Source: a virus
Virus record (IMG/VR): IMGVR_UViG_3300009774_000011
Location: 1 to 40,716 of that record
Strand: one strand, 5' to 3'
Length of the DNA stretch: 40,716 nt
Part shown: in pieces, positions 1 through 40,716 of the stretch
How the letters are laid out: each line of letters starts with the position of its first letter
Position numbering within the stretch: the first letter of the stretch is position 1
Notes under the pieces: generated by a model
What the model saw: the letters and a program-made list of their open reading frames with translations, nothing else
Databases searched by the model: none
Told to the model about the DNA's origin: nothing
Position numbers and translations under genes: made by a program

Positions 1-864
1 CTTCAGTACCATTTGATTTTTAAGCAGTGCTTTTTTAAATGCCGGGATAGCACATGCAAAATCATACCAGTCGGTAAAGATCGACCACCAGTAAGGTTTA
101 CCATTATAATATCTGCCTGGTGTGGGTAACATCAGCTGCAGCATAAAGCGTTTATCTTTTACTACTACTTTTTTCTTTGCCAATGGATCCAGTTCAATGC
201 CTAATCTGCGTTTCAGATCCAGTACGGCAATACGTCTGTCCAGGAGCGGAGTCACCGCAATTGTTTCCTGAGTAGCATTTACCCAGTCCAGGCAAAATCC
301 GTGAAATTCAATTTTACCTGTAATTTTATTCACCAGTGACACACGGCTATTGATCGATTCACAGGGTTGGAGCGAATAAACTTTATTACTGCCGGCTTCC
401 AGAATCAGCTCTACATAGCTTTCGTAAAATACCGATAAGTCGTTCGACCATTCCTGTTGTGAATTTATATAATTATTATCTTCAAGGAACTTGAAGATTT
501 CCTGCTGCTCACTGGCTAATTGTTCCTCCAGTTTTATCTCCCGGGTTATGGGATCCTTTACTTTCTTCACCACCATAATGCCGTCACCGTAGGCCATCTT
601 AGAGTTAAACTCAATATTCGATCCTACAGTTGTTTGAGCATAAACTTTCTCCATTACTTCAATGGGAAGTTTATTATTCTGTCCACGGCGAACAAACTTA
701 ATCGGTTCCTTCACGCCTTTGAACTCAAAGTCCTGCGTTGGAGTATTGGTGTCACCGACCATATCCTTGCTATCTGTCATTACCACCATGGCTTTACCGC
801 CTGCCAGAAATGCACTTACACCAAAATCAAATACTTCAGTAACGATATTTTGTTTTTTTGCCAT
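1..864 (-). CDS. Phage portal-like protein, C-terminus outside window
   Basis: The first 288 residues are visible, starting at ATG 864, and the frame is open to the window edge. I infer a portal from position (terminase gene upstream in the same direction) and a portal-like N-terminal stretch at about residues 80-100 (TTVGSNIEFNSKMAYGDGIM), where portals enter the clip/wing region. A portal forms the dodecameric ring at the capsid vertex through which DNA is packaged. The start overlaps the stop of the preceding small gene by one base (TAATG), indicating translational coupling. It could be another neck or collar protein; without the C-terminal half the family cannot be fixed. Confidence 0.5.
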   Translation of the reverse strand, partial: MAKKQNIVTEVFDFGVSAFLAGGKAMVVMTDSKDMVGDTNTPTQDFEFKGVKEPIKFVRRGQNNKLPIEVMEKVYAQTTVGSNIEFNSKMAYGDGIMVVKKVKDPITREIKLEEQLASEQQEIFKFLEDNNYINSQQEWSNDLSVFYESYVELILEAGSNKVYSLQPCESINSRVSLVNKITGKIEFHGFCLDWVNATQETIAVTPLLDRRIAVLDLKRRLGIELDPLAKKKVVVKDKRFMLQLMLPTPGRYYNGKPYWWSIFTDWYDFACAIPAFKKALLKNQMVLK

Positions 865-1115
865 TATAAATAGACTTTACATTCATTAAACCTTATAATC
901 AATACCTTCCGAAACGTGTGAGGAACCTTATTCACCTCAGTCATTATATTTACCGTCGAACCTTTCGAGTGAATACTCGTAAGCGTAGCATTTTTATAAG
1001 TTTCCAGCTCACCGCTCAACTTTGCATACCGGAATGAAAAAGGCTTCAGCTTTCCTGCCCGGTCCTTCTCCTCCATAATTTTCCAAATCTTTGATATATG
1101 TATCCGCTTTTCCAT
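864..1115 (-). CDS. Small phage protein coupled to portal-like gene
   Basis: This 83-aa basic protein of unknown function has N-terminal MEKRIHIS and a charged middle with many Lys and Arg. I chose the ATG at 1115 because the region further upstream lacks coding character. Its TAA shares a base with the ATG of the portal-like gene, so the two were probably one transcriptional unit with the terminase before the 1345-3219 block entered. No membrane segment or recognised motif is seen. Confidence 0.55.
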   Translation of the reverse strand: MEKRIHISKIWKIMEEKDRAGKLKPFSFRYAKLSGELETYKNATLTSIHSKGSTVNIMTEVNKVPHTFRKVLIIRFNECKVYL

Positions 1116-1263
1116 TCCACTCCAAATTCGATAAGCAAAGATACTTTTGCCAAATAGGTAGAGAAAGGACAAAAAAAATACTCCAGCCTTACAGGTAGGA
1201 GTTCTAATACTATAAATTTTATATTTTCAACTCTACCCCTTGTGGGTGTTTTCCGTCTTTTTG

Positions 1264-1290
1264 CTACTTTTTGACGGCGACAAAAAGTAG
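1264..1290. terminator. Perfect 10-bp hairpin at edge of cargo block
   Basis: Arms at 1264-1273 (CTACTTTTTG) and 1281-1290 (CAAAAAGTAG) are perfectly complementary around a 7-nt loop. It lies downstream of the 1345-2052 gene on the minus strand and is A/T-rich on both sides, so it could end transcription in either direction. It may mark the left edge of the inserted plasmid-type genes. Confidence 0.5.
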
Positions 1291-1344
1291 TCCGGACGCA
1301 CCAAAGCACCTCGTTTTAGGCGCTTACGGTAGATCTGCTGACGT

Positions 1345-2052
1345 TTAAAGCATTAAGTCAACCGAGGCAAACATTAGATCTAAAGTCGTTTGTACGGGCT
1401 TTATTTCAATTGTTTTAATAACTTCGGGTTTAATCTCAATTTTTATATTCTCGATTTTTGAAAGATCAATTTCACGCACATAAGGAATTAAATAAATCGG
1501 GTGAATCTGAATGCTCCACCTGTGCCACTCTTCCATTCTTAAACTATCCATGTGAGAAACACAACCTTTCAAACCATTCAAACACATATTAATAATTGTC
1601 ATTTGGCAACATTGCAAATCAATATCAGCGCCCCAAAATTCTAAGTTTCGGTTAACTTTTGCAGCACTAAGGAACATGCGCCCACTCCCACAACAGCAGT
1701 CTGAAACGGTTTCACCATCATTTGTCGGGTTAGTAATCTTTGCCATAAAATCACAAAGCGACTCAGGAGTAAAAAACTGACCGCGTCTTTCATTGCTCAA
1801 TATCTCCATAAAATAATCACCCAGACAATCTTTTAAACCGCTTCCCCTGTTATCCATGTCAATGGTCATACAGGCGAATGCGTGAGAAAAAGCCAACATT
1901 TCATCTTTTGAATAATGTTTTGCAAGTTTCAAGTATTCATCTTCTTTTGTCTGCATGGATAAAGCACACACGGCAAAAGTAAGAAAGTCACAAAATGCCT
2001 TGCTACGTCCAACCCTTCGCCCTGCCTGCTCTATATGTTTTTGAAAACTCAT
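1345..2052 (-). CDS. N-6 DNA methylase-like protein lacking NPPF/Y motif
   Basis: This 235-aa protein belongs to the HsdM-like class found on Bacteroidota plasmids and conjugative elements. Residues around 92-125 give the typical RGQFFTPESL segment, then the SAM-binding motif I as DCCCGSGRMFLS, followed by an acidic ADID segment. Where motif IV (N/D-P-P-F/Y) should follow, the chain continues as HMDSLRMEEWHRW with no catalytic motif. The C-terminal ~50 residues are low-complexity (Ile/Lys/Glu/Pro). It overlaps the upstream gene by 4 bp. I infer a SAM-binding but possibly catalytically inactive protein, or one needing a partner. Confidence 0.75.
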   Translation of the reverse strand: MSFQKHIEQAGRRVGRSKAFCDFLTFAVCALSMQTKEDEYLKLAKHYSKDEMLAFSHAFACMTIDMDNRGSGLKDCLGDYFMEILSNERRGQFFTPESLCDFMAKITNPTNDGETVSDCCCGSGRMFLSAAKVNRNLEFWGADIDLQCCQMTIINMCLNGLKGCVSHMDSLRMEEWHRWSIQIHPIYLIPYVREIDLSKIENIKIEIKPEVIKTIEIKPVQTTLDLMFASVDLML

Positions 2053-2294
2053 GCTACTTCTAAATGTAAACCGTTCAACAAAGCAAGTAAAGCAGGATTT
2101 TTCATTTGTAAGTCGGTCAGCATTTCAGTTGCTTTGCTCTTGGTAATTATAATTTCATTTTTATGAATTTCAACTTTTACCATGTCTCCCACTTCAAAAC
2201 CAAACTTTTTTAAATAATCCCCTTTCAGGTTAATGCCTTGCGTGTATCGCTTTCCCTGCGCCATCCTGCACACGGTCAATATCTTTTCTATCAT
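2049..2294 (-). CDS. SymE/AbrB-fold small protein
   Basis: The 81-aa product has a swapped-hairpin-like pattern (INLKGDYLKKFGFEVGDMV, then KVEIHKNEIIIT), which matches SymE-like and SpoVT/AbrB-like proteins. Such proteins bind nucleic acid; SymE itself is an SOS-linked toxin in enteric bacteria. The last ~25 residues form a helix rich in Leu. It overlaps both neighbours by 4 bp, so it belongs to a tight four-gene operon with the ArdC-like and methylase-like genes. No antisense antitoxin RNA can be identified by eye. Confidence 0.6.
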   Translation of the reverse strand: MIEKILTVCRMAQGKRYTQGINLKGDYLKKFGFEVGDMVKVEIHKNEIIITKSKATEMLTDLQMKNPALLALLNGLHLEVA

Positions 2295-2698
2295 GCTGCT
2301 GTACTCCTTTCTATTACCTGAAGTTCAGAGAATACAAAACATAAAGGATAAAAATCTGTTTCTTTTTCGTCTCCCTCTATGATAGTTAATTCTATTTTTT
2401 TATCCAACTTCTTAGGAGAACCCCACAATAACAAAGCGTGTTCCCCTTTTATTATGCTTTTCCCTGCTTCGTTCCATTGCTTCAGGGTTTTTAAATTAAT
2501 ATGCCCCTGCGTAGCGTATAACTCAACTAATCCCTCATTAATAGTATTATATACTGCCAGTTTAACGAGCTCTTTAATAGGTTTCGAAATTTCTTTCAAT
2601 TCGGTGCGCTTTGCCCTGATAGCTTCCAGTTGCTTTTCACTCAGTTTTTTTTTGCTGAAAAATTTCCGTTTCTCTTTGTTTTCTGATATTGTTTTCAT
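2291..2698 (-). CDS. ArdC-like single-domain protein
   Basis: This 135-aa protein has a very basic N-terminal ~35 residues. Around residues 70-95 it carries the pattern LKTLKQWNEAGKSIIKGEHA, typical of the N-terminal ssDNA-binding domain of ArdC antirestriction proteins and their small relatives on Bacteroidota plasmids. The zinc-protease domain of full-length ArdC is absent. It then ends with FYPLCFVFSELQVIE, also usual for this family. It is the second gene of the four-gene cargo operon and overlaps the next gene by 4 bp. A role in protecting incoming DNA is inferred from the family only. Confidence 0.6.
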   Translation of the reverse strand: MKTISENKEKRKFFSKKKLSEKQLEAIRAKRTELKEISKPIKELVKLAVYNTINEGLVELYATQGHINLKTLKQWNEAGKSIIKGEHALLLWGSPKKLDKKIELTIIEGDEKETDFYPLCFVFSELQVIERSTAA

Positions 2699-2749
2699 AT
2701 TTTTGTATCGCTTTATAAAATTAATTGTTTACAGACGCAATTATTTTTA

Positions 2750-2777
2750 ATACCTGCAAGTTTCCGCTTGCAGGTAT
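2750..2777. terminator. Intrinsic terminator, probably bidirectional
   Basis: An 11-bp perfect stem (ATACCTGCAAG paired with CTTGCAGGTAT) closes a 6-nt loop, with T-runs on both sides. On the minus strand it directly follows the stop of the gene at 2785-3219, separating that gene from the downstream three-gene operon. Confidence 0.75.
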
Positions 2778-2784
2778 TTTTGTT

Positions 2785-3219
2785 TTATGCTGCAAAAGTT
2801 TTTATCAACTCCCGTTCTACCTCGTTAATCGCTTCGTCAAATTCCTCTTTCCAAAATTCAATTAACTTGCCTATTGTCTTAGGGCTTGCGCTCTTAAACT
2901 CTTCACCGTGTGCATCCGTAACCATTGCCGAAGCGTTATCCTCGTCGTGTTTAATGGCAAAGCGGTCCAACGATGTCCGTTTTTCGCTTAACTTAGTATG
3001 CTTCTCCTGGAGAAGATATACTATTGTTGCCCGGCTTTTCAGTTCCTGGAGTGTTGGCTGTTTCTTTTCCGTGATAATTTCTTTTACTTTTTCCGTTGGC
3101 TCAACTTTTTCCGCTGTTGGTTTAATTTCCGTTTTTTCTGAAATTGCCAAAGTAGGTTTAACGATGGTCATGGTTGGAGTTGGTTGCTCAATTTTTTGAG
3201 CGGTTGCATTTGTTTTCAT
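2785..3219 (-). CDS. Conserved plasmid/ICE-type protein of unknown function
   Basis: The 144-aa product has a disordered N-terminal ~55 residues (Pro, Thr, Lys, Glu repeats) and a helical C-terminal half with the stretch LQEKHTKLSEKRTSLDRFAI, then many acidic residues. No membrane segment is seen. Proteins of this layout accompany small ArdC-like genes in Bacteroidota mobile elements, as they do here; I make that link from memory of the families, and the function is unknown. It is the first gene of the cargo block, preceded by a long A/T-rich region with an inverted repeat. Confidence 0.6.
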   Translation of the reverse strand: MKTNATAQKIEQPTPTMTIVKPTLAISEKTEIKPTAEKVEPTEKVKEIITEKKQPTLQELKSRATIVYLLQEKHTKLSEKRTSLDRFAIKHDEDNASAMVTDAHGEEFKSASPKTIGKLIEFWKEEFDEAINEVERELIKTFAA

Positions 3220-3285
3220 TTTGCTTTATAAATTAAATTGTTAATTATGTGCGTGGTTGAAATCCGTGTTTCTCCCTTTCGCTCT

Positions 3286-3306
3286 GCTAAATTACTACAA
3301 TTTAGC
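3286..3306. promoter_or_regulatory. Inverted repeat upstream of cargo block (candidate operator)
   Basis: GCTAAATT (3286-3293) and AATTTAGC (3299-3306) are a perfect 8-bp inverted repeat with a 5-nt spacer, about 70 bp before the ATG at 3219. Position and symmetry suit a repressor site over a promoter. The wider gap 3220-3791 (about 570 bp) otherwise holds A/T-rich DNA, a GTAC-rich patch near 3615-3630 and the terminase terminator; I see no gene in it. Confidence 0.4.
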
Positions 3307-3746
3307 GACATACACAAATTTAATTACCTAAAACACAGAGCGTTAAGTTACATAAATCAATATATCACTATAAAATGAATGTAATTTACATGCTTATTTG
3401 TTGGCTAATTTCATAAAAAAAACTTTTAATCTTGGCAGCTATTTTTTGAAATATCATTTCAAGAATCAAATTAAAACAAGTCGAAATTTATTGAAATACT
3501 AAACTAAGTTAATAAAACGGGTTACTCCATTAGATTTTATTTGAAATCTAATATAAAAATCTGATTCTCAAATTTCTTAAGGGGTGTATGAGGGGAATTT
3601 TTTCCACTCTGTGTACGTACGTACCACGCAACGCCCTCAGAAAAAGTTGCGTCTGCATGTTCTTTTTTGCTGTAATATGCTGAATGTTAATTTTTGCCCC
3701 CCCCTATAACGCATCGCCCGCGCGCGGGTGTCCGATACAAAGAAAA

Positions 3747-3771
3747 AAGGCTGACAGATACTGCCAGCCTT
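3747..3771 (-). terminator. Terminator after large terminase gene
   Basis: On the minus strand AAGGCTG...CAGCCTT forms a stem extended by an inner CAG/CTG across one mismatch, followed by six T residues. It lies 20 bp after the terminase stop codon. Its presence means the downstream portal-like gene now needs another promoter or read-through. Confidence 0.8.
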
Positions 3772-3791
3772 AAATAATTGATAGATCGATG

Positions 3792-5507
3792 TTAGTTTGA
3801 GCCTACGAAAACAAACCCACCCAATGAGGAAGATGGCTCAGTGTAGAAGAAGTTCACGCCAATGAATAGCGTATCCCAGGCATCGGTTACGTGTGTCTTA
3901 GTTTCATCAGGATTGTCAGGAGTATCCGGTAATGCTTCTGGAGTCTTATCTTTCTCGAATCCATTCTTACCCTGACGTACGCCTGTTTGTTCCATGGCTA
4001 TCTTAAGCAACTCATTGTTCATGGCATTGAATGTTGGATAAAGCAGCTCTGTATCACCCTTGAGTGCACGGTCAATCTGTAAGTGCTTCCAGTCATGGCG
4101 TGGAGCCTGACCGATATACACATCAGTTACATTCCATCTATTATTCGTAAGTATGTTGATAATGGTATCAGCATAACTTTCGGCACTGGTACCTGTCTCC
4201 CAGGTAAAGGTATGATCATAATAGAATATCATATCCTTATGAATCATTGGTGCATAGTAATCACATACTGCCTGTATAACATCCTGTAGCTTACCCGGGG
4301 TCTTTACATAGAAAGTCTTTAGTGTCTTGAACTCATTCGTCTCAGGGATTACCTGACCCACACATACTGAAGATATCGCTGCGTTACTATCACATGCCAT
4401 TTGAAGTGGCAACTTCATATTAAGATCATCATCAGATAAACAACCAGGAGCAGCCATTTTTCTCCATTCTATTCCTGCATTTTTATATCTACCGATATCA
4501 TCAGGGATATAGAAGTGATTGTCATTCAATGCAGAATAGAACCCATTGGGGACTCTGAACAACCGTTCATTCATAAAGGCAGTACGCCATATCAATGTTG
4601 GGCTATCCCTGTACATTTGCCAAATGAAGTCCTTACCAACTACCTCAAGGTTATCAAATATATCATACTCCCCATAAAATACAGTATATTCATATTCTTT
4701 CCCTGGCATTGGCTTCTTTGGCTTCTGATATCGCCTTGCCAGTGCTAAGTCAGCACGTAATTCTTTGATTACTCTTCGGGTATAATCATTTTGCTCCGGG
4801 CGTAATTCGAATTCAATGATCTGCCGGTAAAGGTTACGAATGAAATTAATATGTTGATCATCCATTTCTTCCTTCTTATCCAGTATCCATTTACCCATCT
4901 TTGACGTTGGCATATCCGTTGAATACAAAACGCTGTGATGCCAGGGACAGTTACCAAAGTACTGCCGGTTTCCACGATTAGCCGGATTAACCTCTGATTT
5001 AATTTTATTATAATCCAGAAACTTTGCTTCTGGACCAATAAGCCAGTCAAGGGACATTGAGTTGGCCGACATGCCGTTATTGAAAGAAAGGACTACCATA
5101 ATCGTTCCGTTCCAGAAATGGAAACAGTTTGACCAGGCATCACGTAATGGCATACGTTTTGGAAGTTTGAAATTTTTGTCTGCAGGCGCACGGCGACCAA
5201 CAAAGTAATGAATTCCCTCCACATATCCCCAGCTGTACAATGCGTGACAAATAGCCGGCAATGTATTTCCCCAGGCTTTGGCATAAGTGGGAGATATCAA
5301 CGCACCGGTAGAACCCGGCATGGCCCAAACATTTCGGAGAATAAAGCGGGCGTCAATTCCCTCAGACTTTCCGGTACCACGGGCTGCTACAATATATTCA
5401 TCATGTGCAGATATGGCCATGGCATTGCGCTGTGCTTTGTTGAAGAACTTTTTTACCGGTTCTTCAAACTTATGAAGCAGATCAGCTGTCGGTTGAGTAT
5501 ATTCCAT
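3792..5507 (-). CDS. terL: Phage terminase large subunit
   Basis: This 571-aa protein is the packaging motor and headful/cos nuclease. The ATPase domain has Walker A AARGTGKS at residues 41-48 and Walker B with catalytic Glu in LDWLIGPEA at 153-161. The C-terminal RNase H-like nuclease is indicated by ACDSN (about residue 375), YYDHT (about 430) and the late Asp in HVTDAWDTL. Length and order are normal for TerL. The ATG shares one base with the stop of the upstream small-terminase-like gene, so the two are coupled. A strong terminator follows. Confidence 0.93.
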   Translation of the reverse strand: MEYTQPTADLLHKFEEPVKKFFNKAQRNAMAISAHDEYIVAARGTGKSEGIDARFILRNVWAMPGSTGALISPTYAKAWGNTLPAICHALYSWGYVEGIHYFVGRRAPADKNFKLPKRMPLRDAWSNCFHFWNGTIMVVLSFNNGMSANSMSLDWLIGPEAKFLDYNKIKSEVNPANRGNRQYFGNCPWHHSVLYSTDMPTSKMGKWILDKKEEMDDQHINFIRNLYRQIIEFELRPEQNDYTRRVIKELRADLALARRYQKPKKPMPGKEYEYTVFYGEYDIFDNLEVVGKDFIWQMYRDSPTLIWRTAFMNERLFRVPNGFYSALNDNHFYIPDDIGRYKNAGIEWRKMAAPGCLSDDDLNMKLPLQMACDSNAAISSVCVGQVIPETNEFKTLKTFYVKTPGKLQDVIQAVCDYYAPMIHKDMIFYYDHTFTWETGTSAESYADTIINILTNNRWNVTDVYIGQAPRHDWKHLQIDRALKGDTELLYPTFNAMNNELLKIAMEQTGVRQGKNGFEKDKTPEALPDTPDNPDETKTHVTDAWDTLFIGVNFFYTEPSSSLGGFVFVGSN

Positions 5508-6097
5508 TATTTTTCAATGACAGCCTCTTCAGCTATTTTATACATGTTTCCTTTGAACATAGACCGGAAGATCTGACGTTCGTCTTCAAGGTTGTCAATC
5601 TTCTCAAGTCCTTCAAGAATGGTTACATCATCAGTTGGCTCGAATCCGGGAGGAATCATTTGTGAATAGTCCATATCATCATCCTCTTTGTCTGCCCTGG
5701 TATACTTACCAATTTTATCCAGACAAGCTGCCATACCTTTGGCATCCCGATCGGTTTTAGCAATTTCATAACCTGCTTTGGCACCTTCGACAATCATATA
5801 CCGGTACCAGGACTTTGCCTGCAGGAGTACTGATCCTACAATTTTATTAATCCCTGCAATATCATTGTAAGCTTGAGACTGGAGAACCGGATCGCATACA
5901 CCACCACAACCATTCATCAGAAATGTAACCATATTTGAATCGAGCATAAGTGGCTCAGCCATTTTTTTAGTTACACATAGCATTAGCCGGTGTTTTATTT
6001 CCATTTCCCTTGGAGTCAAAAACTGCTCAGCATCTTCCCTGGACTGGAACAAATGCTTTTCAATTTTCTCATATACTGATATTTCCTGCTTTGCCAT
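5507..6097 (-). CDS. Terminase-associated protein, probable small subunit
   Basis: This 196-aa, largely helical protein sits immediately upstream of and coupled to terL. Residues ~20-60 (REMEIKHRLMLCVTKKMAEP) and ~100-130 look like packed helices, followed by an acidic linker (KEDDDMDY) and a C-terminal helix. Small terminase subunits bind the packaging start site and regulate TerL. The role is inferred from position because no clear HTH is visible; the 100-aa gene just upstream is the competing candidate. Confidence 0.5.
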   Translation of the reverse strand: MAKQEISVYEKIEKHLFQSREDAEQFLTPREMEIKHRLMLCVTKKMAEPLMLDSNMVTFLMNGCGGVCDPVLQSQAYNDIAGINKIVGSVLLQAKSWYRYMIVEGAKAGYEIAKTDRDAKGMAACLDKIGKYTRADKEDDDMDYSQMIPPGFEPTDDVTILEGLEKIDNLEDERQIFRSMFKGNMYKIAEEAVIEK

Positions 6098-6102
6098 AAA
6101 TT

Positions 6103-6402
6103 TTACATTAATTGTTCGCGAAGATATTTGTCAGCTATAGGCTCAGCTGCAGGGCTGCCATGTTTGGCCAATTTAATCACTGTTTTTCTTAGTTCGAATT
6201 TTGTCTGTAGTCTGCCTTTCTGGAATGCCAGGAAGATATCTGAGCTTTCATGATTTTTACAGATCTCCTCGAATGAATTCCTATCATCCGAATTAAGTCC
6301 CAGCAACATGGCAATTTCTTTTGCAGTCATTAAAGCAGCTGCGAATTCTTCTATCTGTTGTATTTGTTCACTCGTCAAGTTCATAAGGAATTGATTGCTC
6401 AT
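6103..6402 (-). CDS. HTH protein, candidate terminase small subunit
   Basis: The product is about 99 aa from the ATG at 6402 (a second ATG at 6384 is possible). Residues ~10-40 (LTSEQIQQIEEFAAALMTAK, then EIAMLLGL) form an N-terminal HTH as in small terminases. The rest (AFQKGRLQTKFELRKTVIKL) resembles the helical region that follows in many phage small subunits. The start lies inside the end of the PLD-like gene (35-bp overlap), and the stop is 5 bp before the next ATG. It probably recognises packaging DNA, alone or with the 196-aa protein. Confidence 0.55.
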   Translation of the reverse strand: MSNQFLMNLTSEQIQQIEEFAAALMTAKEIAMLLGLNSDDRNSFEEICKNHESSDIFLAFQKGRLQTKFELRKTVIKLAKHGSPAAEPIADKYLREQLM

Positions 6403-6865
6403 AAATTTCATCAAACATTTTTTCGAAATAATCGAAATGTTTCCCTGCAGTAAAATAAAACCCGGCTTCATACCGGCGGACCTGGTTCATGTTTGCACTC
6501 CCTACAATTCCAAAGCTGTGCGTGTTGCTACGTACGAGAATGATTTTAGCATGATTGCTATCCAACCGGATACATGGAGTGATATTGGAAGCAAACAGCA
6601 GCATATCCAGTTTATGACGTTTTACAGTCATATCGAATAATAATGACAGTTTGGAAACAGATCCATCTTCAACCAGGAAAAATAATGGACGCAAACTATC
6701 TTCCGAAATACTAAAAGTTGCTACCTTTACTTCTGCACTACCAATTTGCTGCAACAAAATGGGCAATACGTCGTGTATTGCCCATTCTCCTTTGTGTATG
6801 AAAGGTTCAATTATCTCCGGTAGCAATGCACCTGGAAACAACTGATCAAACTGTTGTTTCGTCAT
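6368..6865 (-). CDS. Phospholipase D-fold (HKD) protein in head module
   Basis: This 165-aa protein has a single HKD-type motif near residues 104-127 (NHAKIILVRSN, then GSANMN) and a hydrophobic core typical of PLD-superfamily nucleases and phosphodiesterases. Members with one motif act as dimers, like Nuc/BfiI. Its place between head genes and the small terminase is unusual for a nuclease and suggests packaging, capsid-associated or host-takeover activity; that is inference. It overlaps its upstream neighbour by 20 bp and its downstream neighbour by 35 bp. Confidence 0.65.
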   Translation of the reverse strand: MTKQQFDQLFPGALLPEIIEPFIHKGEWAIHDVLPILLQQIGSAEVKVATFSISEDSLRPLFFLVEDGSVSKLSLLFDMTVKRHKLDMLLFASNITPCIRLDSNHAKIILVRSNTHSFGIVGSANMNQVRRYEAGFYFTAGKHFDYFEKMFDEIYEQSIPYELDE

Positions 6866-7802
6866 CCACTTGTTTTACAACTTCCGGCTGAAGCTTTGCT
6901 TCCAGTTCTGCCAGTTCTGCTGTATAAACTTCAATCCGTTTTAACGCATTGTCTTTTACAACTTCCCTTTCGGAACTATCAGCAGTGGCCTGAGAACGCA
7001 CGAGGTTTTCTTTCAACCGTTCAATGCGACGAACAATTTGTGCACCGGCTACCAATACATTTTCTGAATAAGCAGGTTTTTCCAAAACGGGTTCTACCGT
7101 TTTACCTTCGCTCCATTCGTCAATAGTATCCCAGGCTGCACGACGTTCATCATCCAGTTTGACTAATTTTCTAACCAGACTTTCACGGGTTTTGATATGC
7201 AGTTTTTCAACCGAGATATCAGCATGAATACTGGCCATCTCCGGAGTGATCACTTTAACCCGGTCGTACAATTTTTTGATATCTTCCGGAAGATTGTCGT
7301 AAGCAACAATAGAAAGTCCTCTGCGTTCCTTTAATGCAGTAAGTTCAGCTTCTTTTTCTTCCAACAATGCCTCAGCTTCGGATAAAGCTGCTACATGATC
7401 TTCAATTTCAGATTCTAATTCTTCTACATTGTCAGTCAAGTCAGTGTTTTCTTCATCAACATCCGATTTCTCAGCGGTTAATGCTTCGATTTCTGCTTTT
7501 AATTCAGCTATTTCGTTTTCTTTTGCTGCGATTTCGTCCACACCGGCTACAGGTACTCCTGTAATTACCAATGTCATATCTTTGAACTGATCCGGATTGA
7601 TTTTAATCTTAAACTCAATGGCTGCCACCTTATTGGTTAACATACAAAGAGCCGGGCTAAATTGTCCGTCCTCCTGATTATCTTTGAAATACTGAAGGTA
7701 TTTCTTTTTGATATCATCCGAAGCTGCAGTTTCAAAGATAGCTAACCCGTCAGAGAATTTTCTCTTGGGGTCAGCTAACCATGTTTGAATTGTTTTTAGC
7801 AT
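6846..7802 (-). CDS. Long coiled-coil phage protein
   Basis: The product is 318 aa. The N-terminal ~85 residues are globular. Residues ~90-160 form a strongly charged coiled coil (repeated EIAELKAEIEAL, EELESEIED, EALLEEKEAEL), and a second helical section runs from ~190 to 310 with more heptads. This layout suits a neck, tail-assembly or internal scaffold protein. It lies between two structural genes and the packaging genes, so I place it with virion assembly; the exact role is unknown. Confidence 0.6.
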   Translation of the reverse strand: MLKTIQTWLADPKRKFSDGLAIFETAASDDIKKKYLQYFKDNQEDGQFSPALCMLTNKVAAIEFKIKINPDQFKDMTLVITGVPVAGVDEIAAKENEIAELKAEIEALTAEKSDVDEENTDLTDNVEELESEIEDHVAALSEAEALLEEKEAELTALKERRGLSIVAYDNLPEDIKKLYDRVKVITPEMASIHADISVEKLHIKTRESLVRKLVKLDDERRAAWDTIDEWSEGKTVEPVLEKPAYSENVLVAGAQIVRRIERLKENLVRSQATADSSEREVVKDNALKRIEVYTAELAELEAKLQPEVVKQVDDETTV

Positions 7803-7812
7803 ATTATTTAGA

Positions 7813-8364
7813 TTATACTAACAATGCATCAATGTCAATGGGAGTTCCCAGGTAAATAACCGGAGCCAAAGAATCAGCACTGTAAGTAAATTTATAACCA
7901 CGACGATCTGCACGAGCCATACCACCTTCATAATCGGGTTTGATATAACATGGTAAACCAGGTTGACCAACCAAAATCTGAGGACCGTCCATTTCTTCAA
8001 CAACAAGATAACCCGGTACGTTATTTACCTGACGGGCAAATGCTGCAAATTCCTTTTTGCTGCCGGCACGGAAGAACTCTCCGGATTGAGCAAAACTTTG
8101 ACCTTCAATTTCACCCTGATTAGCAGCGGTGAACTTTACGGTTTTATCGGTACACACAATAACTTTAGGTGTATCACCTACAGTTTTAAAAACAAAAGCA
8201 CCAGTTGCAGTAACGAAGTCAGCATCAACTGAAAGATCAGTAATGGCAACAAGTTCCGGAACAGCGCTAACCGAAGAAGCAGGAATAAACAAAAGGCGTG
8301 ATTTGTAACCGCCCATGTTATCTTGTCCACCATCCCAGGTTAAAGGATCTAAATTCACTTTCAT
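7813..8364 (-). CDS. Phage structural protein of unknown type
   Basis: The 183-aa product is rich in beta-prone segments (VAITDLSVDADFVTA, KVIVCTDKTVKFTA) with no membrane span or signal peptide. It begins MKVNLDPLTWDGGQDNMGG. It follows the capsid gene, separated by a terminator, so it has its own promoter or depends on read-through. A head-decoration, head-completion or tail-tube role is plausible from order and composition; no catalytic motif is seen. Confidence 0.55.
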   Translation of the reverse strand: MKVNLDPLTWDGGQDNMGGYKSRLLFIPASSVSAVPELVAITDLSVDADFVTATGAFVFKTVGDTPKVIVCTDKTVKFTAANQGEIEGQSFAQSGEFFRAGSKKEFAAFARQVNNVPGYLVVEEMDGPQILVGQPGLPCYIKPDYEGGMARADRRGYKFTYSADSLAPVIYLGTPIDIDALLV

Positions 8365-8408
8365 ATATAAAAGTTTTAAAAAGTTACACTGATAAATGAT
8401 TGAAAGAA

Positions 8409-8434
8409 AAGCCGATTACCGAAGTAACCGGCTT
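8409..8434 (-). terminator. Terminator after major capsid gene
   Basis: On the minus strand the stem AAGCCG...CGGCTT continues with TTAC/GTAA and closes on a CTTCGG-type loop, then TTTTC. It lies 15 bp after the capsid stop codon. It likely protects the capsid mRNA or lowers downstream expression. Confidence 0.75.
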
Positions 8435-8448
8435 ATTCTTTATTTTGA

Positions 8449-9489
8449 TTAATAATCTCCAGACAAATCAATACGAGTATTCACTTGCTCGTTGGTCTTG
8501 AAAATCTTTTTGTGTACGTCACGGATACGAACACCATACGCTGCTTCCAGCCAAAACTGAACCACGTTAGGATCACGGTCGATATTACGAACCTGAACAA
8601 ACTTTTCAGATTTAGAGGTATTGAAACCTAAGTCCATATTACCAACTTTTTGCAGAACCACTTTCGATCCTGATCCAAGAACTTCATCCGTTGCAATTTC
8701 CAATGCAGGGCAGAATGAATCTTCGCGCAAAGCTTCCAATACCTGAACCATGGTTGGCATTTGGAAAGCGTTCACTTTATTGCGATATGCATCACGTACA
8801 TTTTTCAATGCCGATAATGTGATCAACAATTGTGGGTTTCCACCGATAGTCGATTTCAATAAAGGATTTGCTGTTCCAATAAACGAAACAAGGTTATCGT
8901 AAGCCAGTGAATCAGCAGCAGTAAGCGGAGCAGCAAATGCACCGGTCACCTCAAGGTTTCCCTGACCTGCAGCAATATAACCTGCAGTTACCAATAGATC
9001 CAATGCAGGGAAAAAACCAGTCATTGAAGTCATAGGAGTTAACACAGCGTTATCGCGTTCAGCGTGAAACATGGCAAAAGCCACATCTTCAGAGTGCGAT
9101 TTTACAATACTCATCAAAATCAATTGTTCCAACGGGTGAACTTTTGATTTCAGATCCAGTTTGGTACCTGCGATTACCAGGGCTTTGTTTTCCTTGTAAT
9201 TCGTGATATTGTCCAATACCTCGTAAACAACCAATTCAGGTTTCAACGAAGTTTCAAAAAATTTAGCGATTTCAGCCTGGGCTGCAAATGCGGTACCTGG
9301 TGCATAAGGAATAGTTCCTCCTGCTTTACGACGCATGTTAATCAAAACATCTTCGTTTTCAACTTCCTGAATATTTAACTTCAACTTTGCAGCTGCAGTC
9401 TCCAATGCCAGGAAAGGCAAGGTACGCAAAATCGGATCGTAAGTTATTGCAGCTTCTGACAAGCCGGCAACGGTAATTACTTTTGCCAT
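8449..9489 (-). CDS. Major capsid protein
   Basis: This 346-aa protein lies directly downstream of an S49 protease and a scaffold-like gene, the usual place for the major capsid protein of an HK97-fold phage. Features that fit are an Ala-rich N-terminus, a P-domain-like middle (PQLLITLSALKNVRDAYRNK) and a C-terminal region with NVVQFWLEAAYGVRIRD, which resembles the closing strands of capsid proteins. It is followed by its own terminator, in keeping with high expression. The identification rests mainly on gene order and length. Confidence 0.75.
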   Translation of the reverse strand: MAKVITVAGLSEAAITYDPILRTLPFLALETAAAKLKLNIQEVENEDVLINMRRKAGGTIPYAPGTAFAAQAEIAKFFETSLKPELVVYEVLDNITNYKENKALVIAGTKLDLKSKVHPLEQLILMSIVKSHSEDVAFAMFHAERDNAVLTPMTSMTGFFPALDLLVTAGYIAAGQGNLEVTGAFAAPLTAADSLAYDNLVSFIGTANPLLKSTIGGNPQLLITLSALKNVRDAYRNKVNAFQMPTMVQVLEALREDSFCPALEIATDEVLGSGSKVVLQKVGNMDLGFNTSKSEKFVQVRNIDRDPNVVQFWLEAAYGVRIRDVHKKIFKTNEQVNTRIDLSGDY

Positions 9490-9508
9490 TGTTATTTATT
9501 TATTGGGT

Positions 9509-9961
9509 TTAAATTAATCCGTTTTTCTTCATTTCGGCAACAATAGCCAAAGTGTTACCTTTGTTCTTGTTTGCAAATTCCACCAATGTATCTGAAGTAG
9601 CAGCACTTGCTTCAGCTACCGGAGTTGTTACAGCGCTTTCAGCTCCGGGAAGCTTTGACAATGCAGCATTTTCAGTTTTCAAAGCGTCACGTTCTACTAT
9701 CACAGCATCGCGTTCAGATGTCAACGTTGTAGCTTCAGTTGTCATAGTGGCAATTGTAGCTTCAAGTTCGGTCACACGATCAGCACTGGCACCTTCACCG
9801 GCTGGCTCGTCATTAGATATAGCGTCCTCAATAACTTCGGGCGTTACATCCTCGGCTTTTAAATCTTCGTTTTTTGCAACGATCGATTCTACTACCTTGT
9901 CAAAATTGGCTGCTTTAGCAACGAGCGCATCGTACTTAGCAGATGATAAGATTTTAGTCAT
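9509..9961 (-). CDS. Scaffolding-like protein
   Basis: This 150-aa acidic protein has a central coiled coil (about residues 60-102, VTELEATIATMTTEATTLTS then RDAVIVERDALKTEN), an Ala/Thr-rich linker and a short C-terminal helix. Such proteins fill the procapsid, direct capsid assembly and are removed by the prohead protease, whose gene ends 3 bp upstream. The capsid gene follows. The composition and position make scaffold the best call, though sequence conservation is too low to name a family. Confidence 0.65.
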   Translation of the reverse strand: MTKILSSAKYDALVAKAANFDKVVESIVAKNEDLKAEDVTPEVIEDAISNDEPAGEGASADRVTELEATIATMTTEATTLTSERDAVIVERDALKTENAALSKLPGAESAVTTPVAEASAATSDTLVEFANKNKGNTLAIVAEMKKNGLI

Positions 9962-9964
9962 GGA

Positions 9965-10813
9965 TTATGAATTAAAATAGTTAAGAAAATTTTCAAATGT
10001 ATCTATGCCATCAATCAGGCCGAGTTCCAATGCTTTTTCAGCAAAATATACCTTACCGGTTCCCCATACTTTCCTGTCTGCTGTCAATTGATCAGCACGG
10101 TTGCTTTCAATTGTCGAAAGAAAGTATTCATTAAATACATCAAGACTTGCTCTTAATGCTTCAGGTTTACCGGCAATGGCATCGCGGAACTCTTTATTCT
10201 TGTCCGTGGATGCGGTTGCATATATTTCTATGATATTCACACCCATTTGTTCCAGTTGTTTGGATAAATCGATGATGGTACCATAACAGCCTAAACTACC
10301 AATTTCGGCCAGCGTACTGTTTGCACAGATAAAATCACAACCGCTGGCAATGCCATAAGCAGCCGAACAAGCCATATCATCAATAAAGGCACCTACGGGT
10401 TTATTCTTCTGGCTAATGGTTTCGTTCATCAACCGCATGGCATAACCTTCGCCACCACCACTGCCAATGACTAATACTACCGAACTGATATTATCAGAAG
10501 CATAGCATTGTTTCAGCAGGTCCGATTTGGTTTTCATACCTGCAGGTCCACACTCCTGGTCAAATTTGGTGATAGCACCAGAAATATTGATAATGGCAAT
10601 GGATCCTAACGGAACATTGTCAACCGATACCCGGCGATCATTACCGCTGTCAGCTGCAACCTGAATAGAATTACGGTCATTCATTTCCGGTAATGCCGTT
10701 GACAATGCCAACCGTTCACCTTTAATGTAATTCGCAATCAATGGAAGATAGTTTACGGCGTAAGCCTCATCTATCATCCAAATACCATTCAATATGTTGT
10801 GTAAGTAGAGCAT
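9965..10813 (-). CDS. S49 (SppA-like) prohead protease
   Basis: This 282-aa protein has the ClpP/crotonase fold of S49 peptidases: strand IAIINISGAI, oxyanion region VIGSGGGEG, nucleophile-bearing DDMACSAAYGIASG (about residues 140-155) and a C-terminal section ending AEKALELGLIDGID as in SppA. Phage members cleave the scaffold and mature the capsid. It starts the capsid cassette protease-scaffold-capsid. The first ATG is at 10813; an internal ATG at 10777 (MIDEAYAV) is also plausible. A strong terminator precedes the gene, so it needs its own promoter or read-through. Confidence 0.85.
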   Translation of the reverse strand: MLYLHNILNGIWMIDEAYAVNYLPLIANYIKGERLALSTALPEMNDRNSIQVAADSGNDRRVSVDNVPLGSIAIINISGAITKFDQECGPAGMKTKSDLLKQCYASDNISSVVLVIGSGGGEGYAMRLMNETISQKNKPVGAFIDDMACSAAYGIASGCDFICANSTLAEIGSLGCYGTIIDLSKQLEQMGVNIIEIYATASTDKNKEFRDAIAGKPEALRASLDVFNEYFLSTIESNRADQLTADRKVWGTGKVYFAEKALELGLIDGIDTFENFLNYFNS

Positions 10814-10836
10814 AAGCAGTTCGTTTGATATTAAAA

Positions 10837-10876
10837 AAGCAGTATTCTTGCAAATTGAATTGCAAGAATACTGCTT
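10837..10876 (-). terminator. Strong terminator with 17-bp perfect stem
   Basis: AAGCAGTATTCTTGCAA (10837-10853) pairs with its exact complement at 10860-10876 around a 6-nt loop, followed on the minus strand by TTTTTT. It lies after the stop at 10900 and before the protease gene. Confidence 0.85.
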
Positions 10877-10899
10877 ATATTAAAGTATTTAAAGGACTA

Positions 10900-11340
10900 T
10901 TATCCTATTAAACTGAGCTCAGGATGTGTCATTCTCCCTGAAATACTGAGTTTTGTGCCACTGTACCCATTCGCCTGACCCGGATTTACATTCTCCGCTT
11001 TTATGGTCAATGGATGTTCTTTGTCACCGGCAACCAATATATCACCATTACCGGTTATATATTTTATCAGAAACTTTCGGATCCGAAAACTACTAAATTC
11101 ATTATACCTGGTTAAACTAAACCGCGGGCAATAAATCACACCGGCAACAATATAAGGTGTCAATCCATTTTCATCTCCGGGAGTAACTGTTATCTCAATT
11201 TTACCCGGTGTCGCTTTAAAATCTACCCAGGGTTTTGAAACAGGTAGCGTAACAATTATTTGTTCGCCAACAATGGCACAACTTTTCACATGATCAGCAA
11301 AACAATATTGAGCCGATATGATTCCACCTATATTATCCAT
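10900..11340 (-). CDS. Hypothetical phage protein, late region
   Basis: The product is about 146 aa from the ATG at 11340 (MDNIGGIISAQYCFADHV). It is beta-rich throughout, with no signal, membrane span or known motif. The last residues before the stop are HPELSLIG. It lies upstream of the head cassette, between the late control region and a very strong terminator. A minor virion or assembly role is possible, but nothing in the sequence proves it. Confidence 0.55.
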   Translation of the reverse strand: MDNIGGIISAQYCFADHVKSCAIVGEQIIVTLPVSKPWVDFKATPGKIEITVTPGDENGLTPYIVAGVIYCPRFSLTRYNEFSSFRIRKFLIKYITGNGDILVAGDKEHPLTIKAENVNPGQANGYSGTKLSISGRMTHPELSLIG

Positions 11341-11441
11341 AAAATATAATTTAAAATAGTTTATATAATTGATAGTTAAACACTTCGTTATTTTCACCCC
11401 AACTATTAGACAAATAACCGAACTTTATGCACAAAATAAAA

Positions 11442-11942
11442 CTAAACTTTAACGTTTTTTTTCTTTTTGTATTTTCGTATTTCGCGGGTCCTGAAATTCT
11501 CTCTCCAACGATAATAATTTTTCAGTAATGCATCCGACGTGATGCTTTCAATCCGGTATTGACAAATAAAATAATTGACTGTGATATCATAATTCTGATC
11601 ATGCTCTTTTTTCTTGAGTTTAAGTTCATAATGTAACTCTTCCCAGAACATCAGTGATATTCTTTTTTGTATGATCGCGCATGATTTTTCAGACAGAAAG
11701 TTATAGCTGGCCGGATTCTTCCTGAAGCCATCACTATCACCATTCATACGGCTGGGTAATACTATTTCAAGGTTACCGCTGTCCTGGTAATAGTTTACCG
11801 GGCGACGTTGAAGCAAATCGTAAATAGTAATATATAAATCTGTTTTTTGTGGAAACTGAACAGGTTCGGTGAAATCATTTCCCCATTTCCCAATAGCATA
11901 TTCAGCAAGGTGCGGTTTGATGGTGATCTTTGTCGTATTCAT
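11442..11942 (-). CDS. Hypothetical phage protein, first late gene
   Basis: This 166-aa basic protein starts MNTTKITIKPHLAEYAIGKW and ends in a Lys/Arg-rich tail (EIRKYKKKKNVKV). The HLAEYA segment and the later KRISLMFWEELHYEL helix suggest a compact nucleic-acid-binding protein, as for late transcription or DNA transactions, but no standard HTH is clear. It is the first gene after the 670-bp non-coding region that divides early from late genes, so it may be an early-late regulator or first member of the late operon. Confidence 0.55.
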   Translation of the reverse strand: MNTTKITIKPHLAEYAIGKWGNDFTEPVQFPQKTDLYITIYDLLQRRPVNYYQDSGNLEIVLPSRMNGDSDGFRKNPASYNFLSEKSCAIIQKRISLMFWEELHYELKLKKKEHDQNYDITVNYFICQYRIESITSDALLKNYYRWRENFRTREIRKYKKKKNVKV

Positions 11943-12163
11943 AGGCTACTTTTTGAAAACTAACACGGTTAATATCAGATTTTTAAACTCAAATACAATA
12001 TACTGATAATTCACATAAATACCAACTATTCATCATTATTTTTTAATTATAAATCATGATCCCAACATACCCCCCAGGGGGCAACACAGGGTTTTACTTT
12101 GAACATTCGTGCAAAACGGGCTACATCATTTTTTAATGTATTAAAAACAAGCAACTTAACACC

Positions 12164-12266
12164 GTACTTTTTTTCGTACGAAATCGTTTTTTTTCACCCT
12201 ATACCGTACTAATTCAATTTTGGAACACCTTAGTACGAAAAGTACAAAATAGTACAAAATTCGTAC
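12164..12266. promoter_or_regulatory. GTAC-motif cluster in early/late intergenic region
   Basis: GTAC occurs seven times (starting at 12164, 12176, 12206, 12233, 12242, 12252 and 12263), the last four spaced 9-11 bp apart, and AGTACAAAAT is repeated exactly in tandem at 12241-12260. One helical turn between copies suggests a protein array on one face of DNA. It lies 220-320 bp before the first late gene. The rest of 11943-12612 is A/T-rich and holds only a possible 19-codon reading frame at 12393-12452 (minus), with AAGGAGG upstream, whose reality is doubtful. Confidence 0.4.
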
Positions 12267-12612
12267 AGCCGTAAAAATCTGATATTTAATTAAATACTTT
12301 TCAAAAAATAGCTTTTGTTCCAATGTACACTTTTTTCTCTTTTTTTTAGATAGTCATTTTTTGAAAAGAAGATAAAATAAAAAGAAGAAATATTATATAG
12401 GAGCCTCTCCGGTTTCGGAACTGTTTTTACCTTTTTTATGGACGGCTGCCATCCGCTTTCCTCCTTCCGGATTTACCTTTTTTATTGGAACTTATGATCA
12501 CGGTTTTTGGGAGTACAATTGTTCCAATTTTTATGTAAATGAAATAAGGGGGTGCGGGGGAATTCAGCCAAAAAAGTTTTAATTAGTACTGACTCTGTAC
12601 ACCAACAAACAG

Positions 12613-12641
12613 AAGCAGCCGGCACGATGTGCCAGCTGCTT
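12613..12641 (-). terminator. Terminator at end of early operon
   Basis: AAGCAGC...GCTGCTT and an inner GGCAC/GTGCC form a 12-bp stem with one mismatch and a GAT loop. On the minus strand it is followed by TTCTGTTTGTT. It lies 30 bp after the stop of the last small early gene, so it probably ends the replication operon. Confidence 0.65.
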
Positions 12642-12670
12642 GTAATTACTACCGTCTATGATGTAATTTC

Positions 12671-12823
12671 TCAGTTAAATACTTCCTGCAGTGTCTTTAC
12701 AGGATGATTTTGATTGTCTTCGTAGCATTCAACGAACTCAGCGCCCTCTATAGTTATCAGGGCTTTCATGGAGATCACTTTGAGATCTAGAGTTACAAAC
12801 TCCTTTAGATGTGTAAATATCAT
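12671..12823 (-). CDS. Small early protein (50 aa)
   Basis: A 50-codon frame begins 11 bp after the SSB-like gene stops and ends just before the operon terminator. The product contains MKALITIEGAEFVECYEDNQ in its second half; an internal ATG (residue 19) would give a 32-aa form that may be the true start. No function can be assigned. Its place between a gene and its terminator, with little spare DNA, supports coding. Confidence 0.45.
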   Translation of the reverse strand: MIFTHLKEFVTLDLKVISMKALITIEGAEFVECYEDNQNHPVKTLQEVFN

Positions 12824-12834
12824 GGCCTACGACA

Positions 12835-13200
12835 TTAAAAGGGTAAGTCACTGCCTTCACCTTCGACAGGTGGAACTACTTCCATTTCTGCAGTGGCATC
12901 CATCTGGGCAGGAACTATCGATTTGACCCCTCCGATAACCGGCATAGCATCTTGCTGCTCTTTGGTCATAGCATTATACACTTCTTTATCCAAACTTTGT
13001 TTCAGAAAGTGCGTGTCGGCATACTTCTGTTCCTTGTATTGCAAAGCTGTCATGTTCAGATAAACGCCTTTTTCACCAATAAACAGGTTGGCATCTTCCA
13101 CCGGGATCACAATACATTTCTTTGTTTCCGTGTTTCCCTTCAAGTTCACCAGCGCTGCGCCTGGTATCTTGGTCAAATTCACTTTGATTGATAAATTCAT
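12835..13200 (-). CDS. SSB-like single-stranded DNA-binding protein
   Basis: This 121-aa protein has a beta-rich N-terminal ~75 residues (LSIKVNLTKIPGAALVNLKG and later KCIVIPVEDANLFIGEKGVY) suited to an OB fold. It then has a disordered acidic linker and the terminal residues GSDLPF, the classic acidic-Pro-Phe tail by which SSB recruits replication proteins. It lies in the operon with the primase-helicase, whose own end (DDDKPF) is similar. The N-terminal fold is not clearly Ssb-type, so it may be a phage analogue. Confidence 0.55.
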   Translation of the reverse strand: MNLSIKVNLTKIPGAALVNLKGNTETKKCIVIPVEDANLFIGEKGVYLNMTALQYKEQKYADTHFLKQSLDKEVYNAMTKEQQDAMPVIGGVKSIVPAQMDATAEMEVVPPVEGEGSDLPF

Positions 13201-13223
13201 TAGATTGTTTTTTAAATGATTAA

Positions 13224-13547
13224 TTATAAATAGTTAGAATAATATGCTTCACAAATAAACTCATACTCTGCCGGTAGCTTCTTTACTCCCACTATCACGG
13301 CCATTCCCCGTGCAGCCATCTCGTAAAGCTGCTGGTTCATCCCCGGTGAAGTGCGGAAGTTGTGCAAATCCGCCAATAGAAAGTAGGCACCAGGCACATT
13401 GCACTCGTAGGGTGTTGGCTTAATTAGCTTACCGGCATCGCCCCGGGTTAGTGCAAAACCACACTCTACTGTTATTTTCTGAAGCAGCTGGCGCCTTACA
13501 TCTGCATCCGGGCAAACGGCTACTATAATTTTATTTTGCTTTTTCAT
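13224..13547 (-). CDS. Hypothetical early phage protein
   Basis: The 107-aa product begins with strand KIIVAVCPDADVRRQLLQKI and later ARGMAVIVGVKK, the alternating pattern of a small alpha/beta (Rossmann- or P-loop-like) domain, but no intact nucleotide-binding motif is visible. It overlaps the upstream gene by 4 bp. It belongs to the replication operon and has no recognised family. Confidence 0.55.
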   Translation of the reverse strand: MKKQNKIIVAVCPDADVRRQLLQKITVECGFALTRGDAGKLIKPTPYECNVPGAYFLLADLHNFRTSPGMNQQLYEMAARGMAVIVGVKKLPAEYEFICEAYYSNYL

Positions 13548-14092
13548 TTTCTTCGTTTTGAGTGTTTCCGGTTATTTCCTTTCTGTTTCTTTTTAGGATT
13601 ATCTATAAGAAATTTATTATAATTATCTTCAAGATTAGCGTTACTTTCAAGAGGAAATTCAAAACTAAATTCATTCTTATAGTAATCTGATATGGTTGGA
13701 AAATCAGGTCTTTTTATTATATTCTCCGGAGGAATAGAGAATCCTCGGGACTTCTTCAAATAGTCGGGTAAATCATATAAGAAACTACGTCCTGAATTTA
13801 TTCCACCAGCAAAATATATTGGTGGATTACTATTTAAAAGTGATTCAACCAGTGCCAAATGGTGGCTGCTACCTGCCAATAAATACAATAAACTTTTTTC
13901 CGGAATATCATTTACAATCGTGGGTTCTCCAATTATATGTTCGTAAATTTCATAATTCCCCAGGTCACCATCCGGAAGCTGCATAATATGATCCAGCACT
14001 TTTCCGTCACGGTCCTTTTTATTGGACCTTTCATCAACAAAGAAGAAATTCTTAGTACTATCCGGCTTATAAACTACATAGTATTTTTTCAT
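13544..14092 (-). CDS. Hypothetical early phage protein with basic tail
   Basis: The product is 182 aa. The N-terminal half is compact (KKYYVVYKPDSTKNFFFVDE), a Gly/Ser-rich turn follows near residue 112 (FAGGINSGRSFLYDLPDYL), and the last ~20 residues are highly basic (PKKKQKGNNRKHSKRRK), suited to nucleic-acid contact. It starts 2 bp after the previous gene stops and overlaps the next by 4 bp. No family is recognised. Confidence 0.55.
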   Translation of the reverse strand: MKKYYVVYKPDSTKNFFFVDERSNKKDRDGKVLDHIMQLPDGDLGNYEIYEHIIGEPTIVNDIPEKSLLYLLAGSSHHLALVESLLNSNPPIYFAGGINSGRSFLYDLPDYLKKSRGFSIPPENIIKRPDFPTISDYYKNEFSFEFPLESNANLEDNYNKFLIDNPKKKQKGNNRKHSKRRK

Positions 14093-14094
14093 GA

Positions 14095-14430
14095 CTATTT
14101 ATTTCTAAGTTTTTCTATTTCAATTTTTTCCTGAAGTATTTTTTTTAGTGCCGGTAGTATTTCCTGAGCAAATCTTTCAACAGAGTTATCTATTGATCTA
14201 CTATGAGCAATATAAGATAATCCTTGTGCTATCTTTTTACCAAAATACGATTCTTCCAATGACAAAAGAAATTCTTTGAAAGATTGCTTCCCAATACTTC
14301 TCCATGCAAATGAGAAGTTTCCATAATCTGTAACTGAGCCGAAAAATCCGTCGGATGTAATAACTACCTGTCCTAACCAACTACCGTCCGGGTTCTCTAA
14401 CCGATAGCTTTGTGCTTTAATTTCATGCAT
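14095..14430 (-). CDS. Hypothetical early phage protein
   Basis: The 111-aa product has a beta-hairpin-like N-terminal half (SYRLENPDGSWLGQVVITSD, FSFAWRSIG) and a C-terminal helix ending EKIEIEKLRNK. It resembles small phage proteins often found with DNA-modification or replication genes in Bacteroidota phages, which is a resemblance in layout only. It lies between the adenine methyltransferase and two other unknown genes of the operon. Confidence 0.55.
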   Translation of the reverse strand: MHEIKAQSYRLENPDGSWLGQVVITSDGFFGSVTDYGNFSFAWRSIGKQSFKEFLLSLEESYFGKKIAQGLSYIAHSRSIDNSVERFAQEILPALKKILQEKIEIEKLRNK

Positions 14431-14463
14431 ATATTATTTTTAAAAATGGTTTTTCGTCTTTAT

Positions 14464-14964
14464 TTAGATTAAGTCAAATACTTTAAATTCAGTTTCATTA
14501 GGATAACCTTTTTCCAACTCAAATACACAGGTCTGAATGCGGGCATATTGAAAAGTTTTACGAGGAAGTGACGTGATTGATTTCAATCCGAATTCTTTTA
14601 AAAATCTTAATCTTACATCTGAATCTAAAATTGTAAACCAAGGCATTAATGCAATAATATGATCAGACATTTTCATGCATTCCATTAATATGTAATATCC
14701 GAGGCGCAAACCTTTAATATCAAGATCTTCCGGAATACCAAAAGCATATTTTGTGGCAAATGGTGGATTCATAACTATACAATCAAAATGGTCAGTTGAT
14801 AAATTAAAGAAATTATCCGGAGCAGTAACATCGTAATTATCTAAATAGCTAACTATATTACCAATACCCGGTGTTGGTTCTAAAATGGTTTTACAATGTC
14901 CTGGAATTAATGAAGCCATATATTCGGCTACAATTTTTGGTGTTTGAAATTCGGTTTTATACAT
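14464..14964 (-). CDS. Phage N6-adenine DNA methyltransferase
   Basis: This 166-aa minimal methyltransferase shows SAM-binding motif I as ILEPTPGIGNIVSYL (about residues 26-40), an acidic residue after the next strand, and the catalytic motif IV as CIVMNPPFATKY (about 63-74). There is no target-recognition domain, as in small Dam-like phage enzymes. It probably methylates phage DNA against host restriction or helps control replication. It follows the primase-helicase by 10 bp in the same operon. Confidence 0.8.
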   Translation of the reverse strand: MYKTEFQTPKIVAEYMASLIPGHCKTILEPTPGIGNIVSYLDNYDVTAPDNFFNLSTDHFDCIVMNPPFATKYAFGIPEDLDIKGLRLGYYILMECMKMSDHIIALMPWFTILDSDVRLRFLKEFGLKSITSLPRKTFQYARIQTCVFELEKGYPNETEFKVFDLI

Positions 14965-14973
14965 GATTATTTT

Positions 14974-17900
14974 TTAAAATGGTTTATCGTCGTCATTTGC
15001 CGGTCTTACTTCATTCTCCGGAGAAACAACCGGATAGACCAATATTTCTTTTTTATAAGTGCCATCGCTTTGCAGCGTGCCCATTTCGGAATTTAGTATT
15101 CCGATCAGGAAGTATTCCACACCACCCGATTTATCATCCAGATCCGGTCGGCCATCGTGATCGTATTTCGTCGGTTTCCCGGACTTCTGATCATATAGGT
15201 GTGGATTGAATGCAAATCCTTTCCAGGTGCAGAACGATTTTATTTTATTCTTAAAGCTGGTTGGCGATACCAGTTTTGGATTCAGGTTCGAATACTTTAT
15301 AAAATCTTCGTATAAATGCTGACGCTTCAGCCTTATATTCAACTTATCCGGATCACTCCAGTATTCATCTGCCCAGCTCAGGAATGTTTCACCCATTTGT
15401 TGCCGTAACTGGCGGGTTTCAATGCGTTCCCGTGGTGCCTGGATCACGCCGTACCTGAGGTAAATTTGCAGGCAGTTAGCCAACAGGTTCCAGAACAGGT
15501 TCCACTGATCAAAATCCCAGTCGTCGAAGAACAGCCCGCCAAAATCATCCTTAGGCTTGTGCTCATCGTTGTAAAAATCGCTGAAGGCAATAATATACTG
15601 CCGGTCCATAAAACTCGAACCCGATCCGTTCAGCGCGTGGTTGGAAGTAATATACAGCTTCGGTGAATGATTGAACGGGAACGTTGCCCGGCGACCGCCT
15701 TTATAGTTCACGTTCCAGTCACCGGTGATGGGCGCAAACAGGAACTCAAGGGAGAAGTTTACCCGGACGTCATCCACAAAAACACATTTCGACTTTTCAG
15801 TCAGTGAATCCCAAAGAAACGGATCGCTTTCAATTTCCTTCTTCTTACCATCGATATAAACGGTAGGCATAATATGCTTTTGCGCTTCACCCAGGATAGA
15901 CTTTCCCGATCGACCGTTCGATTGTCCAACTTCGCTTTGCTTTCCATCCATGGCAATCACAGCGCGCGACACCGACCGGTCTTTTGCCGATAAGGATAAA
16001 TAGCCCATGGCCGCCAGTTTCGAAATTAAATGCACAATATTCTCCTGTAGTTCCTCCGGTTCTACCGTCACTCCGGTTTCCCCTTCGGCCAGTTGCTTTT
16101 CCTTTCTCCAGGTGAAGTTCGATGCATTGATCAGGAACTGCAGGAACTGGCAGCGTTCTCCTTCCGGCGAAAGCGTGTAGCTCAGTTTCCCGGCTTCGTC
16201 CTTGGTTACGTTTATCATGGGGCGTTTGAGCAAAGTTGCCGGAAAGTCATGTTTCTGATCGCTCCAGATATTGTACGATACGGCAGAATAATCCAGCTCC
16301 TTGATTTCACTCTCTTTGATCTCCCAACACCGGTCTTTAAAATAAAGGCGTTGGTATTCACGGCTCGACTCTTCGAAGTCCGGACGGTTAAAATTCAGGT
16401 TACTCAGTTTATCAGGGCCCAGGTATTGAACGCCACCTTTGTATATCATTTCCAAAATACTTTCATTCGCTGCTACCTTGGTAAAGTCGGTCACGTAATC
16501 GCGGATCTCGAAAGGTTCTACCGTGCGTACCGTTGGATGATTGATATGGATAAACTGATAGGTTTTACCATCCATATTCATATAGCGGTAATATCCACGG
16601 TTTTGAAGAAAAGTAAAACACCGGCCATAACGGAATTCATAACTCACCGGTTTCTCATTACCATTACGATCCATCCCTTTTACTTCTTCCCAATATTTTT
16701 CGTCACTCTCCAGGGGCTGGGCACTTTCAATTTCTTCCTTTTCATTTAACCGCCAGATGTGCCTTCCTATTTTGAATTCAGGCAGGTTTTTCAGTATTTC
16801 AAAGTGTGTTTTGGCAAAAACAGAAGGATTGTTCAGGCTCCAGAGTTCCTCCAGCTTATTGTCCGGCCAAGAAGTTATTTTAAATAGCTGCAGGTATTTT
16901 CCCGTCAGATTTTTCTCGTTGATCAGAAAATCGATATCAGCTGCTAACACTTCCGGAGTTGCCTTGAGCGTATTGGCCAGCAGGTCATCAATTCCCTTAT
17001 CATGCCGTTCGTTTGGCTTCACATGGCCAACGTATATTTCAATGTATAATTCGCGGTTCTTGAGGCTCCGCATATATTCCTTGAAATTTTTGGCAGCATA
17101 AAAGAAATTGCGTGGCCGGCCATCCACCGAATCATTAATCTTAATATTGTTCGAAAGCTCGTTCCAGTCAGCATCAAACAACAGGCATACTTCTTTCACG
17201 CCCATTTTTTGAATGATCTTAATCAGATCCTCCGGAAGTTTGCCATCACGGGCAATATTCTGAATACCGGCAATACCAACAGACCATACACCATGTTTAC
17301 AGGCTTTTTCGGCTTTTTTCTCACCTTCCTGCAGAAACAGCCGGTCTATCGTTTGTCCTGAGTTATAAAGTTCGCGAAGCTTCTCCGGGATATATAAGAA
17401 GTTCCCCGATCCGTAAGGCGACTTGTATTTAGCCGGCTTTCCTTTACTGTCTTTATTCTCGTCAGGAAATTGAAAACGAACGCGGAAAAACTCTTTGAAT
17501 TTGCCGGTATATTTACCTTTTGAATCCTTGGTTTCATACTTCACCGGATTGCCTTCAATATCGTAATACTCTATAATTACATCATCTCCATCTATCGGAT
17601 CGAAGAACTTATTGACTGTTCCCGGACGGAATATCTTTTTGTCGGTAGTAGTATGCGCTTCGGTAATGGTAATAATTTTACTCGATACATCCTTTGGGCT
17701 CAGTCCGGACTCGGTAAGCATCCGCTCACAATAAGACGCCGTTTTTTTTGTTTCTTTTTTTACGACTACTTTTTTAGAACTTGCAAAAGGGATATCGGCC
17801 ACAATCGAAAACCGCCGGTTCAGATAGTCCAGTGCTTCAGGGAATGACTGGTTTTGTGCCTTATATAGAAAATCAACTGCATTGTTTCCACTTATATTAT

Positions 17901-18090
17901 TACACTTGAAGCATTTGAATATACCTTTTGCCTCGTTTAATTTAAAACTGGTTTCGCCATGACAAAGCGGACATTCGCCGGAAAATTCATTGTTATGTTT
18001 TCGCAAGGGGATAAAGTCACCAATCACATCTACAAGCCGATCGTTGCAGGCATCCAATATCTTCTTTGTATTTTCTTTATTAAAACTCAT
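14974..18090 (-). CDS. Primase-helicase (CHC2 zinc finger, TOPRIM, SF3 helicase)
   Basis: This 1038-aa replication protein has a CHC2-type zinc finger with C40, C43, C60 and C63 at the N-terminus and a TOPRIM-like region near residues 245-305 (LFLQEGEKKAEKA, then VCLLFDADWNE). A D5/SF3-type helicase follows, with Walker A GQSNGRSGKS near 722-732, Walker B CVFVDD near 768 and sensor YITSN. The last residues are acidic and end DDDKPF, resembling an SSB-type tail. It would prime and unwind the phage origin. It overlaps the upstream gene by 11 bp. Confidence 0.9.
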   Translation of the reverse strand: MSFNKENTKKILDACNDRLVDVIGDFIPLRKHNNEFSGECPLCHGETSFKLNEAKGIFKCFKCNNISGNNAVDFLYKAQNQSFPEALDYLNRRFSIVADIPFASSKKVVVKKETKKTASYCERMLTESGLSPKDVSSKIITITEAHTTTDKKIFRPGTVNKFFDPIDGDDVIIEYYDIEGNPVKYETKDSKGKYTGKFKEFFRVRFQFPDENKDSKGKPAKYKSPYGSGNFLYIPEKLRELYNSGQTIDRLFLQEGEKKAEKACKHGVWSVGIAGIQNIARDGKLPEDLIKIIQKMGVKEVCLLFDADWNELSNNIKINDSVDGRPRNFFYAAKNFKEYMRSLKNRELYIEIYVGHVKPNERHDKGIDDLLANTLKATPEVLAADIDFLINEKNLTGKYLQLFKITSWPDNKLEELWSLNNPSVFAKTHFEILKNLPEFKIGRHIWRLNEKEEIESAQPLESDEKYWEEVKGMDRNGNEKPVSYEFRYGRCFTFLQNRGYYRYMNMDGKTYQFIHINHPTVRTVEPFEIRDYVTDFTKVAANESILEMIYKGGVQYLGPDKLSNLNFNRPDFEESSREYQRLYFKDRCWEIKESEIKELDYSAVSYNIWSDQKHDFPATLLKRPMINVTKDEAGKLSYTLSPEGERCQFLQFLINASNFTWRKEKQLAEGETGVTVEPEELQENIVHLISKLAAMGYLSLSAKDRSVSRAVIAMDGKQSEVGQSNGRSGKSILGEAQKHIMPTVYIDGKKKEIESDPFLWDSLTEKSKCVFVDDVRVNFSLEFLFAPITGDWNVNYKGGRRATFPFNHSPKLYITSNHALNGSGSSFMDRQYIIAFSDFYNDEHKPKDDFGGLFFDDWDFDQWNLFWNLLANCLQIYLRYGVIQAPRERIETRQLRQQMGETFLSWADEYWSDPDKLNIRLKRQHLYEDFIKYSNLNPKLVSPTSFKNKIKSFCTWKGFAFNPHLYDQKSGKPTKYDHDGRPDLDDKSGGVEYFLIGILNSEMGTLQSDGTYKKEILVYPVVSPENEVRPANDDDKPF

Positions 18091-18463
18091 TTTCGAATAG
18101 TTGAAGTTGTCTTACATCCAAAGCATCCTGCCCGCTGATTTTAAAGTGCCGGGCAACGGCTGCATATTCTTTCTCAGTCATTTGTTTTTCTCCCTTGTAG
18201 AGTTGCCACCAACGCCCCTGGCGAATGCCGGTACTATTGAAAAATCGTTTCGTGGGGCAGAAGTATTCCGGATAGGTAAACTTTACCGTGATCAGGCGTA
18301 TAGCCAGGTTAAGGTTTTCATCAACGTTAAACAACCGGTGCCGGTGCAGGAACAGCTTCAGGTCCTTTTCTTTCACATTCAGTTCCTGAGCCATCAGGGG
18401 CAGCTCCTTTTGCTTGACGTTTACAAGCAAGTAAGGTAAGTGTTCTTTCCATTTGTTGTGCAT
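18080..18463 (-). CDS. Hypothetical early protein, possible DNA-binding
   Basis: The 127-aa product is basic. The first ~50 residues (LPLMAQELNVKEKDLKLFLH) look like a helix-turn-helix. A second HTH-like section occurs near residues 80-120 (STGIRQGRWWQLYKGEKQMT). It may assist the primase-helicase, whose ATG it overlaps by 11 bp, as loader or origin factor; this is inference. Its first 137 bp overlap the end of the upstream reading frame, which is much longer than usual in this operon. Confidence 0.6.
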   Translation of the reverse strand: MHNKWKEHLPYLLVNVKQKELPLMAQELNVKEKDLKLFLHRHRLFNVDENLNLAIRLITVKFTYPEYFCPTKRFFNSTGIRQGRWWQLYKGEKQMTEKEYAAVARHFKISGQDALDVRQLQLFENEF

Positions 18464-18737
18464 CGAAATTTCTTTTTATAATTGTGTACTCAGGGTTGAT
18501 TTGGTAACAGCATTCGCTTTCGGAAATATAGCAACATACAATTTTGATAAACAGATCCACCGTTTCAGGCTTCGCCCAGGCTTCCACCGAAATGGTCTGA
18601 CCTACCTCCAGTTTGTCTAAAAAAGCGTATAGTTTGTGCTTGTACTGCCAAAAAGCGGGCTCCCCCATTTTGGTGATATAGTCGTTTATCCATGTTGGAT
18701 CTGCGAGCGATAGCAGTGCATTGTGTGATAGATTCAT
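18327..18737 (-). CDS. Hypothetical early protein with out-of-frame-looking C-terminus
   Basis: The 136-aa frame begins MNLSHNALLSLADPTWINDY and is coherent to about residue 90. The last 45 residues, which overlap the next gene, are Ala/Pro/Gly-rich and look like translation of that gene's alternative frame. Possible explanations are a true long overlap, a lost stop codon or a frameshift that once fused or separated the two. No function is recognised. It starts 9 bp after the preceding stop. Confidence 0.5.
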   Translation of the reverse strand: MNLSHNALLSLADPTWINDYITKMGEPAFWQYKHKLYAFLDKLEVGQTISVEAWAKPETVDLFIKIVCCYISESECCYQINPEYTIIKRNFDAQQMERTLTLLACKRQAKGAAPDGSGTECERKGPEAVPAPAPVV

Positions 18738-18746
18738 AGATTATAA

Positions 18747-19061
18747 TTAAGTAAATTGATACGTTTTATTATTTCCAGTTCCGAATTTCTGAGGCTTAAT
18801 TGTAGTTGTAAATGGAAAATCAGCCTTATTTACTTTATCTAATGCATCTTTAATTGGTTTTGCATTGGTAAAGAATTTCCGTTCTATATTTTCAAAACGT
18901 ATTCGAACAACATACCTACCTTCGCCAAATTGCGTTTTCACATCGGGGGCATAATCAAGTACTTGAATTTCGCAGTTGGTCACATCTGTGATTGATATTT
19001 GTTGTACCGGAAATATATTTTTTTCTTCAGGCTTTATGCCTAAGTCAGAGAATTTCTTCAT
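18747..19061 (-). CDS. Small beta-rich protein overlapping the DGR reverse transcriptase
   Basis: The product is 104 aa from the ATG at 19061 (MKKFSDLG). The body has alternating strands (ITDVTNCEIQVLDYAPDVKT, GEGRYVVRIRFENIERKFFT) consistent with an OB-like fold, and the end is KTYQFT. Its start lies inside the last 17 bp of the reverse transcriptase gene, so the two are translationally coupled. No avd gene is seen in the cassette, so this is a candidate accessory factor, but it may equally be an ssDNA-binding replication protein. Confidence 0.6.
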   Translation of the reverse strand: MKKFSDLGIKPEEKNIFPVQQISITDVTNCEIQVLDYAPDVKTQFGEGRYVVRIRFENIERKFFTNAKPIKDALDKVNKADFPFTTTIKPQKFGTGNNKTYQFT

Positions 19062-20031
19062 TTTTAAGTATCTTTTTTTGTAAGTGTTTCGAATCACAGT
19101 GTTTTGCCCAGCCCAAATGTGGAGCAATCTGCATTTTATATTGTTTCATGTCCAGGTCTTTTTTGTTGAGTTTTGCAGCCTTTCTGCAAAATCGCACTTT
19201 AATTGATTTACGCATTAAAATGTGCGTGTGTCTGAATACATATCCTACAAAGTCTATTCCCCTGGCATCAACCGGAAAGACCTGGTAATTACCTTTAATT
19301 TGCAGGTTCAATTTAGTAGTCATGTAATTATTTATCTCTGTTAACAATGCATGTAAATAGTTCTTATCCGGTGCCAGTATCACAATATCATCTGCATATC
19401 TGTAGTAATATTTAACCCTTTTTTCTTCTTTCATATAATGATCGAAATATGATAGATATAAATTTGCAAAGAACTGCGATAAGTAGTTCCCGATTGGAAC
19501 TCCGGGAGCTGAGTCAATTATACCGTCGATCAGATTTAAAAGCTTTACATCCTTAATTTTCTTTCGGATAATACTTTTCAGTATCTCGTGATCAATTGTG
19601 GGGTAAAACTTCTTAATATCAAGTTTCAGACAGTAAATTGTGTTTTCAACATCCTTTAAATCCCGTTTAATCGCATTTAAAACTCCGTGGATACCTTTTC
19701 CCTTTATGCATGCATAACTCTGCGAAATAAAGACTGAAACCCATATAGGCTCCATGATATTCATAATAGCATGATGAACAACCCGATCTTTAAATGGCAA
19801 CCTGAATATCTCGCGTTCTTTGGGTTCATAAATTTTAAACACGCTATACTCCGAAGTTCTATAATTACCCGATATCAACTCTTCATACAATTGATTAATG
19901 TTCCGTTCAACATTTTTTTCGAAAATCTTTACTCCATATTGCCCGGATTTACCTTTCCGGGCTTTCTGGTATGCAAGCATCAAATTGTCTTTTGTAACTA
20001 CTTTGTCAAATAAATTATTTTTTCTTTTCAT
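19045..20031 (-). CDS. DGR reverse transcriptase
   Basis: This 328-aa enzyme starts at ATG 20031 (MKRKNNLFDK). It has the seven-motif RT core: LPFKDRVVHHAI at 78-89, catalytic LDIKKFYPTID at 137-147 (Asp138), GVPIGNYLSQFFANLYL at 177-193 (the IGxxxSQ form typical of DGR and related group II intron-type RTs) and YRYADD at 210-215 with the catalytic Asp pair. It has no maturase or endonuclease domain. It copies the TR RNA with A-directed errors and sends the cDNA to the VRs. The TR lies about 100 bp upstream. The downstream gene starts inside its end. Confidence 0.93.
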   Translation of the reverse strand: MKRKNNLFDKVVTKDNLMLAYQKARKGKSGQYGVKIFEKNVERNINQLYEELISGNYRTSEYSVFKIYEPKEREIFRLPFKDRVVHHAIMNIMEPIWVSVFISQSYACIKGKGIHGVLNAIKRDLKDVENTIYCLKLDIKKFYPTIDHEILKSIIRKKIKDVKLLNLIDGIIDSAPGVPIGNYLSQFFANLYLSYFDHYMKEEKRVKYYYRYADDIVILAPDKNYLHALLTEINNYMTTKLNLQIKGNYQVFPVDARGIDFVGYVFRHTHILMRKSIKVRFCRKAAKLNKKDLDMKQYKMQIAPHLGWAKHCDSKHLQKKILKNEEIL

Positions 20032-20132
20032 AAGCCTGGCTTTCAAAAATGGAGCTTTCTCAATATGATACTAACACCTGTGAAAGATTAGTCATTTTTT
20101 GCTAAGAAGCAAGGCCTTTGTCTTTTTATTAC

Positions 20133-20210
20133 CAGATGAGAACTGGAACCTGCATTCGAATTCGTATTATCGTAATTCGTATTGTTCAAACCGAACGCTG
20201 AAGCAGAACC
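20133..20210 (-). repeat. DGR template repeat (TR)
   Basis: This 78-bp non-coding repeat matches VR2 over 78 bp and VR1 over 75 bp. Read on the minus strand it is loaded with AAC, AAT, ACG and TAC triplets, so adenine change would mainly replace Asn, Thr and Tyr. Its last ~20 bp (GGTTCCAGTTCTCATCTG) differ from the VRs at fixed sites and would be the IMH* counterpart. It can be read as residues like those of the target proteins, so it probably derives from a third target copy. Confidence 0.95.
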
Positions 20211-20235
20211 AGCGAAGACAAACAGCCTTTTATTA

Positions 20236-20607
20236 TTATCCTAATTGAACACCTTTCCAAACATCCACAAATTGAGTTGCAGAATATTCGGCAGTTTCTT
20301 CGTCAATATTTTGCAGGCGAGAACCGGAACCCGCAGTCGAACCCGCAATAACGAAATTCGTATTGCCCAAACCGAACGCCGAAGCAGACATTCTAAACCA
20401 TGGACGCCATTTCAATTCATTGCGATTATCCCAATCTGGTTTTTTACCATCGTTTAATGCTTCAGTTAATACAACCGCATTATAAGTACTTTCAAAATAC
20501 ACTCTTAAATCTTCGGGAACATTTGAGAAGTCAACTTGTGGTCTACCTGTAGCCTGAAATGCATCTTCTACAGTTTGGATTTTTTCTAAATTTGGATTTT
20601 TTTTCAT
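20236..20607 (-). CDS. DGR target protein 1
   Basis: The product is 123 aa from the ATG at 20607 (MKKNPNLEKI). A VEDAFQATGRP segment and an FSNVPEDLRVYFESTYNAVV helix precede a W-x-PWF motif. Residues 74-98 are the VR, with SASAFGL at the front and GSGSRL at the end. A helical tail ends KGVQLG. It lacks the usual C-type lectin or immunoglobulin fold signature of DGR targets. Its paralogue is 22 bp upstream. The fold appears in small proteins of Bacteroidota phages by my recollection; ligand unknown. Confidence 0.85.
   Translation of the reverse strand: MKKNPNLEKIQTVEDAFQATGRPQVDFSNVPEDLRVYFESTYNAVVLTEALNDGKKPDWDNRNELKWRPWFRMSASAFGLGNTNFVIAGSTAGSGSRLQNIDEETAEYSATQFVDVWKGVQLG
20314..20388 (-). 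repeat. Variable repeat 1 (VR1)
   Basis: Over 75 bp it has 14 differences from the TR: 13 at TR adenines (to G, T or C) and the shared T-to-C at the 3' end. It encodes residues 74-98 of target protein 1. The 3' 18 bp (GGTTCCGGTTCTCGCCTG) are identical to VR2 and form the likely initiation of mutagenic homing (IMH) site. Confidence 0.93.
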
Positions 20608-20629
20608 GTTTGTAATTTTTAATTGATTA

Positions 20630-21109
20630 TTAAAGTGATAACATTTCTCTGAATTCATTAATGAATTTTTCGCCGGCAATTTTCGCCCTTTTATCTTCAA
20701 GAAAACTCAGGCGAGAACCGGAACCCGCATGCGAAGCCGTAATATCGTAATGCGCACCGTCCAAACCGAACGCCGAAGCAGAACCGTTATTTACAAACCA
20801 GGGATAATGGCGACGCTGTGATTCATTGAAAAGATCAAATCTTTTTTTCTCATTCAAAGCTTCGGTAATAACCACACATTTGTAAGTTGCCTTAAAAAAG
20901 TCGCGTAAGTCTTCGGGGACGCAATTAAAATCAGGGACTGAAGGGCGACCAGTTTCATTCAGAGCATCCTCAAATGAGTTGATGCGATCTTCTACAGATA
21001 AAGAGAAAAACTCTTTTCCGAAGGTGTCTTCTAACATGGATTTAAATTCAGGTGAAGCCGTTTGATAAAGACTTCTTGCTTTTGATTCTTCCAATTGTAC
21101 TTGTTTCAT
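20630..21109 (-). CDS. DGR target protein 2
   Basis: This 159-aa paralogue of target 1 has an extra N-terminal ~36 residues (ARSLYQTASPEFKSMLEDTF, then GKEFF) found in other Bacteroidota phage proteins. Then come FEDALNETGRP, CVPEDLRDFFKATYKCVVIT, YPWF, the VR at residues 109-134 and a helical tail ending FREMLSL. Being the first gene of the cassette, it may be made most. No signal peptide or membrane segment is seen, so it acts in the cell or in the virion. Function unknown. Confidence 0.87.
   Translation of the reverse strand: MKQVQLEESKARSLYQTASPEFKSMLEDTFGKEFFSLSVEDRINSFEDALNETGRPSVPDFNCVPEDLRDFFKATYKCVVITEALNEKKRFDLFNESQRRHYPWFVNNGSASAFGLDGAHYDITASHAGSGSRLSFLEDKRAKIAGEKFINEFREMLSL
20708..20785 (-). 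repeat. Variable repeat 2 (VR2)
   Basis: A 78-bp match to the TR with 14 differences, 13 at TR adenines and one shared T-to-C near the 3' end. It encodes residues 109-134 of target protein 2. Its IMH-like 3' end matches VR1 exactly. Confidence 0.93.
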
Positions 21110-21161
21110 AAAATTTTAATTTAAAGGGTAAATATTATTAGTTTGTATTTTTCTCTAATGG

Positions 21162-21467
21162 TTACTTTCCTATTTCATATGGTTTTTTCATTTCGTCTCT
21201 AATCTCTGTAAGGCTTACATCAAGCTCTGCATCCCTGTCTATAAGTGTTCCTGCAATTGCTTTCACTTCGTTTACCGTCATTTTCTCTTTCACGCTGGTA
21301 GGAAGAGCTTTCAGATATTCAACCTGAACTTTCGCAGTATCAATCACTGCATTTAACAGATTCCTTATTTCTCCGGCTGTTTTTACATCCATAGTCCCGG
21401 ATTTTAATTTTTGAATGGCTGACATTGCTTCAAGTCTGACATCAATAAGGGTAATTCCTGAATTCAT
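21162..21467 (-). CDS. Small helical phage protein
   Basis: This 101-aa, mostly helical, soluble protein has RLEAMSAIQKLKSGTMDVKT near the N-terminus and NEVKAIAGTLIDRDAELDVS near the end. It overlaps the upstream HNH gene by 4 bp and ends 53 bp before target gene 2. Its length and helical make-up are loosely like Avd, the four-helix-bundle DGR accessory protein, but no Avd motif is recognisable, so I only note the possibility. Confidence 0.55.
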   Translation of the reverse strand: MNSGITLIDVRLEAMSAIQKLKSGTMDVKTAGEIRNLLNAVIDTAKVQVEYLKALPTSVKEKMTVNEVKAIAGTLIDRDAELDVSLTEIRDEMKKPYEIGK

Positions 21468-22264
21468 ATTGTTTGATTTTGAGTTAGTTTATTAATTTGT
21501 CTGTTTAATGCGCCTTTTGCTTTAATTGCCAATTGCATTTCTAATGGATATTTGGCATACATCGAATTTTCATGCTTAAGCTGATCCTTTCTTGAAATGA
21601 TATATAAGTTAAATGGATCACAATTGAGCGGATTACCATCTTTAAACTGAACATTCCAACCTTTTGGAATTGCTCCGAAGTTTTCTTCCCAAACTTTGCG
21701 TTGCTTCGCTACAAATGTTTTTGGTTCGGCAATCTTGACATAAATATATCCATCCCTGATGCCTTCATAACCAATTTCTTTATGATTCCAAACCGATTGT
21801 CCTTTTTTAAATTGAGTGGCTTTTGTTCGTTCAATCATTTCAGCAGACATATAATCCGTTTGTTTCATACCTTTATTTTGTGGAATATACCCTTTTTTAT
21901 GCCAGGATTTTCTTCCACCATGATCCGGGTTTTGCATTGCAATTCTCGCCATTTTAGCAATGAAATCTAAGTCTTTTCTCAATCCTAATTTAAAACCTCT
22001 GCTTTCAATGGTATGAATAGAACAGTTATATTTCGCTGCCAACACTCTATTCTGAGTATTATGAAAAATGGATTTAATCTCCATGATTTGATCTTCGGTG
22101 AAGTAAAACCGTTTTTTATCTTTTGTTAAAGATAAATTTTGAGCCTTGGCTTTAATAGACCCGGCAGTTTTATCCGGGAATATCAAACTCAGTTGATATG
22201 AATTACATCGGGGAAAAGTCTCTTTAAAAAGTTGAGTATCCTCAGTTGACCAGGTACGTCTCAT
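21464..22264 (-). CDS. HNH-like homing endonuclease with N-terminal HTH
   Basis: The product is 266 aa. Residues ~1-60 and ~60-105 hold two HTH-like DNA-binding sections (YQLSLIFPDKTAGSIKAKAQ). The HNH-like C-terminal part runs from ~185 to 230: VWEENFGAIPKGWNVQFKDG, then NPLNCDPFNLYIISR. The first His pair of the usual VHHKDGN motif is replaced by QF, so cleavage may be altered or lost. Such genes are often free-standing mobile endonucleases in phages. It overlaps the next gene by 4 bp and lies 2 bp from the previous one. Confidence 0.75.
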   Translation of the reverse strand: MRRTWSTEDTQLFKETFPRCNSYQLSLIFPDKTAGSIKAKAQNLSLTKDKKRFYFTEDQIMEIKSIFHNTQNRVLAAKYNCSIHTIESRGFKLGLRKDLDFIAKMARIAMQNPDHGGRKSWHKKGYIPQNKGMKQTDYMSAEMIERTKATQFKKGQSVWNHKEIGYEGIRDGYIYVKIAEPKTFVAKQRKVWEENFGAIPKGWNVQFKDGNPLNCDPFNLYIISRKDQLKHENSMYAKYPLEMQLAIKAKGALNRQINKLTQNQTI

Positions 22265-22266
22265 AG

Positions 22267-22566
22267 CTACTGTATTTGTCCTGCAATTAAAATAAGCTCG
22301 TATTCGAGCGACTCGGATACTGTTACCAGAATATTGTCCTTATCAATATATTTAGGAACCCAGCGCTTGTATGTTGGGATAGCAGCACGGCCTTTGTTCT
22401 GGAGATAACCGGCAACTACCTCCTCAAATTTACGGTCTAAGACCTCAAGGTTCTGGTCGCTGATCAGGTTATTGTCGAATACTACAAATGCTTCGTGAAG
22501 CTGACGATCAATGTTGTTTTTCCATTGATTACTCATTCGTTTGTTAATAAAATACGCTTTTGACAT
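22267..22566 (-). CDS. Hypothetical early phage protein
   Basis: The 99-aa product (start MSKAYFINKRMSNQ at 22566; an internal ATG at 22536 is possible) is a basic helical protein with the stretch LDRKFEEVVAGYLQNKGRAA and an acidic SESLEYELILIAGQIQ end. No motif is recognised. It lies at the head of the HNH-DGR gene series. Confidence 0.5.
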   Translation of the reverse strand: MSKAYFINKRMSNQWKNNIDRQLHEAFVVFDNNLISDQNLEVLDRKFEEVVAGYLQNKGRAAIPTYKRWVPKYIDKDNILVTVSESLEYELILIAGQIQ

Positions 22567-22595
22567 TATGTTGATTATTAGTTAATTGGTTGTTT

Positions 22596-22706
22596 TTAAA
22601 TCAGTACCGGAATCTGACGTCCACAGTCCGGGCAATAAAGGGGATGGCATCGGCCACAAAAGTTGCTACCGCATATTGGGCAGACAATATCAATACATTG
22701 GCTCAT
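22596..22706 (-). CDS. 36-aa Cys-rich zinc-ribbon microprotein
   Basis: The short frame encodes six CxxC-spaced cysteines plus one more (MSQCIDIVCPICGSNFC, then GRCHPLYCPDCGRQ), giving paired CPxC and CPDC knuckles that would bind one or two zinc ions. It overlaps the previous tiny gene by ATGA, so it is translationally coupled. Conserved Cys spacing over the entire length argues for a real gene. It may bind nucleic acid or a host protein. Confidence 0.6.
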   Translation of the reverse strand: MSQCIDIVCPICGSNFCGRCHPLYCPDCGRQIPVLI

Positions 22707-22801
22707 ATGGCGGTAAGTATTACGACAATAAAAATGGTGGTGAAAATTGCAGTGGTAAGGAATAAGTAGATATACTTCCAGGTGTCGTGGTTTCGCTTCA
22801 T
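22703..22801 (-). CDS. 32-aa single-pass membrane microprotein
   Basis: A short frame MKRNHDTWKYIYLFLTTAIF continues with a fully hydrophobic segment to the end. It has a basic N-terminus and one transmembrane helix, with the next gene starting on its stop codon (ATGA). Similar small holin-like or host-modifying proteins occur in phages, but function cannot be told. Confidence 0.5.
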   Translation of the reverse strand: MKRNHDTWKYIYLFLTTAIFTTIFIVVILTAI

Positions 22802-22859
22802 GACATCTCTATGTTTTGAATTAGGAAATCAGAAACCAGGCATACAATTGTAAAAAATA

Positions 22860-23078
22860 TCAGGTAACAATTAAGACAGTTACAAGTGACTCATCCAACT
22901 TGTCAGCATCACGCTGTGCTTTCGTATTAAATTGACGTTGGCGTGCAGTGATCAGGGGTAGTGAATCTTTCAGCTTGCTTTTTTCATTTTCAGCCCTGAA
23001 AGAATTGACTGCTGAGAATATAAGGCCGGTAATGAATATTATAAACACGACGCCCAGTGTGATCAGTAGTTCTTTCAT
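22860..23078 (-). CDS. Small membrane protein
   Basis: The 72-aa product has a transmembrane helix at residues ~4-25 (LLITLGVVFIIFITGLIFS) and a charged cytoplasmic-type tail (AENEKSKLKDS, QFNTKAQRDADKLDE). It starts on the stop codon of the upstream gene (4-bp overlap). It is a probable inner-membrane anchor; function unknown. Confidence 0.55.
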   Translation of the reverse strand: MKELLITLGVVFIIFITGLIFSAVNSFRAENEKSKLKDSLPLITARQRQFNTKAQRDADKLDESLVTVLIVT

Positions 23079-23359
23079 ACCAACGATATTTCAAGGAGTT
23101 CAACCAAATCGTTCAGGAATACATCGTAATCAAAATCCTGACTTACTTCGAGTGAAATGCCACCCAGGTCATCCTCATAATTCCGGATCGACGTGATTTT
23201 GTTTACCTGATCGCAGCTTGCCAGGAGCAGGATGTAATTCATAAAGATAATGACGTTGAAGTTAGTGATCAGGTTCAATGATCCATCCTTTACCTTGCCT
23301 ACAGAGACAACATATTGTCCATCGCTGCTTTCGATTTTCATTTGATTTGATTCGCTCAT
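23075..23359 (-). CDS. Hypothetical early phage protein
   Basis: The product is 94 aa from the ATG at 23359 (MSESNQMKIE). It is beta-rich and acidic in its second half (YEDDLGGISLEVSQDFDYDV), with a hydrophobic middle (IIFMNYILLLASCD). A longer upstream frame exists but overlaps the next gene. It overlaps the following membrane-protein gene by 4 bp. Confidence 0.55.
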   Translation of the reverse strand: MSESNQMKIESSDGQYVVSVGKVKDGSLNLITNFNVIIFMNYILLLASCDQVNKITSIRNYEDDLGGISLEVSQDFDYDVFLNDLVELLEISLV

Positions 23360-23375
23360 GATAATAAATTGATTG

Positions 23376-23648
23376 TTAATTGATATAATTGATTTTTCCA
23401 CATGTACAGATCCAGTATTCGTGACCTTCATACCAGTCATTGTGAGGATCTGTTGTTTGTGCCTCACAGTGTTTGCAATAAAATACGCCTTTATGCACTG
23501 CATATCCCACATGAAGGTTATAAGCCGGGTATCCCTCCCTGATCAGATTATTCCGGAAGGCGTTCATTGCCCGAAAACTCCCTTCATCCACCTTTTTACC
23601 TTTCAGGGTCAGCCGGGCAAGTTTTGATTGTTTTATTACAGTTGGCAT
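23376..23648 (-). CDS. Small zinc-finger phage protein
   Basis: The product is 90 aa from the ATG at 23648 (MPTVIKQSKL). It has a basic helical N-terminal ~40 residues, then a zinc-binding site formed by CKHC (about residue 61) and CTCG (about residue 82) separated by ~17 residues. Such proteins often bind RNA or DNA. It ends 16 bp before the next gene. Confidence 0.6.
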   Translation of the reverse strand: MPTVIKQSKLARLTLKGKKVDEGSFRAMNAFRNNLIREGYPAYNLHVGYAVHKGVFYCKHCEAQTTDPHNDWYEGHEYWICTCGKINYIN

Positions 23649-23696
23649 AATACTTATTATTAATTGTTTGAATAAATAATAAACTTTGTCAGTAAG

Positions 23697-23713
23697 GCGG
23701 GATTCGAACCCAG
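23697..23713 (-). other. tRNA T-arm-like remnant
   Basis: On the minus strand CTGGG-TTCGAAT-CCCGC has the T-arm pattern with the invariant TTCGAAT loop. The outer pair is mismatched, and no intact acceptor, D-arm or anticodon stem can be built around it (CAGT/ACTG is the only partial acceptor pairing, giving about 60 nt). It may be a decayed phage tRNA or a relic of integration. The gap 23649-23805 holds nothing else I can recognise. Confidence 0.35.
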
Positions 23714-23805
23714 CTCCCAAGCACTTTAGGCACCACCCATTAACAACTGAAACATAAACCAGTATTGATTTTTGTTGTGTGTGCTTTTTCCTACTGCCGG
23801 CAGTC

Positions 23806-24093
23806 TTACTCCGCCTCCACTGCTGACGCTTCAGCTGTGGGCAATTGGTTACAATCTCTGAATAAAATCTCTGCTTCAATCTTTTTCCCGAAGAATGATC
23901 TTGCGCACGAGAACCCGGCGAAAGTGATATTGGTGACTAATGCATAATAGGACCTGTCATGATTATCGTAAATACAATTCTGAATTTTATTAGTCGAATA
24001 ATAAAATCTTTTAGTCGATTTCTTTCCTACACTGAATACTGTCCCGGCTTCAAATTCGATACGGCTGAACGGTGGTAAATTAGAATTACTCAT
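23806..24093 (-). CDS. Hypothetical early phage protein
   Basis: The 95-aa product begins MSNSNLPPFSRIEFEAGTVF and ends in an acidic run (EASAVEAE). It contains SFFGKKIEAEIL and looks like a compact mixed alpha/beta domain. It lies just after the LuxR-type regulator gene on the early strand. No family is recognised. Confidence 0.5.
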   Translation of the reverse strand: MSNSNLPPFSRIEFEAGTVFSVGKKSTKRFYYSTNKIQNCIYDNHDRSYYALVTNITFAGFSCARSFFGKKIEAEILFRDCNQLPTAEASAVEAE

Positions 24094-24098
24094 GACGA

Positions 24099-24650
24099 TT
24101 ATTTTAATTTATTTTTATGCCAGTAATCAGTCAAAGCAGCAATATTGTGCAGATTCAATTTGGTTAGCATGTTATTCCGGTGATTGTTTACCGTAAAAAT
24201 GCTAAGGTGCAGTGCATTTGCTATTTCGTTTGTTTCTTTCCCTTCGGAAATCAGACGAAGTACATTCATTTCGGCAGGTGAAATCTTTGATGAACGGATT
24301 GGCTCACACACCACTTTCCAGTTTTTGCATTCCCCGCGTTTTGGACAACAACAGTATTCAAAAACGAACTGACCGCTGGCGTCAATATCATGGTGATTGT
24401 CAAATTGACTCCAGTTGCATTTTATGAATGCGCGTACGATTAAAAAATCATAATACGATCGGTTTAAAATGCTGTCCTTATAATCACCGGATAAAGCAGT
24501 AAATGCCTGGGGATAATTTTCACGAATTGTATCAAATAATTCTAAAACTATCGTTCTGTGGGTTTCATTTAATATATATGGACTCTTTTCCAGTTCTACC
24601 ACTTCTACATCCCCATTCGGGCGTGTGTGAAATTCTACGTTTTTAATCAT
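24099..24650 (-). CDS. LuxR-type HTH transcriptional regulator
   Basis: The product is 183 aa. The C-terminal ~60 residues (SPAEMNVLRLISEGKETNEI, then ANALHLSIFTVNNHRNNML) are a LuxR/GerE helix-turn-helix. Before it is a Cys-rich patch (YCCCPKRGECKNWKVVC), likely a zinc site. The N-terminal part has no receiver domain. It may switch on phage early or late genes. It is the second gene of the early operon after the divergent promoter and overlaps the first by 4 bp. Confidence 0.75.
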   Translation of the reverse strand: MIKNVEFHTRPNGDVEVVELEKSPYILNETHRTIVLELFDTIRENYPQAFTALSGDYKDSILNRSYYDFLIVRAFIKCNWSQFDNHHDIDASGQFVFEYCCCPKRGECKNWKVVCEPIRSSKISPAEMNVLRLISEGKETNEIANALHLSIFTVNNHRNNMLTKLNLHNIAALTDYWHKNKLK

Positions 24651-24856
24651 CTCTTAAAATTTTTCCCTGTTAGTTCTTCAAGTTTGCGTAATTCCAATTC
24701 ACTCCATGAATTCATCCTTAATTTGTAATAGAAAGTTGTGTAAGCCATGAAAGCAGGAGTAACCGAATCTCTGAGCTCACTTTTTGCATCAATGTCTAAA
24801 GACTCAAAATAGTCCTTAAAGCTCATTTCTTCATCATTTTCCACATTTGTTTTCAT
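24647..24856 (-). CDS. Small early protein next to repressor switch
   Basis: The 69-aa acidic helical product (MKTNVENDEEMSFKDYFESL, end SELELRKLEELTGKNFKR) is the first gene of the leftward operon and faces the repressor gene across a ~100-bp control region, as Cro-like genes do. It has no clear HTH, so it may be an anti-repressor or accessory protein. Confidence 0.5.
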   Translation of the reverse strand: MKTNVENDEEMSFKDYFESLDIDAKSELRDSVTPAFMAYTTFYYKLRMNSWSELELRKLEELTGKNFKR

Positions 24857-24955
24857 TAGTTCAATTATTAGTGCTATATTTATACTGCAAAACTAATATA
24901 TATATTTGTATTGACAGCATTAAAGTAGCGTTATTTTTCAATTATTTTTAAAAGA
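24857..24955. promoter_or_regulatory. Divergent lysogeny-switch promoter region
   Basis: The gap between the leftward early operon and the rightward repressor gene has a plus-strand TATATTTG at 24901-24908 and a minus-strand TAGTTTTG at 24888-24895, both fitting the Bacteroidota TAnnTTTG -7 consensus. They lie back to back within 21 bp, so a protein binding between them could switch one off as it allows the other. -33 elements are weak by eye. Confidence 0.45.
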
Positions 24956-25378
24956 ATGTATAATTTACAACATATCAAAATATTAGCAGAACAAAAAAAA
25001 GTGACGCTAAAAGAGATAATTATATACTGTGGGGTGAGTGAGGCAGGCTTCCATAAGTCTATAAAAACTCAAAGTATGGGCATTCAGACTATTAATAAAA
25101 TAGCTGATTTCTTTGGAGTTAGCATATCTGAATTGATAGGTGATGATGCATTTGTTGAGAACAAAGGAAATGATGTAAACGTTGAAAATGTGGGTATTTA
25201 TAAAAAACTCGTCACAACCCAGGAGGGGTTAATAGACAAGCAAGAGAAGCTCTACAATAGTTCAGTAAAAGAGATTCAAGACTTGAAAAAACAAGTCGAG
25301 AAATTAAAAAATGATCTCGAAATTTCACGTGGATATTCTATGGCTGCAGAACCACCGGTTAAACTAATCAAAAAATAA
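24956..25378 (+). CDS. Xre-type phage repressor (CI-like)
   Basis: The product is 140 aa. The N-terminal ~60 residues are an HTH_XRE domain (VTLKEIIIYCGVSEAGFHKS, then INKIADFFGVSISELIG). Residues ~85-120 are a coiled coil (LIDKQEKLYNSSVKEIQDL) likely for multimers. There is no LexA-type peptidase, so induction would need an anti-repressor. It is divergent from the early operon, the normal layout for a lysogeny repressor. Confidence 0.75.
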   Translation: MYNLQHIKILAEQKKVTLKEIIIYCGVSEAGFHKSIKTQSMGIQTINKIADFFGVSISELIGDDAFVENKGNDVNVENVGIYKKLVTTQEGLIDKQEKLYNSSVKEIQDLKKQVEKLKNDLEISRGYSMAAEPPVKLIKK

Positions 25379-25385
25379 GACTGTC

Positions 25386-25613
25386 ATGAAAACAAAACTC
25401 TACATCGAACAGAAAGACATCTCACCATTTAATGTCATGCTACAAAACTATGCAGAAGATTTCAGGAATGCTTTTAACCAAACTGTGAATCTGAATAATG
25501 TAGAGTATTATGAGGTCCGTGCCCCCGAAATGAAAGAATTTATCACCAGGCTCAAAGGAATCGTCTTTATGATGGAAAATGATCTAAAACCAAAAATTGT
25601 AGACCAATCGTAG
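25386..25613 (+). CDS. Small protein cotranscribed with repressor
   Basis: This 75-aa protein follows the repressor gene by 7 bp. It has MKTKLYIEQKDISPFNVMLQ at its start and FITRLKGIVFMMEND near its end, and a mixed alpha/beta composition. It may modulate repressor or exclude superinfection; no evidence is available beyond position. Its stop lies next to a tandem GTAGACCAAT repeat (25599 and 25610) of unknown purpose. Confidence 0.5.
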   Translation: MKTKLYIEQKDISPFNVMLQNYAEDFRNAFNQTVNLNNVEYYEVRAPEMKEFITRLKGIVFMMENDLKPKIVDQS

Positions 25614-25657
25614 ACCAATTGTTTCTAACTGGCTGGAATTAAGGTTAAATGTTGGTA

Positions 25658-25676
25658 CGCCAAGTACCTCATTAAA
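25658..25676. repeat. Putative attachment site, left copy
   Basis: The 19-bp CGCCAAGTACCTCATTAAA recurs once more at 38420. Here it lies in GGTAC-GCCAA-GTACC, a short inverted repeat resembling a tyrosine-recombinase core, and touches a terminator stem at its right end. Confidence 0.65.
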
Positions 25677-25720
25677 TACCTCTTAAATAGCTATAAATCA
25701 GCTTTATTTAAGAGGTATTT
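25674..25720 (+). terminator. Terminator with 16-bp stem beside left att copy
   Basis: AAATACCTCTTAAATA (25674-25689) pairs perfectly with 25705-25720 and is followed by TTATTATA on the plus strand. It would end the repressor-side transcript. The region 25721-26106 is A/T-rich without a recognised gene and holds the promoter of the next gene. Confidence 0.7.
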
Positions 25721-26070
25721 TTATTATAGGCTTAAAAAAAGGCTTAAATTCATCAAATTCCCCATAAATTTACTGGATAAACTCGACAATCGATCATATA
25801 TAAAATTGTTCTTTAAACTAGTTTTTCAAGCTTATTAAAGCCCTATTATATTTTCCTTAAAAAGCAATCACACGCTAGACTTCATATAAGAAGAAATAGA
25901 AAAACTACATTTATTAGATTGCTTAAATTATCAACTTCAAACTGAAGAATATTTTGATTTTAAAAAATTATAGTTTCAAAAAAAATATTTTAGATTGAGA
26001 TTACACCGAACCTTTATGAGAAAAAAGTCAATTAAATATATTTTATATGATACAATCAAATATAAATATG

Positions 26071-26078
26071 TATTTTTG
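26071..26078 (+). promoter_or_regulatory. Candidate -7 box for R-M operon
   Basis: TATTTTTG matches TAnnTTTG and lies 29 bp before the ATG at 26107. No clear -33 box is seen upstream. Confidence 0.35.
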
Positions 26079-26106
26079 CAAGTAGGTTTTTGAAATTTGG
26101 ATTACT

Positions 26107-29076
26107 ATGGAACAAACAAAACATTTCTTTAATCAATTAAATTTCGACTTTGATAAAGAGTTAAAACCAATCCACATTTTCTTTGATAATGATACTGAGT
26201 TAAATCTAAAAACTCACAATAATATTTTCAGATACATACCTTTGAATGAAAAGACACAATGTACATTTACAGTTGTCGATATTCAAAATTTAAATACAGA
26301 TGAACTTTTTGAAGTAAGAAAATACATTTGGAATGAAAACAAAAGCGATTTGTTATTTCTTAAAAACAAAACACAATTCGACCTTTGTTATGCTTTCACT
26401 GACCCTCTTAAACAAATTGTATTAATAGATTCCTTTACTGGAGAAGAATCGGACTTAACTTTGTTAGAAAAAATTGGCAAAGACAATTTTGACACTGGAT
26501 TATTTTGGGAAGTTTATAAGGATGTTCAAGATAAAATCAAACAAAACAGACTAACCGTTGACAAAAGTTTAGTAAAGACACTTCGTTTTTTAAGGGAAAA
26601 ATTACAATTTGAATATGAAACAACTATTCCTAATAAGGAACTAAGAGACAATATAATTCAAGCATTAATTGATAGAACCCTATTTATCAAGTTTCTTGAA
26701 GATAAGCATATAATCAATTCTTTCTTTTATTACCATTTTTTTAAGGAAGAAACAACATATGTTGAACTTTTAAAATCAAACAAATATGATTTAATCAACG
26801 ACTTATTTAACATAATAAATAAGATATTTAACAACTCCCTTTTTGAATCACCTCGAATTCCCCAAAATTATCTTTTAGAATCAACTCTGAAACTTATTGC
26901 AGATGCTTTAGAAAGAAAAGATTTTGAAACTGGACAACTTTCCTTATTTGGTTACAGGTTCGATATTATTCCCACAGAATTTATTGGGCATGTATATGAA
27001 ATGTTTTTTGATGAAAGTCAATCAGATAATGGAATTTTTTATACACCTGAAGGACTTGCTAAATTAATCGTTAATGAGACTATCTCTAATACAGGAAAGA
27101 TATTAGATCCGTCTTGCGGTTCAGGAATGTTTTTAGTTGTAGCTTTACGCAAGCTTTTAGAAAATGAGCAACTTTTAAGTTCTTCTAAAGTTGAAGACAT
27201 ACCGAAAAGGAATAAAATTTTATGTAATTATATTTTTGGTATTGAAAAACAAGAGAATGCAAGAAGATTATGTATATTATCATTATATTTAGAACTTTTA
27301 TCAGGTATTAATCCCGATGAATTAAAAGAATACATAAAAAATAAGATTTCATCAGATAAAGATTTTAAAGTATTTCCTTATGACTTCACATCCAATATAG
27401 TACATTCAAACGCCTTAGAAGTTCAATCTATTAATCATATAAATGATTTCGAATATATTATAGGGAATCCTCCCTTTCTACAAATAAAAGAAAAAGAAGA
27501 AGAGGAGTTATTTTGGAAAAAACATGAAGATACTGTTAGTAATAGACAATTATCTCAATGCTTTTTTATAAAAATAAAGGAATGGTGCAATGATAAAACA
27601 AAATTAGGATTTGTATCAAATCTTTCAAATTTTAACAGTGACTCATCGATTAAATTTCAAAACTTTTTCTTCACTCATTATTGCATATCTAAGTTTTATA
27701 ATCTTACAGAAGTTAAATCTATATTATTTGAAAATGCAAATGAAAGCACAGCTGTAATTCTTTTCTCAAATGGTTATTTAGAAAATAATGAGCTCCTGTT
27801 TTTAACACCTCATCTAACTGCATTTTCAAAATTATTCAAAATCATTTTATTAAGAGATGATGATCTTGTACGTATAAAACAAAATGATTTAAAAGACGAA
27901 GTAGTAACATTAAGAGATTATTTTTCAGGAGATTTAAATGATTTGATGTTGGCTGATAAAATATATAATCAATGTATTTCATTTAGTGAGTATTTAATGC
28001 CAGATGCAGTGAGTTCAACTCAATTTGATATAAATAACGGAATTCAGATATTTGGAAAAAAAAGCACTCCTCCTGATTGGAAAAACTATTCAAAGGTTTC
28101 CAAAAAAGAATTCAAGAAAAATTATCTAAATGATTTCACTAAACCAGTAAAAGATTCTAATCATAATATCCCTTATTTGGAATGTTCAAATATTGATTCA
28201 TTCCAAATAAAAGGTAAATTTTTATATTTTGAATCAAATATTGAGAAATATAAAAAAGTATTTGAAAGAGTTCGTGTCAATGAAGATTATATTGGAAAAA
28301 GAATCTTATTTCCAAGAATTGGGAATCAAATCAGGGCAGTATATATTGAAAAACCGACATATTATTGCTTTGATATTTTTTCAATTAGACTTAAGGATGA
28401 TAATAACTATTTTTTGATATTAGCATTGCTTAATTCAAGTTTAATGAATTATTATTTAACTATCAAACATAGAAAGAGATTAAGTGATTCATATCCTAAA
28501 ATCACGATGAATGATATTCTAAAACTTCCTATACCAATAATATATGATGAAACATTAATAAATGATATTTCAAATTTAGCGAAGAATCTTACTTATGGAC
28601 ATTTGTCTTTTGAACAACACAAGAACAATCTTGATGATTTAATTTTTGATTTATATGGATTGAATAACTTTGAGAAACAACGAGTTAAGGATTTTTCAAT
28701 AAAAACACAAAAAGTTTCAGTACAAAACATGAATGATTATATATACTCATTCATGGAAGTTGTCAAACATCATTTGAGACCTAAAATTGATATTAGAATT
28801 TCTCAATATTCCGATAGAAAATTGAAATCAAGCTTCATTGGAGTAAAGTTTGAATTTTTGTCTGGAAATTCTCAAAATATTAATCCTGAAACCGTCGTTA
28901 ATTATAGTTTAATCAAGCTATTAATGGAGATCGGAAATAAAAATATACATACAATAAAAAGCAAAATTTATGGTGAAAATAGTCTTTTTATAATTCGCGA
29001 AAACGAGTTAAAAAACTGGTCAAATTCAAAAGCATTTACAGATGCTAAAGAATTCCTAAAAGATATAATAAAATAA
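26107..29076 (+). CDS. Type II N6-adenine DNA methyltransferase (Eco57I-like)
   Basis: The product is 989 aa. A helical N-terminal ~300 residues ends in YEMFFDESQSDNGIFYTPEG. Then come SAM motif I ILDPSCGSGMFLVV near residue 333 and catalytic motif IV IIGNPPFLQ near 453. The C-terminal half is the target-recognition domain (KSNYYLTIKH-type region near 780). No nuclease motif is seen. The downstream 249-aa gene shares one base of its stop codon (TAATG), so the pair is coupled. It methylates host DNA to protect it from the partner enzyme. Codons are very A/T-rich. Confidence 0.85.
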   Translation: MEQTKHFFNQLNFDFDKELKPIHIFFDNDTELNLKTHNNIFRYIPLNEKTQCTFTVVDIQNLNTDELFEVRKYIWNENKSDLLFLKNKTQFDLCYAFTDPLKQIVLIDSFTGEESDLTLLEKIGKDNFDTGLFWEVYKDVQDKIKQNRLTVDKSLVKTLRFLREKLQFEYETTIPNKELRDNIIQALIDRTLFIKFLEDKHIINSFFYYHFFKEETTYVELLKSNKYDLINDLFNIINKIFNNSLFESPRIPQNYLLESTLKLIADALERKDFETGQLSLFGYRFDIIPTEFIGHVYEMFFDESQSDNGIFYTPEGLAKLIVNETISNTGKILDPSCGSGMFLVVALRKLLENEQLLSSSKVEDIPKRNKILCNYIFGIEKQENARRLCILSLYLELLSGINPDELKEYIKNKISSDKDFKVFPYDFTSNIVHSNALEVQSINHINDFEYIIGNPPFLQIKEKEEEELFWKKHEDTVSNRQLSQCFFIKIKEWCNDKTKLGFVSNLSNFNSDSSIKFQNFFFTHYCISKFYNLTEVKSILFENANESTAVILFSNGYLENNELLFLTPHLTAFSKLFKIILLRDDDLVRIKQNDLKDEVVTLRDYFSGDLNDLMLADKIYNQCISFSEYLMPDAVSSTQFDINNGIQIFGKKSTPPDWKNYSKVSKKEFKKNYLNDFTKPVKDSNHNIPYLECSNIDSFQIKGKFLYFESNIEKYKKVFERVRVNEDYIGKRILFPRIGNQIRAVYIEKPTYYCFDIFSIRLKDDNNYFLILALLNSSLMNYYLTIKHRKRLSDSYPKITMNDILKLPIPIIYDETLINDISNLAKNLTYGHLSFEQHKNNLDDLIFDLYGLNNFEKQRVKDFSIKTQKVSVQNMNDYIYSFMEVVKHHLRPKIDIRISQYSDRKLKSSFIGVKFEFLSGNSQNINPETVVNYSLIKLLMEIGNKNIHTIKSKIYGENSLFIIRENELKNWSNSKAFTDAKEFLKDIIK

Positions 29077-29825
29077 TGGGTGTAACATTTCTTCATATAG
29101 AATCAGAAAAATATGCTGGAGAGCTTGACGCACTTTCTAAAATCTCTTCTATTTTAAAAGACTCAGGTTTAAAAAGAAATGATAAATTTTGGACTGAGTT
29201 AATTATGACTTTTTTTAAAGATTTATACGAAAATATGTCGCATGATGAAAAATCAATTCTACAGAATAAAAATGAGAGAGAAATAAAAGAATTTATTAGA
29301 CGAAAGCTGGAATTAAATAAAAGTTTTTCAGAAAATTATCTTTTAATAGTTGATTTGGAAACACAAAACAGTCATTCTAAATTATTAGGATATTACGATG
29401 TTAAGGTTAGAAGTAGTTGCTGGAATAGTTATTTCACATTTGAATGCAAATGCCTAGATAATACTGCATTTTCAATATCGGAATATGTATATAATCCCAA
29501 TAAAAACAGTAAAAATAAGGGAAAATACGAAGATGGAGGCATGTATCGGTTTTTGATAAATAAGTATTCAACCAATTTAAATTTTGGAGGTATGATAGGA
29601 TTTTTACAAAAAGGAAGTTTAAAAACAACTAAAAAGTCAATTTGTAATCAAATCCAAAGTCTATGCTTAATAGATAGTGACATTGAATTTGGTAATTTAA
29701 TTGGAATTTGTGATACTATTGATGAATATATCTTCTTTACAGATCATAACAGGTATGATATTATTGAAAAAAAACAATGCGGATCTATCAAACTTCATCA
29801 TCTTATTTATGACTTTACGGCTTAA
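29076..29825 (+). CDS. PD-(D/E)XK-like restriction endonuclease candidate
   Basis: The product is 249 aa. It has a helical N-terminus, then a nuclease-like core with Asp near residue 107 (GYYDVKVRSS) and ECK at about 122 (YFTFECKCLD), the D...ExK pattern of PD-(D/E)XK enzymes. Coupling with the methylase gene is by TAATG overlap, and size is normal for a Type II enzyme. The family is not one I can name, and the specificity is unknown. Together with the methylase it likely blocks foreign phage DNA. Confidence 0.65.
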   Translation: MGVTFLHIESEKYAGELDALSKISSILKDSGLKRNDKFWTELIMTFFKDLYENMSHDEKSILQNKNEREIKEFIRRKLELNKSFSENYLLIVDLETQNSHSKLLGYYDVKVRSSCWNSYFTFECKCLDNTAFSISEYVYNPNKNSKNKGKYEDGGMYRFLINKYSTNLNFGGMIGFLQKGSLKTTKKSICNQIQSLCLIDSDIEFGNLIGICDTIDEYIFFTDHNRYDIIEKKQCGSIKLHHLIYDFTA

Positions 29826-30013
29826 TTAATAAGTTGAAATATTCAAAATAAGCAATTGAGGCATTGAATTTGAAAATACATCTTTATAATAATTCCGAAA
29901 ATTAAGACAATACATAAAAAATAATTGAACCCAGATTAAGTACTCCTTAGAAAAATTTATTTATTTGGCGATAAGAATCTACTTATACTTCCTAAATTAC
30001 CACGATTAAATGC

Positions 30014-30340
30014 CGTATACAACAGTTTCTTATCAGAATGAGCTAATCTTATGCCTGAGTCTAAAGGAGGTGTTTAAAATGCTGGAATTTCAAAAAAAAT
30101 CCCAGTCGATAAATACTTTCTTATTTCAAGGAATTTCATTTCATACTTTTGATTTATTAAACAGAAGTATATTAATTCCAAATTATCACTGAATTAATGA
30201 ACAATTATTTACTCTTTCATTTTACTACGATTCCTTTGAATTCATTGAATTACTCAACCCACCAATATTTATATACAGATACCATAAATATAGAACCACA
30301 AAGAAAATTCAATCTTTATTATTGTGTATCTAAATTTCTA
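30014..30340. repeat. Diverged direct repeat, left copy
   Basis: It aligns in the same orientation with about 33200-33530, sharing blocks such as GTTTAAAATGCT, CAGTCGATAAATACTTT, TTGAATTCATTGAAT and ATACCATAAATA over ~330 bp with small gaps. The sequence is non-coding. The two copies bracket the second methylase and SIR2 remnant. Limits are approximate. From 29826 to its start there is only A/T-rich DNA. Confidence 0.65.
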
Positions 30341-30543
30341 AACATCACTGTTTCACAATATAACTTATACAATGAAGCCTTGATTAAATTATAAATTTTA
30401 TCTTCCGGTTTTTGCTTACTTAGTTCAGTTAGTAAAATCTCTATGTTACCAAGTGTAGATAAATATGGATTGGATACTCCAGAACCAATTAGGAAATTGA
30501 TATTACAAGATTGTAGTAAATCTTTTATATTTTCTAACTTCAT
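30319..30543 (-). pseudogene. Truncated SIR2-like gene
   Basis: Only 74 residues remain. Residues ~14-28 (INFLIGSGVSNPYLSTLGN) match the NAD-binding glycine motif at the N-terminus of SIR2-family defence proteins, which normally continue for 250 residues or more. The frame ends where the diverged direct repeat begins (about 30340), so the repeat's arrival probably cut the gene. It starts 19 bp after the upstream methylase stop, in the same operon. Confidence 0.65.
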
Positions 30544-30562
30544 TTTAGTTTTATATTACTTA

Positions 30563-32947
30563 TTATACCTTCAAAAATCCTAATTCATACACCTGCGGTT
30601 GTAACTTTTCGCTTAGGGCTTTGTAAGCTTCTTCGAACGGTTTAAAACTAACAGGTACAAAATCACCGCCTGAATTGCGTGCTTGCAATGCCTTACGGAT
30701 TTGATACCAACCTACATCAGAACGGTTCAGCTTCAATTCGTCTCGAACTGATCTTCCATCGATATGAGCAAAATAGGCTTGCCAAAGTACTTTTCCTTCT
30801 TGCAAAACTTCTTGTGCTTCGGGGGAGAAAGTTTTATTGGCCATATATTTAACCATAAAATCCGACTCAAAACGCTCAGATGCTCCAACTTCTTCTTCGG
30901 TATAAGGAATAAAATGATTTATTATCGACCACTTCTTATTGTTCCACTCCAACTCATTAGCACTAGCGGTAAGATTGCTTCCATTAAATAACATCCATAC
31001 TAGACAGTCATTCTTAAACTCATCAATAAGTGGTTCCGTGGGTTGTAAAAATTGGTCTCTATCATTAAGCCAGGTGGGTTTAACCAATCGGCGAACTGAA
31101 AATACAATAGCACTTTGCCATAGATTTTGAGTAGTAACAAATATAGTTCCTGCACTGCCGTAACCTGATGATAGTAGAGATTGTGTAGATGCATTTTGAA
31201 TATCAGGACCTTTTATAACTAAACAAGCAATAGCATCGTTTGCCCATTTAGTTCCTCTTAAATCTTTACTTGCAGTAGCAGGAGTTATTGCATTTTTTAA
31301 AGGAATAACATTAACTTTATTTGCTTTAGGTCTAATAATCCAATTACTTAATAAATTGCTTACAGCAACATTTTGGAATTTTTTCTCTCCAATCGGCAGT
31401 GCATTCTTATCTAATACATCTGTTGTTATTTCAACAATTTGTTGTCTTCTCTTATCATTTTTATTTGTTTGCCACACTAAAAAACCTATTGGAAAATTTC
31501 CACTTAACCCATCAAATGCTTTACTGTGTACCACAAATCCTCCTAAATATTTGGCATTCCATATTTCGCGGAATTTTTCAAAATTAGATGAATTTACATA
31601 TTTTAACGTACTGAACATTGCTAAGGTTGCAGTTGGAATCTCACGAGAAATTCGAACCAAAAACTGAACAAATAATTCTCGTTTTGCATAACCAAATTCA
31701 GTCATGCTTTTTGAAATAAATGTTGTAGAAACATCCGTTTTTGCTTCATGTCCTAATGTGTCTCCCGATTCCGCATACGGTGGATTAATCAATACCAATA
31801 TCTTTTTACCATCGGCAATGGTTTTACGGAGGCTTTCGGGAATTTTATTGGTGAGAGTATAATCTATTTTTCCATCGTCGCTAATATCATCGTTCAGATA
31901 ATCGTATTGAAACCGCTGTGCAGACACACAGGTTTTGGCGGCTTTCATTACATCCACATCGGCGGCATCCAGCGTACTCATATAAATATTACGTGGGTTG
32001 CTGTGTTTTACTTCGAGGTTACCTACACCGCAGCACATATCCCAAACAATGTATTCGCGCTGCCAATTTTCGCCCAAGGTTTCAGTTAATTTATCGTAGG
32101 CTTTATCTACCACAGTCAACGGTGTATAGTAAGCTCCTTTGAAACTCCGTTCGTCCAACGGAATAAGACTGTCGCGTCGTTCTAATAAATAGTTACGGTA
32201 TTCGGCTTTGGGTGGTTTGTGATAAATAGCCCAAAACTGACGATAGCCTTCTTTGTTACCTAGTTCGAAAATATGTCCGCCCAAACTAAATACAGGAGCT
32301 CCATTTTTATGCATTAACTCAGCGGGTAGATTCTCGTGCGTGGAAACCGTGCCATCGTGCATAATATCGGCATAAAACAGTAAAACATAATCATCATCTG
32401 ACACACCTTTAATTTCACGACCAATCATCAACACCCATTTATCAAATACTTGTTTCAGGTTGTCGGGAGTGATTTGTATACGAATGATATCGCCGTTTTT
32501 AATGGCATTTTTAATGGTACTGATAAATTCCTGTTCGTGAGTTTCGATTTTGAAAGAAACAAAGTGTGTTCCTATGTGTGCCGAAATAGCATCCAACGCT
32601 TCTTGCGATGGTTTTGTACTGGCTGATCTACCCCATTTTATTGTATTCTTAGCTAGAAATGGAACAACATCAGCACTTTTCATAATGGCGGCCTTTTGCG
32701 TATCAATTACTGCTAAAAATGGCGGAATATATTCCCCTTTATTTAATGCCTGTTGAACATAATGCATTAGTTGAGTGAACATAACGTAGGTTGAGTTCTT
32801 ACCTCCATCTTTCGCTTCGAACCAAATTTCCTTAGTTTGAATGTCAATCAGATTCTTTTGATATTCCTTTAATCCCAATGCTTTAATATAAGCATCCTTC
32901 ACATCTTCTTCGCTGCTGGCTTGTTGTAGTTTTTGATAAAGGGTCAT
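30563..32947 (-). CDS. Probable Type IIG restriction-methylase
   Basis: The product is 794 aa. N-terminal residues 35-46 (DIQTKEIWFEAK) give a D...ExK nuclease-like site. SAM motif I WDMCCGVGNLEVKH is near 304 and motif IV LINPPYAESG near 388. The C-terminal half, from ~480 on, looks like a target-recognition domain. Fusion of nuclease and methylase in one chain defines Type IIG enzymes. Base composition is clearly richer in G+C than the flanking A/T-rich genes, suggesting separate entry. It is followed by the cut SIR2-like gene. Confidence 0.75.
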   Translation of the reverse strand: MTLYQKLQQASSEEDVKDAYIKALGLKEYQKNLIDIQTKEIWFEAKDGGKNSTYVMFTQLMHYVQQALNKGEYIPPFLAVIDTQKAAIMKSADVVPFLAKNTIKWGRSASTKPSQEALDAISAHIGTHFVSFKIETHEQEFISTIKNAIKNGDIIRIQITPDNLKQVFDKWVLMIGREIKGVSDDDYVLLFYADIMHDGTVSTHENLPAELMHKNGAPVFSLGGHIFELGNKEGYRQFWAIYHKPPKAEYRNYLLERRDSLIPLDERSFKGAYYTPLTVVDKAYDKLTETLGENWQREYIVWDMCCGVGNLEVKHSNPRNIYMSTLDAADVDVMKAAKTCVSAQRFQYDYLNDDISDDGKIDYTLTNKIPESLRKTIADGKKILVLINPPYAESGDTLGHEAKTDVSTTFISKSMTEFGYAKRELFVQFLVRISREIPTATLAMFSTLKYVNSSNFEKFREIWNAKYLGGFVVHSKAFDGLSGNFPIGFLVWQTNKNDKRRQQIVEITTDVLDKNALPIGEKKFQNVAVSNLLSNWIIRPKANKVNVIPLKNAITPATASKDLRGTKWANDAIACLVIKGPDIQNASTQSLLSSGYGSAGTIFVTTQNLWQSAIVFSVRRLVKPTWLNDRDQFLQPTEPLIDEFKNDCLVWMLFNGSNLTASANELEWNNKKWSIINHFIPYTEEEVGASERFESDFMVKYMANKTFSPEAQEVLQEGKVLWQAYFAHIDGRSVRDELKLNRSDVGWYQIRKALQARNSGGDFVPVSFKPFEEAYKALSEKLQPQVYELGFLKV

Positions 32948-33199
32948 TTGTAGTTTGTAGTTAGTAGTCTTAACGGATTTTTCGCCCCAAAGTTAAGTAT
33001 TGTTTCCATAATAATAACATTTCAGATCAGAATAATTGGAGTAATTTACTTGACAGCTATTATGTTTACTCTTTATTTTATCATATAAATCTTTTCTTTC
33101 TGAAATGCTTCCAAAGTATTGACACAAGAGAAAACAGAACATAAGCAGATATTAGTTACTACTGCAACACACTTTACAACTCGAGAGCCTGTTTAGGCG

Positions 33200-33530
33200 C
33201 TGTTTACAGTACTTTCTTACAGGCTAGAGCTAACTTTATACTGAAGCGTTTATATAGCGTTTAAAATGCTCGAAATTTCGAAAAAATCGCACAGTCGATA
33301 AATACTTTTTTTCTTATATCCCTGGATTGCATTTCTTTCATTTGGCATATTATGCAATAATAATTTTAATCCCAAATATCATCGAATTAATGACCAATTA
33401 ATTTTCACATTCTATTTACTATGGTTACTTTGAATTCATTGAATTATTCAATCTACCAATATTAATAAACAAATACCATAAATAAAGTAGCACAAAGAAA
33501 GTTCAATCTATATGATTGCGTATTTAAATT
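33200..33530. repeat. Diverged direct repeat, right copy
   Basis: This is the partner of 30014-30340. The gap 32948-33656 holds this copy and otherwise A/T-rich DNA without a gene I can support. The copies are only partly alike, so the duplication is not recent. Confidence 0.65.
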
Positions 33531-33656
33531 TCAATAGCGTTTAGATTAGAACTTCCTTTATGCTCAAAATTACTTTTACTGCATTTAACAATCACTAATT
33601 TAGTAATTTATTATAAGCACAATAAGTAATAATACTTTATGTAACTAGAGTGTACT

Positions 33657-34721
33657 TTATGTTACTTTTTGCCTTATTGTATTATATGTGGAATTAGCAC
33701 GAAGTTTTGGAACAATTTCTTTTGCAATTTTGGTTTGTTTGCTTTTTATCAAAACCAAAACTATATGCCCCATTACATTATTTAAAAATGATAATTTACC
33801 ATAGGTACTGAATTTCAAATTTGGGTCATCCAATATCTTTGAAATCTTTCTACTCATTCTACGATTTTTCAGTTTTGAAATCATTAAATTTACAATGTCT
33901 CTTCCAAGCGTATGCATTCCAACTAGTCTGAAATAATCATTCATTTTTTTATCACTTTTATTTTCAATGTCAAAAATTGGCATTTTGTCGTAAATCTCAC
34001 TAAATTGAATTTCTTGTATATTTTCCCAAAAGTATAGGTATAAGTCATTAAAATTAGCAATAAACTCACCAATTGTTTTGTATCCAAGTCTTTTAGTTAT
34101 GTTTTTCCCTTTTGTAATTTTCAACTCAACTCTCAACCAGTTTTTATTTATATTCTCGTTGATAAAATTAGTTTCATTTGGTAGTTTTATGTACGTTCGT
34201 TTAGATTTACTTCCATTAATTTCAGCGAATTTATCATACATTTTAATTCCAAAACCTCCAATTTCGAATCGTTTATACCCATTAAATGTAGCTGCTTTAT
34301 AACTGCTGTTTTTATACCCAATAATCATATTTAATATATTGTTGCATTTTTCAGTTACTTTTACATTCAAACCTATTTCAGTCATTGAAAATGGAAATTG
34401 ACAAAACATATCAAATGGTATATCTAAAGCCGAAGATAGTAACTCAATAGCTTCAATGAAATCATTTAATGAAAAGTCTTGAAGGGATTTTTCACCATAA
34501 TACCATTTTCTTAAGCTGCAAGTAATTTTTAAATAAGTACAAGATTCATTGATTTGAATTCGGAGATATGCCTTATTTGCATTGTTATCTGGGTTAAATA
34601 ATTTAAAAGTGTAATCGTTATTGAATTTAGTAAAAATACCATTTCTTTCTTCAAAGAAATTCTTATCCAAATGTTTAATTATGCTGTAATTATCAGACCA
34701 AAGCTTTATATTATCTATCAT
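33657..34721 (-). CDS. Phage/plasmid replication protein, gene II/X-like
   Basis: The product is 354 aa. It has the usual start of this family (MIDNIKLWS), a basic SLRKWYYGEKSLQDFSLNDF segment with the SL-K-G-like motif near residues 70-90, an SMTEIGLNVKVTEK strand near 115 and KMYDKFAEI near 160. These features are shared with rolling-circle initiators of filamentous phages and Bacteroidota plasmids. It would nick the element's origin after excision. It overlaps the upstream HTH gene by 11 bp. Confidence 0.7.
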   Translation of the reverse strand: MIDNIKLWSDNYSIIKHLDKNFFEERNGIFTKFNNDYTFKLFNPDNNANKAYLRIQINESCTYLKITCSLRKWYYGEKSLQDFSLNDFIEAIELLSSALDIPFDMFCQFPFSMTEIGLNVKVTEKCNNILNMIIGYKNSSYKAATFNGYKRFEIGGFGIKMYDKFAEINGSKSKRTYIKLPNETNFINENINKNWLRVELKITKGKNITKRLGYKTIGEFIANFNDLYLYFWENIQEIQFSEIYDKMPIFDIENKSDKKMNDYFRLVGMHTLGRDIVNLMISKLKNRRMSRKISKILDDPNLKFSTYGKLSFLNNVMGHIVLVLIKSKQTKIAKEIVPKLRANSTYNTIRQKVT

Positions 34722-35049
34722 AACGACCTCCTTCCCTTGAATTTAAATGTTCAATAACTTCACTTCTTAAAAATCGATGAACTCTTTCATCGGAATTGAC
34801 TGGTGTAAGTTTACCTGATTTAATCCGCCTATTCATGGTTGCCCGAGAAATTTGTAACATGTACATTACTTCTTTTGAAGTTAATGGTCTGTCTTCACCA
34901 ATAAATTTTGAAAAATTTTCTTTAATGTATTCTGCAATAAACCGCTTCCGATGTTTTGCTAAATAAACTCTGACTAGAATGTCAATTGTCCATTTTAACT
35001 CGTTCTTCATTTCTTTACCAAAGAACGTCATTTCGTTTTTATCAACCAT
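34711..35049 (-). CDS. Excisionase-like HTH protein
   Basis: The product is 112 aa. Residues ~55-105 form a MerR/Xis-type winged helix (RPLTSKEVMYMLQISRATMN, then RRIKSGKLTPVN and FLRSEVIEHL). It precedes and overlaps the Rep gene, as these small HTH proteins do on Bacteroidota mobile elements. It may direct excision with the integrase or control Rep. Confidence 0.75.
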   Translation of the reverse strand: MVDKNEMTFFGKEMKNELKWTIDILVRVYLAKHRKRFIAEYIKENFSKFIGEDRPLTSKEVMYMLQISRATMNRRIKSGKLTPVNSDERVHRFLRSEVIEHLNSREGGRYDR

Positions 35050-35210
35050 ATGGAAATAATATTTATAGCTCCAATAAATTTTGGAAGCTACTATTATATA
35101 ACTCCGCTGGTTTTTTTATTTTGTCCATTTTTTCCCATTTCAGCCATATTTCAGTTTTAGTTTGCAATCTTTAACTAATAGTATTGTCATATTCACATGT
35201 ATAAACTAAA

Positions 35211-35242
35211 AAAAGACTACTTTGTAAGAGTAGTCTTAGTTT
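35211..35242 (-). terminator. Intrinsic terminator, minus strand
   Basis: AAGACTAC (35213-35220) pairs with GTAGTCTT (35230-35237), with one more T-A pair inside, followed on the minus strand by TTTTTTTAG. It ends the small-gene transcript from 35398 and shields the HTH-Rep operon. Confidence 0.75.
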
Positions 35243-35263
35243 TATACAACCTATATAAGTGCT

Positions 35264-35398
35264 TTAAAATTCCAATAATCTTTCAATATAACTTTTGTAA
35301 GTTGGGCTTGTATTAAAATCATTCCAAACCTCTCTAATGAAATTGTTCTGGCATTCTTCAATGTGATTTAAATTTGAAGAATATATTATTGAGACCAT
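35264..35398 (-). CDS. Small protein (44 aa)
   Basis: A 44-codon frame (MVSIIYSSNLNHIEECQNNF and on to ERLLEF) starts within the last 13 bp of the membrane-protein gene upstream and stops 22 bp before a strong terminator. Composition is ordinary for a soluble helical protein. No family is recognised. Confidence 0.45.
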   Translation of the reverse strand: MVSIIYSSNLNHIEECQNNFIREVWNDFNTSPTYKSYIERLLEF

Positions 35399-35649
35399 TT
35401 ATATAAAAAAATTAAACTAATGATTATTACAATTAATACTAAAGGAGGTACACAACCCCAATTTAGTTCATCATCTTCATCAATTCTATCAGACAATAAT
35501 ACTGCAATTAAACTTACAATTGGAGAGAGGAATAAACCGAGAAACAATGTCCATCCAAAACCAATTAACCTTTTTCTCCCAGCATAAGCAATAATGAAAT
35601 CCAAAGGTATCGCTATAGAAATTATACACATAATAAAAGTACTATCCAT
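35386..35649 (-). CDS. Small three-span membrane protein
   Basis: The 87-aa product has hydrophobic segments at about residues 4-24 (IMCIISIAIPLDFIIAYAG), 30-53 (FGWTLFLGLFLSPIVSLIAV) and 67-84 (VPPLVLIVIIISLIFLYKW), joined by short charged loops, including RIDEDDELN. Function is unknown. Small membrane genes of this size occur in inovirus-like and satellite elements, but no coat-protein signature is present. Confidence 0.6.
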   Translation of the reverse strand: MDSTFIMCIISIAIPLDFIIAYAGRKRLIGFGWTLFLGLFLSPIVSLIAVLLSDRIDEDDELNWGCVPPLVLIVIIISLIFLYKWSQ

Positions 35650-35716
35650 TTCTGTTAGGTTTTTATATTAATATTGAAAATTTAATTTACAGATTTCTTA
35701 TAATTTTATTAATCAT

Positions 35717-36352
35717 TTATTCATTAGCTGAATCACAGACTTCTACACCATAATCTTCATTCGGATGACCTGCTCTACCCATTTTTCTAGCTTCTCCATT
35801 TATAAATTTTTGTCTTGCCTCTAACATACCCTCGAAGTTATTAAATTTACTTACTACATTTCTTATGTCATCAATAAAAGTTTGTTTACCTATTATTTTT
35901 ATATTTTCCGTACACCCAAAACTATAAAATTCTCCAATGGGCACTTCAAAAACTAAAGCCATTTTCAACTTAGTTTTAGGAGTTATTTTTTCAGCAACAG
36001 ATAACTGAGTAAAATAATCTCCATCTCCTTTCAAATGATAGTTATTGTTAGATAGAAAACTACATTTTTCAAAATCAAAAAGAGATAAATTATTCGAAAA
36101 TAGCATTTGAGTAGAATTACTAATGTTAGTCACCTCAAAATCAACTCGTACAATTCCTCCATCAGTAACTCCCCCTTCATAATTCTTAGAAATTTTCATA
36201 AAGACATTTGAAATTTCAAAAACAGGTTCAACTTTAATTTCTTTTTTTGCAAATTCCTTTAAAATTGTAGGTTTAAAATAAAGCAAAAGGTTTCCAATTA
36301 CTGATAAAACTAAACATATTGATAATAAGATAATTAATTTTGAATTTTTCAT
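35717..36352 (-). CDS. Membrane-anchored protein with extracytoplasmic domain
   Basis: The product is 211 aa. One N-terminal hydrophobic helix (about residues 8-26, LIILLSICLVLSVIGNLLLY) is followed by a beta-rich outer domain (GGIVRVDFEVTNISNSTQM) that resembles immunoglobulin-like or DUF4352-type domains. There is no lipobox, so it is a signal anchor. The C-terminal part is helical. Function unknown; it may act in superinfection exclusion, which is a guess from location and topology. Confidence 0.6.
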   Translation of the reverse strand: MKNSKLIILLSICLVLSVIGNLLLYFKPTILKEFAKKEIKVEPVFEISNVFMKISKNYEGGVTDGGIVRVDFEVTNISNSTQMLFSNNLSLFDFEKCSFLSNNNYHLKGDGDYFTQLSVAEKITPKTKLKMALVFEVPIGEFYSFGCTENIKIIGKQTFIDDIRNVVSKFNNFEGMLEARQKFINGEARKMGRAGHPNEDYGVEVCDSANE

Positions 36353-36514
36353 ATGACTAAATTATTTAAAGATTTATTGAATTTCAACACTATTTTATAA
36401 TTTTGCAAAGATAATTAATTATATTTTATGCTGTATACTTATTTGCGGTATTATTATATGTGGTAATACTATTTGCTTACATATTGTAATTTCGCATGTA
36501 AAATGTAATTTAGT

Positions 36515-36763
36515 ATGCCGGCAAAGAAAGATTTAAATCAGGCTGAATTGGACAGGAGAATTTCAAATATTGCGAATAAGATTAAAGAACTTCGGATTCA
36601 AAAAGGATATTCGAGCCATGAATCTTTTGCATGGGATAATGACCTAAACAGAGTTCAATACTGGAGAATAGAAAAAGGGACTAATATTACATTGAAGACA
36701 CTGTTAAGTGTTCTAGATATACATAAAATTAGTCTCTCCGATTTTTTTAAAGATATTGATTAA
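36515..36763 (+). CDS. Xre-family HTH regulator
   Basis: The product is 82 aa, nearly all HTH_XRE (IKELRIQKGYSSHESFAWDN, then LNRVQYWRIEKGTNITLKTL and LSDFFKDID). It is the only rightward gene in this part and converges on the integrase gene, with 12 bp between stops. It likely represses element genes. Confidence 0.75.
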   Translation: MPAKKDLNQAELDRRISNIANKIKELRIQKGYSSHESFAWDNDLNRVQYWRIEKGTNITLKTLLSVLDIHKISLSDFFKDID

Positions 36764-36775
36764 CAAAAAGTGTGT

Positions 36776-38005
36776 TTATACTACTTCTTTTAATTTGGTT
36801 TTATCCCAAATTTTCTTCATCGATTCATCCATATCTTTGTCTGATAAGTTTACATATCTTTGGGTCATCGTAATATCAGAATGTCCCATAAGCTTACATA
36901 GCACAAATGCAGAAATTTCACCACTTGCCCCTGCTAAAGTTCCAAATGTATGTCTTGCGACATGGGTTGTAATGTTCTTATCTATTCCTGCCAATGTAGC
37001 AACGACTTTTAGGTTTCTGTTAAAAGGTTGATTGCCAATGTAAGGAAAAATATGGTTTTGGTACACGTTTCTATGACGATATTTTATTAATAAACTTTTA
37101 GCCCTATTACTTAAAGGTACATATACTGGAAGTTCAGTTTTAATTTGAATTTTCTTTAATGCGAATAACTTTTCATCAATATGTTCCCATTTTAAATCAA
37201 TTACATCTGAATAACGAAGTCCGGTCTCACATGAAAATATGAAAATATCTTTTGAAAGTTTCATTGAATTACATGCTCTAGAAGGTAATTTAGCTGAGTA
37301 AAAACGTTCATATTCTTCTCTATTTAACGCAACCTCACGACTTTTTCCATGTTCAATCTTATAGTCTTCAAATGGATTATTTATTTCGTAACCGAACTTC
37401 TTTGCATATCTAATTACTGCTTTAAATACTTTTAGTCGCTTTGCAATTGTATTTTGGTTATTAGGTTTTGCTCTTTCTACTCGAAGATATTTTTTAAACT
37501 TTTCCAAAAAATTAAAGTCAACAATATCAATTGTTGGTTCTATTTTCTTGTAATGTCGCAATGTAAAATCCTTTATAACATTTTTAGTCATAATCAAATT
37601 ATTAATACTCCCGGCTTTAAGCTGAATTAATTCTATATACTTATCAAATATTTCATCTATAAGAGGTAGCTTCTTTTTTTTGTTAATCTCTAAATCAGCA
37701 ATAGAAATACCTTTAAGAGTTGCTTTTATTTCTTCAATGTCGATTTGCTCTTTCAGAGCATTTTTCATTTTAAGGTAATCATAGAACGCTGAAATTTTAT
37801 CAGCTAAATGCTTATTAATGTCAGATGCATTCCAACATTTTTTATCAACACTTTCGTTTTCAGGTTTCCAATAAACAGGTTCTACATTCTGTCCTGTTGA
37901 AACTCTAAATTGCTTACCATTGCAATAAATTAAGAACTCGATCCTTGATTGTCCATCTTTTCTTGAAAAATCACTCCGAAGTACCGTTTTGATAGTTGCT
38001 TTCAT
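36776..38005 (-). CDS. Tyrosine site-specific integrase
   Basis: The product is 409 aa. An N-terminal arm-binding domain (about 1-90) and SAM-like core-binding domain (about 105-205) precede the catalytic domain. Catalytic residues are Arg in TGLRYSDVIDL near 261, HVARH near 347 (His and Arg), GHSDI near 371 (His) and Tyr in TMTQRYVNL near 383. It is full length and intact. The upstream 415 bp lead to the right copy of the 19-bp repeat, which is where its attachment site is expected. Confidence 0.92.
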   Translation of the reverse strand: MKATIKTVLRSDFSRKDGQSRIEFLIYCNGKQFRVSTGQNVEPVYWKPENESVDKKCWNASDINKHLADKISAFYDYLKMKNALKEQIDIEEIKATLKGISIADLEINKKKKLPLIDEIFDKYIELIQLKAGSINNLIMTKNVIKDFTLRHYKKIEPTIDIVDFNFLEKFKKYLRVERAKPNNQNTIAKRLKVFKAVIRYAKKFGYEINNPFEDYKIEHGKSREVALNREEYERFYSAKLPSRACNSMKLSKDIFIFSCETGLRYSDVIDLKWEHIDEKLFALKKIQIKTELPVYVPLSNRAKSLLIKYRHRNVYQNHIFPYIGNQPFNRNLKVVATLAGIDKNITTHVARHTFGTLAGASGEISAFVLCKLMGHSDITMTQRYVNLSDKDMDESMKKIWDKTKLKEVV

Positions 38006-38419
38006 ATTTTTTTTATTAATTTTGCCGAAGTGTTCGACACTGTTTTTATATTCAATAACTCGGCTGAATTTTATTTCAACTGGTGAAATACCAATTTGTA
38101 TTAATATCCATGGGCTAAATTATATAAAATCATTTGATTATTAAAGAGATGGTCAAATTATTATTTGTAAATATATAAGATACATCTACTACATTTAACA
38201 TTTATTTGCAAAAAAGAAGAATAATCATTTCTTTTACAATAGGATATAGAATTCCATTGTTACTAATTTATTTTTGCTTGGAAGGATTAAAAAGAGGCTT
38301 AAAAAGACGAAACGGAATGATTCATCTTGAAACAATGAATAAAATTCGTAATTCTAAAAGATTTTGGGTTGTCAAGAGTTTAGAATCAATATGTATCATC
38401 ATGTTTCAAAAACTAAACC

Positions 38420-38438
38420 CGCCAAGTACCTCATTAAA
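38420..38438. repeat. Putative attachment site, right copy
   Basis: This is the second copy of CGCCAAGTACCTCATTAAA, identical over 19 bp to 25658-25676. As on the left, it abuts a terminator stem. The flanking DNA 38006-38589 holds no gene I can support. Confidence 0.65.
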
Positions 38439-38480
38439 ACCTTCTTAGTTTAGCCTTAACAGGACAACTGAGAAGGTTTT
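38436..38480 (+). terminator. Terminator beside right att copy
   Basis: AAAACCTTCT (38436-38445) pairs with AGAAGGTTTT (38471-38480), helped by AGTT/AACT inside, then a T-rich run on the plus strand. It probably ends the chromosomal gene that lay here before integration. Confidence 0.65.
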
Positions 38481-38589
38481 TCTTTTATTTCAATCGTTTG
38501 CGTATTTTCTTCTAATAGTCTTTTACATACTGCTCATTTATTGCACTTTATTTTTGTAAATTTGTACCGAAATATACTTTGCAACAATT

Positions 38590-40716
38590 ATGAATATTCA
38601 ATTTAAAATAAATTATGTAACGCAATGGGGTCAATCAGTGTTCCTTATGCTACATAACTCCGTTCAATCTTTATCAGAAGCTACCCAAAGTGTTGTTATG
38701 CAATGTAATGAGAGCTTTGAATGGACTACAGAAATTCCTGTTGATTCTAACACGGAGTCAATTGCCTATCAGTATGCTATACTGGATTCCAACAAAAAAT
38801 TCGACTTCGAATACGGGAAGATCCGCACTTTAGATTTGAATTTAGCTCAAAAAAAAGTAATCGTCCGCGATTTCTGGCGTGGACCTTTTGGCGATTCTCC
38901 GTTTGTTACTGCTGCATTTTCCGAATGCTTTTTCAAAAGAAAAAAATCTGAAGTTATATCTCAACCAAAAGAAGCCAACCTGACACTCCGGCTTAACTGC
39001 CCGCAAATGGAGCCAAACCGGCATATTGCAGTGATTGGTAATCAGCCTGCATTGGGAAACTGGGATGAAAATCTAAAGGTCCGGCTGGATGACTCCGGTT
39101 TTCCGGTGTGGAGCATCGATTTAAATGCTGCCAACTTCACTTTTCCCTTAGAATATAAATACCTGATAGTGGATACCCTGACAGATAAAGTTCTGGCCTG
39201 GGGTGGCGGACCGAACCGGGCGATTAAACATATTAACAAACAAGGGCTTAATATAGTTACTGATGAACATTTCCTTCGGACTATTCCATCCTGGAAAGGT
39301 GCAGGAGTTGCCATACCGGTATTCTCTTTACGCAGTGAGGACGGATTTGGAATTGGCGAGTTCAACGATTTAAAGAAAATGGTTGATTGGGCAAAAAAAA
39401 CAGGTCAACGATTGATTCAAACATTGCCGATTAACGATACGATTCTTTTTCATACCAATTACGATTCATATCCATATAATGCTGTTTCGGTTTATGCATT
39501 GCATCCTATCTATTTGCATTTGGAAAGTCTGGGTAAACTGCGAAACAAAAAACTCAATACTTATTTCGAAACGCAAAAGAAAGAACTTAATGCGAAAACT
39601 TTTTCCGATTATGAAAATGTCATGAACGTGAAATGGGAGTTTTTTAAAGCCATTTTCCCGCAGGAAAGTCCGGCTGTTTTTGCTTCCAATGATTATAAAT
39701 TATTTTTCGATGCAAATAAAGCCTGGTTGGTTCCATATGCTGCTTTTTCTTACCTTAGGGATCTAAACGGAACACCTGAATTCGGAAGATGGCCATTATT
39801 CAGCGTTTACGACAAATCAGAAATTGAAATACTTGCGGCTCCCGATACAGCTCATTTTCAAGAAATAGCATTATTCTATTATTTACAATATCACTTGCAC
39901 AAACAATTGATAGAAGTACACGAATACGCACATGACAATGGGATTGCCTTTAAAGGTGATATTCCTATCGGTGTCAGTCCGCGCAGTGTTGATGCATGGA
40001 TGGAACCCGATTTATTCAACGCCAAAGGTCAGGCCGGTGCTCCGCCCGATGATTTCTCGGTGACCGGTCAAAACTGGGGTTTCCCGACTTACAATTGGGA
40101 GTTGATGGAAAAAGATGGCTATCAATGGTGGCGTAAACGCTTCCAGAAATTAGCAGAATACTTCGATGCTTATCGCATTGATCATATCCTGGGATTTTTC
40201 CGAATATGGGAAATACCGGTGGATGCAGTATGGGGACTTACCGGAAGCTTTCACCCGGCTTTACCATTTACCAGTGCCGAACTTATTTCAAAGGGGCTGA
40301 ACTGGGATGAAAATCGCTTTATCAAGCCTTTTCTGAAAGAACATGTGCTTTACGCAACATTTGGAAAATACACAGATGAAGTCATTCGCAAATACTTTGT
40401 ACCCGATGGCTGGCAGCAATTTAAATTCAAACCTGAATTTGATACGCAAAAGAAAATTGAAATTCATTTTGCCTCATTGGGTTATAATTTCAGGAAAGAA
40501 GAAGTGCTGATTCGTGACGGAATGTATGCTTTACATTGTGAGGTACTTTTTGTTCGCGATATGCGCCAACCGGACAGGTTCCATCCACGCATTTCGATGC
40601 ACAGCACGGCTACTTTCCGCGATTTACCGGAACAAACACGCCGGTTATTGGATAAAATATACGTGGATTATTTCTACCATCGTCATACTGAATTTTGGAA
40701 GGAACAAGCCATGAAG
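38590..40716 (+). CDS. malQ: 4-alpha-glucanotransferase with CBM20 domains, partial
   Basis: The 709 visible residues start at ATG 38590; the end lies outside the window. Two starch-binding CBM20 domains occupy about residues 1-105 and 128-230 (AVIGNQPALGNWDENLKV is diagnostic). The GH77 barrel starts near 240 (GVAIPVFSLRSEDGFGIGEF). The catalytic nucleophile is Asp at about 531 in YRIDHILGF. The other two catalytic acids lie beyond the edge. It disproportionates maltodextrins in starch or glycogen use. This DPE2-like layout is normal for Bacteroidota, and the gene is host chromosome. Confidence 0.93.
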   Translation, partial: MNIQFKINYVTQWGQSVFLMLHNSVQSLSEATQSVVMQCNESFEWTTEIPVDSNTESIAYQYAILDSNKKFDFEYGKIRTLDLNLAQKKVIVRDFWRGPFGDSPFVTAAFSECFFKRKKSEVISQPKEANLTLRLNCPQMEPNRHIAVIGNQPALGNWDENLKVRLDDSGFPVWSIDLNAANFTFPLEYKYLIVDTLTDKVLAWGGGPNRAIKHINKQGLNIVTDEHFLRTIPSWKGAGVAIPVFSLRSEDGFGIGEFNDLKKMVDWAKKTGQRLIQTLPINDTILFHTNYDSYPYNAVSVYALHPIYLHLESLGKLRNKKLNTYFETQKKELNAKTFSDYENVMNVKWEFFKAIFPQESPAVFASNDYKLFFDANKAWLVPYAAFSYLRDLNGTPEFGRWPLFSVYDKSEIEILAAPDTAHFQEIALFYYLQYHLHKQLIEVHEYAHDNGIAFKGDIPIGVSPRSVDAWMEPDLFNAKGQAGAPPDDFSVTGQNWGFPTYNWELMEKDGYQWWRKRFQKLAEYFDAYRIDHILGFFRIWEIPVDAVWGLTGSFHPALPFTSAELISKGLNWDENRFIKPFLKEHVLYATFGKYTDEVIRKYFVPDGWQQFKFKPEFDTQKKIEIHFASLGYNFRKEEVLIRDGMYALHCEVLFVRDMRQPDRFHPRISMHSTATFRDLPEQTRRLLDKIYVDYFYHRHTEFWKEQAMK

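Follow-up and report, generated by a model that had tools for sequence, protein, structure and literature searches.

A diversity-generating retroelement with two small tandem targets and a reverse transcriptase-associated partner gene in a Bacteroidota-phage lineage

Diversity-generating retroelements (DGRs) of phages are mostly viewed as tail-diversifying devices, which usually work with an Avd helper. In Bordetella phage BPP-1, whose cassette comprises mtd, avd, the template repeat (TR) and brt, the direction of transfer is set by the IMH/IMH* pair. Avd is common in DGRs but not universal, and the known DGR accessory proteins that have been named are Avd, HRDC and MSL (PMC10053308). The activity of the hankyphage DGR has been measured, and its adenine mutagenesis was demonstrated experimentally (PMC12135933). 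DGRs with several variable repeats (VRs), in which one TR feeds several paralogous targets, account for about 13-29% of DGRs (Schillinger 2012, PMC3521204; Yan 2019, PMC6642488; discussed in Baykov 2023, PMC10743442). Moreover, a 2025 Nature survey described a second VR, distal and close to counter-defence genes, in four prophage species (PMC12629997). The locus presented here lies in the virus record IMGVR_UViG_3300009774_000011, the whole of which, 40,716 nt, was analysed and is called the window below. Its cassette is a real and complete DGR, which, judged by its sequence, is very probably functional. The surprise is not the DGR itself but the small tandem targets, found outside the tail module throughout the clade, and the partner of the reverse transcriptase (RT).

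Read on the minus strand, the cassette runs from target A through target B, TR and RT to a small partner gene that overlaps the RT (Table 1). The RT, the TR and both VRs are intact, as the earlier note had stated, and all of its counts were reproduced by the TR/VR comparison. All reading frames of the cassette are open. The interval it gave, 19045-21109, covers the DGR and misses the partner gene. A search of the whole 40.7-kb record found no copies of the TR beyond the two VRs.

Table 1. Features of the DGR cassette, with positions in the window.
Feature	Position	Strand	Description
Target gene A	20630..21109	-	159 aa; VR near 3' end; relative of PHROG_11581
Variable repeat A (VR-A), 75-nt core	20708..20782	-	
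Target gene B	20236..20604	-	122 aa; paralogue of A without N-terminal extension
Variable repeat B (VR-B), 75-nt core	20314..20388	-	
IMH-like block of VR-A	20708..20728	-	GCGGGTTCCGGTTCTCGCCTG; fixed in VRs, different in TR
IMH-like block of VR-B	20314..20334	-	Same sequence as VR-A block
Template repeat (TR)	20133..20207	-	75 nt; 20 adenines; rich in AAY codons (NNTNYDNTNSN)
Structured RNA, TR-RT interval	20017..20116	-	Resembles Rfam RF03020 RT-17; compensatory changes
DGR reverse transcriptase (RT)	19045..20028	-	327 aa
DGR partner gene	18747..19061	-	104 aa; PHROG_19665; predicted OB-fold topology; 17-nt overlap with RT 3' end

The RT matches Pfam RVT_1 and the PHROG RT family PHROG_1423 (E 3e-127), and carries the motifs PIGNYLSQ (IGxxxSQ) and YRYADDI (YADD). 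Its best match among solved structures is 8ub7 (E 4e-55), which we take to be a Bordetella-type DGR RT; the next matches are non-DGR, group II intron-type RTs at about 3e-19. Together with the adenine mismatches between TR and VRs, these features support the identification as a DGR. The hosts of relatives with genomes are nearly all Bacteroidota, with one in Ignavibacteria, and the best match is from Paludibacter (72%). The DGR belongs to a Bacteroidota-phage lineage.

The number of targets was determined in 72 non-redundant cassettes with an RT at least 53% identical and enough upstream sequence. Two targets are present in 54 of them, three in 13 and a single one in 5, which gives two or three in 67/72; among more distant cassettes 10/11 have a single target, mostly with longer repeats of about 110 nt. 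The targets of the clade are about 120-160 aa long, and the first one is extended by about 30 residues at its N terminus. A quick tree was built from 158 targets and contains many open forks; on it the position in the cassette needs 31 changes, compared with 62.9 after shuffling, and within the window's own group the two positions form separate groups with 99-100% support. Since the tree separates the two positions, the target pair is old and was inherited together. A recent duplication as the origin of the two targets was rejected by the same tree, L097 excepted; that cassette holds three targets, two of which are near-identical and represent a recent duplication within the cassette. Two paralogous targets under one TR had been proposed earlier as two versions diversified at once. 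The paralogy was confirmed, and "two versions" of one gene does not describe paralogues that were inherited separately for so long. The targets match only PHROG_11581, a family to which no function is assigned, and sequence searches of Pfam and PDB gave no usable relatives. In the model of target A, the N-terminal part is helical and confident, followed by the VR at low confidence (pLDDT about 53) and then by further helices. This model returned neither a fold match nor a C-lec match from the PDB, and its fold matches in the viral library were uncharacterised phage proteins only.

The neighbourhood of the cassettes is a further indication of what the targets may do. In the window, a CHC2 primase gene flanks the cassette at one end, and an HNH gene and regulators flank it at the other; in relatives the flanking genes encode a transposition protein, methyltransferases, SbcC-like and RecT-like proteins, a helicase, exonucleases, primase and DnaB. 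The scan of 20 flanking proteins yielded three head or head-maturation proteins and no tail protein. Because the targets are small, show no visible signal peptide or tail homology and lie among regulatory and DNA-metabolism genes, they may be intracellular proteins of early infection rather than tail adhesins, and variable host factors are possibly what they act against. The principal alternative is an ordinary tail-adsorption DGR, whose targets would be tail-tip or accessory virion proteins, diversified for host range like those of BPP-1 and hankyphage. Such a role would agree with phage DGR targets being mostly tail proteins (PMC8144416), with the expectation of Roux et al. that uncharacterised VR domains are C-lec variants, and with phage Versailles, where one TR is shared by a 454-aa tail protein and a small protein, so that the VR surfaces may be alike. 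It is nevertheless considered unlikely, given the small size of the targets, the gene content around the cassettes described above and the location of the Versailles homologue in a replication/recombination module more than 40 kb from the tail target; the suggestion that the targets are tail proteins thus found no sign in its favour. It is quite possible, if not yet likely, that the whole DGR lineage no longer serves tail adhesins but diversifies small intracellular proteins of the early module, in pairs or triplets, which plausibly function in counter-defence or host takeover and have to follow variable host factors, and that it does so without Avd and with an OB-fold nucleic-acid-binding partner overlapping or fused to the RT. 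A clade devoted to small non-tail targets would make it testable what else phages diversify, and against what. Elsewhere in the window, positions 26107-29825 hold a 989-aa N6-methyltransferase of Eco57I/MmeI type with a TaqI-like specificity domain, followed by a 249-aa gene without assigned function; these are likely phage-carried restriction-modification genes.

The partner gene was found by profile search in 126/138 eligible relatives with RT identity of at least 53% and in 3/19 more distant ones. When loci were searched by the partner gene alone, with single partner proteins as queries, a DGR RT adjoined it in 51/52 loci; the sole locus with a partner gene but without a detectable DGR RT upstream is L222. 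In hankyphage p00, the RT is 434 aa long and its last 108 residues are the partner domain (E 1.5e-28), and RT-partner fusions are also present in L143, L124 and L050. Such C-terminal fusion of the RT to an OB-type partner domain spans several lineages (L143, L124, L050, L166). Two independent links, exclusive neighbourhood and fusion, therefore tie the partner to the RT. The structural model of the partner (pLDDT 90.5) has the beta-beta-beta-alpha-beta-beta order of an OB fold, and many of its top Foldseek matches are ssDNA-binding OB proteins (PrgE, Teb1, RPA, SSB), the best at E 0.07 and none significant alone. The protein is thus predicted to have OB-fold topology. Sequence searches of Pfam and PDB yielded no usable family and no homologue of known function, and neither the window record nor any of 19 related virus records gave a match to Avd (PF05635 family). 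A literature search on DGRs and OB folds returned nothing relevant, and a prior mention of the partner gene is possible. The 104-aa gene could also be an unrelated phage gene held beside the RT by operon structure alone, as overlaps are frequent among small phage genes and a homologue of known function was not found for it. This explanation is decidedly improbable, because the gene stays with the RT though the flanking genes are very different, adjoins an RT in nearly every locus found independently of the RT, and is fused to it in at least four cases, one of them a phage with an experimentally active DGR. A true RT partner, which probably acts with the RT in cDNA synthesis, is the preferred interpretation. 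An OB-fold-type partner would be a concrete candidate for an RNA- or cDNA-handling factor where Avd is absent, and since DGR activity is measurable in hankyphage, its role can be examined there.

The interval between TR and RT appears to encode a conserved structured RNA that resembles RT-17. The window copy scores 33.4 bits (E 6e-4) against Rfam RF03020 RT-17, below the gathering score of 40.4, and 7/15 relatives exceed the gathering score at the same place. The RT-n RNAs were reportedly described by Weinberg et al. in 2017. Compensatory changes were found in 3/4 pairs of the first hairpin by RNAalifold on a MAFFT alignment, which found that hairpin only. The second stem, around UGGUA...GAA, covaries as well, in a comparison whose arms were chosen for pairing, so that the shuffle control favours this stem. 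A GC-rich hairpin or cruciform of the BPP-1 kind after the VRs was not found beyond chance, since the stems there, of 3 and 5 bp, do not exceed those of shuffled sequence; the distant single-target relatives do have hairpins of 7-10 bp after the VR.

Over the 75-nt core with its 20 TR adenines, each VR has 14 mismatches to the TR, 13 at adenines and one T->C; 18/20 TR adenines are changed in at least one VR, and the two VRs differ from each other at 11 positions, every one at a TR adenine. These counts agree exactly with those given earlier. The hypergeometric P for the adenine bias is 7.7e-9 for each VR against the TR and 3.4e-8 for VR against VR. Both VRs lie near the 3' end of their genes in an open frame, with about 25 codons following. 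Contrary to the earlier assumption, not all of the adenine differences can be attributed to mutagenesis. In ten close relatives, the TR adenines A8, A56, A63 and A70 (0-based core positions) are G in all 20 VRs, and core position 71 likewise differs from the TR in 20/20 VRs; in one relative, L006, the TR too has G at position 8. Because randomisation of adenines would not yield the same base in 20/20 VRs, these are fixed TR/VR differences, and an origin of all 13 adenine differences per VR by mutagenesis was rejected. The adenine mutagenesis claimed by the earlier note is real, and 4/13 adenine differences per VR, together with the T, are fixed marks. After the fixed positions are removed, 16 mutable adenines are left, 14/16 of which differ in at least one VR, and the mutagenesis signal then appears as about 9 changes per VR. 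The fixed 3' differences, at core positions 56, 63, 70 and 71, fall within the block GCGGGTTCCGGTTCTCGCCTG, which occurs at the two VRs only. They resemble an IMH/IMH* pair, and a corresponding function may be supposed.

The activity of the DGR was assessed by comparing contigs with 99.8-100% identical RTs. By design the TR/VR finder prefers adenine-only pairs; the non-adenine counts that it gave were therefore excluded as evidence, and the pairwise comparison of relatives was used. One pair (L061/L062) has 13 differences in 2.6 kb, all at TR-adenine sites of one VR, with 0 elsewhere; two others have 6 (L089/L090) and 5 (L015/L017), again all at TR-adenine sites of VRs and 0 elsewhere. In the remaining pairs, 12 TR-adenine VR differences were accompanied by 1 outside (L058/L065), 20 across both VRs by 4 outside (L013/L014), and 9 by 2 at other VR positions and 1 outside (L060/L062). 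Overall, neither clonal VRs nor many non-adenine differences were found, 5-20 TR-adenine VR sites differing between near-identical relatives versus 0-2 other VR differences. Since nearly all differences between these relatives fall on TR adenines inside VRs, the DGR lineage is active. Where active or recently active mutagenesis had been claimed for this virus, recent activity is therefore seen in relatives, and the virus itself may be expected to share it. A decayed or inactive DGR, whose TR/VR differences would be a fossil of past mutagenesis, is suggested by two relatives without detectable TR/VR pairs (L092 and L093) and is hardly credible in view of the open frames, the 0 random non-adenine differences outside the fixed block and the variation of close relatives almost solely at TR adenines of VRs. 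The RTs of L092 and L093 are 74% identical to the window RT, yet neither a TR/VR pair nor a partner gene was detected nearby, and they may be decayed or rearranged cassettes.

The mechanism that can be proposed builds on what the sequence provides, namely the parts, their adenine specificity, the recent activity in relatives, the association and fusion of RT and partner, the RNA structure and the gene context. A transcript spanning the TR and the RT-17-like structured RNA that follows it would serve as the template for the RT. The RT would copy it into cDNA randomised at template adenines, probably with the small OB-fold-type partner, and the cDNA would replace the VR in either of the two small paralogous genes just upstream. 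The fixed 3' differences between TR and VRs would give the transfer its direction, like the IMH/IMH* pair of BPP-1. We consider it highly probable that these elements together constitute a Bacteroidota-phage DGR with a TR and structured RNA, an RT with a probable partner, and two small, presumably intracellular targets, whose function is suggested by context and homology.

Compared with the known systems, the window cassette differs from BPP-1 in having two small non-tail targets, in a record without detected Avd and with an OB-fold-type partner encoded downstream of the RT, in the missing GC-rich hairpin after the VRs and in its short, 75-nt repeat. Like Rfam RT-17, the RNA that separates TR and RT has a hairpin and a second stem bearing UGGUA...GAA, whereas the window copy stays below the gathering threshold and the TR-RT spacer position of RT-17 comes from the loci analysed here; an earlier mention of it is possible. 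Hankyphage p00 (BK010646) is likewise a Bacteroidota temperate phage with the same partner domain, but there this domain is fused to the RT C-terminus, and a single, very large C-lec tail target is served by repeats of 116-117 nt (PMC6199706). In the crAss-like phage cr60_1 (NC_055891; L168, L169), a target-like small gene (14118-14525) and the TR at the RT have 63 nt in common, with 14 adenine and 2 other mismatches, and the gene is possibly a remote target. In contrast to the surveyed multi-VR DGRs, the window clade as a rule has two or three targets in tandem (67/72), and they are small. The closest counterparts are found in Versailles and LoVEphage, which have a small second target related to those of the window and placed outside the tail module. 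In Versailles (ON453897, 10181-10762 and 52388-53749; L167, L170, L172), one TR serves a tail target beside the RT and a small remote target in the replication/recombination module; over 107 nt, the TR beside the RT and the small gene, which lies more than 40 kb away, mismatch at 14 adenines and at no other base. LoVEphage (OY725593; L163, L171, L173) follows the same two-target design, its RT appearing split in the record, and its remote VR, compared over 112 nt, has mismatches at 11 adenines and none elsewhere. In both phages, which each also have a local tail target, the small gene is a remote extra target of a tail DGR, whereas in the window a whole cassette serves two such genes in tandem beside the TR. 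Since the homologues of its targets are remote second targets in Versailles and LoVEphage, the window cassette is a DGR devoted to the kind of target that these Bacteroides phages carry as a remote second one.
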